From: Adineta ricciae
Lineage: Eukaryota > Rotifera > Eurotatoria > Adinetida > Adinetidae
DNA: 64,000 nt
Direction of reading: 5' to 3'
Assembly (NCBI GenBank): GCA_905250025.1
Contig: CAJNOJ010000148.1
Location: 62,001-126,000 of the forward strand
In this document: one piece after another, positions 1 through 64,000 of the stretch
Numbering within the stretch: position 1 is the first letter of the stretch
Layout of the letters: the number at the start of each line of letters is the position of its first letter
Translations under genes and position numbers: made by a program
Notes under the pieces: generated by a model
What the model was told of the DNA's origin: nothing
The model's input: only the letters and a program-made list of their open reading frames with translations
The model's database searches: none

Positions 1-1236
1 AATCTGTCGTGTTTTTACGACGACGTCCATCTTTGCATATGCACAGAGTTTCAGCATCAACAGCAGGCAAACTGCTTCGAATTCAATCACACAGTTAAAC
101 GTGACTGTAGCGGGAAAAGTCTTTGTGAAAATGGCGGGCAATGTTTACAAGATAATCTTCTTTGTCCTCAAACATCTGTATGCATGTGTCCAAAGTGTTT
201 TTATGGATCAAAATGTCAGTTTACCAGCAAAGGATTTAGTTTATCTCTTGATGCAATTTTGGCTTATCATATCCAGCCGAATCTTTCGCTTAAATCTCAA
301 CCGATCATTGTCTGGATCAGTTTGATCATCGTCAGTTTGCTGTTGGCATTTGGTTTTATTGATGGAAGTTTTTGTTTGTTAACATTTAAAAACAAAGATT
401 TGTTAGAGAATGGTTGTGGAATTTATCTTCTTTGTTTAGCGTTAACGACTTTGTTTACAACGGTGGTATTTTCCTTCAAGTTTTACATTTTGTTGATTTC
501 TCAGATGGGTCTCGTAACGAATCGGTTATTTCTATATGGACAATGTCTGATCGTTGACTATTTGCTACAAATTGGTCTTCAAATGAATCAATGGTTGCAT
601 GCTTGTATAGCTTTCGAACGAGTAATCACGGTAGTCAAAGGAATTCATTTCGACAAGAAGAAAAGTAAAAAAATCTCAAAATTTGCTGTTATTTTTCTAT
701 TGATTTTTCTTGTGAACGTTAACTTAATTGATCCAATTCATCGGCAATTGATTGACGATGATAGTTATGGTGACGAACGTACTGTGTGTGTTGTGAAATA
801 CCACTCGAAAACTCGATTATTTCATCGAACAATGAGTGCAATTCATTTTACGGTTCCATTTCTGATTAATTTCCATGCAGGAATACTTATTATTTTTCAA
901 ACAGCTCAACATCGCACAATAACGAAAAGTGATACAGCCTTCCAACAGCTATTAAGGCAACAATTGCAAAAGCATAAACATCTCCTGATTTCATCATTGC
1001 TTTTATTTATTCTTAATTTGCCAAGATTAATTATCACATTTGCTGCTGGTTGTATGGAGACGCCTGCGAGTTCGTGGTTGTTTCTTATGGCATATTTCGT
1101 TTCATTCGTTCCAACAATGCTCATTTTTACTATCTATGTTTTACCAGCTAGAGCATATAAACAGAAATTTCGTCACACAATGGCTACGCTTCGACGAACC
1201 GTTCAGAGACGATTACATGTCGGTGATCAAATTTGA
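1..1236 (+). CDS. EGF / seven-transmembrane receptor, C-terminal part (5' end outside window)
   Basis: The frame is open from base 1, so the gene starts before the window. The first about 60 residues hold an EGF-like module (pattern SLCENGGQC ... CMCPKCFYGSKC), joined directly to a block of seven hydrophobic helices (about 300-1150) like a rhodopsin-type receptor. It aligns residue by residue with the C-terminus of the gene ending at 17,839 (shared SLDAILAY/GYQI, DWLHACIA-type helix 3, NHKHLLIS before helix 6), so the missing part probably carries LDL-receptor class A repeats. The stop is at 1234-1236. Probable role: plasma-membrane receptor with a large adhesive ectodomain; the ligand cannot be told. 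There is no intron in the visible part. Family resemblance is clear, GPCR coupling is inference. Confidence 0.8.
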   Translation, partial: NLSCFYDDVHLCICTEFQHQQQANCFEFNHTVKRDCSGKSLCENGGQCLQDNLLCPQTSVCMCPKCFYGSKCQFTSKGFSLSLDAILAYHIQPNLSLKSQPIIVWISLIIVSLLLAFGFIDGSFCLLTFKNKDLLENGCGIYLLCLALTTLFTTVVFSFKFYILLISQMGLVTNRLFLYGQCLIVDYLLQIGLQMNQWLHACIAFERVITVVKGIHFDKKKSKKISKFAVIFLLIFLVNVNLIDPIHRQLIDDDSYGDERTVCVVKYHSKTRLFHRTMSAIHFTVPFLINFHAGILIIFQTAQHRTITKSDTAFQQLLRQQLQKHKHLLISSLLLFILNLPRLIITFAAGCMETPASSWLFLMAYFVSFVPTMLIFTIYVLPARAYKQKFRHTMATLRRTVQRRLHVGDQI

Positions 1237-2385
1237 AACTGTGAGACATTTTTTGCGCTCCATGAGTCAGTGCTGTTCAATAAGAGTGAGGGTGAGGGTG
1301 TAGTGCACCGATGAATCTCATCCAATATAAAATAGCAAATAAACTCATGAGCACAGGTCGTCATCGATTGATCCATTGATGGCGACGAATGTTACGAGAT
1401 GTGAGGAGATATTGATTGAGCGCCGCTAAACTGAGACAACAAACCGGTAAGAAGAGTTGTGAACCTGCCGACAAATGAACAGAGTGAAACTGGAGTCGAT
1501 CCTTTGTTGAATCTAGTTAATGGAATTCTCGATTACACCAAGAGTCAAAATAATCCGAGTTATATAGGTAAGGCAGGCAGTTTCATTTGTGGATGTCTTA
1601 TTCAGAGTGCGTCTGTCAAACAAATATTGGGAATCATGCTACACGACAGTTTCCTGAATAGTGCTTTATAGCTTTTGAAAATCATTCTTTAGGCAATTCT
1701 CATTGATTTATATATGTCAAAATGTAAAATTAAATTTCTCTTCTTTTTAAAATAATAAATCATGAAATCTCGCATATAAACTTAGAGAGTAAAAGTGCAT
1801 ATTTTTCTTTTTTTGTCTTCACTCGTAATGTCGATCAAGCGATGGAAAAGAAAACAACTCAATGGAAACAAAATCATTGTATCTCTTTTTACACAATTCT
1901 GAAACACTATAGAACTCGAAATTACATTAACATGAACGTCAGCTTCTTGGAAATAGCGAATTCATAGATAGTTCCATCAATGTGGATATTTCAACGATAA
2001 GTATCATCAGAATCAGATGTGAAGTTGAAACCGAATATCTGAGAATCAGGATATTTTCTTGCCAATCCAAATACCTTCATTCATATGACTGACACTCTAC
2101 TGAAGAACAAGCACAAAATACATACTTAAATACAAATCAATATAGCAGGTCTCATCTCACATAAAAAGATTACTTGTTATTCCGAAAACTTCGCATACAC
2201 ATGTGTGTATGGCGACAAGTTGGAAATTTGCCAACCTGTATCAGATTTTTCTGCATGAAAACTAATGTTAAATTGTATAAGCATCACGATCTTAAAATAA
2301 TTGCATAAATCCCAATAAAAAAGAGAATATCGAATTGAAGTGGTTATCCTCATAATGAACAGAAATTAATTACATTTGCCTTTCA
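1237..2385. other. Intergenic; small open frame and G-rich tract only
   Basis: No convincing gene. A G-rich tract lies at 1286-1301. A 70-codon frame at 1459-1671 has an ordinary amino-acid mix (NEQSETGVDPLLNLVNG) and contains GTAAGG after the codons for SYIG, as if it were an exon with a donor site, but I see no partner exon and do not call it. Confidence 0.5.
1286..1301 (+). repeat. G-rich telomere-like tract
   Basis: Two and a half units of a GTGAGG-type repeat just downstream of the receptor gene. A longer tract of the same type lies at 8212-8236. Bdelloid telomeres are made of short G-rich units (TGTGGG in Adineta, established); these units differ by inserted A, so the link is inference. 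Confidence 0.35.
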
Positions 2386-2582
2386 TCATCATCATGTCCC
2401 TTAGGCTTAACGCCCGTTGGGGCCAACCATTTTATGGGATCAGATTTTTCCATACCTGTCGATCTTGGGCCAGGTGAAACAGCTCCTGCCCACTGAGTTG
2501 ACACCACTCAGTTATGTCATCCAGCCACTCTCTGCATGGGCGCCCCCGTCGAGATTTTCCATCGATTTTTCCAAATAGTAGA
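2386..2582 (-). mobile_element. LINE (non-LTR) 3' end remnant
   Basis: The reverse strand translates to the last about 65 residues of a LINE reverse transcriptase: KSRRGRPCREWLDDITEW, then AQDRQVWKNLIP, then NGWPQRALSLRD and a run of Met codons from an ATG repeat at the element's 3' end (plus-strand CATCATCATCAT). This tail is typical of widespread animal LINEs of the CR1/RTE/Jockey range. One in-frame stop separates LIP from NGWP, so it is dead. The 5' side is cut by the single N at 2583. Confidence 0.75.
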
Positions 2583-2583
2583 N

Positions 2584-2804
2584 AGAAACCCTTAATCGAT
2601 GTATGTCTTGGCACGTTTGATCAACCAAAGCAATTTGGTAAACCAAAAATGCAGATAGGAGTGGAAAGTTGTCTTGGTGAATGGGCTTTGGTTCAAGATG
2701 CTATTAAGATGACAACTGATCAGTTAATTTCGGACACTGTCGTGAGTTATCAGCATCCAGATAAAGATACAGATACAGAGGATATAAGAGAACAGCACAT
2801 GTGA
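2584..2804 (+). pseudogene. Open frame after a contig join, unknown
   Basis: Directly after the N at 2583 a frame of about 70 codons runs to a TGA (PLIDVCLGTFDQPKQFGK ... DTDTEDIREQHM). The residue mix looks coding and acidic at the end, and it could be the last exon of an unknown gene whose upstream part is lost at the join. No domain recognised. The remainder to 3165 shows nothing further that I can support. Confidence 0.25.
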
Positions 2805-3165
2805 ATTTTTTGAAAAACTTTTTCTCATATAAAACTATAAACACATTCCTTTAGCAACGCAGCTATGAGTAAATTATCAGCACTGATTCAGACTACATTA
2901 TTTATAGCTTGATTATTCTTTTCTCCGATAATATAATTGTTCGTGTTGCTTTTAGTTCAATTGAATAGTGTGAAAATATACTACTATGAGGACTTGCACT
3001 TTTTCCATTGGAAGAAAAATTCAAATTAGGAAAAAGTATTTTAACTACATGCTCAAGAGCAGAAATAATTTGGATACATTGCTTGTTGGGGAGAATTCTT
3101 GGTTTTTTCGTCATGTTCGATGACGGATTGTGAAACTATATTGGTAAAATTCGAAATTATATCAC

Positions 3166-3396
3166 AGTTGGCGAGATATAGAATCTATTCTGTTCAATAT
3201 ATCTCGTGAAACATGTCTATGTGAGATATTTCAACTCGAACTGTCAGAAGAATACGCGGTGGGTCTGATATGCTCACAGGCAATTCAATCTCGTGATAAT
3301 GCCACCGAACATCGGCTCTACGTTGGTCTGGATTTATACAATCTCACTGTAACGACAAATATGAGTGGAATCATGTATTCCTCATTTCTCGTTTAA
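3166..3396 (+). pseudogene. Isolated exon-like open frame without ATG, unknown
   Basis: A 76-codon frame with coding-like composition (IESILFNISRETCLCEIFQL ... TEHRLYVGLDLYNLT) ends at TAA 3394-3396, ten bases before the end of the convergent gene on the other strand. It has no start codon but is preceded by an acceptor-like ATCACAG at 3161-3167. It may be the last exon of a gene whose front is lost upstream. No family recognised. Confidence 0.35.
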
Positions 3397-3405
3397 GACT
3401 GCTGA

Positions 3406-6400
3406 TTATGAATTTATATTTACATCTAAGCCTACTCGACATCGAGCAAAACTACGAATGTATGTAACGACATGGTAAACGCTGAAACGTAAAACCATTG
3501 TAAGTCCTCCGTAAAGACTAGTTAGCATAGTTATAATATATATATAATTGAATCTTTCGGGGTAGGAATAACTACACAAAGTCGGAGCGCATTTTTCGTA
3601 ATACAGTGTGTAATTAGTAATATTTATCCATTGTTCTATCATCAGTTGCTCAATAATCGCTTTCATTGTTTGAGATGGTGAAAAACGAGATCGATTGTCA
3701 ATACTCAATGTTGGCCATTTTTTCGCCCCGAAGAACATCGAAATACATGTGGCGTTATAGAAACATTCGAGTGACGATTGCATCATTGCTGACGAAGGAT
3801 AACATCCAATGCGTAGACCAGGAATCATCGTTACTTCTGTGCACGAACTATACACACCACATGAACAATTTCCATAAGAGATCGGATCGGTAAACACAGT
3901 GACATTATCTTCATTACTGAGAACTAATTTCCAGTTTGTATACAATGCTGATACAATTCCACTACCATGTGTGAGTCCTTGCATAAATTCAATAATCTCA
4001 CTTATTGATTTCGAGTTAATAAATAAAAATTTTGACATCAAAGATAAGATTTCTGAATTAAATGTTGATTCTCTGATAACGTGTAATGAAATATAAGTAT
4101 CATTAGTAAATGCAAAAATTGCATTAGAAGCGAATGAGCGACTAATTTGGCAAATATATGAAAGGAACTGGAATTGAGACAAGATAAAGAGATGATTGTA
4201 CGTTGAATTCGATGTTTCGAAAAGAAACGAAAACCATGAAGGAGAGATCCAATAACTCGAACAAATTTGATGAAATACAGGTGAAATCGAAAGAAACGAG
4301 CCATCTATTGAAAAATGAAGAAAAATTTTGTTTAATAAACGTTTCACTACTTACAATTCATACTGATTTGTTTGCACGGACACGTCATCGCTAGTCCGTA
4401 CTTCTTTTCTAAATCTTGAAATGCACTTTGCGTTGGATTATAAACAATTTCAGTTTTCATTGGCGCATTAACTATTTTATACGCAGCTATACTGATGAAG
4501 CATAAAATAAAGATTACGATATAGGTTTGCGTAGCTGATTTTTCTGTATTTAATCGATTGATATCACCGCGTCGTGATGCGTAAGAAGGAAAAGTATTCC
4601 ATGACGAGATGAACACTTTGAAATTGAAATGATTCCATCGATGAAGGAAATAAGTTTGTATGATTTTGAAAAAAATCGGCACCAAAAGTTTTAGTAAAAC
4701 ATTAAGACCACTGAGAAGACTGAGTGATAGGATAATACCGGAGATCAAATTGACTTTTTCGGGATATGAATAAGTACAGTTCTTTGGGTTACACTGAGTA
4801 TAATACTTTGTATAATTTATTTTAATGTTCCATTCCTCTAACATCAATGCGTTGAGCATCGATTCGATAGTTGTGTTTCGTGCGAATCCTGTTTCATTCG
4901 GATTCAAAACTGTTGTGTCAGACATTGGATTCGATCGAAATGATTCGAGTAGAGCCATGCAATCGGTGCTATAAAAGCATTCAAGAGTTGATTGTAACAG
5001 AGAATCCGTAGGATAACATCCGATATAGAAGGATGGAACAATTTCTATAATACATTTCGATGTCAAAGCACAATTACATGTTCCATTGTTATATGAACTG
5101 AAAATAGTTTCAATTTCTCCGGATGGATGATAGATTGGAATATGAGATCTTGTCATTAATTTATCCGAATGCATTAAGATTCTATTTAAATGAAATGACG
5201 TGAGAATTTCTGCCTTGGCTTGTGCTTGTAATTGATGATAAACTGTATGCATTTGTGTATAGAGTAGTTCACGTGAGATTACATGTTCAGTCTTCATTTC
5301 TAATAAGCGAAAAGCTTCATGGGCTATAGCGATAGTTGTTCGAGATCGTTCACAAATACTATTTAACATTGTAAATTGATGTCTGATGGAAAATGGAAAA
5401 TAAAGAAACCATTCGCTATTTATAAATTGACTGTTTTTGCATATACTATGCATTTTGTAGATATTTTGACTAAATTCATCGAAGGGTATGATGATATTTC
5501 TGCATAGACATCGAAGAGAATTGCCATAACGAGAATGCAGTTGTTCGAAAACCGGTTCGGTGGGATTCTCTTTTGTTTCTATATGAACTCGTACGGTGAA
5601 GATATTCGCAAGTAATAAAGGTAGAGAAATAAGAAGTAAGAGCATAATGTAAACACGAGTAGCTAACCGTTCAGATTGGATTTCATTCAGGTTGTTAGGA
5701 GGAACATTTCCAGTAAAAACATTCAGTTCTACAAGTATTGACCGAACGAATAAGAATAAACGAAGCAATCGAGTTCGAATGGGTAACACTAAACAATCAG
5801 ATGAAATCTGTTACATCTACGAAAAGATATTTTGTACCTTCATTTTGTTCATCTACATTTGCAGGTTGTTTACCTCGGTGTATCCACCACATTCGAACTT
5901 TAGTAACAATGATTGGAATAAGAATTTGATAAACCATGATCAATCCTCCGTATAAACTAAACATATTTGTTAGGATATAGAGAAGATTCGCGCGTTGTTC
6001 GATTGAATATTGACAATAGCTTGGTGAGCATATATTATAATAGTTAGAATATCGTGCATTCTTTTGCCAATGTCGAATGAAATAATCGCTTCCTCCAATA
6101 AAACCAGAAGTCGAAGAAATCATCGATTTATTTGAATGCCTTTCGAGTGGCTTCAAAAACGAGTCATTTGTGTGCTTCATCAAATCAACACATGTCTGAT
6201 CATAAAGACATTGGAGATTTGACAATCTTAAGGAGTATAATATATAACAACCAGTGAGAAATCCTGAAACATTTGCATATGGAGATAAATTGTCATTATA
6301 AATGCCATCGGGTTGGAAGCTGAATAGATCATTGTAGAGCTGCATCTCATCTCGACAATTTCCATTGTGAGAACAAAAACAGAATCTTCTCCAAGAGCCA

Positions 6401-7110
6401 TATGAGAGATAAATTCGTTGATGATTATCTTTCTTGAACACTCCGGTTGTTTGCACAGCTGGAACAAGTTGATTAGCTGCGACACTTTCGAGAACAATGA
6501 ACAGAATCTGTTCATGCTGTCGAACAGTCAATCGATCAAAAAAGGAAAACATCAATTTAGTTTCTTTGATGAAATCTTCTGGTGACATAACAAAACGAGA
6601 AAGGAAAATGGTTGTTTCGAATTGATTCAATGCAATCTGATTTTTGCGTTTGTTCCATTCACAAAATGTGCGTAAAAGTTGAAATAGAGAAGTAGCAGTT
6701 GCTCGGAAATCTAATTGATAGTAACGCGTTCGATTAATGTTATGTAAAGATGTTAACCATTGATCAGAGATGAAATCACTGGAACAAATTTCATGATAAA
6801 CAGGTGAAATAGAAAGAAAGTTTCGATATGGAATTGTATTTGTTGAACACAGACAAAGAAGAGTTGAGGCATGATTTTTTTGAAGTTTTTCGTATGTTAT
6901 TTGAGATGGTTTATCAATGATAAAAGTTTTTATTTCCATGCCCAATGAAAAATAAACTGTAGAGATTGTAAGAGAGATTAATAATACAATGAGATAAATA
7001 CGCGTTGATAAACGTTCAGTTGATGCTTGAAATTCATTAGTACCTGAAAGAGCACTTTCAAAAAGATTCAACGTATAGAAACGATGTTTCAGACGGCGAA
7101 AATAATCCAT
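3406..7110 (-). CDS. Three-module, multi-pass Cys-rich membrane protein
   Basis: Reads leftwards from ATG 7110. Exons 7110-5838, 5788-4355 and 4304-3406 join in frame across GT-AG introns of 49 and 50 bp and give about 1201 residues. The protein is three tandem copies of one module: helix, a C-x-C motif after SLxCLC/TCPC, an HxICSS motif, a long ectodomain, a GCYP...STLECFY stretch, an EEWxxxINYTxYYxxCxPxxCxYSY motif and a second helix with LYGGL. Predicted topology: six helices with three large ectodomains. A paralogue with the same three-module plan lies at 56,069-60,498. Two helices around a Cys-rich ectodomain recall DEG/ENaC channels, but I see no decisive channel motif. Function unknown. 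The naive ORFs break exactly at the introns. Confidence 0.8.
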
Positions 7111-10100
7111 AAAACTATGAAAAATGGCAAAATATATTCAAAATAATGAGCAACTGTAAGTCAAACGTCAACAACAGTGATTAACGTTGCCTTCCTGTTC
7201 GCTGATTTTCGAGACATATGGTGTCAATTATTTTCTGTACTTTAGTCATGTGAGTGTCCTTAAAAATCGCATGAGAACGATGCGTTGACGTCAATTTCCT
7301 ACTACCAGTCACATTAGGAATGGTGGCGCAGCCAAGGCCTGACATATCTGGGTGCCACCAATCTACTGAGATTTTCAGAGACTTCTGTGTAAGGATACGG
7401 TGTTTTTTGCTCACCGGTTTCAGGTTTTTGGAAAAATCCTGAAAATGCTTTATAATTTTCACTTTTCTTAAGGTATTGCCACACCATTAATAGAGTTGCC
7501 TGTATATTGAATTGCTGGATATCATAAGAAAGTAACAAAGTCAAATAGTCTTTTTGCATCGCTAAGAAAATGATGAAATGGATGAACTTTGTCAGAAAAT
7601 TTTAAATCCTGGCTATGCCGCCGTACTAACTCCTGGAATATGAATTCGAAGCTCTTCCTGAACATTTTATTTCGATTTTTCTCTGGAATGAAAGCGAATC
7701 GTGGAGGTTAATGACTAAATGAATGTTTGTTTAAATCGTGAATTTCGAACAGTTTTTTTTTAATGATATTAAAATATAATTGAAAAGAATAAAAACTAAT
7801 CGGTTAAAGTTTACTTTTGATATTTAGTTAGTTAGATAAAGTCATACACTTTGATAAATCAGATTGTTATTTGTAACAATTTTTTGTGGAAAAGATGCAT
7901 GTGCTGATGAAACTACGCTTAATGTTATTTCTTTCTCTTGAATTACATCGTTCTGATGCAAAACACTCGTTTATGTACTCGCCCATACAGAAAAGAACGC
8001 AAGAAAATATCATATAAAAGCATATCCAAATGCACTGATGTAAGGACATAATGAGATATGCTGGAATGGATGTTCGGAAAGTTCTGTATATTGTGGATAC
8101 AAGCAATCTCAGCTCTACCTAATTTGTCTTCAGAATTTGAGCTTAAGCGTGTTGAATAAAAATACACTACGTAGACTATTCTATACGAACACTCGTTTAA
8201 TTATTAACATTAGGGTGTGAGGGTGAGGGTGTGGGCGTTTCTAATTTCTTGATTTCCACACTATCAGTTCATTTTGTGCATATTAATCAGTCGAAAATCA
8301 TGTTGCATGTTTGAAATAAAATGTTCCCTAAATGTCGTTGTTATTGCTGTCGAAGATGGCGAAAACTGGCTATTTTTCTTTAAGCGTCGGGTAAAAATGT
8401 ACAAAACTTGCTACCATCAATATAGATAAGTCGCTTTATTTTATTTGAAAATTTTGTACGACATAAATATTTGAAGATCTGGTAATAAATATTAGTAGAA
8501 GTCAATCAATGAGTAATTTCATAAGATATTTGAATTTCAGTTTGATTATTTATAAAAGAAAGTAGCCATTTTCCAAAGTTATCTGATAGAACTCAGGTGT
8601 TTTTAAAGAGAAACTGAGCCTCTCACTCAAGAGAGGGGGATAGCGATACTCAAATACTCCAAAAAGGATTGAGAGTACTGCTAGAATAAGTTAGTGTATG
8701 ACTGGAGTAAGATAGAGTACTGGAGTATAGCTTTCTCTCTTTGGTTTTGTAAAATAAAGATATGAATCTTTTGCGCAGTGATCAACATACGAACCAACCA
8801 TAACGAATACAATTGTAAAAGTTATTGGAAGACAAAATGGGACAGTTGCACTTAGATAAAAAGTGATCATATAACACCGTCGCTGTCACAGGGCCTAAGC
8901 GGACCCATAGATTAGTTTTCTCTAGTTTAGCATTATATGCAAGTTATCTTTATGATATTAACTATCAATACTTGACTACAGATTACATCAAAGGCATGCC
9001 GCATCAAAAAAGCGCAGAACAGGCCTGCTTGGATCCCACAACGTGGACGAAAGGTTAAGCAAAACATCAAACAAGCATTTCTTAGATGGCATTCTGTGTC
9101 GACGATATTCAGTGCCATAGTGTGACACAAGTGTATAGTGATGCAGAGGCAGACTAACTGGAGAAAACTTTTGTGATAATTTCAATGCAGGTCGCATCTG
9201 AGATTATCAAAGTGACATCTATCGGTAAGATTGAATTAGAGAGTAGTACTTTCCGAGAAATCGATTTCTTTTACCTGTTATTATGGGAATATTGAAACAA
9301 CCTGAAGCTTCGTCGTGCGAATTTGAATCGAGTAGCAAATTAATAAGTTTCATCAAATTCATTAATTTCGATCAATCTGTTAAATACATGTCAAAGACGA
9401 TAAGAACCCTTCAGTGAAATATCGCACTTTTAGTTTCAATACAAAACATTTGTGATTCTCAGCAATCTCCCAATTATATCAAATAAAAACCCATCCACCT
9501 CAAGCCGTGTATAAGTTCGAATCAAATATCTAAAATCTATTACACATAGATGATAAATCCGTGCTATGAATTACTTTTCTTGTTATCATATCATTAATTA
9601 TGATCATTTTAACTTTAAGGAATGCATCGCTGCACGAAACATAAAGATTGATCACGATTCTTGACTAAACTACTTGGATAAGTAAGTTCATAAACATTGT
9701 TCTCAGACTTTAACTATAATGATCGGGTGTGATAATAATAAAATATATGTTCAACAAAGTCAAAATATTTTGGAACTCTTCTACCACCGTGACTTCAATG
9801 CAGAATTCATTCTAGTTAACTTATCAATGACTTTGTCTGTTGAATATGTACACTGTTCGAAAGAGTTTTTTTTTTCAAACTTCACCGAAGCACAATGTTG
9901 TAATACACAATAGTCCAACACATGTGATTAACAATACTACATGACAAGTGTCAGCTCAAACTATTTATAAGGGAATTTTCTAGAAGAAAAAAGAGTTCTG
10001 TGTAGGTGACTTTTGCTTGTATTTGTGGAATAGTCATGCTAAGAAGACCAGCATTTCGGCTGTGTTAGTCATCGAGTAATGTCTTTGGTAACTCAGAAGA

Positions 10101-10187
10101 GTATCAACAGAAGGAAAGAAAAAAACCTGACGACAACATTCTTTTTTATGTCTGTTTTTTTCTTTTGATGTAAGACGAAGAAAACAG
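7111..10187. other. 3-kb gene-free stretch
   Basis: Only short, composition-driven open frames on both strands and AT-rich DNA. It contains the telomere-like tract at 8212-8236. I see no RNA gene, transposase or domain here. Confidence 0.5.
8212..8236 (+). repeat. Interstitial telomere-like G-rich tract
   Basis: Four to five tandem units mixing AGGGTG, TGAGGG and TGTGGG. The last unit equals the TGTGGG reported for Adineta telomeres. It lies in the middle of a gene-free stretch and may mark a former chromosome end or break repair. Confidence 0.5.
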
Positions 10188-10194
10188 TATAAAT
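10188..10194 (+). promoter_or_regulatory. TATA-like box for the glycohydrolase gene
   Basis: TATAAAT 31 bp before the ATG at 10225, in an otherwise gene-free upstream region. If real, the leader would be very short. Confidence 0.3.
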
Positions 10195-10224
10195 ACAATC
10201 GTCTTGTTATTCGGAAATAATTCT

Positions 10225-11529
10225 ATGTCTTCTAACGAAATCAACTTATCAGATCGTGTGTCTGGTTCATTGTTTGGTCTATTAATTTGCGATTCACTCG
10301 GAACTGCTGTTGAATGTCAGACATCAGGCTCATTTGATCCAGTGAAAACATTACGAGGTGGTGGAAAGTTTCAATTAAAGCCTGGTCAATTTACCGATGA
10401 TGGATCTATGGCATTATGCTTAGCGTTCGCTCTATTGGACGACAATGACGATTCAACAACTCATCAGTCAGTCAAACAAATGAATCTTTATCGACGTTGG
10501 TATGAAAATGGTTATTTATCATCGAATGGCGAATGTTTTGATATCGGAATAACTGTTCGAGTTGCTTTGAATAAGTTTATTTCCGATTCGGATAAACAGT
10601 CAATCAGTTCAACTGCCTATTACGGAAATACAAGTCAAAAAGCATCGGGCAATGGTTCGTTGATGCGTTTAGCATCGATTCCATTACTCTATCGCGAAAA
10701 TCCTTTGCAAGCAATGATCGAAGCGATGAATTCATCAAAAACAACGCATGCTTCATCTTTCTGCTTGGATTGTTGTCGAATCTACACTAGTTTAATCATT
10801 GGTGCTTTACAAGGATTTTCAAAAAATGATTTATTGAATGACGAGAAACTGTTTCTTCCAAATGGCTTACCGGATGATTATTGGATCATCAATACAGTCG
10901 AAACAGATGTTTTAAAAGTTATGAAGGGATCATATAAACATCTGAATCCACCAGAAATCAAAGCTTCTGGATTTGTTATCGAAACAATGGAAGCGGCACT
11001 GTGGGCTTTTTATCATTCAAACTCGTTCGAAGAAGGGGCATTGAAAGCAGTGAACTTAGGAGATGATGCTGACACAGTGGGAGCGATTTATGGAATGTTA
11101 GCAGGTGCTTTTTATGGTATTGATCAGATTCCGAAGGAGTGGAGAGACAAATGTTATTTAACAGATCTTGTGCAAACAGTAGCAGATGAATTACTAGCAC
11201 AATCGCAAAGCAGAACAAAAGTATCGATGATTTATCAGAAGGTGGTGGAAGTTTACGACCAATTAGCGAAATTCTATTCAGGAACAATCAAGCGTCGTGT
11301 TTTGCCTTGTCCGAAACAATACAAATCAGTCGAAGAATTAAATGAAGATGTTGAACAACTTCATTTAATTTACGCGAATAGTCTCAAATCTGTCATTGAT
11401 GAAGACAAACAAATAATTGTGAGTCGTTGTGATGGGATTTTCAAGCAATTTTTAAGTCTTATCGACGATGATCAACAGTCATTATCTCTGAAGTGGTCAA
11501 GAAATGTAAAAGGATTCTCAATGAAATAA
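10225..11529 (+). CDS. ADP-ribosylglycohydrolase (DraG/ARH family)
   Basis: 434 residues, single exon. The frame is open seven codons upstream, but only TTG lies there; the first ATG (MSSNEINLSDR) is at 10225. Family motifs: GSLFGLLICDSLG near the N-terminus, GQFTDDGSMAL (D58, D59, Mg-binding), KASGNGSLMR in the middle, and NLGDDADTVGAIYGMLAG (D280-D283) near the end of the catalytic domain. These are the two metal-binding clusters of the DraG/ARH fold, which removes ADP-ribose from proteins or small molecules. TDDG replaces the commoner TDDT, as in many bacterial-type members. About 120 extra residues follow the domain and have no family I recognise. The lack of introns and the bacterial-like motifs suggest transfer (inference). 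It is the only ADP-ribose eraser seen in a window that also holds an ADP-ribosyltransferase. Confidence 0.85.
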   Translation: MSSNEINLSDRVSGSLFGLLICDSLGTAVECQTSGSFDPVKTLRGGGKFQLKPGQFTDDGSMALCLAFALLDDNDDSTTHQSVKQMNLYRRWYENGYLSSNGECFDIGITVRVALNKFISDSDKQSISSTAYYGNTSQKASGNGSLMRLASIPLLYRENPLQAMIEAMNSSKTTHASSFCLDCCRIYTSLIIGALQGFSKNDLLNDEKLFLPNGLPDDYWIINTVETDVLKVMKGSYKHLNPPEIKASGFVIETMEAALWAFYHSNSFEEGALKAVNLGDDADTVGAIYGMLAGAFYGIDQIPKEWRDKCYLTDLVQTVADELLAQSQSRTKVSMIYQKVVEVYDQLAKFYSGTIKRRVLPCPKQYKSVEELNEDVEQLHLIYANSLKSVIDEDKQIIVSRCDGIFKQFLSLIDDDQQSLSLKWSRNVKGFSMK

Positions 11530-11944
11530 ATTATATGTTGCCAGACGGTATTTATTCTCAGATAATTCAAAGAAATTTTCTACAAACACACAAAGTATAG
11601 AACGACTGGGAAAACACGATCTGAAAACGATACAGAAGGATGGATGACCAAAAAGTCATGCTTTTTACTCGATTAGACATATCAGTTATGTTTTCAAAAG
11701 ATTCTTACCCACTCAAATTTGCACATATATATTAAGTAATAATTGGCGGCATCACTTTAGATTAATCAAGCGATTGTCTTGTTTTAATACTTCGTCTTAA
11801 NATTTATTTTACTGCCCAGATATTTTTATATCTGTATATATCCGAGAGATATACGCAAGCTGTCGTATTGTTTATACAGCCTGTGTATGCACACTATAAG
11901 CTTCATAATATCAATTCCTTTCAGTAGAGGGTCAGCGATGTTGT
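11530..11944. other. Intergenic with single-N join at 11801
   Basis: No gene seen. The N at 11801 separates AT-rich sequence downstream of the glycohydrolase from sequence leading into the LINE piece. Confidence 0.5.
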
Positions 11945-12455
11945 CATCGCGTTACTTGTCTTAAATGGTGTAGCATCAAATCGCGCCGAAATTATTCGTG
12001 GACTGATTGGATTATATCCTATTAATGCTTTTTTTTGCTTGTGTACTTAATAAGAAACCGACACCCCTCATATGTACAGTTTCTTCTCCTGACCAGATGA
12101 AATCTCCATTCGGTGTTTCACCTTTTCCTGTCCATCGAACTTCAGAAATACCAATTATATCATATGTGAAACGTTTCATTTCATTTCGCAATAATTCCAA
12201 TTTTCCAGCAGGCCATAGGGTCTGTACATTCCATCTTCCAACTGTTAAAGAATTTTTGGCAAGAGCTAGTTGTTTCGTGTATGAGTTCTTTCCAGTCGCC
12301 AATTTATCGACTCTGCCCTGGTCTTCTCGGGCGCCGTCCGAGCTGGTATGAATTTCCTCTTAAATCGTTCGCGGTTAGTTGCTGTCTCTCGTCTTGCTCT
12401 TTTTACAGACGGTGATATATGCACCCCTTCCGTTCAACACTCCTCCTTTATCCGG
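11945..12455 (-). mobile_element. LINE endonuclease-domain remnant
   Basis: The reverse strand shows the start of an apurinic-type LINE endonuclease: LTVGRWNVQTLWPAGKLELL, DIIGISEVRWTGKGETPNG, VGFLLS, then in another frame IGYNPISPRIISARF. The frame changes in an A-rich stretch near 12,037. It ends near 11,945, so only the 5' quarter is present. It may be the same family as the 3' piece at 2386-2582, but the two do not overlap, so this cannot be tested here. Confidence 0.75.
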
Positions 12456-13217
12456 ACTTGTGACCGACATGGAATCAACAAATAATGGTTTCTATGGTGT
12501 AGTTTTTATTAAAATGAATATCAACATTTCATTTTACATTATCAAAAAGAAATAAAATGATTTCTTTTTCGAATAGTATAATAAAAACTAATTTCATTTT
12601 TCGTCATCTTCAAATGTTGAAATAAAAATAAATAACATGACATAGTCGCCCCTGATTCTTTACTAGAATGATTGCGAATAGAAATCGCTTTCGTTTCCTA
12701 ATCCTCATCTACATCCCCAAGGATGATATTTTGATTGAAGTTTCTTCATCTATAAAATTCTTTGTATGAAATAAAAACAACATAATATAACTTCGAAACA
12801 CATGTTATTAATTTTAATAAGATTCATTTTAGTTGATAAGCATATTTGAGTAGTCTGATGTTTTTATGAAAATCAATAAAAGAAGAGATTATTGAAAGTA
12901 TTGACGTTCTATGGATGAAGAATATTCATATATTAAGATAAAAGGAAATTCTACTTAATTAACACAATGAACATCAATCTCTTTTTTTAATTTAACATTT
13001 TCAATATTATTTTTATTATTTTGAACAATGAGTTACCAAATAAATCTTTATTTGATATAGAATATTATCTTATATTTTTCTAGTAGTACAACTAATAAGT
13101 TACAAATAGAACCTTCTAAATTTCTGTTAGCTGATAAAAATAAATGAAAGAGAAAGTAACTATTTAATTTGCGATTGCGAGTTTGACAGAATTATTAATA
13201 GAAAAAGAAAATAAATT
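12456..13217. other. AT-rich intergenic
   Basis: Very AT-rich with no open frame of note. It should hold the promoter and possibly a first exon of the receptor gene that follows. Confidence 0.4.
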
Positions 13218-13271
13218 TTGAACTATACTGACAAAGTATTTTTAATAAGTATTCACATATCAACGATACTG

Positions 13272-16200
13272 ATGTTATGTGCGCTTGCGTTGTATTTCAT
13301 ACATATTGTGGGATTTAATCAATTCAATATGTATAATATAGATCATGAACAAGATAATTATTGTTTGGATCATTTTCCTGAATTTCGACATACAAAGATG
13401 CAACAAATTATTCCATATTGTTTCAGATCTGATACACAGAGTACACGTATATATGATGCAAACTTCGATAATACGTACGATCCACATTTTACTTTCAATA
13501 CTTTATATGAACAAAATATAACTAGTCAAGAATTACTTCAATGGTCAGCTACAATTGATCTCGCAGAGCGTTATCAGATATATATAGAGAATAAAAAATC
13601 TTTCGTACCTTTCAAAGATGATCAATATGTATTTTACAAGTGTTCATGGCCTTGGTTTGGACCTGTTTGTCAATTTTCATTTGATTATTTTCGTAGTAAA
13701 TATTTCCATGCCTTAGTTCAAGATACTTTCGAATCAAAAATACCGAACATTAACAACACAATGATTACATGCTATTTACATTTAAAATGTGACACATTAT
13801 TAATATGTCTCGATTGGCGTGACATATGTGATGGAAAAATGGATTGTTTAGATGGAACTGATGAGTCTGATTGCTGGTTATTGGAAATGAACGAATGTAT
13901 TAGTAATGAATTTCGTTGTCACAATGGACAATGTATACCGAAAAGTTTTCTCTTGGATAATTCTTTTTATCCAGATTGTCTAGATCGAAGTGACGAATCA
14001 TTATATGTTGAAGGTCTATTTTCATGCATTCAAGATCCTTCTTTTAGATGCGAAGATCGGACATGTCGACCAGGTACACATGAATTTGCATGTGGAGATG
14101 GTCAATGTATGACGGAAATGGGAACAATGTGTTATAATGGGAAGGGTAGTATTTTACCTAATGGATCATGTTTTAATGCATTAGATTGTCTAGTGAAAAT
14201 CGTTGATGATCGCTGTGATCAATGGTGCGAGGAAATTTGTTCAGATATCAACTATATTTCTGACAATTGTTCAGCTTTATTAGAATTTCCTCCAGATTCT
14301 GTTTTATTCGGTCATGTGCGTTTGGTGTATGAAATTAAAAAAATGATTAACAAAACTTTCTTACCATCATATGTATGTTACAATGAAAAATTATGCGAAG
14401 ATTTTTTGCCAGCTACCATTTATTTGAATGGATCCGCTTGTCGTTATATTGATCAGTTCGATATATCTACAATGAACAGTGAAATAGATTTCGAAGGGTT
14501 TATTCAGCATCTCAAACGAATTTTTCGTGCTTGTGCAATTGTCTCAACTGGAACATATGATTGTAATCATGCAAATGCGTACCAATGTAAGAATTCTACA
14601 AAATGTATTTCAAAATATCGTCTCGTCGATGGTTTCAAAGATTGCCCATATCAGGATGATGAAGATTACAGTGAAAGTTGTGAATTGAGTGATAGTGATG
14701 ATCGTTTTCGATGTTTCAATGATCAGAAACGATGTTTTGCACATATAATCGTTGGAAATATATATTATGATTGTCCAACAGGAGAAGATGAATCAGAAAT
14801 CGGTAAATTCATGGGAAAATACCATATTTATTTTCAAACAATTTGTAATGGATATGAAGAACTCATTCCAATAATGATTGATGGTCGAAATGAAACAGAT
14901 GAAACCGAATGTGAATATTGGCCATGTGATAGTATTTATAATCGATGTGATGGTATTTGGACATGTAAAAACGGAATAGATGAAATCAATTGTAAAGATT
15001 CTATTTGTCCATCTTTTCATCATATGTGTGTTTTTCCGAACGAACCTAACAAATTACAATGTATACGTTTGAATCAAACTGGTAATGATAATATTGATTG
15101 TCTTGGAGCATCCGATGAACGTCAACACTGTCGAATGCTTCATGAAAATGATAAACACTTACGCTTTTATTGTTGGAATGATACTAAATGCATTGATGTA
15201 CTTGATATTTGTGATGGAATTGAAGATTGTAGATTTGGTGATGATGAACAATTCTGTATAAATGATGAGATATCGTCAGAATTTAGTATCAGTGCTGAAT
15301 CTTCATGGAAAATTGAAAAATTTTTCCACAATCTACATGATTTTTCAAGAAAAAAACTCATTTATTTTACACTTGAAAATATGCTAATTTATCCATCTAA
15401 TTTGAACAATGACGTTACAAAAAGTTTATCTGAAGACTCACTACTTAAAAGTACACCGAATTCTGACATTGAAAATGATTGGATGTTACAATGTAACCGT
15501 GGCTTAAACATTCGTATTCGAATGAACAGCAGTGAAAATAAATCAGAGCGATGTCTTTGTCCACCAAGTTATTATGGAGAAACATGTCAATATCAAAATG
15601 AACGTGTTAGTATCATTATTCAATTATATGTAGCATCGGACTGGAGGACACTTTTCACTGTCTTGTTTCTCCTATTGGATAATGAAGGAAAAGTTCATTC
15701 CCATGATTGGATAGAATATTTACCCATTCGAGATTGTAAAAAAAATTTCATGTCAATTTGCTTTATTCTACTCGACCAAAAGATAATACTAAAAATTATA
15801 GTGTACGTATTGATATATTTAACAAGTTAACATTAAATTATCGAGCAAGCTGGATTTTTCCGATTTTATTTTCATTTTTACCTGTATATCCTTTAGCAAC
15901 TCAACTTATTATTCCAATTTCATCTGTTCAACCAATAACATATTGTCCATTGCCATGTATTCATGGTCAATGTATAAAATATACAAATACTGAAAATACA
16001 TTCTTCTGTCGATGTGATCATGGTTGGTCAGGTAGTCAATGTTCGATCGCACATCAATGTAATTGTTCATCAGGTTCACTTTGTATTGATCAATCAATAT
16101 GCATATGTTCTGTCCATAAATTCGGTTCTCTGTGCTATCTCAATCAGATATTATGTAAAGAAAATAAATGTTTAAATAATGGACGGTGTGTAATGGATGA

Positions 16201-17839
16201 TTCACGTGGAGAAACGATACAAAATATGATTTCTATGTCGACTTGTATTTGTCCTGAAGGCTATAATGGGAATTCTTGTCAATTTAATCAAACTCGTCTT
16301 GACATATCGTTTGCAGATAATTTTAATATTCCTGAATCTATATTTATTCATTTTATTGAGACATTTACTGAATCTCCACATATCCAAACAACAATATCAA
16401 AATTAATTCCATTTCATCAAACTAAAATTACAATACATACTTCGATTATATTCAATATAGCTTTTGCACAATTTCAAGACAAATATCATTTGATTGTTCT
16501 TCGAAAATCATATATTGACGCCGAAGATATTTCAACACAAATTACTCTTTCAAACCAATGTTTATCCATTCAACAACTATTCAACACCACAATTGCTAAC
16601 CAACATTTATTACGACGTATAAAACATTATCATGTTCCATGTCAACAGCGAAAAGAATTAATTTGTTTCTATGATGCTGTTCATCTGTGTTTATGTGATC
16701 TTTCTCGACATGCTAATTGTTTCAAATTTAACATTGATGTTACAAATAATTGTTATGGATTAAGTCCATGCGAAAACGGTGGTCAATGTTTCCAAGATGA
16801 TCAAAAGTGTCCGACATCATTTATCTGTGTTTGTCCTACATGTTTTTACGGACCACGTTGTCAATTTTCAACGAAAGGTTTTCGTCTGTCATTAGATGCA
16901 ATTCTTGGATACCAAATACGACCGAATATTGTGTTAAGCCAGCAATCGACTGCTGTGAAAGTATCCATAGTTCTTACCACAACTATATTCATACTGGGTC
17001 AAATCAATGCATTTTTATTAGCTATGACGTTTTGCAAAAAGCAAACACGTAAAATAGGCTGTGACATTTATTTGTTAGCATTGTCAATCGTTACTACATT
17101 TACTATGAATGCTTTTCTATTAAAAACCTGCTTTATGCTTATAACGCAAATGAGTTTAATAAGAAATCGTTTATTTATTCTTGGTCAATGTCGATCTATG
17201 GAGTTTATTATTCGTATCTGTCTAAGTGTCAGCGATTGGCTTCATGCTTGTATTGCAATTGAAAGAGTAATCATTTCGAACGGAGCTGTTTTCAACAAGA
17301 GAAAAAGTAAAAAAATAGCAAAATGGATGATTATTATTATTTTCCTCATTGTTACTTGTACAAATATTCAAGAACCGTTACATCGTCGTCTTATGGATGA
17401 TGAAGATGAAGAACGAACATGGTGTGTAATCACACTGTCACCTTCTATTCAGATGTTTGATTCGATTATTAATCTTCTTCATTTTCTCCTTCCATTTTCC
17501 ATTAATTTGATTTCTACTCTAATCATTATTGTTGTTACTGCTCGAACACGATCAAACATCCAGAGAAAACAGATTTATATAGAACATTTTTACCAACAAT
17601 TACAAAATCACAAACATCTTCTCATTTCGCCATGTATTCTTATACTATTAGCATCACCTCGGCTCCTTATTCCGTTCTTATCTGAATGTATGAAATCTGT
17701 TCGAGATCCTTGGTTATTTTTAAGTGGTTATTTTATTTCATTCATTTCTTCTATGGTGACTTTTCCTATATTTGTATTACCTTCGAAAGTATACAGAAAA
17801 CAATTTTTTCAATCGATTGAATCATTGTACTGTTGCTGA
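13272..17839 (+). CDS. LDLa/EGF seven-transmembrane receptor, one frameshift at an A run
   Basis: About 1520 residues. The first ATG in frame is 13272 and gives a hydrophobic start (MLCALALYFIHIVGF); the frame is open further up to 13,218 and an upstream exon is possible. Order: Cys-rich start, then roughly eight LDL-receptor class A modules (13,770-15,270; CDGKMDCLDGTDESDC, CDGIEDCRFGDDEQFC show the Ca-binding acidic ends), an EGF (CLCPPSYYGETCQ), three or more EGFs (15,940-16,300), a spacer, one more EGF (16,760-16,870) and seven helices (16,950-17,810). The frame changes at an eight-A run (15738-15745). Family alignment continues on both sides without loss, so a nine-A run is expected; this is either a sequence error or a recent break. 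Probably a surface receptor with an endocytic-type ectodomain; ligand unknown. Confidence 0.85.
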
Positions 17840-18144
17840 TCAATAGTATGACTTTCCCCTGACTCCACAATGCTTTTCAGTTTTAGGTTCCAACTTTGAG
17901 TGTATAGGATCATTCCAATTTAGTTACACAAATAGGAGGCGATCGATACCATTTGTTGACAATTATAATCATTCCTCGGCAAAAACAAATTCTTTTTTTT
18001 CTTGGTCATTTTTTGCTTTTCGACAATATACATGACAAAAATCTTCATTTCTGCTTCAGAATATTCGATCTAATAAAGACAGCATTTCATAAAGAAAAAG
18101 ACAGGTTCACCTGTCGTGGATTATTATAGCGAAAGTCAATTTAA
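17840..18144. other. Intergenic
   Basis: Gene-free stretch between the receptor stop and the pentapeptide remnant. Confidence 0.4.
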
Positions 18145-18681
18145 ATTATTCAAGTTTCTCATACATTTTATCTTTCCAAGAATCGACTTCTATTCGATTA
18201 TACAAATTTTACTCATGCACTAATTCATTCAGCTAGTTTTAAAGCAATTAATTTTACTAAATCAGATTGGTCAAATGTGCAAGCATCTCAAATAGGAATT
18301 TATAATTCGATATTTACAAATACAATTATGGACAAGTCTTCACTAATCAAAAGTACTATTCAAGATTCAGTTTTTAAATATATGAATTTCTATGAAACAG
18401 ATTTGAGTTATGCTAAATTTTACAATGTGACATTTATTAACTCAAATATGTACTCGGTTAATATGAGTTTTATTTCATGTGAATACTGTTTTTTCATTAA
18501 TGGTAATTTTGAAGACATAATTTGGACACATATTTCATTAGAATATTCTAAATTTCTTGATTGTTCAATTGATATCAATCAATTATTTGAAAACAGTATT
18601 GATGTTTTAGAATCGGAACTAATCAATGGTGCGAATGAATACAATCTCGGTAAAACTGATTATTTTCACCGAGTTTTATAG
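18145..18681 (+). pseudogene. Pentapeptide-repeat protein fragment
   Basis: An open frame without ATG from about 18,145 to the stop at 18,681. Its residues follow a five-residue rhythm with Phe or Leu in the centre: LLFDYTNFTHALIHSASF, SVFKYMNFYETDLSYAKFYN, MSFISCEYCFFINGNF. This is the right-handed quadrilateral helix repeat, common in bacteria and amplified in bdelloids. The N-terminal part is missing, so I call it a fragment; the last about 40 residues depart from the rhythm, like a C-terminal cap. Confidence 0.6.
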
Positions 18682-18831
18682 ATTATTCGAATTAAAACTG
18701 GTAACAGAATCCTATTGTAACTCATATGAATGTTTATTTAACAATATTCTGTCAAACTAATTAAATTAGAGAAACTGAGCTTAAATCAAATGATTATCAA
18801 TTAAACAGATTTCAACATGGACATATTGATA

Positions 18832-18856
18832 TTAGGTTGGCCAGAAAGTTTTTGCG
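18832..18856 (+). mobile_element. Mariner-like terminal inverted repeat
   Basis: TTAGGTTGGCCAGAAAGTTT and the five bases after it closely resemble the terminal repeats of mariner elements of the cecropia type (TTAGGTTGGTGCAAAAGT), and a TA precedes it. No matching second end or transposase was found, so this is a lone end. Confidence 0.45.
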
Positions 18857-18880
18857 TTTTTTCTTAAAGTTTCCTAGAAT

Positions 18881-19065
18881 CAGTGGCGGGCCGGGGGTTT
18901 TTGAGTATGGTATATTTCAGCTTTAGAACATGGGACCAAGATGAAACTTATGGAAGATGATAAGGAGACCGACTAGTCACTTTTGATGAAAAAATTTTTG
19001 TGATTGATGTTTGCGAAAAAAAGATCAATTTTTCAGCTGCCCCCCCTGACTTTTTCTTTTCGGTT
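18881..19065 (+). mobile_element. hAT-like element end, cut by a join
   Basis: Begins with CAGTGGCGGGCCGGGGG, which resembles the CAGTGGCG...GGGG ends of many hAT transposons. A C-rich stretch (GCTGCCCCCCCTGAC) follows 155 bp on. The single N at 19066 ends it. No transposase is visible. Confidence 0.35.
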
Positions 19066-19066
19066 N

Positions 19067-19656
19067 AGTCGAAATAAAATTCAAAGGTAAAAAAAGATTT
19101 TCCTTTATTTAGAACGTAGGTTATCTTAGGCTAGGATTCGAGTTTTTCTTGAATGGATTCGCCTGATGACGGGACCAAACGGGACCAAGATGTAACTCGA
19201 CGAGCTCTATCGAATGAGCACCTCCCATGTGCTCGATTACGATGAAATTGCGGCGTAACTGCGCTTAGTTATGATGAAAAAATCGTATTTACTCGTAAGT
19301 ACGTCGTAAATATTATAGTCTCGTAGTATCCTCTGCCTGCTATTCTGTCATCAATTAGAAGTTGCATTTAGACCAAATGTATGTTATACAATCGGATAAC
19401 CTTTCTTTTTTCTCAATTTCTTCCACACCCTCATAAAAGAAAATAAAGTTTGACAATGAAATCACTCTCATTCACCTAATTATAAATCAAAACAAAGAAA
19501 GATACTTCGACTGACATTGTCAGGTCGAAGATAAACGACAACACAGGCGTACAAACAATCATAGAAAGAAGATAAACATAATGGAAACAAATAACTAGAA
19601 CTGTTTTTCACACCAGAGTAAAGAATGAGATAAAAAAGAGAATCAAACAGAGATAA
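19067..19656. other. Intergenic with a dispersed-repeat copy
   Basis: Around 19,134-19,213 there is a stretch (GATTCGAGTTTTTCTTGAAT ... CTCGACGAGCTCTATCG) that recurs in diverged form at about 27,990-28,085 and 28,190-28,270. Nothing else supportable. Confidence 0.45.
19134..19213 (+). repeat. Dispersed repeat, copy 1
   Basis: Shares the core GATTCG...TTCTTGA(A/G)(T/C)GGATTCG, then GGGACCAA or TGGTTCCA, then CT(C/T)GA(C/T)GA(G/A)CTCTATCG with copies at 27,990 and 28,190. Family unknown. Confidence 0.5.
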
Positions 19657-20500
19657 TCAGTTATTGTTCATAGGTACTAATGCTTCGCGTTTTTTCTTCC
19701 AATGAAGTGTTCGACGTTTGGCTAAGAAGACTGTGTGAAGCCACTGCCACATTGTCTCTAATTCGTCTGAAGTCAATCGAAATTTATCCTTCACTGCTTC
19801 TAAATTAGATGCATGTTTACGACTAATTGAGTGAATCAAAACTTAATTACCTCTCAACAATTGGTATCGTTCATCTTTTGGAACATCTTTGGTTTCCAAA
19901 GCCAACAGTTCTTCTGGTTTATATAATAAGTCCATCAAAGAGGGGATATATAAATTTGCATGCTCTTTGACACCGGCTCGTTTGAGTAGATCGACAGTTA
20001 CACCATCATCTGACGTATATTCCTGGAGAGAGAACACAAATTGACAAGATTTTCACATTTAATATGTCGAAGAGAAGAAAATTTTACCAAAGACGTCAAG
20101 AATGTTTGATCATCAACAGTATCAATTGGTTCATCCGATCCAATCAATGAGATATTAATCTAGACATATAAAGTAAAACATCAATTCAAGATATTAGAAC
20201 GAAAGTTAACATTACCTTTTGTTTCCGCAAAGCCTTTGCTATCTTCTTCTGATTTGCGAACAAAGATTTTATTAAGGTTTCGGTTCGTTCTTGTGCAACA
20301 AGAAGAGGACGTAAATACTGAGATTCAAGTTTCGATGTGGCCGCTAATTATTGTTGAAGTATTGTTGGTATATTTGATCGATTCGTCGATTCATTGGAAT
20401 TCGGCGCAATACGACGACCGACAAATGATGGAGTGTCATTGGTATGAATATGTGCGAAACGAAATTTTCTCAGCTGTTTCTATTTCTTTTACATTTACGA
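19657..20500 (-). pseudogene. Decayed multi-exon gene, unknown family
   Basis: Reverse-strand exon-like pieces can be followed: LRKFRFAHIHTNDTPSFVG, an in-frame stop near 20,345, LAATSKLESQYLRPLLVAQE and LIKSLFANQKKIAKALRKQK, a canonical intron, INISLIGSDEPIDTVDDQTF, another intron, then EYTSDDGVTVDLLKRAGVKE, LYIPSLMDLLYKPEELLALE and DERYQLLRG. After an odd 28-bp GT-AG gap comes RKHASNLEAVKDKFRLTSDE with a basic tail (AKRRTLHWKKKREA). The helical and basic character suggests a nuclear protein with a small C-terminal helical domain, but I do not recognise it. The stop, a frame change near 20,450 and loss of the 5' end at the N (20697) argue it is broken. Confidence 0.5.
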
Positions 20501-20894
20501 GTAGGTTGTTTATCTTCATCAATTCATGGAACGAAAAGAATCGGTACTGAATTGTCAATCAATCTTCAGCTATTCACAAAAGCTTATTATGCATCAACTC
20601 ATTATTGTTCATCATCGGAACTAGTTCCATTTATTGACTATGTTAAATCAGGAAAGATTTCTATCAATAAGCATCGTTTATCGAATAAGTCTGTACNGGT
20701 GAACTTGTATGACACCGCATCTTTCTTTATCATATGTACTTATTAGGACCAACACCGCGGTACGAAACAAGACGTGCGAGGTTTTGAAAGATTGAGATTT
20801 TAACCGGTCTATAAAGGTGCGATTTTCTGACTACGTTGCGGTTTACTCACAGAGAACCGCAGTGAGAACAAAAAAGTTGCGGTTTTCACTGGTT
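20501..20894. other. Unassigned stretch containing a single-N join (20697)
   Basis: An open frame on the plus strand up to the N is probably chance. After the N the sequence is unrelated to its left side. No feature identified. Confidence 0.4.
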
Positions 20895-23460
20895 TCATTC
20901 GAAAAAGTTTTTCGTGGGATAACAGTCGCATATAAATTGGTCTATTGAACCATGATCATTGCAACTATAATTCCGACATGGATTGAAGGTAATAAGACAT
21001 CGACGGCCAGTACGATGCCAAGGACATAAACAAATTTCTCGATCAAGATCAATATCATATCCAAGACATAAAGAATCATTCGAACAAGACGTACAATTAG
21101 GAAAGTCTATCGTTACTGTTGATGTGAATTTTGAGATATTCATTACGAGAAGTTGTTTTACTATACGACGAACAGGTAAGAATTCGAATGAAACAGGAAA
21201 ATGCCAAGATACAAAATGTTGAAGTGTATTTGCAATAAATACATGAATATATATAGAATGATTAAGAAATGATAATGATAAATCAGTAATTGGATACAGT
21301 AATTCCGTCGTATATCGTGGTAAGCAATGTTTTTGAGGTGTATAAATAAATTGTTCATGAAATAGAATTGAAGATGTAGTATTATGACGTACTAATAGAA
21401 TGACAAACTTGAATATTGGAATATGATTATCGATAAAATTTCCTATGTCAAGTTTAAGCATAATCGTTATTCGTTTGCGTTGAAATTGACAACGATCACC
21501 GTAATAATAACTAGTACAGAGACAGAAAAACTCAGGTGGATTTGTTGTTGTACGAACATATATACCAACATTACATTGCTATAGAATGATATTGGTTAAT
21601 GTTGATGATGGTTGTGTATTTCGATGTAAATGTTCTTGAATTCTGTCTATACTAAAATCTTTCACAATTTCATTGTTGTCAACTTGACAGAAGAGATTAT
21701 GTTCACCATCCGAACACAAACGAAGGTCATTGCAATTATCTATATGAAACAAATTATCAATTAGTCCACGAGAGAAAATTTTAAATTTACTATTATCTGT
21801 ATATCGACCATCCCGACACCGAAATTTATTAGGATCACATGAAGTTGCTTGGCCATTGTTGAGCCAAACACATGCTGTTGTTTCATCATCATTATTTGGA
21901 CAATCTTGATGACAATTACATATCTGATGACGTTGTATGCAAATGTCTGATTCATTGCATCGAAATCCACGAATAGACTTTCCTGGATATTTCAGTCGAC
22001 AAAACTCTTGTTCATCAATTGATCCAACACAATTAATAATGCCATCATTAGCTCGTTCTTTTGGTAAACATATTGGAAAACCATGTTGAATATCCAAACA
22101 AAAATGCATCGTATTATTACAATGTAGAAAAGTAAGCTTTCCGTTGAATCCTAAACATGTATTTAATCCATCACTTCCATCTGGACAATTCCATACATGA
22201 TTACAATCATTATAATACGTGGAGCAAGGCCATTCGGTTTTATCACAATGTGATTCATCTGTATCATTTGAAATATTAGACATTCGATCAATAATACCAT
22301 TGCAAAGTTCAGAAAAAGTGAAATCAAAACGAGGTGCTTTTCCTTGATAAGTACGGCACTGATCTGTCATATGATCCCGACATGCATGAAAGTGTCTTGC
22401 ATGTCCATCATCCTTATCTGAACAATGTAGCTAAAAATACATAAATTGAAAGTAAATTAAACATGAAATTTACTTACAATGCGATCAAAAACAAGTCTTT
22501 GAGAGATACAACGTGTTCCATTATCACATGCAAATCGATAAGGAATCTGAAAAGAACATGAATTTGGATGATATTCATCCTCTTCATTTGCACAATCAGC
22601 AACACCATCTAATAATCGATGATAAGATAGACATTTGCTTTGATCATTACATTGAAATAATGAACAATTGTGGCTGTTTTGTTGTAGCAATGAGCATGAG
22701 CGTACAAAACGTTTCACATCTTTTAACATATCATCGAAATTAGTATATTTCTCATCAGTAAACGTGTTGTATAGTCGACATGTTAATTCATTTGATGTTT
22801 GATTAAAACGGATCAATTCTGGTTTCATATCATTGTAAATCAAATGTATATGTGAATATAAAATAAGTGTTGATGATGGCATTTGATTGAAATAGAGACG
22901 ATCTCGCTGTGTTTCACATCGATCAGTACTTTGAACGTTTGGCCCATTATAACAGTGTCCATCTCCACATGAAAACAATAATGAATGACATGGATAGTTT
23001 TCACAATGCATTAAAGGATCAAAGAAATTACATGATTTCGATAAGAATACGGTTTCATCCGAATCATCCATACAATCATAATAATGATTTCTATACAATA
23101 TCTTGTCGATGCATTGTCCATTAGAATAACGGTATTCACTGTCTGGATTACATTCATTCTTTTCAAGGTTATAACAATGATATTCGTCGAGACCATTACT
23201 ACAGTCGATTTTACCTTAAATTATAAAAATGATAATAAAACTCGAAGGATTCTTAAGATATATATTTATACTAACCATCACATATCTCACGCCAATCTAA
23301 ACAAATAACTGAATTGCATTCTTCACAATCCATAATATAACATGTACCATTTGTGATTGATAAGAGATCGTTAGTCGTATGTTTTCCTTTCTTCTCATTT
23401 TTTCGTTCTAGAATAAGATCTTTGAAGGATTTATTTGAGTCAAATGTATTAACACGAATT
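20895..23460 (-). pseudogene. LDLa/EGF receptor paralogue, truncated and broken
   Basis: Third member of the receptor family, reading leftwards. It starts near 23,460 in coding-like sequence (VNTFDSNKSFKD) that aligns with the region before the first LDLa of the gene at 13,272. Exons: about 23,460-23,276, 23,214-22,478 and from 22,430, with canonical introns of 61 and 47 bp. LDLa modules include CLDWREICDG/KIDCSNGLDEYHC and CNCHQDCPNNDDETTAC. An in-frame TAG at 21,579-21,581 stands where the sister gene reads on into the EGF part, which here continues in the same frame to 20,895 (FFCLCTSYYYGDRCQFQ, EICLCPWHRTGRRCL). The seven-helix part and signal region are missing: the left end fades out at 20,895 and the right end runs into a tandem repeat. 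The sister genes lack the two introns. A host-gene remnant. Confidence 0.75.
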
Positions 23461-23904
23461 GATTGTTATGATGTGATTTTGATAACGAAAAAAACAAGAT
23501 TTATTGAATTTGGACGTTTCGTCAAGTTTAAATTGACATCTTCAGCACCATCTCCACGACCAACACATAATTGACAGTCTAGTGACATCATATGACAAGA
23601 AATTTCAAAACGAAAAACTGAAATTTTAGACTAATTTTAAAGAATTAACACGAATTGATTGTTATGATGTGATTTTGATAACGAAAAAACAAGATTTATT
23701 GAATTTGGACGTTTCGTCAAGTTTAAATTGACATCTTCAGCACCATCTCCACGACCAACACATAATTGACAGTCTAGTGACATCATATGACAAGAAATTT
23801 CAAAACGAAAAACTGAAATTTTAGACTAATTTTAAAGAATTAACACGAATTGATTGTTATGATGTGATTTTGATAACGAAAAAACAAGATTTATTGAATT
23901 TGGA
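23451..23904. repeat. 195-196 bp tandem repeat, about 2.3 copies
   Basis: Units begin at 23,451, 23,647 and 23,842 (marker AACACGAATTGATTGTTATG). The first two are nearly identical, differing by one A in an A run; the third is cut by the N at 23905. The first unit borders the coding part of the broken receptor. The near identity means recent duplication or assembly slippage. Confidence 0.85.
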
Positions 23905-23905
23905 N

Positions 23906-24565
23906 CTAATGTATTTTGGAGATGATTGGTGGGAAGGGAGTTGGTCGTGGTGATTGTTGTTTGAAAATGGAATAAAATAAACAAATAAGAAGCCTTGGTG
24001 AATTGCATGTTTTTCATCTACAATATTTAAATTCAATTGAATTACAGTAGCTGTTTTTACAATAAAGTCTTGTTACTTACAATAATAAGCAAAGTATGAT
24101 TGAGAAGAAAGTGAAATGTGTTAATATTCAGTATGGACAACGTTTGATTGTAAAATGAGTGGTAAAAGATTGATAGGATATTGTATTTATAGTTTTTTCT
24201 TATATTTTAGAGCACGTGCTCATGTCATCATGAAAGTGACTCAAAAATTCTGAGTCATAATTGTATGCCAATGTGATGGTCTTTGTTTACATTTTTTAAG
24301 AGTAGAAGGAGAACTGGAAAAAGCATGTGATAGAGCTAGTTTAAGATAAAACACGTGGACGAACAATGTATACACAGAAATTCCATTGTAATATCTTTAT
24401 GCAGAAGTAGCAATACATTGTTGAAGGGATGTGTTCGATTTTTAGTCAATAAGAATATCACATGACAAATTTTAATTTTTTCAGTCATTTCAAGACATGT
24501 AATCCCTAAATCACGTGCATAATTTCATGACTCAAAATGAGAGAAAAATAATTTGTTTTTATCAC
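23906..24565. other. Intergenic, possible promoter region of the Penelope-like element
   Basis: No coding sequence seen. It lies between the join and the TATA-like box of the element, so it may belong to the element's long 5' region. Confidence 0.35.
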
Positions 24566-24573
24566 TATAAATA
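24566..24573 (+). promoter_or_regulatory. TATA-like box upstream of the Penelope-like ORF
   Basis: TATAAATA 121 bp before the ATG at 24687. Confidence 0.3.
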
Positions 24574-24686
24574 CGGATTTTGTTCGTTCACTATACTATA
24601 TTACCACAGATAGTGTATTATTATAAATTGCCAATATTACTCTTCTTTTTTTATTATTCTTCATACTTTACTCTATTCAAGTTCTG

Positions 24687-25678
24687 ATGGTGGATGGTGT
24701 TCAGCTAAGTACTACTTTTTTCAAGGCAGTACTGCTTAGTAAGTTCTTGTTTAATCTTTTGCCATTATCATCTACAAATGTGTATGGATATCTTTGGCGC
24801 CACTATGGTAATTATACAAAAACCCTTTTTGGTGAATTAATGAAAACTCGCATTGAAATTTGTAAATTAAATCTTGCAGTCTTATACATTCGTACTTGTA
24901 GAAATGAAAATTTAGTTCCAACTTTTGTTCAATTTCGTGTAGCAATTCCACGTTTAGCCAACTCGAAAACGATTCGACAATGTCAGGATAATATTTTACG
25001 AGATGAATTGCAGTTTAAAAGAGAATTTTTGCGTCAAGCTGCCAAACACCTGGCTCGGTTGGATCAAGCATTGAAAGAAGCGGTGCCACATATAATTTAT
25101 GTCCGTTTGAAATCTATTTCAACTGAACTTGTCAACAAAAAATTGATAATCATGCAAAATAAGCATAAAAACAAGTTGGATTATTTACGTGCTAAATATT
25201 TTGCTTATGTTCCTGAACGTCAAACACAATTGGATCCGGTGAAAAATTTGTCCGATTATATTCTGTCTGAAGATGAACATGATGCCCTAGTCAATGGATT
25301 AAATCATGTTTATGCCCCAGAAAAATTTAATCAGCCGCAGTTTGTTTGCGATATGGAATATTTCTACTCTCGTCTCTTGAATTTCAAAACTCCATATCGC
25401 CATTATGAATCGAAACCAGCTCATCTCAACATTTCTCATAAACTAACACCAACAGAATTAAATACCGCATCTGAAATACGTCAAGCAGCGAATTCATTTC
25501 AAAAAGCAGCTCAAACCGAACTGAAACACTTTGGAAAAGTGAATCGTAAAACGTTTACCGCTTTACGTTCACTAGCAAAAAATAAATCAATTGTTATCAG
25601 TCGACCTGACAAAGGGCGTGGTGTAGTAATTATGAATCGAGCGGATTATCTTCGAAAGATGAACGTAATTCTTAGTGA
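24687..25678 (+). mobile_element. Penelope-like retroelement, 5' part of the reverse transcriptase ORF
   Basis: About 330 codons open from ATG 24687. The end of the frame shows the N-terminal signature of Penelope-like reverse transcriptases: a block near LSEDEHDALVNGLNHVYAP, then LAKNKSIVISRPDKGRGVVI and NRADYLRKMNVIL. In this family these precede the catalytic RT motifs. The catalytic core and any endonuclease are absent because the single N at 25679 joins this to unrelated DNA. Bdelloid Penelope-like elements (Athena type) are known for attachment to chromosome ends, which fits the setting. The visible part has no internal stop, so the source element may be young. Confidence 0.8.
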
Positions 25679-25679
25679 N

Positions 25680-26643
25680 ATCGGTAGCTACAAAACAAAG
25701 TCGTTATTTAGCAGTTTTTTCGTTTCTCCACTTCTTTTTCGTCGCGGGGAGTTTTGTTTACCAATTATTTCGTGATACATACGCGTTGATAGATAATAAG
25801 ACACAAACGTGCTCATTACTCTGCGACATTTTCTATAGTTCGGCGTTGACGTCAAGGATATATCTACACGTATGTACACGACTGTATTTTTTTTTATATG
25901 TATTCGAAGGAGAGCCGATAAAGGTAGAAAATACGAAGGCTATATTCGATTTGGTCACACATATACGAATCAAAAGTAATACGACACACATAAAAAAGTC
26001 GTCCTTCGCGAAAAATACTAAATATTAACATCGTTTCACATTAGTCTAACGAAACAAGTTGATCACTTGAAATCGACGGTTGCTCGGGGCTACCAGCGTG
26101 AAGGTGCAAATGGAACTTATGTTATCTTTCAAATGAACTCTTCAAGAGCCAGCTAAAGTCAACAACGCTCAAACGTTTCGCAAACGTTAAATACCAACAC
26201 CGGTGTTAATTCTGCGTCGGGAAGAACGCCAACTTCAGGGACGATGACTGCATCACAATATTTGATTTAACTACATACGAAAGCACTCCCTTCCACTGCC
26301 ACTGTTCTTGTCCTCTCGTATGTAGTAAATCCATTACTTCAACTATGGAGATAAACAGTAATCAGTCTAACAAACATAGTCCAGTATATAAAAATCATTC
26401 ATCTAAATACAACAAAGTACATATTACGTGTTGCACCTAGTCAGACTGTTCAATCACTAACTACCTCATCAATTATTATTTACTTTTCTCATCGGGTGAC
26501 AAGTGAATATGCCGACGGGCATATGGCTCAATGTATTTAAATAGTTTTTACAAACGGAACTTTCGTTGAACCTCCTAAATGCATTCATTCAAGGCCGATC
26601 ACTTCCGCAAACCCTGTCTTAGTTACAAGTATGTGCAATCTTT
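25680..26643. other. Unassigned stretch after a join
   Basis: Short frames only. The base mix changes at the N (more CG-containing words such as CGTCGCGGGG, ACGCG). No feature recognised. Confidence 0.4.
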
Positions 26644-27014
26644 ATCAGTGTGAAGCTAGCACGAACAAACGATGTGTTAGGTAAAAACGTTTTTACTAAG
26701 TATGTCCCGTCCATGAGAACTACACCATTCGACTCAGAATTTAATTCTGCATCGAATGGTGATACTTTTATTCGCCGGACAAACTTTGGAAAATTTTCTA
26801 TCTATATCTTTGTTCGTTTCCTTTATGTCTATTTATAATCCAGATAGAATTTTTCCAAAGTTTGTCCGGCGAATAAAAGTATCACCATTCGATGCAGAAT
26901 TAAATTCTGAGTCGAATGGTGTAGTTCTCATGGACGGGACATACTTGGTAAAAAAGTTTTTACCTAACATATCGTTTGTTCGTGCTAGCTCCTTCGTGCT
27001 AGCTTCACACCGAT
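26644..27014. repeat. Nested 370-bp palindrome (foldback or MITE-like)
   Basis: The left arm (about 26,644-26,803) and right arm (about 26,842-27,014) are inverted copies with few mismatches around a 38-bp loop. The outer ends read ATCAGTGTGAAGCTAGCACG and its complement. Each arm holds a smaller palindrome (ACCATTCGA ... TCGAATGGT around AGAATT/AATTCT). The right arm carries a short extra CGTGCTAGCT copy. Because the arms are inverted copies, both strands encode a similar peptide; I read this as a consequence of the palindrome, not a gene. A Harbinger scrap lies 180 bp away. Confidence 0.85.
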
Positions 27015-27189
27015 ATGTCGGTGCTGCTGGTAGATGCAACGATGCTTCCATTTATATTCGTTGTATCTTATTCGAAATATTTTATGAAGGTGAATAATGA
27101 TACGATTTAATCTCATCTAATTGCCGATTCTGATTTTGCACTGAAGTAAACATTGCTGAAAGCATGTGCTGATCGTGCCGATATGCCAA

Positions 27190-27467
27190 AATGTCATTCT
27201 ACATTTTATTATCGTCTTAGCAGGGCTGTTCGGTAGAACGAGCGTTTGGAGCTTTGAAAAAGATATTTCGTTTTGAAGAATACCATCGATATAACAAAGA
27301 ATGCCGCAATTCTTCACAACATTTGCTTTCTCAATAACGATCAACACTATGTTGATTGGGAATTACCCGCTCAAAAATATAAGAAACCGTCGTGTAAAAT
27401 TCATACAAATCATGGAGCAGACATTCATTCGACACTGATGAATCATTTTCTCGTAAATTCTTTATAA
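27190..27467 (+). mobile_element. PIF/Harbinger transposase C-terminal scrap
   Basis: Pieces of the DDE transposase end are readable in successive frames: FYYRLSRAVR, then VERAFGALKKIFRF (the conserved final-Glu region of the family, ERxFGxLK), then DITKNAAILHNICFLNNDQH (the A-x-x-LHN-I-C motif). Frame changes between them show a dead copy. The stop is at 27,465. Confidence 0.6.
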
Positions 27468-29822
27468 ACCTCTGTTGTTTCATTATTTCCCATCCGTATT
27501 GGTGAAGTTTTACTGTCTCTTTTAGAATAGTATTTGTTTGTAAACATTTATGTCCAATAATTTATTAAAATCCCCTTTTTTTCAACAATTTCTTTACCTT
27601 TGAGCTGTTTCCTGTGAGCGTACGCCGGTGACACCTGTCGATATACTTTCACTTTATCTCACTATTCAATAGTGTTTTTTTCGACAATTTCATTGGTGCT
27701 TTATTCTTCCGCTATGCGCACGCGTCGACTGTAAACTAAAGTAATATTTCTTTCTTTTCTGTATGTTTTCGACCTGATTCACTGAAATTTCGGTAAAATA
27801 TTTCATTTAGATAGCATGTTTTTGACGAGGGTATTACTAATTTATGCTAACAGCACACACACTCAGCTTTTTAAATCTGTCCATAGGCTACTCTCACTAA
27901 CACTCACAGATTTGTAAAATCTACATTTTTGAAACAACAAATGTTGTCCTCCCTTTGAATATTAGGGGCCTACGTGACGTAGGATACGTTCGGGCAAGAT
28001 TCGATATTTTCTTGAGCGGATTCGTTTCACCGAACGTTCCAATCAAACGAACACTGGTTCCAAGTACAACTTGATGAGCTCTATCGTTTCCAAAAATAAA
28101 ATTTCCAAAAAAAGCTCTTTGTTCACCCTGAAAGCCTAAAAAATCTGAAAAAAAACACCCAAAAAAAGATCCGAAACTAGAGAAAAACCGAGGCAGATTC
28201 GTTTTACAACCACCGACCGCGATTGTAACACTGGTTCCAGATCAAACTCGACGAACTCTATCGGTTCCAATCATAAAAAATTTTCACCCCACCCACAACC
28301 ACATCCTCAAAATCAATGAAATTGATCGATGGTTGTTAGGAAATGATTGACGGTAGGGTAATCGAGGTCGGAGAACTTGGATCCATGGTTAGTTTCTTCT
28401 CATTCACCAAGCTTCGGCTTCTATCTTCCTCTTTTCAAAGAAGATATTTTTCTTTATCGATTCCGATATCTTTTCTAGCACGTAGTGGATCAAACGCTAT
28501 TTATGAATGTGATGTGTACGAAGATAGTAGTTCAACAGCTTACACGAAAAGGTTTAATACATGTCACATAATATTTCTAATTCAAGGAATCAACGAAAGT
28601 GATATGAGCTTAGTATAATTTTGCCTTGTATACTGCATAGGTCATGTCTTTTCATAGGAATCTAGCGGAAATAGGCCGCAAAGTGATATACCCGTCAATG
28701 TTATTCCATCTTATTAAGTACAGAGGTGTGGACTATACAAACAGTATTCTAAACATCTGTAGTACTATGAAATATGTTCATTTCGGAGCAAATCATACAT
28801 TAAAATCTTTTCATCTAGTTTCTTTTGGTAGTCGAATGAGTGGAAGATCATCACTGTCGAAGTGGCAATAGAAGGAACCGCAACCATTCAGTTTGAAAGT
28901 CAATCGCAGATGAAAGGAGTAACAGAGACAGCATAGTAATGGGTAGCCGTGGGTGACCGATCGGAGGCAGATCGACAAACGACTAGGCGTTGGTTCTGAA
29001 AATTACTTGAAAGATGAGATAAATGAGTTTCAGCTAAAGTCAATGGTTTTTGAACGAACATAATTGACGTGTTTTCGAGCTTTGAGAATAGGGTCTGTAC
29101 ATTATCAGCACTCCAAATTGAAGAGACCAATAGAGAATGTACTATGTATAGATTACACAGTTACCAAGAGTTTTGATAACTTCGATCACAGATCGACTCA
29201 GTAACAACGAGGTACTTCCTAATATGAAAATACTATGAAAGTTTACTATGTGCGTTAACGGCTAGCCGTCAGTGGCCGACCGACTACGCGTTTAAATTCC
29301 AGATTAGTCTTAACGTATACGCTTCGAATAACTTTGCCTGGCTTCAGATAATTTTGAAAGGAATTTAACGAATGGGCATTTCTCAATGAAGATATTCGAC
29401 AGGGTATCATTTTGCTGACAGGAAAGAAAAGAAAGATTTTTTTTCGCTGTACGACACAGGTGATAAAGGTCAATGGCTGGGTGTGAGTAGCCGACCGAAG
29501 GGAGGGCGACAAATGACTAGCCGTTGAGCGACGAGGGTTTAGTCAACACAGTTAGTGCTCGAGAATTACGCACTGAAAAATGGCTAATTGGTCTAGCTTC
29601 TGAAAAAATCTGTCTCCTATTCACTCTAATTTGTGACATGTTTCAACTGAGCACCAGTAGCAATCGCAGTACGTTTTTTCTCTTTCAAAGTCTCTGAATG
29701 TATTCAGCATTAGGAAAATTCTTTCGGAAAAGGATCAGCGAATCCAAAGGATGAGCGTTACTTGTCTACATTTATTATTCTAGACTATTTGCAATATAGT
29801 TTTTATAAAGAAAGGTATTAAA
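27468..29822. other. 2.3-kb gene-free stretch with repeats
   Basis: Holds two diverged copies of the dispersed repeat (about 27,990-28,085 and 28,190-28,270). Between 28,940 and 29,540 GGGTAGCCGTGGGTGACCGA-like words recur (also near 29,260 and 29,490). Small frames at 28,343-28,871 do not resemble anything known to me. The last 60 bp hold TTTTATAAAG, a weak TATA candidate about 20 bp before the ATG at 29823. Confidence 0.4.
27990..28270 (+). repeat. Dispersed repeat, copies 2 and 3
   Basis: Two diverged copies of the unit seen at 19,134 (GGATTCGTTTCACCGAACG ... TTGATGAGCTCTATCG and CAGATTCGTTTTACAACCAC ... CTCGACGAACTCTATCGG). Confidence 0.45.
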
Positions 29823-32800
29823 ATGGAAAACAGATTCGTCGACACAAGTGATACTCTATATGGAGACGAAAGTACCAGTCCGATCTACGGCTATCAAGAC
29901 CAAGTTATTACAACATTGGAAGAAGCTATTCAAGGCATCAGACACGAAATCCTTCGAATTGATGATTACGTAACGCAAGCAAAGCAAAAATACAGGAGAC
30001 CATGTATATTAACAGAGGATGAGTTTGCATCCATCTATCTTTATACAATGACCGGCTCAGGTTTTTCCTCAAGGCTAAACGGTCGTCTTCGAGCCATGGA
30101 CAAAGGACCGTTAAAACCATGGTTTCCATACTTAAAGCTCTTCATCACGGCTCTCAATAAGTTACCTTCGTTCAAAGGTATTGTGTGGCGCGGTAGGCCG
30201 GAGATAATTGATGCTAATTCTGATGATAAGCACGAAACTTGGTGGGGAGTAACTTCGACTTCGAAAGATCCCAAGATTGTCGAACCTTATCTTGGAAAAT
30301 CTGGTACTGGTACTATTTATGCTATTGAAGTCATAAATGGAAAAGATATTTCGCAATATTCAGCTGTTCTTAGCCAGGAACAGGAAATTATCCTCATGCC
30401 AGGTACACGAGTACACCGTAAAAGTGAACCAGTTGAAATCGTCAACAAACCGTTCCTATACTCGTTCGAAGAATGGTAAGTATATTATTTGACTATCCTT
30501 CCTTTTGATTTATTTGGGAAATATTGACGGCTAAAAGACTTAGCATATGCTGCAACGGATCTATCGATACTGTTTTTTCTTGCTTTCAGTACGAGTATTC
30601 CACAAGGCAAACATGTCATGCTGTCTTATGAGAACAATGACAAAGCTGTTGTTTTGGAAATATATCAATATCTGTATAATAGGTCGATACCAGTTTGGTT
30701 CGACGAAAATAGATCGAATAATAATATTTATGACAGGTACGAGTATTTCTGTAAACATTAAATGGTTGATGCTATCGGTATATCTCTCTTTCAGCCTTGC
30801 AATTGGAGTAGAAAATGCAGCATTCGTCGTATGTTTTCTCAGTCCGGAATACGAAAGCTCAGCACGCTCTCAAATAGAACTCGAATATGCGCAAAAGCGT
30901 CATAAGAAGATCATTCCATGTCTAACTAAAACGGAAGAAACTTGGAGATCGATCCGTTGGCTGAGTCCTATTCTGGAGGGAGTGAAACAAGAAAATTTTC
31001 GGCATTTCTCACCGTCCAATGATATTGATTCTGAAATGGATTATTTATTGTTGATACTTCAAAAAATGGTATATGTACCGGAAGAAAATTCAGAACGACT
31101 CAACATTCGATTCGAACTGATTAAATATGAATATTTATGCAACAGTAAAATAGAACGATTCATGAATCCAGCGGTAACTTTTCCAATCGACCAGAGTTAT
31201 ATCAATTTGGTCATCGTAGAAACCAAAGAAACTCGGGAGAAAGAGGGGAAACTTAAAGAAACTCAAAACATTGGAACAATTCTTGGCACGTACGAAGATA
31301 TATATGGCAGTAAGACTCCAATTGAGGTTAAAGATATTTTCGAAAAATGCAAAGATCAGAACAAACGCATATTAGTTTTTGGTCGCGCTGGTATTGGAAA
31401 GTCAACATTTTGTCGATATGCTGCCTATCAATGGGCAACCAGTGCAATTTGGTCAGAATATGAACTGGTTGTGGTCGTTCCTTTACGATCTCTAACAGGA
31501 CCAAAGTATAACGCTAACAAAGAGTATAATCTCGTGGACATTTTGATAAATCAATATTTTTTCGATCGATCTCTATCAACTGAGGAGAAGAATACGTTAG
31601 AAAATAAGATTCACACAGGCCGAATTCTGTGGCTACTCGATGGTTATGATGAAATAGTACAGGAAACATCTTTACATCTGCAAAACTTACTCGAACGGCT
31701 GCTCAAAACTCCACATCATATCGTTACATCTCGTCCATATATGAATACTTTATCGTACTTCGTGCACATGGAAATCACAGGCTTCACAAAAGAAAACGTC
31801 AACAACTACATCAAGTTGTTCTTCACTCAGTTAGGAAACTCATCACACAAAGGTGACAACTTACTAAACTTTCTCAGATCGAAACCCAAGATTTGGGGCA
31901 TCGCACATATTCCCATCAATCTCGAGCTCATTTGTAGCACTTGGAGCAATATTGATTGGACACAAACAAAAACAGTAACGATTACAATACTATATGATAG
32001 ATTGACCGACTGGATCTGCCGTCGATACCTCGAGAAACAAAAAAAGATGTCACCAATCGAAACTACTCGAATGGATAAAACAGATGTTTATGACGAATGT
32101 CGTAAGGAGTTGGCGTTCTTGGAGAATCTCGCCTTCCAAGGAATGGAAAACAATGTTATTCTTCTAGGTCCACAATTACTAAAAGAGGCCCAAAAAGAGA
32201 GCAGATGCAAGTTAAAAGAGTGTCCGAACTTATTCAATGTTGGGTTACTAAAATCATACGACTCAAATTCAGGTAGCATTGGAACACGAATCGAAGCAGA
32301 TAAGCACTATTACTTCGTTCATCTCAGTTTTCAAGAACACTTTGCCGCTCGTTACTTAGCCAACGCGCTTTCGAATACTAAACGCGACCAAGCAACGCAA
32401 TTCATTCGTGAAAACAAATATAATAGGAGATATCAATTACTCTTTACATTTTTATCCGGTTTGTTGAACGAAGATCAAGAACCTAAATGCAATCGAGCAT
32501 TTTGGGATGCTGTACTCAATGAACCTTTGGACATCATCGGCGTGCGACACGTGGCGCTTGTAATTCAGTGTCTAGATGAAGCAGTACCAGCTCAAACATT
32601 CATTGAGTCACAACAATTGCTTGAGAAGATCACACAATGGCTGGAATACGCTTTAAGCAGTGGATCGCAATATTTATCCAACCTTCTCACACAGACACTA
32701 CGCACATGCCATGCAATTTGCAACGAACCACGATTCCAACAGTCCATAGTCCAACTATTCAACAATCAACTATTCCCCAATCGAAACATGGTATTGTCAT

Positions 32801-34842
32801 TTATATCAAATATTCCACTTACCAACCCCATCGAACCGCTACTACTAGCGTTACGCGAGGCACTCAAGAGCCACGATCGTCGGGTGCGAAGTAGTGCATG
32901 TGACGCAGTTGGTCGTATGGGTGAAAAAGCAGTCACGAAGGAACTGATCGATGGACTTGTCGAGGCACTCAAGACCGACGATGGTCTGGTGCGAAGTAGT
33001 GCATGTGACGCAGTTGGTTGTATGGGTGAAAAAGCAGCGACGAAGGAAGTGATCGATGGGCTTCTCCAGGCATTCAGGAGCGACGATGGCCCGGTGAGGA
33101 GTAGTGCATGTGACGCACTTGTTAATATTGGTGAAAAAACAGCCACGAAGGAAGTGGTCGATGGGCTTCTCGAGGCATTCAAGAGGGGCGATGGTTGGGT
33201 GAGAAGTGAGGCATGTGACGCACTTGTTGGTATTATTGAAAAAGCAGCCACGAAGGAAGTGATCGATGGATTTCTCGAGGCACTCAGGAGCGACAATTAT
33301 TCCGTGAGGAGTAGTGCATCTGACGCACTTGGTCGTATGGGTGAAAAAGCAGCCACGAAGGAAGCGATCGATGGAATTCGCGAGGCACTCAAGAGCGACG
33401 ATGATCGGGTGAGAAGTGAGGCATGTGACGCACTTGTTGGTATTATTGAAAAAGCAGCCACGAAGGAAGTGATCGATGGATTTCTCGAGGCACTCAAGAG
33501 CGACAATTATGCCGTGAGGAGTAGTGCATGTAACGCACTTGTTCATATTGGTGAAAAAGCAGCGACGAAGGAAGTGATTGATGGGCTTCTCAAGGCACTC
33601 AGGATCGGCGATGGTCGGGTGAGGAGTAATGCATGTTACGCACTTGGTCGTATGGGCGAAAAAGCAGCCACGAAGGAAGCGATCGATGGGCTTCTCGAGG
33701 CACTCAAGAGCGACGATGGTCTGGTGCGAAGTAGTGCATGTGACGCAGTTGGTCGTATGGGTGAAAAAGCAGCGACGAAGGAAGTGATCGATGGGCTTCT
33801 CGAGGCACTCAAGAGCGACGGTGGTTGGGTGAGAATAGGTGCATGTTGGGCACTTGTTCATATTGGTGAAAAAGCAGCGACGAAGGAAGTGATCGATGGG
33901 CTTCTCGAGGCACTCAAGAGCGACGATGATGGGGTGAGAAGTAGTGCATGTAAGGCACTTGTTCATATTGGTGAAAAAGCAGCGACGAAGGAAGTGATCG
34001 ATGGGCTTCTCGAGGCATTCAGGAGCGACAATTATTCCGTGAGGAGTAGTGCATGTTACGCACTTGGTCGTATGGGTGAAAAAGCAGCGACGAAGGAAGT
34101 GATCGATGGGCTTCTCGAGGCACTCAAGAGCGACGGTGGTTGGGTGAGAAGTAGTGCATGTGACTCACTTGTTGGTATTATTGAAAAAGCAGCGACGAAG
34201 GAAGTGATCGATGGATTTCTCGAGGCAGCCAGGAGCGACAATTATTCCGTGAGAAGTGAGGCATGCGACGCACTTGTTCAAATTGGTGAAAAAGCAGCCA
34301 TGAAGGAAGTGATCATTGGCTTGGGCTGTGCTTTGGAATGTGAGTGGAGTAAAAAGCAAGTATCATTAGCTGCTTATGCATTTGCGATGGATGAGCGAGT
34401 AAGACGATGTCTCATTGTAATGTCTGCGTTAGGAGCGTTTTGGGATCCAGATGTCAAATCAGGTGAGGCGGGAATGATCGCTACGGAATGTGTTCACCGG
34501 CGATTGATATCACCGGTCAGGCTTATCAAAGTTTGTATCGAGAGTGGGGAGCAGATGTTTTTGCATGGTGCTATCTATGCATGTTTTATCACTGAAACTG
34601 CGGTCGCTATTCATGGCAGTTGCTTGTGTGTTTTTGATAATGAAGGAGTGAGAAAAATATATATTCCGTCGGGTAGTGAGAGTTTAGTGGATGAACTTCG
34701 AAAGGTTGCGTGTCGAGCGATCAGTCAGCTTGACTTGAAAGTTCACATAGATTGGAATAGACCGGGAAAGCGAAAGCTGAGTGATAATGCCAATCCGTAT
34801 GAAAGAGGTCGAAAGTCAAAATGTCGTAAATGTAGCAAATAA
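29823..34842 (+). CDS. ADP-ribosyltransferase-TIR-NACHT-HEAT protein, copy 1
   Basis: Exons 29823-30475, 30590-30736 and 30795-34842 join in frame across canonical introns of 114 and 58 bp: 1615 residues. Residues 1-217 are an R-S-E ADP-ribosyltransferase: R123 in GIVWRGRPE, S-T-S at 145-147, E186-x-E188 in SQEQEIILMPGT. About 218-320 is a TIR domain: KHVMLSYENNDKAVV, IPVWFDEN, AIGVENAAFVVCFLSPEY, with a Glu in SQIELEYAQ where NAD-cleaving TIRs have their catalytic Glu. NACHT follows: Walker A GRAGIGKST near 463, Walker B LWLLDGYDEI near 546, VTSRPY and HLSFQEHFAARYLANAL. Then 14 HEAT-like repeats (about 947-1436) and about 180 C-terminal residues of unknown type. Likely an intracellular STAND sensor whose repeats detect something and whose N-terminal enzymes act on NAD or ADP-ribosylate targets (inference). 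The longest raw frame starts at an ATG inside intron 1 and misses the ART and half the TIR. Confidence 0.9.
32833..34302 (+). repeat. 105-bp coding repeat array, 14 units
   Basis: Fourteen units of exactly 105 bp (35 residues, consensus KEVIDGLLEALKSDD then VRSSACDALGRMGEKAAT). Units are alike at DNA level and two-unit blocks recur: units ending VGIIEKAAT followed by one with SDNYSVRS or SDNYAVRS appear three times (units 4-5, 6-7, 13-14). This points to recent unequal exchange inside the gene. Confidence 0.95.
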
Positions 34843-36400
34843 TGGTGTTGATAGTTAGAAGTATTCAAAATGAGAGGTGATTAAAACAGCGATCTTTTTG
34901 ATACACACCCTCACACCTGGACAGACGCTCAATGTTCGTCAGTAGAATTGGTGACTTTGCCTTTTTGTATGTGTTTCTTATTGTATCTCATACGTAGATG
35001 CCTGTAAATGATTTTTTTTCTTTGTACTTTCACACCTTGCTGTTTATGTTGTCTTATGTGTTGGTTTTGGTAATGATACTATTTCATTTCTATATGTCGT
35101 TTGTTTTCTTTGAAAAAATAGCTTATACTTTTTATAGATGATATTCTTAGATAGCTCTTCCTCGATGAACGTACGAATTTTGCTCGTTAGCATAAAAATT
35201 CAAATCCAAATGATGTCCGATTTGTATAGATAAAACAGTGTCAACATTACTTTTAACGTATTAATATGTAAATAGTGATGGATATACGTAGGTCTCGTTT
35301 TTGTTGAGTTTTATGCTAAAACGCCATACCGCAGAATACTTCTTTTTCATCTTTTATATTTTCTTGCATCGAATATGTTGCTGTTCATCATGCATATGGA
35401 CGAATCGCTTGGAAATGAGAACTAAATCTTCACATGGACATGGCTTTGAAAGTTTTGATATCGAATATCAAATATATTAATAAGCACTGGTAGTGCGTCT
35501 GTCGTTGACACATATAAAAAAAGAGAGGAGCGTGAAAATAAAAACATTTTAGGCAAAAGATTTCGTATCAACTAAGTTCTAAAGGAAAAAGTTTTGTTGT
35601 ATGCATTATCATGCATCGTCTGTTAATTTACAGTGCAGGTCTGCCGCGGGTTTATCATTCAAAACTGCATTTACGAGACAGGCAACTGAATTCAATATTT
35701 TTCAGATTTGACAAATCTCGACAGTGATAAATAATGCAAGTGTACTCACACCAGATGAGTTGTGTGCGAACGATCAAAGTTATAAAATAGGATTTGAAAG
35801 TGCATAAAGACTTCATAATGTGATCCATAGGGATCGAAAGATAAAAGAATATCTAAAAAAGTTGGATGAATCATTCGTTAAAATTTTTATGCATATTTTG
35901 ATAAGAATTCTGACATCAATATATTTCAGTTATGATGATATTGAGTAATGTTGCGTCCTCGCTACTTGTTTCTACAAAAAGAAGAATGATGTGGTATGTT
36001 TTTACGAGGTACACCTCGATTTTGACCGTCTGATATTGTAGAATCAGAAAAAAGATTACAAGTTCAATATGATTTAATGATTCTTCCACCCTGAACAATT
36101 AATTTTATTGTTATATTTTCATTTTTTCAAAGACCAATTCAGTGACATGGTGCAAATGAGATCGTCAAAACTTTTAACAAGTGATTAAGTTCAAATGAAT
36201 AAACATCAAAATCCATATTTGTCTTATGCGTCACCCTGAAGAAGATGAAGGATGCGATGGCATTTAACTTCAGCTCTGCCTATCCATCGTCGTTTCGAAG
36301 CGACTTCACTAACAGTTACAACTAAGATAAGACATTTCAACAAATATAAAAACAACACAGTATCGTTTAGATTAGATATATCTCAGCGGTGAGAAAAAAT
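34843..36400. other. 3' flank of copy 1, matched by 42,098-43,999
   Basis: Non-coding. It aligns nearly end to end with the flank of copy 2, apart from two length differences (see 42,387 and 43,628). A CACCCTCACACC word at 34,905 recalls the telomere-like tracts but is short. Confidence 0.6.
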
Positions 36401-36828
36401 ATGAAAGAGATAAATCACATTTTGTTGTGTATAATAGCAATCCAAGCTGCCAATTCTGACACTGGACTTCGTACTCAACAAGGAACTATCTATGGTCGAC
36501 AAACTGAAGCATCCATTGAATATCTCGGGTACCGACTCGTTTGCCTTTTGTAATGACTCATTCTCTATGCCTCCTTTAGTATTCAATATGCAAAAGTAAT
36601 TCGATGGAAACCGCCCATCGACCTTGCTTCAGAGAAGTTTGCAAATGGTTCATACCATGCAGTATCATTTGGTCCATGCTGTTTACAGCCGAAAACTGCT
36701 GATTATATTCCGAATCAAAATGAAGAATGTCTCTATCTAAATATTTACAAACCAATTATTCCATCGAATTCGTCTTTGTTGCCCGTACTTGTTTGGATTC
36801 ACGGCGGTGCTCATAATCATGGTTGCTC
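36401..36828 (+). CDS. Type-B carboxylesterase, 5' part (cut by NN)
   Basis: Exon 36401-36528 and exon 36580-36828 join across a 51-bp GT-AG intron. The start gives a signal peptide ([19 protein letters not shown]), then [33 protein letters not shown] and [16 protein letters not shown], which are the early motifs of the carboxylesterase/cholinesterase/neuroligin fold including the oxyanion-hole HGG. It stops at the NN. The 3' piece at 51,070-51,728 may be the rest of this same gene (see findings). Secreted or membrane-side esterase by family. Confidence 0.85.
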
Positions 36829-36830
36829 NN
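36829..36830. other. Contig join (NN)
   Basis: The sequence switches from mid-carboxylesterase to the last residues of an ADP-ribosyltransferase exon. Confidence 0.95.
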
Positions 36831-36831
36831 G

Positions 36832-39800
36832 CTCGAAACTGAACCATTTGTAATCAACAACGAATCATTCATATACTCATTCGAAGAATGGTAAGTATAT
36901 TATTTGACTATCCTTCCTTTTGATTTATTTGGGAAATATTGACGGCTAAAAGACTTAGCATATGTTGCAACAGATTTACGGATACTGTTTTTTCTTGCTT
37001 TCAGTACGAGTATTCCACAAGGCAAACATGTCATGTTGTCCTATGAGAACAATGACAAAGCTGTTGTTTTGCAAATATATCAATATCTGCATACTAGATC
37101 GATACCAGTTTGGTTCGACGAAAATATATCGAATAATAATATTTATGACAGGTATGAATATTTCCGTAAACATTAAATGGTTGATGCTATCGGTATATCT
37201 CTGTTTCAGCCTTGCAATTGGAGTAAAAAATGCAGCATTCGTCGTATGTTTTCTCAGTCCAGAATACGAAAGCTCAGCGCGCTCTCAAATAGAACTCCAA
37301 TATGCGCAAAAGTGTTATAAGAAGATCGTTCCCTGTCTAACTAAAACGGAAGAAACTTGGAGATCGATCGGCTGGTTGAGTGCTATTCTGGAGGGAGTGA
37401 AACAAGAAGATTTTCGGCATTTCTCACCGTCGGATGATATTGATTTTGAAATGGATAATTTATTGTGGACACTTCAAAATATGGTATATGTACCGGAAGA
37501 AAATTCAGAACGACTCAACATTCGATTCGAACTGATCAAATATCAATATTTATGCAACAGTAAAATAGAACGATTCATGAATCCAGCGGTAACTTTTCCA
37601 ATCGACCAGAGTTATATCAATTTGGCCATCGTAGAAACCAAAGAAACTCGGGAGAAAGAGGAGAAACTTAAAGAAACTCAAAACATTGGAACAATTATTG
37701 ACACGTACGAAGATATATATGGCAGTAAGACTCCAATTGAGGTTGAAGATATTTTCGAAAAATGCAAAGATCAGAACAAACGCATATTAGTTTTCGGTCG
37801 CGCTGGTATTGGAAAGTCAACATTTTGTCGATATGCTGCCTATCAATGGGCAACCGGTGCAATTTGGCCAGAATATGAACTGGTTGTGCTCGTTCCTTTA
37901 CGATCTCTAACAGGATCAAAGTATAACGCTAACAAAGAGTATAATCTCGTGGACATCTTGATAAATCAATATTTTTTCGATCGATCTCTACCAGTTGAGG
38001 AGAAGAATACGTTAGAAAATAAGATTCACACAGGCCGAATCTTGTGGCTACTCGATGGTTATGATGAAATAGTACAGGAAACATCTTCACACCTGCAAAA
38101 CTTACTTGAACGGCTGCTCAAAACCCCACATCATATCGTCACATCTCGTCCATACATGAACACTTTATCGTACTTCGTGCACATGGAAATCACAGGTTTC
38201 ACCGAAGAAAACATCAATAACTATATCGAGTTGTTCTTCAATCAGTTAGACAACTCATCACACCAAGGTGACAACTTACTAAACTTTCTCAGATCGAAAC
38301 CCAGGATTTGGGGCATCGCACATATTCCCATCAATCTCGAGCTCATTTGTAGTACTTGGAGCAATATTGATTGGACACAAACAAAAACAGTAACGATTAC
38401 AGTACTATATGACAGATTGGCCGAATGGATCTGCCGTCGATACCTCGAGAAACAAAAAAAGATGTCACCAATCAAAACTAATCGAATGAATAAAACCGAT
38501 GTTTATGACGAATGTCGTAAGGAGTTGGCGTTCTTGGAGAATCTCGCCTTCCTAGGAATGGAAAACAATGTCACTCTTCTAGGTCCACAATTATTAAAAA
38601 AGGCCCAAAAAGAGAGCAGATGCAAGTTGAACGACTGTCCGGACTTATTCAATGTTGGGCTACTAAAATCATACGATTCAAATTCAGGTGGCATTGGAAC
38701 ACGAATCACAGCAGATAAGCACTATTACTTCGTTCACCTCAGCTTTCAAGAACACTTTGCCGCTCGTTACTTAGCCAATGCGCTTTCCAATAGTACACGC
38801 GACCAAGCAAAGCAATTCATACGCGAACACAAATATAATCAACGATATCAATTACTCTTTATATTTTTATCCGGTTTAATAAACGACGACCAAGAAACTA
38901 ACTGCAATCGACCATTTTGGGACGCTATACTCAATGATCCTTTGGATATCATCGGCGCCCGACACCTGGCGCTTATAATTCAGTGTCTAGATGAAACAGC
39001 ACTACCTCAAACATTCATTCAGTCACAACAACTACTCGAGAAGATCATGCAATGGCTCGAGTACGCTTTACGCAGTGGATCGCGATATCTAACCAAACTT
39101 TTCGACCAGACACTTAGTACATGTAATGCAATTTGCAATGAACCACGAGTACAACAGACAATAGTCCGACTATTGAACAATCAACAACTCACCAATCGAC
39201 ACATGGTATTTTCATTTATATCCAAAATTCCACTTACCAACCCCATCGAACCGCTCCTACTATCACTACGCCAGGCACTGAGAAGCGACGATGTTTCCGT
39301 GAGAAGTTGGGCATGTGACACACTTGGCGGTATTGGTGAAAAAGCAGCGACCAAGGAAGTGATGGATGGACTTCTCGAAGCGTTGACGACCGGTGATAAT
39401 TCCCTGAGAAGTACTGCATGTGACGCACTTAGTCGTATGGGTAAAAAAGCAGCCACGAAGGAAGTGATAGATGCACTTATCGAGGCACTAAGGAGCGAAA
39501 ATGATGCCGTGCGAAGTTGGGCTTGTGACGCACTTGTTGGTATGGGTGAAAAAGCAGCCACCAAGCAGGTGATTGACAGACTTGTCGAGGCACTCAGGAG
39601 CGAAAATGATGCCGTGAGAAGTTGGGCATGTAACGCACTTGGTCGGATGGGTGAAAAAGCAGCTACCAAGGAAGTGATCGAGCGACTAGTCGAAGCGTTG
39701 AGGAGCGACGATAATTCCGTGAGAAGTTCGGCATGTGAGGCACTTGTTGGTATTGGTGAAAAAGCCGCCACGAAGGAAGTGATCGATGGACTTGTTCAGG

Positions 39801-42097
39801 CACTCAGGAGCGACAATGATTCCGCGAGAACTTGGGCATGCTACACACTCGATCGTATCGGTGACAACGCAGCCACCAAGGAAGTGATCGATGGGCTAGT
39901 CGCCGCACTCAGGAGCGACGATAATTCCGCGAGAAGTTCGGCATGTGAGGCACTTGTTGGTATCGGTGAAAAAGCAGCCACGAAGGAAGTGATTGATGGA
40001 CTTGTCGAGGCACTCAGGAGCAACGATGAATCCGTCAGAAGTTCGGCATGTAACGCACTTGGTGGTATTGGTGACAAAGCAGCGACCAAGGAAGTGATCG
40101 ATGGACTAGTCGACGCACTCAGGAGCAACGATGAATCCGTGAGAAGTTGGGCATGTAACGCACTTGGTCGTATCGGTGAAAAAGCAGCGACCAATGAAGT
40201 GATCGATGAACTTGTCGAGGCACTCAGGAGCGACAATGATTCCGTGAGAAGTTCGGCATGTAACGCACTTGGTCGCATGGGTGAAAACGCAGCGACCAAG
40301 GAAGTGATCGATGGACTAGTCGAGGCACTTAGGAGCAACGATGAATCCGTGAGAAGTTGGGCATGTAACGCACTTGGTTGTATTGGTGACAAAGCAGCCA
40401 CGAAGGAAGTGATTGATGGACTAGTCGAGGCACTCAGGAGCAACGATGAATCCGTGAGAACTTCGGCATGTAACGCACTTGGTGGTATGGGTGAAAAAGC
40501 AGCGACCAAGGAAGTGATGGATGGACTTCTCGAATCGTTGACGACCTATGATAATTCCCTGAGAAGTAGTGCATGTGACGCTCTTAGTCGTATGGGTAAA
40601 AAGGCAGCCACGAAGGAAGTGATAGATGCACTTATCGAGGCGCTATGGAGCGAAAATGATGCCGTGAGAAGTTGGGCTTGTCACGCACTTGTTCGTATGG
40701 CTGGAAAAGCAGCCACGAAGGAACTGATTGATGGACTTATCAAGGCATTTAGGAGCGAGAATGATGCCGTGATAAGTCTTGCATGTTTCGCACTTCTTCG
40801 TATGGGTAAAAAAGCAGCCGCGAAGGAAGTGATAGATCGACTTCTCGATGTACTGAGGAGCGACGATAAATGCTTGAGAAAAATAGCATGTGTCGCATTT
40901 GGTCGTATGGGTGAAAAAGCCGCCACGAAGCAGGTGATTGAAGGACTTGTCGAGGCACTTATGAGCCGCAATGATTCCGTGAGACGATTGTCATGTTACG
41001 CACTTGATCATATGGGTGAAAGACAAGGCACGAAGAAAGTGATCGATGGACTTGTTGAGGCACTAAGGAGCGACAATGATTCCGTGAGAAGTCGTGCATG
41101 TGAGGCAGTTGGTCGGATGGGTGAAGAAGCAGCGATGAAGGAAGTGATTGATGGACTTCTCGAAGCGCTGAGGAGCGAAGATGAATCTGTGAGAAGTTGT
41201 GCATGTGGCGCTCTTGGTCGTATGGGTGAAAAAGCAGCGGCCAAGGAAGTGATCGTTGGACTTACCGAGGCACTTCGTAGCTACGATGAATACGTGAGAA
41301 GTAGCGCATGTTACGCACTTGTTGATATGGCTGAAAAAGTAGCCACGAAGGAAGCCATCGATGGACTTTTCGAAGCACTCAGGAGCGACGATAAATACGT
41401 GAGAAGTAGCGCATGTGACGCACTTGTTGATATAGGTGAAAAAGCAGCCACCAAGGAAGTGATCGATGGACTTGTCGAAGCGTTGAGGAGCGACGATAAT
41501 TCCGTGAGAACAAGCGCATGTGGCATACTGTGCCGTATGGGTGAAAAAGCAGCCACCAAGGAAGTGATCATTAGTTTGGACTGGGCTTTGGTATGCGAGT
41601 GGAGTAATAAGCAGGAGTCATTGAGTGGTTATACTTGGATGATGGGCGAGCGAGTAAGATATTATCTCATTGTAATGTCTGCGTTAGGAGTGTTTTGGGA
41701 CTCAGAGTTGCAAATTGGAGACGCGGGTGAAATCGCTATGGATTGTGTTCAGCGGCAATTGATATCCCCAGTTAGACTTGTCAAAGTTTATATGGAGAGA
41801 GGGGAGCAGATGTTTTTGCGTGGTGCTATCTATGCATGTGTTATCACTGAAACTGCGCTCGCTATTCATGGCAGTTGCTTGTGTATTTATGATAGGGAAG
41901 GTGTGAGAAAAGTATCTATTCCGCCGGGTAGTGAGAGTTTGGTGGATGAACTTCGAAAGGGTGCGTTTCGAGCGATCGGCCAGCTTGATTTGAAAGTTCA
42001 CATAGATTGGAATAGACCGGGAAAGCGAGAGCTGAGTGATAATACCAATCCGTATGAAAGAGGTCGAAAATTAAGATGTCGTAAATATAGCAAATAA
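36832..42097 (+). CDS. ADP-ribosyltransferase-TIR-NACHT-HEAT protein, copy 2 (5' cut by NN)
   Basis: Exons 36832-36890 (only the last 20 residues of the ART domain, ending FIYSFEE), 37005-37151 and 37210-42097; 1697 residues remain. Splice sites match copy 1 exactly, with introns of 114 and 58 bp. TIR, NACHT (GRAGIGKST, LWLLDGYDEI) and the C-terminal domain are close to copy 1. The repeat domain has 22 units instead of 14, and this explains the whole 840-bp length difference. The frame is intact with no stop. The short ART remnant differs more from copy 1 than the rest does (EPFVINNESF against EPVEIVNKPF), so ART domains may diverge faster. Same inferred sensor role as copy 1. Confidence 0.88.
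39248..41557 (+). repeat. 105-bp coding repeat array, 22 units
   Basis: Twenty-two units of exactly 105 bp, consensus KEVIDGLVEALRSDD then VRSSACNALGRMGEKAAT. Units 2-3 (DGLLEALTTGDNSLRS, DALIEALRSENDAVRSW) recur as units 13-14 (DGLLESLTTYDNSLRS, DALIEALWSENDAVRSW), so a block of about 11 units was duplicated. Units 15-17 are the most diverged. Confidence 0.95.
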
Positions 42098-42386
42098 TAG
42101 TGTTGATAGTTAGAAGTATTCAAAATGAGACATGATTAAAAGAGCGATCGTTTTGGCACGCATCCTCATATCTGGAGAGATGCTCAGTGTTCGTCAGTAG
42201 AATTGCTCATTATGCCTTTTCGTATGTGTTTCTTGTTGTATCTTATACGCAGATGCCTGTAAATGAACTATTTTTTGTGTCTTTTTACTTTGATGCTTTA
42301 CTTTTTATATTGTGTTATGTTTTGGTTTTTGTAATGATGTTTTTTGATTTCTATATGTCGTTTTTTTCTTTGAATAAATAGGTTAT

Positions 42387-42590
42387 GTAACGACAAACTG
42401 GTTGAGTAGCTGACCGCTTCTCACGGTATCGATGTTTATTGACTACTCTACATGACCAGAATGTATCTCTTTCACAATAAGACACGCGCTTATATAGAGA
42501 AGAGGAAAGAGAGATATGACCCGGAGATAGTATGATATAGAGGTGAGAGAATAAAGAATAGAAAGAGATGAACGATATCATTATCGTTAC
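42387..42590. mobile_element. MITE-like insertion with inverted ends and 7-bp target duplication
   Basis: 204 bp, starting GTAACGAC and ending TCGTTAC (inverted ends GTAACGA). AGGTTAT stands directly on both sides (42380-42386 and 42591-42597). The matching place in the flank of copy 1 (about 35,120) has a single AGCTTAT and no insert, so the empty site is visible. Non-autonomous; superfamily not assigned. Confidence 0.8.
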
Positions 42591-43627
42591 AGGTTATACT
42601 TTTTATGCATGATATTCTTAGATAGCTCTTCCTTGATGAACGTACGAATTTTGCCCGTTAGCATAAAACTTCAAATCCGAAGGATGCGCGATTTGTATAG
42701 ATAAAACAGTGTCAACATTACTTTTTACGTATTAATATGTAAATAGCGATCGATATACGTAGGTCTCGTTTTTGTTGAGCTTTTATGGTAAAACGTCATG
42801 CCACAGAATACTTCTTTTTCATCTTTTATATTTTGTTGTATCGAATATGTTACTGTTCATAATGCATATGGACGAATCGCTTGGAAATGAGAACTAAATC
42901 TTCACATATGGCTTTGAAAGTTTTGATATCGAATATTAAATATATTAGTAAGTACTGGGAGTGCGTCTGTCGTTGACACGTATAGAAGAAGAGAGGGGCG
43001 TGAAAATAAAAACATTTTAGAGAAAAGATTTCGTCATAACTAAATTTGAAAGGAAAAAGTCTTGTTGTATGCATTATCGTGCATCGTCTATTAATTTACA
43101 GTGCAGGTCTACCGGGTTTATCATTCAAAACTGCATTTAGGAGACACGGAATTGAATTCATTCTTTTTCAGATTTGACAAATCTCAACAGTGATAAATAA
43201 TGCAAGTGCACTCACACCAAATGCGTTGTGTGCGAACGATCAAAGTCACAAAATAGGATTTGAAAGTGCATAAAGACTTCATAATGTGATCCATAGGGAT
43301 CGAAAAATAAAAGAATATCTAAAAAAGTTGGACGAACTGTTCGATAAGATGTTATGCCTATTGAGATGAATTCTGACCGACGAACATATTTCAGTTATGA
43401 TGATATTGAGTAATGTTGCGTCTTCGCTGCTTGTTTCTACAAAAAGAAGAATAATGTGGTACGTTTTTATGAGGTACATCTCGACTTTGACCGGCTGGTA
43501 TTGTTGAATCAGAAAAACAATTACAACTTCAATATGATTTAATGATTCTTCCACCGTGAACAATTAATTTTATTGTTATATTTTCATTTTTTGAAAGACG
43601 AATTCAGCGACATGGTGCAAATGAGAT

Positions 43628-43760
43628 GGTTGAAGATCTTGAAAATTATGATGAATTTCTTTAACCTTTTTTCCATGGAGCCATTTCAATTTCGGTTGTG
43701 AAACAAAACGTGCCGATCAATTCTTGCTACTGTTACTCATTTTGGGCATGAAAATGAGAT
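43628..43760. repeat. 133-bp segment present only in copy 2, bounded by AAATGAGAT
   Basis: AAATGAGAT occurs at 43619-43627 and 43752-43760; the copy-1 flank has it once and lacks the 124 bp between. Either an insertion with 9-bp target duplication or a deletion between direct repeats in copy 1. Confidence 0.65.
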
Positions 43761-43999
43761 CGTCAAAACTTTTGACGAATGATCAAGTTCAAATGAATAA
43801 ACATTAAAATCCATATTTGTCTTGTGCGCGCCCCCTGAAGAAGATGAAGGATGCGATGACATTTAACTTCACCTCTAGCTTTCCATCGTCGTTTACAAGC
43901 GACTTCACTAACAGTTACAACTAAGATAAGACATTTCAACCAATATAAAAGCAACACAGTATCGTTTAGATTAGATACATCTCAGCGGTGAGAAAAAAT

Positions 44000-45647
44000 A
44001 TGAAAGAGATAAGTCACATTTTGTTGTTTATAATAGCAATCCGTGCTGCCAATTCTGACACTGGACTTCGTACTCAACAAGGAATTATCTATGGTCGACA
44101 AACTGAAGCATCCATTGAATATCTCGGGTACCGACTCGTTTACCTTTTGTAATGACTCATTCTCTATGCCTCCTTTAGTATTCAATACGCAAAAGTAATT
44201 CGATGGAAACCGCCCATCGATGTTGCTTCAGAGAAGTTTGCAAATGGTTCATACCATGCAGTATCATTTGGTCCATGCTGTCTACAGCCGAAAACTCCTG
44301 ATTATATTCCGAATCAAAATGAAGAATGTCTGTATCTAAATATTTACAAACCAATTATTCCATCGAATTCGTCTTTGTTGCCCGTACTTGTTTGGATTCA
44401 CGGCGGTGCTCATAATCATGGTTGCTCATCAGAAGCCATTCCATTGATATTCAACGGCACGAATATTATCGCTTATTCACCATCAGGTCAACCAGTCATT
44501 GTTGTCACCATAAACTATCGTTTGGGTGTATTAGCAGATATGTTCCTAAATGAGTTAGTCGAAGAAGATCCACAATGGTCAACAGCAGGTAATTATATGT
44601 ATCTCGATATGTTGTCTGCATTACGATGGAGATGCAAACAGTGTGACTATATTTGGTCAAAGTGCTGGAGGTTTGTCTGTAACTGACCTAGGTGCTGTTA
44701 AAGGATCTTCTGGTCTCTATCGAACAGCAATAAGTGAATCCGGCTTGGGTTCACCTGGAACATCGTCATCGTACTATAATATAAGTTTCGCTCTCAATGC
44801 TTCGAATTCAGTTGTTCAACGATTGCATTGTGATTATGAAGGTAGACGACGATTACTTACATGCATTCGCAATGCTTCCTTTGATGATCTTTTGCGCACA
44901 TATGATTCTCGATATACACGACCTATTATTGAGAATTATTTCTTTCCGTTGTATCCACTATTGGCAATTAGTAGCGGTCAATATAATAATGTGAGTTTGA
45001 TCATGGGTAATAATGACTATGAACAACCGATTTGTTTCGAACATCCATTGATGACTTCGAGTGAAGCTTTAACAAAAATTGCTGCTACCTTTTCTCCCGA
45101 ACGAAGTCCGATGATCGCAGACTATTACCATTTGCATAACTGTTCCATGAGACCTACTGCTAATGCTACTCGTTGCTGTGATATCGTTCGTCGAATATTA
45201 ATGGATTCTATATTTGACTGTGATATTCGTCGATTATTCAATGCATTTTATGCAAAATATGGCGCACAGTATGAACAGAATAAATTATTCTCTTATCATT
45301 TGAACTGTTACCCTCTATGTCCTATTGTACAGCAAGAAGGTATATGCCGCCATTCATCTGAAATTCCATTTGTATTCGGAACTGTTAGTGACGTCGATTC
45401 GCAAGAGCAATTTCATTGTACGTGGAATAATCAAACGCGATTTTTTTCGAACAATATCATTTCACATTGGATCAGTATCGCTCAGACGGGCAGACCACTT
45501 CATACATGGCCAAGTTATGATCCATTGGTACCGAAATATTTTCACGTTACACCCGATCAAGGCTTTTTACCTACGGATTGGAATAGAAATTGCTCGATTT
45601 TTGATAAGATTGAGGCAGAACGTGCGAGAGAATTATTTCAATTCTGA
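44000..45647 (+). CDS. Type-B carboxylesterase, copy 2, with an internal deletion
   Basis: Exon 44000-44127 (signal peptide MKEISHILLFIIAIRAANS), 51-bp intron, exon from 44179. Motifs in order: [48 protein letters not shown], then GDANSVTIFGQSAGG with the nucleophile Ser in G-Q-S-A-G, GNNDYEQP with the probable acid, and CRHSSEIPFVFG with the catalytic His. Between ALRW and GDANSV the usual roughly ten residues are missing and the frame shifts (near 44,632), so this copy looks disabled or the assembly lost about 30-40 bp. No intron signals explain the gap. Secreted esterase or neuroligin-like by family; substrate unknown. Confidence 0.8.
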
Positions 45648-46739
45648 AAAATAACACTGCGTGTAAGCGAAAAAAGTCGTTTTACAATAACATTTCGTTT
45701 GTGTTCGGAAGTCAATTCTACTATTCACCATAGGATAGACTACGAGAGAAGTAATCACAGCTGAATTCAACGAAAGTCAAATAGAGCGATATATCGATTA
45801 GGAAATTATCTTCCAACTTTGTTTAACATTCTCTGTACAGATGTATTGTCACCATATCATAAATGTATCGGAACTATTTTGGTACTTATCCGCTAATTTC
45901 AGTGTACATGAAGACATAACTAAAATCATTGATGAAATAGAAGGAAAACGAAATCTTATTTGTGTAAGATTTGTTTCTAGTTTTTGGTCCATTTGAATCT
46001 TTATTCAAACATCACGTTTAACCTTATAAGAACTATAAGTTAGCTTTTATTATCTTTTTCTGTACCATCCTGATATGTCAGCTGATAGAGATCTCATGGT
46101 TTATTCGTAATAATCGGTACGACACTCTTTGTAGCTGTGCAACTATTTCGTATATATTAACTGTTCAGTTTAGTTTACTACAAGATCTTGAGGCATATGC
46201 CGTTATCATGCAATAGAAGACCAATGCTTTCACCTATACTCTCTCATTGATATACGTATGTCCTGACTATTGGAAACGAAACAAATCCGTATTTACGGTT
46301 TTACTTGGATTAGAAGAGCTTGACACACAATCACATCGAAGAAAAAGACAATCAGATAAATTTTTAAGGTGACATGCCGATGCCAGTAACCAATACATAG
46401 AGAATGAAAAGACTTTATCTGTGTACGTTATTAATAGGGAAATACAGGTATGACAGACGATAAAATAACTTCGAGAATTTCACAACTTTCATCTAGTCGA
46501 CGAGTCTTACGAAACCTGTAGTGTTTAAGTAAACAAAAGTATTGCTGACAGCAGCGCAGTAACGAAGAAGCTGAGTATGTTGCTTTGCTACCGTCGAGTG
46601 ATCGAACGAAAAAATCATGGATGTTGACATATGTGAGTTTATGTCTATATTGTCTTTTCTTCTTATAAAGTAGGAATGAAAACAGTCGAACAATTCACAA
46701 TAGCATTCATTTTTTCTTTTACAAAATCAGGAGAAAATA
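45648..46739. other. Intergenic, matched in part by 51,729-52,496
   Basis: AT-rich, no gene. The second copy of this spacer is about 320 bp shorter. Confidence 0.5.
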
Positions 46740-47479
46740 ATGTCACAGAAAACGAAATCTGTATGTCTTTGTTTTGGCTTAATCACCTCAGTGGTAATAT
46801 TAACTATATTCGCACTTATTGGCATAACGGGAACAGCACTATATGTTCCAGCAAAGCGCGATGAATCAACTTATCAACTCACAATGTGTTTTGTTAAGGG
46901 CTATCGACTTGTGCAAAAAACATGTTCAAGTCAATCATGCACTGGCTCTGGAGCAACTTATAGATGCACAACGAGCTACTTTTCATGTGATCAACAGTTC
47001 TATACTGTTTCATACAATATATCGAGTGGAACGACAGTCGAAACTACATTTGAGGCATCGGATGGTCCTGGATCGAATTCGGTGAGTATCTATATATGAA
47101 GAAAAGCGTTTCCCTACCTGCTGTGTCACTTATCTATCTATAATTCTTCCCTACAAGTTTACAGAAAAGTTGAGAGGAATGTTTGGATGAAATCTCACCC
47201 AACTGAAAATTATTCTCGTACAAAAAAATGAGACTTTCAGTCAGTTTTTTCACGGTAATAAATAGCACGCGCCAAAACTGAATGTTTTTCTTTAAATCAA
47301 TTGAGGTCAATCAAACGTATCCATGCTACTATGACAGCACAAGTGAAACATCAGTTCGATGGCAATGGAATACTTCGTATAGATATCTGGTTATGTTATG
47401 TGTGGGATGGTCAGGTGTTGGGGTGTTCGGAATATTAACTATTGGTTTAATTATTGGCATATGTTATAGGAAATCTTAA
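46740..47479 (+). CDS. Small two-helix membrane protein, unknown
   Basis: Exons 46740-47081 and 47306-47479 join at codon boundaries across a 224-bp GT-AG intron and give 171 residues. A helix near the N-terminus (LCFGLITSVVILTIFALIGI), a Cys-rich outer part (KTCSSQSCTGSGATYRC, SYFSCDQQFY; NQTYPCYYD) with N-glycosylation sites, and a second helix near the end (VGVFGILTIGLIIGI) with a short basic tail. Both ends are probably cytoplasmic, with a small disulphide-linked loop outside. No family recognised. A paralogue at 52,497 is interrupted. Confidence 0.7.
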
Positions 47480-48571
47480 AACATCAAAATGTGAATTTGT
47501 AAACAATAGTACACTCTAATCTGACGAGATGCAGGATTTATCTTAAATAAAGTTGTTAATTACGGTCAATAATAGACAAGAAATAAGGAAGAACTGTTTC
47601 ATCCAGAGATCATATTGTGAAAATTTGTTGCTGTTCATGGGTTTATTAAATTCATTTGGTACATGTATACTCATCACATTTTTATGAACATCTGTTTGAA
47701 ATAAATAATTATTTTCTTTTATTCAATAACATCGATATAAGTGGAATGATCTGTTCTTCGAACCATCGAAACACTTCATTCAAATGTCTTTGATTAGAAA
47801 ACAAGTTTAAGTAAAAAGAATGAAATCTTGAACAAATTATTATTGTGAACGTTTTGTCAACAATGTTGACATTCCTAGCATCCTTGGGTCGAAAGCATGA
47901 GAACAAAAATAAAAGGACAAGATTAGAAGAAATCAATTACGGTAAAAGCAGTGTTCTTAAAATGAGAAGTATTACACGTGCTATATATTCTCGAGGTTAA
48001 AACTTCTTGCGTATGAAAATCAATAGAGTTAGTGTGATATACCATTATTAGATTATTTATTTGTCTAAAAATATTCTTTAGAGGCATTTCTTAACTCATT
48101 CCTTTCTCAAATATCGTGCACCGATATGCTATATACGATCCTGTCCTTTTGTTAAAAGTATATATTTTTTTAAATCAAGCTTTTCGAAGTTGATTAAGAA
48201 TGTATTGACTACCTATACATTTTCTACACAAATTTTGTGTTTTAGCTATTTGTAACGCTGTGTAGTTATTAAAGTCAAAGCAGTTAGCCATGTCTTTATG
48301 GGTGTTTCTGGTTCTTGATTTAATTGATAAGAAAATACGTTTTACTCGGGTCTCTACTTAGAACTGATCAATGTATGAAGCCTGAGAAAAAAAATATGCA
48401 ACTACAAATTTTATCAAGGAGGATAGAGTAAGAACATTAGCCGTAGAAAACTATTGAAAGGTGCCACATGGCCCAAGTTTCCGACCTAGAGCGTGCAAAA
48501 ACATTATTTTGAGCTACTCGTATTTCGTGTGTGAAACTACTGGATGCACATTTTTCGTTATAGTAGTTACA
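47480..48571. other. Intergenic, matched by 53,230-54,271
   Basis: No gene seen; similar over its whole length to the second copy. Confidence 0.5.
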
Positions 48572-49620
48572 ATGATTACACTAGCACGTGCTCTGACCCC
48601 TTCGTCAGGACGAAATTTGAGAAATGGAAGTGCCGCTTTTATTCACCCCGGTCTGTTGCACACTGAACAGGATTTCATTCGCATGAAGTCGGAAAATTGG
48701 GAAAAATGAATCATCGTGGATTGACGATCTCAACTTAATCACAATCCTCGTTCAACTACAGTAGTTATTCGGGAAGATTCTAATGCCAACGTTGGTGCTT
48801 TCTATTCTGACGTTCATGCTGCTTAAGTTAGCGATACGCTTGAAAGTGACTGGCAATCCAGCCTTTGCGAATGAATCAATCTCTATTATGAATGTCTGGT
48901 CTTCCACACTTCACCAGCTCTCTGGTAATGCAGATCGATTTCTACTTGCTGGCATCCATGGTTATCAACTTGATAACGCAGCAGAAATTATGAGAACATA
49001 TTCAAGATGGACACCAGAAGACTTTGCAATCCTCTTCACCATAACTTTTTAGTCAAACATAATGGTGCTTTGGATAAAGTTGTTTATTACCGTCACAAGG
49101 AAATCAGGTGGCGATCAACCTCACACTCTTTTTGGTGTCGAATTATTGTGATCAACTTGTAAAATGGCATGGAGTCAAGCCATTCTGAAACAGAGTCATT
49201 CGCTAAATTATATATCCATCTCAAATTCAATGAAACAGGTGATGTGATTGCAAAAGATAACAGCGATCATGATTATTTTGGAATACTCAGAAATAACGCG
49301 ATGTTTGTTGCCGGTAGAAATGATGGTAATACTGCTCTGCTCAATGGAATCCATGGTTACGTGGAACTACCTCGAGATTTGGTTCTTCCTTCGGTAGATT
49401 TTACTATAACAACATACGTATGTTAACGAGTGCAGTCGTTGGAAACAACGCTGCTATTGGTTTCTTACCTTCTCATCTAAGAACAACAACAAATAACTGG
49501 CTTGACCGTTCGAGCGATGGTTCTGATTCTTATTTTAATGGTAAAGTAGAAGATTTTTGTATTTATGATGGAGCTCTTAGTGTCAATGAGGTTGCAGCTT
49601 TGGCAAAGAATCAATTTTAA
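48572..49620 (+). pseudogene. Polysaccharide-lyase-like plus LamG gene, broken (copy A)
   Basis: Pieces in changing frames: a signal-like start (TFFVIVVTMITLARALTP), HPGLLHTEQDFIRMKS as at the N-terminus of secreted alginate-lyase-type proteins, NPAFANESISIMNVWSSTLH, YQLDNAAEIMRTYSRWTPED, then a concanavalin/LamG-like end (NGIHGYVELPRDLVLPSVDF, NGKVEDFCIYDGALSVNEVA). Several frame breaks and stops interrupt it. The lyase part resembles bacterial and fungal enzymes, so the parent gene was probably acquired (inference). Copy B at 54,272 shares some of the breaks. Confidence 0.65.
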
Positions 49621-50329
49621 TATTTTATGTATCCAGTTTACTACACTTGAGTAAGTTGATCTCTCAGAACGTTTCGCTCAGTTATTAATCATAACACTCA
49701 CGTCACCAGCACGCATTTCCCAGTGGCACTAACGACACAGAAATATTAACTATGGTTGATATAGATAAACCCAAAAACACAGCCTATGTTGGTCTGTCGA
49801 AGCTTTCATATAAGCCTGCGCTTAATTTAATTAAATCAAACATATACATACGGCTATGACAACAACACAAGTGAACCGCCCATTCCGTGGTATTGAGCCT
49901 TAACTATTGTTTTAATTTCGTTACTCGATCATTCTCTCGCCCTCATGTTTTTTTTCCTGCAATTATCTCTCAAATTATCATGAAACAATCTTAAAACATC
50001 TATTAAATTACTTTTTCTCGTTTCATTAAATACTCATTAAAATGCATTTCTAGCTCTATATTATGTTTGCATTCAATGAAAAGAATGAAGCACTGAGTAA
50101 ACCTCGGTTTTGTTTGGAAAAAAAATCTATCACCGACACACAGCTTTGCACTCAAAGTAATTCCTGAAAACCTAAATCCATTCTAAAGTAAGTGAATATA
50201 ATCCTAAAAAACGCCGCATTTAGTTTAAAGAAATAAGGAGACAATTGTTTCTTTCAGAAAGAATATCTTGAAACTGAGAGTAAGTATAAACTTCAAGTTA
50301 TTCCGAATAAAGAAACCCACTTTCATAAA
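49621..50329. other. Intergenic, matched by 55,323-56,068
   Basis: No gene seen; promoter region of the three-module gene. Confidence 0.5.
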
Positions 50330-51068
50330 ATGAAAGCAAAATATATCTTTGAATGGTTTTATCATTGGATTCACAATTACAATCTGTTCATACCTGACGA
50401 AGATGAATACGATGACAATTCTCAACCGACAGATCCCGAAATAAGTCTCAAATATCAAAGATATACAACTCGTTTATATGTTTTTCTTCTCGCCGGTAAG
50501 ACAATCAATACACTCACGTCAAATCAGAATTGGATGAACCATTACATTCGATATATGTCTCTGTTATTTAGTATTTCTCTACATTCTCTTTCTGATCGCA
50601 TTAATACTTCCGCAAACTGGTGTTGTGATCATCGAACATGTTACTCCAGATATTTTTGGCAAACTTCAAGCTGAACATGGTGAAACACTCTCATGTCCAT
50701 GTTCCACAACGATTGTACCGTACAAAGACTTTGTGACTAATACAGTCTTCTATCATCCCATTTGTTCGAGTATTTTCGTTGATGAACGATGGATTAGAGC
50801 GCTCTATTTATCCTATTCAAGTACATTCCTCGTCGTGGATTTTCGAACCACCGCTAGTTTTCAAGTAATTGAATTGATATGGTGAAGATGTGAGAAACTT
50901 GTTTTTCCCATTTAGTTCAAGCTCCTTGCTGCTCTTTGTTCTCTCGCAATGCGTACTGTCACGCAAACTTTGACTGAACTTGATAGTACTCAATTGATTA
51001 CCATTCAGCTTCTTTCAGAAAGTAACGTTCGTTCTCAAATCATCGGCAATGTTGAACTTCTTCGTTCT
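50330..51068 (+). CDS. Three-module membrane protein, 5' part (cut by N)
   Basis: Exons 50330-50495, 50572-50864 and 50916-51068, with introns matching those of the gene at 56,069. Starts MKAKYIFEWFYHWIHNYNLF, then a helix, ETLSCPCSTTIVPYKDF and YHPICSSIFVDERW. After LLRS the single N at 51069 jumps into a carboxylesterase, so the rest is not in this assembly. Near identical to the start of the paralogue at 56,069. Confidence 0.8.
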
Positions 51069-51069
51069 N

Positions 51070-51728
51070 ATGTGAGTTTGATCATGGGTAATAATGACTA
51101 TGAACAACCGATTTGTTTCGAACATCCATTGATGACTTCGAGTGAAGCTTTAACAAAAATTGCTGCTACCTTTTCTCCCGAACGAAGTCCAATGATCGCA
51201 GACTATTACCATTTGCATAACTGTTCAATGAGACCTACTGCGAATGCTACTCGTTGCTGTGATATCGTTCGTCGAATATTAATGGACTCTATATTTGACT
51301 GTGATATTCGTCGATTATTCAATGCATTTTATGCAAAATATGGCGCACAGTATGAACAGGATAAATTATTCTCTTATCATTTGAACTGTTACCCTCTATG
51401 TCCTATTGTACAGCAAGAAGGTATATGTCGCCATTCATCTGAAATTCCATTTGTATTCGGAACTGTTAGTGACGTCGCTTCGCAACGGGAATTTCATTGT
51501 ACGTGGAATAATCAAACGCGATTTTTTTCGAACAATATCATTTCACATTGGATCAGTATTGCTCAGACGGGCAGACCACTTCATACATGGCCAAGTTATG
51601 ATCCATTGGCACCGAAATATCTTCACCTTACACCCGATCAGGGCTTTTTACCTACGGATTGGAATAGAAATTGCTCGATTTTTGATGAGATTGAAGCAGA
51701 ACGTGCGAGAGAATTATTTCTATTCTGA
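51070..51728 (+). CDS. Type-B carboxylesterase, 3' part (copy 3, or the end of copy 1)
   Basis: Begins right after the N at 51069 with VSLIMGNNDYEQPICFEHPL and runs to the stop: probable acid in NNDYEQP, His in CRHSSEIPFVFG, and the C-terminal WPSYDPLAPKYLHLTPDQGF. Very close to the end of copy 2 (44,992-45,647). The nucleophile region is not present. It begins about 560 bp after the point where the 5' piece at 36,828 stops, measured on copy 2, so the two could be one gene. Confidence 0.8.
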
Positions 51729-52496
51729 AAAATAACACTGCGTGTAAGCGAAAAAAAGTCATGTGTATTTTTATTCAAACATCACATTTAACCTTATAAG
51801 AACTATAAGTTAGCTTTTATTATTTTTTTTTCTGTACCGCCCTGATATATCAACTGATAGAAATCTCATGGTTGATTCGTAATAATCGGTACGACACTCT
51901 TTGTAACTATGCAACTATTTCGTATATATTAACTGTTCAGTTTGGTTTACTACAAGATCTTGAGGCATATGCCGTTATCATGCAATAAAAGACCGATGCT
52001 TTCACCTATACTCTCTCATTGATATACGTATGTCCTGACTACTGGAAAAGAAACAAATCCGTATTTATGGTTTCACTTGGATTAGAAGAGCTGTACACAA
52101 AATCTTATCGAAGAAAAAGACAATCAGATTCATTTTTAAGGTGACATGCCGATGCCATTAACTTTAATACATAGAGAATGAAAAGACTTTATCTAGGTAC
52201 ATTATTAATAGGGAAATACAGGTATGACAGGCGGTAAAATAACTTCGAGCATTTCACAACTTTCATCTAGTCGACGAGTCTTACGAAACCTGTAGTATTC
52301 AAGTAAATACAAGTATTGCTGACAACAGCGCAATAACGAAGAAACTGAGTATGTCGCTTTGCTACCGTTGAGTGATCGAACGAAGAAATCATGGATGTTG
52401 ACATATGTGTGTTTGTGTCTATATTAAAAACAATGAAAACAGTCGAACGATTCATAATAGCATGCATTCTTTCTTTTACAAAATCAGGAGAAAGTG
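51729..52496. other. Intergenic, second copy of 45,648-46,739
   Basis: Similar to the first copy but shorter near its start. Confidence 0.5.
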
Positions 52497-53229
52497 ATGA
52501 CACAGAAAACGAAATCTGTATGTCTTTGTTTTGGCTTAATCACCTCAGTGGTAATATTAACTATATTCGCACTTATTGGCATAACGGGAAGGGCACTTTA
52601 TATTCCAGCAAAGCACGATGAATCAGCTTATCCATTCACAATGTGTTTTGTGAAGGGCTATCGACTTGTGCAAAAAACATGTTCAAGTCGATCGTGCACT
52701 GGTTCTGGAGCAGCTTACAGATGCACAACGAGCTACTTTTCATGTGATTAACAGTTCTATACTGTTTCGTACAATATATCGAGTGGACCGACAGTCGAAA
52801 CTATATTTGAGGCATTGGATGGTCCTGAATCGAATTCGGTAAGTATCTATGTATGAAGAAACGCGTTTCCCTACCTGCTGTGTCACATTATCTGTCTATA
52901 ATTCTTCCCTACAAGTTTACAGAAAAGTTGAGAGAGATGTTTGGATGAAATTGTCCCCAACTGAAAATTATTCTCGTGCAAAAAAATGAGACTTTCATTC
53001 AGTTTTTTCACGGTAATAAATAGTACGCGCCAAAACTAAATGTTTTTCTTTAAATTAATTGACGTCAATCAAACGTATCCATGCTACTCTGACAGCACAA
53101 GTGAAACATCAGTTCGATGGCAATGGAATACTTCATATAGATATCTGGTTATGTTATGTGTGGGATGGTCAAGTGTTCGGAATATTAACTATTGGTTTAA
53201 TTATTGGCATATGTCATAGGAAGTCTTAA
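52497..53229 (+). pseudogene. Small two-helix membrane protein, copy B, interrupted
   Basis: Same layout as 46,740-47,479. In SYFSCDQ the Gln codon CAA is TAA here (52,749), which ends the frame after 84 residues, and exon 2 lacks nine bases in the last helix (WSSVRNI in place of WSGVGVFGI). The start ATG at 52497 is kept. Either a pseudogene or an allele that makes a short one-helix protein. Confidence 0.65.
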
Positions 53230-54271
53230 AACATCAGAGCATGAATTTGTGAACAATAGTACAGTCTAATCTGGCGAGATGCATGATTTATCTTAAATAA
53301 AGTTGTTAATTACGGTCAATAATAGACAAGAAATAAGGGAGAACTGTTTCATCCAGAGATCATATTGTGGAAATTTGTTGCTGTTCATGGGTTTATTACA
53401 TTCATTTGGTACATGTATGCTCATCACATTTTTATGAACATCTGTTTGAAACAAATAATTATTTTCTTTTATTCAATAACATCGATATAAGTGGAATGAT
53501 CTGTTCTTCGAACCCCCTAAACACTTCATTCAAATGTTTTTGATTAAAAAACAAGTTTACGTGAAAAGAATGAGATCTTGAACAAATTATTATTGTGAAC
53601 GTTTCGTCAACAATGTTGACATTCCCAGCATCCTTGGGTCGAACGCATGAGAACAAAAATAAAAGGACAAGTGTAGAAGAAATCAATTACGGCAAAGGCA
53701 TTATGCTTAAAGTGAGAAGTATTTCACGTGCTATATATTCTTGAGCGTCAAGTTTCTTGCGCATGAAAATCAATAGAGTTAGTGTGATATATCATTATTA
53801 GATTATTTATTTGTCTAAAAATATTCTTTAGAGGCATTTCTTAACTCATTCCTTTCTCAAATATCGTGCACCGATATGCTATACGATCCTGTTCTTTTGC
53901 CAAAAAATATATCTTTTTAAATCAAGCTTTTCGAAGTAGGGTTAAGAATGTATTGACTACTTATACATTTTCTACACAAAATTTTGTGTTTTAGTTATTT
54001 GTAACGCTGTGTAGTTATTAAAGTCAAAGCAGTTAGCCATGCCTTTATGGATGTTTTTGGTTGTTTTAATTGATAAGAAAATACGTTTTACTCGGGTCTC
54101 TACGTAGAACTGATCAATGTATGAAGCCTGAGAAAAAAAATATGCAACTACAAATTTTATCAAAGAGGATAGAGTAAGAAAATTAGCCGTAGAAAACTAT
54201 TGCAAGGTGTCGGATGGCCCAAGTTTCTGACCTAGAGCGTGCGAAACCATTATTTTGAGCTACTCGTATAT
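53230..54271. other. Intergenic, second copy of 47,480-48,571
   Basis: No gene seen. Confidence 0.5.
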
Positions 54272-55322
54272 ATGTGTGAAACTACTGGAAGTACATCTTT
54301 CGTTATAGCAGTTACAATGATCACACTAGCATGTGCTCTGACCCCTTCGTCAAGACGAAATTTGAGGAATGGAAGTGTCGCTTTTGATCACCTCGGTCTG
54401 TTGCATACTGATCAGGATTTCATTCGTATGAAGTCGAAAGTTGGGAAAAATGAATCACTGTGGGTTGACGATCTCAACTTAATCACAATTCTCGTTCAAC
54501 TACAGTAGCTACTCGGGGAGACTCTAATGCCAATGTTGATGCTGCTTAAGTTAGCGATACGCTGAAAAGTGACTAGCGATCCAGCCTTTGCGAATGAATC
54601 AATTTCTATTATGAATGTTTTGTCTTCCATACTTCACCAGCTCTCTGGTAATGCAGATCGATTTCTACTTGCTGACATCCATAGTTATCAACTTGATAAC
54701 GCCGCAGAAATTATGAGAACATATTCAAGATGGACACCAGAAGACTTTGCAATCCTCTTCACCATAACTTTTTAGTCAAACATAATGGTGCTTTGGACAA
54801 AGTTGTTTATTACAGTCACAAGGGAATCAGGCGGCGATCAACTTCACACTCTTCTTATGGTGTCGGATTATTGGAATCAAACCATTCCGAAACAGAGTCA
54901 TTCGCTAAATTATATATCCATCTTAAATTCAATGAAACAGGTGATGTGATTGCAAAAGATAACAGCGATAATGATTATTTTGGAATACTCAGAAATAACG
55001 CGATGTTTGTTGCCGGTAGAAATAATGATAATGCTGCTCTGCTCAATGGAGTCAATGGTTACGTGGAACTACCTCGAGATTTAGTTCTTTCTTCGGCAGA
55101 TTTTACTATTACAACATACGTATGTTAACGGGTGCAGTCGTTGAAAGCAACGCTGCTATTGGTTTCTTACCTTCTCATCTAAGAACAACAACAAATAACT
55201 GGCTTGACCGTTCGAGCGATGGCTCTGATTCTTATCTTAATGGTAAAGTAGAAGATTTTCGTATTTACGATGGAGATCTTAGTGTCAATGAGGCTGCAGC
55301 TTTGGCAAAGAATCAATTTTAA
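54272..55322 (+). pseudogene. Polysaccharide-lyase-like plus LamG gene, broken (copy B)
   Basis: Starts at ATG 54272 (MCETTGSTSFVIAVTMITLA). This copy reads further than copy A in the first part (KSKVGKNESLWVDDLNLI) but shares the later breaks, including the stop after AILFTITF and the one after TITTYVC. The shared breaks show the gene was dead before the two copies separated. The LamG-like end is the same (GKVEDFRIYDGDLSVNEAAA). Confidence 0.65.
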
Positions 55323-56068
55323 TATTTTATGTATCCAGTTTACTACACTTGAGTAAGTTGATCTCTCAGAACGTTTCGCTCTGTTATTAATCATAACACT
55401 CACGTCACCAGCGCACATTTCCCAGTGGCACTAACGACACAGAAATATTAACTATGGTTGATATAGATAAATCCAGAAACACAGCCTATATTGGTCTGCC
55501 AAGGCTTTCATATAAGCCTGCGCTTCGTTTCGGACTATAATTTGCTGTATAGAAGATTTCAAATCAATTTAATTAAATCAAAAATATACATACGCCTATG
55601 ACAACATAAGTGAACCGCCCATTCTCCGTGGTATTGAGCCTTAACTATTGTTTTAATTTCGTTACTCGATCATTCTCTCGCCTCCATGTTTTTTCCTGTA
55701 ATTATCTCTCAAATTATCATGAAACAATCTTAAAACATCTATTAAATTACTTTTTCTCGTTTCATTAAATACTCATTAAAATGCATTTCTAGCTCTATAT
55801 TATGTTTGCATTCAGTGAAAAGAATGAAGCACTGAGTAAACCTTGGTTTTGTTTGAAAAAAATCTATCACCGACACACAGCTTTGCACTCAAAGTAATTT
55901 CTGTAAACCTAAATCCATTCTAAAGTAAGTGAATATAATCATTAAAAAAACGTCGCATTTTCTTTAAAAAAATAAGGAGACCACTGTTTTTCTTTCAGGA
56001 AGAATATTTTGAAGCTGAGGGTAAGTATAAGCTTCAAGTTATTCCGAAGAAAGAAATTCACTTTCATA
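55323..56068. other. Intergenic, second copy of 49,621-50,329
   Basis: No gene seen; upstream region of the three-module gene. Confidence 0.5.
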
Positions 56069-59000
56069 ATGAAAGCAAAATATATCTTTGAATGGTTTTA
56101 TCATTGGATTCACAATTACAATCTGTTCATACCTGACGAAGATGAATACGATGACAATTCTCAACCTACAGATCCCGAAATAAGTCTCAAATATCAAAGA
56201 TATACAACTCGTTTATATGTTTTCCTTCTCGCCGGTAAGACAATCGATACATTCACGTCAAATCAGAATTAGATGAACCATTACATTCGATACTTGTCTC
56301 TGTTATTTAGCATTTCTCTACATTCTCTTTCTGATCGCATTAATACTTCCGCAAACTGGTGTGGTGATCATCGAACATATTACGCCAGATATTTTTGTCA
56401 AACTTCAAGCTGAACATGGTGAAACACTCTCGTGTCCATGTTCTACAACGATAATACCGTACAAAGACTTTGTGACTAATACAGTCTTCTATCATCCTAT
56501 TTGTTCGAGTATTTTCGTCGATGAACGATGGATTAGAGCGCTCTATTTATCCTATTCAAGTACATTCCTCGTCGTGGATTTTCGAACCACCGCTAGTTTT
56601 CAAGTAATTGAATTGATATGATGAAGATATGAGAAACTTTTTTTTCCCATTTAGTTCAAGCTCCTTGCTGCTCTTTGTTCTCTCTCAACGCGTACTGTCA
56701 CGCAAACTTTGACTGAACTTGATAGTACTCAATTGATTACCATTCAGCTTCTTTCAGAAAGTAACGTTCGGTCTCAAATCATCGGCAATGTTGAACTTCT
56801 TCGTTCTACTGCGTCTCCTCAAATCACTTCGCCTTTGAGTTTTCTTCAAATAACAACTCAAGCAAATTCTTTGATTTCTGCTCTCAACACAAATTTAATA
56901 GCCCGTGCGACGTTCGGACGACCACCTTTGGCAAGTGCGACACCTACAGCTTATCATAATCCAAATGATCCTGATGGAAGATATTTAATTTCACTTTGTG
57001 GTTTAATAAACCCAGTAGCTCCAGCTGGTTTCTATTCATCGTTGTCATTTTATGAGAGTGCAGATAATCATAAGTATTGGCCTGATTATTCTCCTGCTTT
57101 TGAACCAGTCGCTTCTTCAATGGTTAACGGATTTTTTGGAGGATGTACGCCCTTAGATGCTATTCTTGCCAGTACATTCGATTGTCTCTACAATACCACA
57201 TGTCTTGAAGTCTTTGCCAATTATTTTCCCGATCTTAATCAGGTATGTTCAATCCATTGTTTATAATCACGTCGAAAATGTCATTCCATTTAGACAAACT
57301 TCAATTGGAGTGTTCCACTTGCATTTTCTAATCGAAAGAAGGTACCTTTGAATATTCTTTTAACTGATTTATTCGTAGAAGAATGGTCAACAGAGATCAA
57401 CTATTTCACATATTTCCTTAAATGTTCTTCTAAATTTTGTACATATACAGAAACGAATCAAGCTAATGTTGCTTATACAATCACTCTCCTGATTAGTCTT
57501 TACGGTGGTCTTACCATTATTCTTCGTTTAATTTCGAATTATTTAATCAACATTTCATTGAAAGTCGAACGTCGGAAATTTCTGACATGGATAAAGCAAT
57601 TAAATCTGTTTAAATTAGCAAATGAACGAACAGATGAAGATATTGAACAACAACGTATTATCACCCGCGTCTACTTTATTTTACTCACAGGTAAAATCGA
57701 GATTTATTATTTTTTAGCACAGATTCATTATCTAGATTTTTTCATAAAAATTTCAGGTTCAATTATCATTCTTATTCTATTTACATCATTGGATACTCAT
57801 TTTTCTTCAATTTTCGTACAAAATCCATCAATCCGTCAATATAAACACTTACAAGAATCCTATTCGACATCGCTTTCATGCCCTTGTAGAAATGTGTCAA
57901 TGCCTTACATCACATTCACCTCGTTATCCCCGACTTTACATCAAGTGTGTTCAAGCGATTTTATTACAGACTCGTGGATTATCGTCGCATCTTCAATTAA
58001 ATCTGATCTATTTAGATTTCTTTATATCGATTGGATTTGGCGCGGCCTCGACGGTCGACATTTTCAATTGTTAGCGATTCTCTGTAAACTGGCAAAGCAA
58101 ACGATTGATGATTCTGTTTATCGGTTTACTAGGCGATTGTTTGTCACATCAAACGTTCTCAGTGAAACGGAATTTAATATTCAAGTCAATACAACCTTCG
58201 AACAATTTGTTCAATCATTACTCATTCAATTTGAATTGCTTATTAACACTACGCATCTGTTCACTCAAGTTGATCAACCTTTCACGAATTTAGACAATGC
58301 AAAATTAGTTGGTAAACCATTGACGAGCGATCAGGTATTTGTGTCTTCAATGCCATATTTAAAAAGCTTGAAATTTCTTCTTTTTAGTTTACTTTCGATT
58401 TCACTGGTGTAAGCAATACAAATTCCACATCTGTTGAATGTATTTGTGCAACGAATCCTAATTGTCAAAGTGGAATTGCTCTCTATGGATGGAATGGTAC
58501 ACGGAATGATGATATACGAAAAAGTCTACCGTATTTTGTACCAGGTGTCATTGAAGGTTGCTTTGTTTTCGATACACTTCTACTATCGACTCTCGAATGT
58601 TTCTATTTGGACTCTTGTCTCGCGGTGTATCGTTACTATCTCTATGTATCGGTAAATCTTGTAGAGGCAGGAGTAGAATGGGTCGATGTTCATCCTCTCA
58701 GTGATCAACAGCCAAGCCGGTTCACTCGGAACACTTCTCTTTCAATGATAGTAAAAGAAATTATGGTTGAAGAATGGAATTCATCGTTCTCGTTTGGTAG
58801 TTATTACAATGTTTGTGCACCGAGTTATTGTACTTATACTGACAAAATACATACTTACAGTTTGACTGGTATAATAATCAAATTAGTATCAATGATCGGT
58901 GGTCTTACTGTAGTTCTACGACTACTAACACCTGCCTTGGTCAAATTCGTCATTCACTTGATAAAACCGAAAGTTAAAAGACAAGTGCAAGGTAATTACT

Positions 59001-60498
59001 AATCATGTCGTTCATTTTGAGAATTTCTTATTTGTCTCTTTTAAGTTCATTCGAAGCTCTCCACTCGCATACGAATTTTATTAAGAAAGGCGATTGCGTT
59101 TCTATACGTAAAATCTGTTAATCTAAACCTATTTCCTGTGCGAACTTTTGGATGTAGTGTTGATCGAATACAAGCTAAACACCTGGGCCGATTTGCCACT
59201 CGTCTCTATATTATTCTACTTGTGATTTGCATCGCTATTCTTGGTCTTTACACCATTGTACAACCACAGATTTTGACAAAAACTTTCGTTAAACCATCTT
59301 TAAATCAGTATAATCAGCTTGTAGTTGAGCATCCTGATACACTCTCGTGTCCTTGCTCAACAATCTCTTCACCTTACGAACGCTTTATCAAAATTAAGCC
59401 TGAATTTCATCAAGTAGGTATCAAATATTCAAAAAAAATCTAAACGAAATTTCACTTTTCGTCTTGATCAAACTGTAGATTTGTTCAAATTCATTTGCTT
59501 TGGATCAATGGCGAACAGATGTCCTATCAAATCTTGATGCTGATCTTTCAACATACGCTCTCCTCGATTATCGACGTTTCCTATCAGCTCATCTGCAACT
59601 TCTTACTGGACTATGTGAACTTTCAATTCAGTCGGTGAATGATGCTATTGTTCGATTTCTTTCTTCAAATTTTATTACGGCTCAACTAATGTCACAATCA
59701 ATTTTTGACACAAACATTCAGTTACTTATTGAGCAGAGTAAATCCGATGCACCCATAGCATTGAAACGTTTTCTTGATTTACTTCGAGAGGCGAATCAAG
59801 GCAATGCCATTATCTCGGCCTATAATACTAATTTTCAGTATATCGCTCCCTATTATACGTATGATACGTTTAACGCTCCTCTTATAACTCAAGCAACAAT
59901 CTATGATGATAATTGTTCTTGTGCTTTAGATGGAAATTGTACCATTCCAGCTGTTTTTATTCTGACAGATTCATCTCAAAATATTTCTATTCAAGGTCTG
60001 AAAATGGGTTGTACACCAAGCGAATCATTTCTTGGTTCAACTCTTGAATGTTTTTATCAATCATTGTGTATTAACCTTTTTCAACAAGTTATAAACAACG
60101 TTGTTCCTAACAATATCACGAACATGTCACCACCACTGCTCTCCGTAGATAATAGTCGATTCTTAATGAACACCTCTGTTCACGATCTTGTTAATAATCT
60201 CTTCATCGAGAACTGGTCGACAGTAATTAACTATTCCACATACTTTGACCAATGTTCACCCATATTGTGTTCATATACGTACATACAAAAACTCAATTCG
60301 TTGTATACAATTACTCTTTTACTTGGTCTGTACGGTGGCTTAACACTCATTCTCAAGCGTATTTGTCCAAAAATCATTTATCTTACATATAAAGTGCACA
60401 AGCGTCGAAAGAATAAAAACAGTTCGATCCAGCCTATAGATAACGTTGGCATGACAACCATTCACACATCGATATCCACGATTCCACCATCACGGTAA
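56069..60498 (+). CDS. Three-module, multi-pass Cys-rich membrane protein, complete
   Basis: Exons 56069-56234, 56311-56603, 56655-57242, 57294-57690, 57757-58334, 58388-58991, 59046-59413 and 59479-60498 all join in frame by GT-AG introns of 50-76 bp: 1337 residues. Three tandem modules (about 56,069-57,560; 57,600-58,960; 59,050-60,390), each with helix, LSCPC, a HxxCSS motif (HPICSS, HQVCSS, HQICSN), a GC(T/F)P-type Cys, STLECFY, EEW/ENW-x-INYxxYxxxCxPxxCxY and a final helix with LYGGLT. Paralogue of the reverse-strand gene at 3406-7110, which has only two introns. Function unknown; topology recalls ion-channel or receptor subunits. An in-frame canonical intron (60495-60548) could replace the stop and join it to the FG-GAP exons that follow. 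Confidence 0.85.
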
Positions 60499-60567
60499 AT
60501 AATCATTCTTTCGGCTTTAATCATCATCTTTCCCTCTGATTATCGTAGGACTAAATTGCGTTCAACC

Positions 60568-62025
60568 ATGTTTTCCTTTCTCTTATTTGGGATCATTTTA
60601 TCAATAATTATTTCTGCGACTGCTGTCGTTCCAGCTGTTTATCTTAATCGGCAACGAAAGAATCCTGTACAGCTGTCACGTAAGACCCTCTTCTACAGAG
60701 TCATTTCATGGATTTGACTCAATATTATGCAAATATTTGTAATATTCTAGAAATCCCGATGGGCCCGACAGCGTACACAACATCAGGAATGAACGTTTCA
60801 ACAACAACAGTCTCTAGTTCTGCAGGTTTGTATGTTGTCCGTAAATCTCTACTCTGAGGACATGAACATACCCCCATTCGCACCCAACAATTCTAGTTTC
60901 GACATCGCTAATAAACATTGTTATTTTTATCTCTTAGTCACATGTAACTTCACTTTTAAAAAACTGATTTCTTACTCAACTGGTGATCTAACAAATGCAA
61001 TTGTTGTTGCTGACTTTAATCGCGATCATCATCCAGATCTCGTATTCCTTCACTACTTTACTGGTAGCATAGGTATTTTATTTGGTAACGATGATGGGAC
61101 ATTTCAAGAACCCTTCATGTATTCAACTGAAACTATCAGCCAAGTTGGCTCACTTCTTACCGATGACTTTAATAATGATGGTCGCCTAGATCTCGCTTTC
61201 GCCAGTTATAGAGGATTTAACATAGGTGTTCTGTTCGGCAATGACGATGGCAGTTTCGGATCATTGATGACGTATTCAGATGAGACTGAAACAAGTGATT
61301 CATCTAATCTTGCCGTTGGAGATTTCGACAATGACAACCATTTAGATTTAATCATTGTCAATTATTGGGGAGACGATAGGATACGATTGCTTCGCGGTAG
61401 TGCGAATGGAACATTCATAGCACAAACAGGCACTAACCCCAGTATCTGTGAAGGAACATCATTTATTGCTGTGGGCGATTTCAATAATGATGGACAGCTA
61501 GATCTTATTGTCACCGACCACTACACAGGTCATATGTGTGTTTTGTTTGGTAATGGAACTGGTTATTTCGGTGAGTCAGTTAGTTTTCTGACTGACTTCT
61601 ATAATTCTAAAGTGCCAATCGTTGTCAATGATTTTAATAACGATAGTCAATTGGATGTCGTCGTAGCAAATGCCGGAGGAAGCACAATAAAAGTTTTTCT
61701 CGGGAATGACAATGGAACATTGAAAGAAGAAATGGAATACTCAACTGGACGATATGCTCGTCCAGGCATGTTAGTGACTGGTGATTACAACACCGATGGT
61801 CGTTTGGATATTGCTTTTGGAAATACGGGTATACCTAACGTGGGTGTACTTTTTGGAAGAGGAAATGGAACGTTTTTTGGGCGAACAACATTTTCGACTG
61901 TAACTCGCAGTATATCATCCGCCATGGCTTCGAGCGATTTTAATAGTGATGGAAAATTGGATCTTGCTATTGTTGAAGGGTCACAGCACAATGTCACTAT
62001 TTTACTGAATACCTGTGACTCTTGA
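60568..62025 (+). CDS. Membrane-anchored seven-blade FG-GAP (VCBS-like) propeller protein
   Basis: Exons 60568-60679, 60751-60825 and 60938-62025 join in frame: 424 residues. A hydrophobic segment (FSFLLFGIILSIIISATAVV) is followed by a Thr/Ser-rich linker and seven repeats of the integrin-type FG-GAP kind, with Ca-binding loops such as ADFNRDHHPDL, DDFNNDGRLDL, GDFDNDNHLDL, GDFNNDGQLDL, NDFNNDSQLDV, GDYNTDGRLDI and SDFNSDGKLDL, each followed by a GxxxG(T/S)F strand. Seven repeats fit one closed propeller outside the cell. The ATG is my choice as the first Met before the anchor; six more codons upstream, back to an acceptor at 60548, are open, which allows fusion to the preceding gene. Confidence 0.85.
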
Positions 62026-62596
62026 GTTTGAATTTGCGTCTTTTGCTTTCTATGTTGTTTATTTTGTATGTATTAACTTGATTTGTTTTATAGATTTCGA
62101 TGGAATATGAGCGTATCTATCACTCGGTACGCGATCTCATATTGTGGATTCTACACAAATGACTTGCCAGGAAGAAGGAGAGAAAAAGAAAACCGTATGA
62201 CTTATCGATAACCTGTGTAAACAAGAAGTGTTGAAAACTAGGTTTTGTGGGTTTAGCTGTCTGCGGGTGATGATAAAGTATCAACCGATAGATTTGGGTG
62301 AAATTCACTCAAATCGTCTTTGTATTCATTAATGTTAATTTAAATATAATTGAAGTACTGAAGATATGTAATCGAGATCAGATTTCACATCTCTGATACT
62401 TGGGCGAAGGATTCCCGGGTCGTTGAAAAAGTATTGATGTTTTCCAACGACTCTTTTTACTTGGAAACAGAGCTTTGCAATATATTTACAAAAGAAGAAG
62501 CGATATACTCAATTACACGAACGAAGGAACATGATCTTAAAAGGTGATTGAAGTATACTTCGACTTTGTCCTGACATTAAGTCATGAAATCGTCCC
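62026..62596. other. Intergenic between convergent genes
   Basis: No feature seen. Both neighbours end here. Confidence 0.5.
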
Positions 62597-63112
62597 TCAA
62601 ATAATGTAACCGGCCACTTTAATTTCAAAATGATTCACATTTCCTTGTTCTGGATAACTTCCAGTATTATATGAATACGTGACATCAACCACTAGATTCA
62701 TTGATAAATTTGTCATACTACTATTCCACGGAACGATGAGTTCTTGTTGATGTACTGTACCGTGACAATTATAGGTTTGTTCGATAAAATCAGTTTTCTG
62801 ATCAGGTAGACAACGTTGTTGATGAGCACTGAATCCTAAGTAAGCATGTCCATAGGGATGGTTACTATGCACAACTTTCACTGCCAAAAGAACTGCTTTG
62901 ACATCTTCGTTCGGTGGCAAGTAGTTCAAAAGATCAATATGATATTGCATTTTCTGCTCATGTAACTGAATTTTTTGTAATTCTGGTGGTATTAACAATT
63001 TCTTGACAATTTGCTTCATGGCCCGTCTTTCAAGTTGATCTACACGGCGCGATAATGTTTGTATCTGTTCATTTAAACGATTAACATCGATGTTACTATT
63101 GCAACTAACCAT
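62597..63112 (-). CDS. Coiled-coil protein with a beta-rich end, unknown
   Basis: 171 residues from ATG 63112 to the stop at 62597, no intron. Residues about 8-60 have heptad spacing (NRLNEQIQTLSRRVDQLERR) like a trimer-forming stalk; the rest alternates polar and hydrophobic residues with two Cys (QQRCLPDQ, TYNCHGTV) and ends NHFEIKVAGYII, suggesting a compact beta domain. A stalk plus head layout is common in multimeric binding proteins, but I do not recognise the family. A TATA-like box lies 59 bp upstream. Confidence 0.7.
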   Translation of the reverse strand: MVSCNSNIDVNRLNEQIQTLSRRVDQLERRAMKQIVKKLLIPPELQKIQLHEQKMQYHIDLLNYLPPNEDVKAVLLAVKVVHSNHPYGHAYLGFSAHQQRCLPDQKTDFIEQTYNCHGTVHQQELIVPWNSSMTNLSMNLVVDVTYSYNTGSYPEQGNVNHFEIKVAGYII

Positions 63113-63540
63113 TTTCAGAGAGACGTTTGGTATGCGACGTAAACTTGATGCTGTGCTGTTAACTGTAATCTTTTATATACTTCTTATCTTCCATATTTAC
63201 TTTTTCCTATTCTACAAAAGTTTGTTTTTTCGAATCCATTCTTATCATTACACGTGGCTATTTTATTTAACACTCAGTTTTTACTTGAGTTTATGTCTAT
63301 CGATTATCATGATGTGCTTGAAATGACAGAACGAAAGAAAATTTCGAAACCCAAAGGATGAAAATAGTGTCATATGTCATAACAAGTCTGTATTGTCAAA
63401 AGGGAAATATCCATACGTATTGGTAAAAACCAATGACTGTTAGTATAAAAACTTACTTAAATATTCAAACTAATTAGATCGAAGGCAAATCTTTCATTTT
63501 ACAGAAATTGATTCTATTATAGTTTATTAAATTTTAAGTT
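63113..63540. other. Divergent promoter region
   Basis: Space between the reverse-strand coiled-coil gene and the forward gene at 63,541. A 78-codon hydrophobic frame at 63,090-63,326 starts inside the other gene and is probably chance. Confidence 0.45.
63171..63177 (-). promoter_or_regulatory. TATA-like box for the coiled-coil gene
   Basis: TATAAAA on the reverse strand, 59 bp before the ATG at 63112. Confidence 0.4.
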
Positions 63541-64000
63541 ATGAGGCTGATTTCGGGTATACCTCTTTTATTTTTGGTTGTACAGCTGCGTTCAACTGAT
63601 TCTAGCAAACACGAAGCTATATTGGATATTGGTTATGTGTTATTTCAAGGTTTTACATATGTGAATGTAAAAAAAGGCTGTTACGAAACATGAAAACATC
63701 ATGAATAATATCAAGGATATAAGAAAAATAGTCGACTTAGCCGACAGAAATCATGAACATGGAATTCTACCAACGGATCTATTGGACGATATTCAACAAT
63801 CATGGAGTAAACTTGGTGAATATTTTCAAAATGATCCGACATTCAATAAATACAATCTAATCGAAAGTATCTCAAATAAAAAAGGTGTAAACGATATGAA
63901 AGTTGGACTATCTATTATTGAATCGAAGTTAAACAACAAAATGATAGCTCAAGTACAGAATATGGTAAAAGGACAAACTATGAAAGCAGCTTACCGAACA
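63541..64000 (+). CDS. Secreted protein, N-terminal part (runs off the window)
   Basis: ATG 63541 begins a signal peptide (MRLISGIPLLFLVVQLRS). After YVNVKK the frame ends 14 codons on, but the sequence after a seven-A run (63669-63675) is open in the next frame to the window edge (ENIMNNIKDIRKIVDLADRN, LPTDLLDDIQQSWSKLGEYF). One more A would join them, as at 15,738. The mature part is helical and polar. No family recognised. Confidence 0.55.

Follow-up and report, generated by a model that had tools for sequence, protein, structure and literature searches.

Structure of the two adjacent genes

The window, a 64,000-nucleotide stretch of the Adineta ricciae genome, carries two neighbouring genes on the + strand. 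In the first (copy 1), three exons (29823-30475, 30590-30736 and 30795-34842) are joined across two GT-AG introns into a single open frame of 1615 amino acids with the domain order ADP-ribosyltransferase (ART)-TIR-NACHT-HEAT, validating the fusion gene and the junctions (30475/30590 and 30736/30795) proposed in the preliminary description. Exon 1 encodes the ART domain (29865-30443), and the residues of its motif were confirmed at the numbered sites as R123 (codon 30189-30191), S145-T-S147 (S145 codon 30255-30257) and E186-x-E188 (30378-30380 and 30384-30386). Intron 1 (30476-30589) is followed by exon 2, which encodes the first part of the TIR domain, and by the 58 nt intron 2 (30737-30794), whose position is common to the paralogues at C868, C894, C502 and C161. 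Exon 3 encodes the remaining TIR domain (to 31110, with the Glu295 codon at 30877-30879), the NACHT domain and the helical part after it (31315-32574; Pfam NACHT core 31366-31824) with Walker A (GRAGIGKS) and Walker B (LDGYDE) motifs, a HEAT array of 14 repeats of 105 nt (35 amino acids; 32884-34353), and a C-terminal tail (34354-34839) before the stop. The A. ricciae protein P0001 in NCBI has the same ART-TIR junction as the window gene and is identical over residues 1-372. The three-exon layout was likewise seen for P0003 and P0023, which show 100% identity to C894 and C161 in a search with the first 480 residues.

The second gene (copy 2, 36831-42097) had also been described as lying next door, which was correct for all but its 5′ end. 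Nearly all of its ART exon is missing in the window due to an NN assembly gap (36829-36830) that separates copy 2 from this exon, leaving a remnant of the last 60 nt (36831-36890), and the gap fuses a carboxylesterase fragment to this ART-exon tail. The public protein P0002, which is 99.88% identical to copy 2 over 1697 amino acids, has the ART exon in front. The remainder of copy 2 comprises exon 2 with the first part of the TIR domain (37005-37151), and exon 3 (37210-42097) with the TIR remainder (to 37525), the NACHT region (37730-38989), a HEAT array of 22 repeats (39299-41608) and a C-terminal tail.

Distribution of the domain combination

Among the best 120 public homologues, 11 carry ART, TIR and NACHT domains, 25 carry ART and NACHT, and 58 carry TIR and NACHT. 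The 11 with all three are, by name, from four Adineta and Rotaria species: A. ricciae, A. steineri, Rotaria magnacalcarata and R. socialis. Effectors are also swapped among relatives, between ART, TIR and, in P0254, a caspase-type entry. Within the genome, six loci have ART, TIR and NACHT domains (C148, C868, C894, C502, C161 and C449). An assembly or annotation artefact is therefore a highly improbable source of the fusion, given these six loci and the same domain order in other species, although there is a gap in the adjacent copy and the window gene has 14 repeats where the otherwise nearly identical P0001 has 18, a difference that may reflect assembly collapse.

A search of the genome at E ≤ 1e-12 gave 17 NACHT loci. 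Among the matches listed, nine of these are preceded by a same-strand ART exon at a distance of 376-1178 nt; the other eight are copy 2 with its ART tail, one locus at a contig start, and six strong NACHT paralogues without ART among the matches listed, indicating that the family does not depend on ART. In four loci, ART and NACHT are separated by almost the same distance (889-890 nt). This spacing bears on whether one locus could give two products, with the fused form as a minor one: if intron 1 were retained, the ART frame would run on for a single W codon before a TAA stop at 30477-30479 (TGG TAA), and the product would be a free ART of 218 amino acids. The intron 1 donor (GTAAGT) overlaps this stop, and ART exons are very common in the genome, with at least 152 matches. 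However, in both copies the frame of the TIR exon, followed upstream, reaches a stop without passing an ATG (TGA at 30525 in copy 1), fused proteins are known from four species, and the spacing hardly varies among the four loci, making such a division of the locus rather unlikely. The ADP-ribosylglycohydrolase family, like the ART family, is large in the genome overall, and its genes are not claimed to be associated with those of NLRs.

Conservation of the ART, TIR and NACHT domains

Pfam analysis of the copy 1 protein identified TIR_2 (2.9e-16), NACHT (5.2e-15) and HEAT_2 (2.7e-85), all of which pass their cut-offs and support the NLR-like layout first noted. An alignment was made of ten four-domain proteins (the 11 homologues minus P0108, and including P0001 and P0002, which represent the window's own two genes), in which R123, S145, E186, E188, TIR E295, G463-K469 and L548-E553 are invariant (10/10). 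The TIR domain with its expected Glu and the NACHT domain with both Walker motifs were thus borne out. The TIR profile also matched the CRISPR-associated TIR protein Cat1 (E 2e-6), with E295 aligned to the catalytic Glu of Cat1.

Identification of the ART domain by profile search held at the level of the family and fell short for the window's own exon, which matched Pfam ART (PF01129) at E 0.0016 with 18.3 bits, below the gathering score of 22.3, and alone gave no Pfam family at 1e-3. By comparison, 25 of the 27 aligned genome ART exons match PF01129 at E ≤ 1e-3, the ART family profile finds rat ART2 (1og3) at E 1.2e-9, and R123, S145 and E188 are invariant in all 27 exons, with E186 present in at least 90%. 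On these sequence criteria the domain is a relative of the ARTC enzymes, and is not filed as a strict member due to the window exon missing the gathering score. Kyte-Doolittle averages, the one measure applied, revealed no hydrophobic leader or signal-peptide-like stretch in the first 60 residues and, together with the fusion to a receptor, this indicates that the ART protein is probably intracellular.

The dN/dS ratio of ART was below 1 in 9/9 pairs (0.17-0.88, with dS saturated in two pairs), and between the two copies was 0.49 for TIR and 0.34 for NACHT. Constraint is nevertheless moderate, as one ART pair reached 0.88 and the A/B linker had a ratio of 1.25.

TIR domains can also act as adaptors, and commonly do so in animals. 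The TIR domain may serve in assembly or as an adaptor with ART as the effector, or the reverse; ART-NACHT and TIR-NACHT relatives exist without the other domain, so each may work alone. We regard a single enzymatic domain as possible though somewhat doubtful, since the expected catalytic residues of both ART and TIR are invariant in the ten four-domain proteins from four species.

Three rotifer proteins matched HEAT-type models in PADLOC and, weakly, TIR models (ThsB, SAVED-TIR and effector TIR; best 1e-7), and were filed under none of these systems. NCBIfam matches fell on the repeats only, with P0001 near the NF045662 cut-off (70.4 versus 75), and a match of P0001 that exceeded the cut-off of TIGR00029 (30S S20; 34.6 versus 33 bits) was taken as chance.

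Repeat arrays, origin of the core and proposed function

The HEAT-like repeats of the preliminary description were recovered in both copies as 35-amino-acid units that are similar except at a few variable positions. Nucleotide identity, computed without the last repeat of each copy, was 0.849 within copy 1, 0.795 within copy 2 and 0.783 between copies; the elevation within an array is clear in copy 1 and slight in copy 2. At the amino-acid level, mean identity among repeats reaches 0.73 for P0001 and 0.66 for P0002; the high-identity repeat threshold given in excerpts of a fungal NLR survey is >85%. Since a pooled pN/pS at hypervariable positions (1.75 versus 0.52) is circular, an across-copy test based on pairwise counts only was used in its place, in which positions chosen in copy 1 had a pN/pS of 1.91 in copy 2 versus 0.51 for the rest (random-position control, 3/200), and the reciprocal test gave 6.25 versus 0.83. 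The entropy profiles of the repeats of the two copies correlate weakly (rho 0.31, p 0.07). The C-terminal tail matches no Pfam family above cut-off, in keeping with its earlier description as an unknown domain; its presence in only 7 of the 120 best homologues does not agree with the conservation then ascribed to it.

The window NACHT domain is 27-31% identical to NACHT-HEAT proteins in GTDB MAGs, and a Pfam scan of three MAG proteins found no ART. NACHT-HEAT relatives include sequences of bacterial look and others in Chlamydiota and Holosporaceae, both of which have an intracellular lifestyle. "TIR-NACHT-HEAT" homologues from ENA/JGI were rejected as bacterial genes. Of 16 TIR matches listed by coordinate, three extend over the full length and bear rotifer names (P0054, P0021 and P0036), whereas the other 13 comprise P0073, which is named Rotaria, and 12 proteins of metagenomic source. 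Eleven of these 13 start at residue 264-269 of the window protein, beside intron 2, which falls after residue 267; the starts of the remaining two are at 254 and 259. This clustering, with intron-like translation in front of some, suggests that single exons were called as genes on DNA from rotifers. In a careful NACHT tree of 37 hand-picked rows, 14 of 15 bdelloid rows group at 99/95 with P0252 outside, and all 15 fall together in 50% of 200 bootstrap trees; in quick trees, environmental rows lie inside the rotifer clade (four in one tree, one in another). With regard to a possible vertical eukaryotic origin of the core, a grouping of bdelloids, fungi and the one cnidarian was rejected (p-AU 0.025; 0.010 without the cnidarian). 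Grouping of bdelloids with the cnidarian was not rejected, these already forming one side of a branch with support of 45/96 and a single very long branch. It can be proposed, tentatively and with considerable doubt, that bdelloids took up a bacterial-type NACHT-HEAT conflict module, prefixed a TIR domain and an ART exon, and evolved a repeat-shuffling receptor family with two chemically distinct NAD-consuming effectors per oligomer, like the repeat-diversifying NLRs of fungi.

On balance, the gene probably encodes a bdelloid NLR-type (STAND NTPase) receptor, a putative cytosolic sensor with two NAD-using effectors. The C-terminal HEAT solenoid, with its similar 35-amino-acid units and few hypervariable positions, would bind a ligand, and binding would trigger nucleotide exchange and oligomerisation of NACHT, as in other NLRs, clustering the N-terminal effectors. 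TIR would then cleave NAD+ and ART would move ADP-ribose from NAD+ onto arginines of target proteins, so that NAD would be spent in two ways per activated receptor, and the affected cell may be shut down or killed, or an invader disabled. The role would be in immunity or self/non-self sensing. A switch that spends NAD when bdelloids respond to desiccation or DNA damage or enter dormancy would instead fit the generally large ART and ADP-ribosylglycohydrolase families, and excerpts of an A. vaga transcriptome study report ADP-ribosylation as enriched among genes under-expressed in spaceflight (PMC12220480); such a switch appears improbable, as tandem copies, quick repeat turnover, variable repeat positions and effector swapping better fit recognition of changing targets. 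If the immune reading is correct, it links animal immunity to the NAD-based defence of bacteria and plants, and provides bdelloids with a fast-changing animal receptor family for pathogen recognition. Bdelloids were long thought to be asexual.

The window ART shares the R-S-ExE motif and family-profile similarity with the ARTC ecto-ADP-ribosyltransferases such as rat ART2, and differs from these ecto-enzymes in having no hydrophobic leader and in being fused to a receptor. In animal TIR NADases and plant TIR-NLRs, a TIR domain whose Glu occupies the catalytic position precedes a STAND or clustering module, as in the rotifer protein, which has a second, different NAD-using domain in front and HEAT in place of LRR, WD or SAM. 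In the titles, abstract openings and passages covered, no description was found of an NLR-like chain carrying two effector domains that consume NAD. Bacterial NACHT/STAND conflict systems, as excerpted from PMC8195603 and seen in the MAG proteins, share NACHT with HEAT repeats with the rotifer genes and have TIR, caspase or trypsin effectors at the N-terminus; the rotifer genes, in contrast, have introns and an ART exon, the latter lacking from the three MAG proteins scanned. The fungal NLRs, as excerpted from PMC4986451, have WD, ANK or TPR rather than HEAT repeats, and effectors other than the ART plus TIR pair, the rotifer gene being that of an animal. In Podospora nwd/hnwd and the ANK/TPR NLRs treated there, a STAND core is combined with exchangeable N-terminal effectors, as in the rotifer gene, and the C-terminal repeats are highly similar to one another, differ in number and vary at few positions, as may also hold for the rotifer array.

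Gene structure and the adjacent copy

The window (contig C148, positions 62001-126000, of the 130-Mb genome of the bdelloid rotifer Adineta ricciae) contains an ART-TIR-NACHT-HEAT gene whose exons, 29823-30475, 30590-30736 and 30795-34842, have GT-AG borders and encode 1615 aa, in line with the single spliced protein proposed in the preliminary description. Pfam analysis of this protein identified TIR_2 (residues 227-314), NACHT (residues 458-610) and HEAT_2 (10 stretches). A genome-wide search for ADP-ribosyltransferase (ART) sequences gave at least 152 matches (150 of 274 candidates scored), and 30 loci were fetched, including the window's own, of which 27 ART exons were aligned (all except L015, L019 and the partial L028). 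R123, S145 and E188 are invariant across the 27 exons, and E186 is present in at least 90%. PF01129 was matched by 25 of the 27 at 1e-3, with no match for the window's own exon at this threshold, and a profile of the aligned exons matched rat ART2 (1.2e-9), followed by bacterial proteins, among them Vis and HopU1. Exon 1 of the window gene itself (E 0.0016) falls under the Pfam family cut-off, and the proposed ART domain draws its support from these related exons and their profile.

The second copy noted in the preliminary description lies next to the window gene, at 36831-42097. NN at 36829-36830 separates a carboxylesterase fragment from what is left of this copy's ART exon, its final 60 nt. 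Since the public record P0002 equals copy 2 (99.88% over 1697 aa) and carries an ART in front, and NN lies at the junction, both window genes are most likely four-domain genes, with copy 2 truncated by an assembly break. The carboxylesterase stretch before the gap (36440-36828) recurs at 44156-45647, downstream of copy 2, perhaps as part of a tandem duplication unit that takes in the esterase.

Distribution of the ART-TIR-NACHT fusion

When the sequence is read backward in frame from the TIR exon of either copy, the 23rd codon is TGA, and before it there is no ATG and a single CTG. The public record of the window gene, P0001, is identical to it over residues 1-372 and differs at 1 of 558 residues over 373-930, and two further proteins (first 480 residues searched) mapped at 100% in three exons each, P0003 to C894 and P0023 to C161. 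A NACHT search of the genome listed 40 matches, of which the 17 loci with E <= 1e-12 were counted (the next being 2.1e-9) and the remaining 23 left out. Among the ART matches listed, nine of the 17 have a same-strand ART exon 376-1178 nt upstream, and none was found upstream of the loci on C398, C422 (two), C441, C550 and C593; copy 2 retains an ART tail, and the C564 locus is at the start of its contig. ART and TIR content upstream of NACHT was then compared, leaving out C133, C564 and C593. TIR lies between ART and NACHT in the window gene and on C868, C894, C502, C161 and C449, and was not found in this interval on C222 and C362; C398, C550 and C441 have TIR without ART, up to about 1.5 kb upstream of NACHT, and a search with the first 480 residues matched neither of the two C422 loci.

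Domain queries of the best 120 of 210 public homologues found ART+TIR+NACHT in 11, ART+NACHT in 25, TIR+NACHT in 58 and NACHT alone in 26. By name, the 11 proteins belong to four bdelloid species, A. ricciae, A. steineri, Rotaria magnacalcarata and R. socialis; the proteins are publicly available, annotated automatically as, for example, 'NAD(P)(+)--arginine ADP-ribosyltransferase'. In an alignment of ten of them (P0108, with a partial ART match, excluded; two of the ten, P0001 and P0002, are separate records of the genes in the window), ART residues R123, S145, E186 and E188, TIR E295-L296, Walker A G463-K469 and Walker B L548-E553 are invariant. Effectors seem to have been swapped on the NACHT-HEAT core, because the precomputed Pfam entries of P0254 (R. 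socialis) include a caspase domain (PF00656) beside NACHT and HEAT. In literature covering few subscription papers and no preprints, no paper was found on ADP-ribosyltransferase in bdelloids, on an ADP-ribosyltransferase domain paired with a NACHT domain, or combining ADP-ribosyltransferase, NACHT, TIR and rotifer. Judged by title and abstract start, the listed papers on bdelloids and NOD-like receptors included none on this architecture; PMC7159879 and PMC3710099 match ADP-ribosyltransferase, NACHT, HEAT repeat and TIR together.

Putative mechanism, constraint and ADP-ribosylglycohydrolase genes

Judged from anatomy and conservation, the HEAT region would mediate recognition and NACHT would switch and cluster ART and TIR, so that the protein probably couples recognition to NAD+ cleavage plus arginine ADP-ribosylation. 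dN/dS is below 1 for ART (0.17-0.88 in 9 pairs, dS being saturated in two), TIR (0.49), NACHT (0.34) and the helical part (0.48), and is 1.25, from 6 changes, in the 70-codon TIR-NACHT linker.

The ADP-ribosylglycohydrolase family includes erasers of arginine ADP-ribosylation. A gene of this type (10174-11523, + strand; PF03747, 1.3e-61) lies about 18 kb upstream of the window gene, and a second match is on the same contig (C148:55610-56485), among 58 genome-wide counted exon by exon. At five places (two on C470, and one each on C143, C140 and C360), an ART exon lies 0.47-0.66 kb upstream of such a match on the same strand; these are perhaps writer-eraser fusion genes.

HEAT-repeat turnover and origin of the NACHT-HEAT core

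Copy 1 has 14 HEAT repeats of 35 aa and copy 2 has 22. Repeats of copy 1 share a mean nucleotide identity of 0.849 with one another (last repeat of each copy excluded), against 0.795 for those of copy 2 and 0.783 for comparisons between copies; since NACHT identity between copies is 0.933, the repeats have turned over faster than NACHT. Copy 1 shows clear homogenisation of its repeats, copy 2 only a slight one. P0001 has 18 repeats versus 14 in the window gene: its repeats 5-8 have no exact counterpart in the window gene (32884-34353) and the rest is nearly identical, reflecting either repeat-number polymorphism or assembly collapse. Entropy is highest at repeat positions 4, 7, 11, 26, 32, 34 and 35, and the spacing of 4, 7 and 11 suggests one helical face. 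Against circularity, positions were picked in one copy and pN/pS was measured in the other by pairwise counts among repeats, which are not independent. These counts gave 1.91 versus 0.51 for the rest in copy 2 (a value matched or exceeded by 3 of 200 randomly drawn sets of positions) and 6.25 versus 0.83 in copy 1, with few synonymous changes. Weighing against this pattern, the correlation between the copies' entropy profiles is weak (rho 0.31, p 0.07). Fourteen other proteins were compared with the pooled profile of the window genes: rho lay between 0.37 and 0.82 for 11, which include P0001 and P0002, records of these two genes, and the pattern used picked up too few repeats in the remaining three, P0054, P0096 and P0076.

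A GTDB scan found six loci (27-31% identity) spread over four MAGs, whose labels are Proteobacteria, Parachlamydiaceae, Verrucomicrobia and Gammaproteobacteria (the last with three loci). NACHT is present in all three MAG proteins scanned, and HEAT passes its cut-off in two of them; L042 (HEAT_2 21.5 of 27.7 bits) has a caspase-type match (PADLOC), and L043 a trypsin-like domain. Parachlamydia sp. AcF125 alone has at least 21 proteins among the matches listed. Closer relatives than the MAG loci exist, such as P0195 (46% identical to rotifer P0021 and P0061), and the rotifer set adjoins P0195-like sequences in two quick trees. AU tests rejected bdelloids, fungi and the cnidarian together and did not reject a grouping of the animals, in which the cnidarian sits on a single long branch; bacterial transfer of the core is therefore a lead rather than a result. 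A NACHT-HEAT protein named Holosporaceae bacterium 'Namur' (P0263) possibly comes from a symbiont with the same core.

Mortierellomycota fungi are reported to have gained NLRs from endosymbionts (PMC11291939), a parallel to the candidate transfer here. The rotifer repeat pattern resembles that of fungal NLRs, whose repeats, according to PMC4986451, are conserved, polymorphic in length and under positive selection at a few positions.
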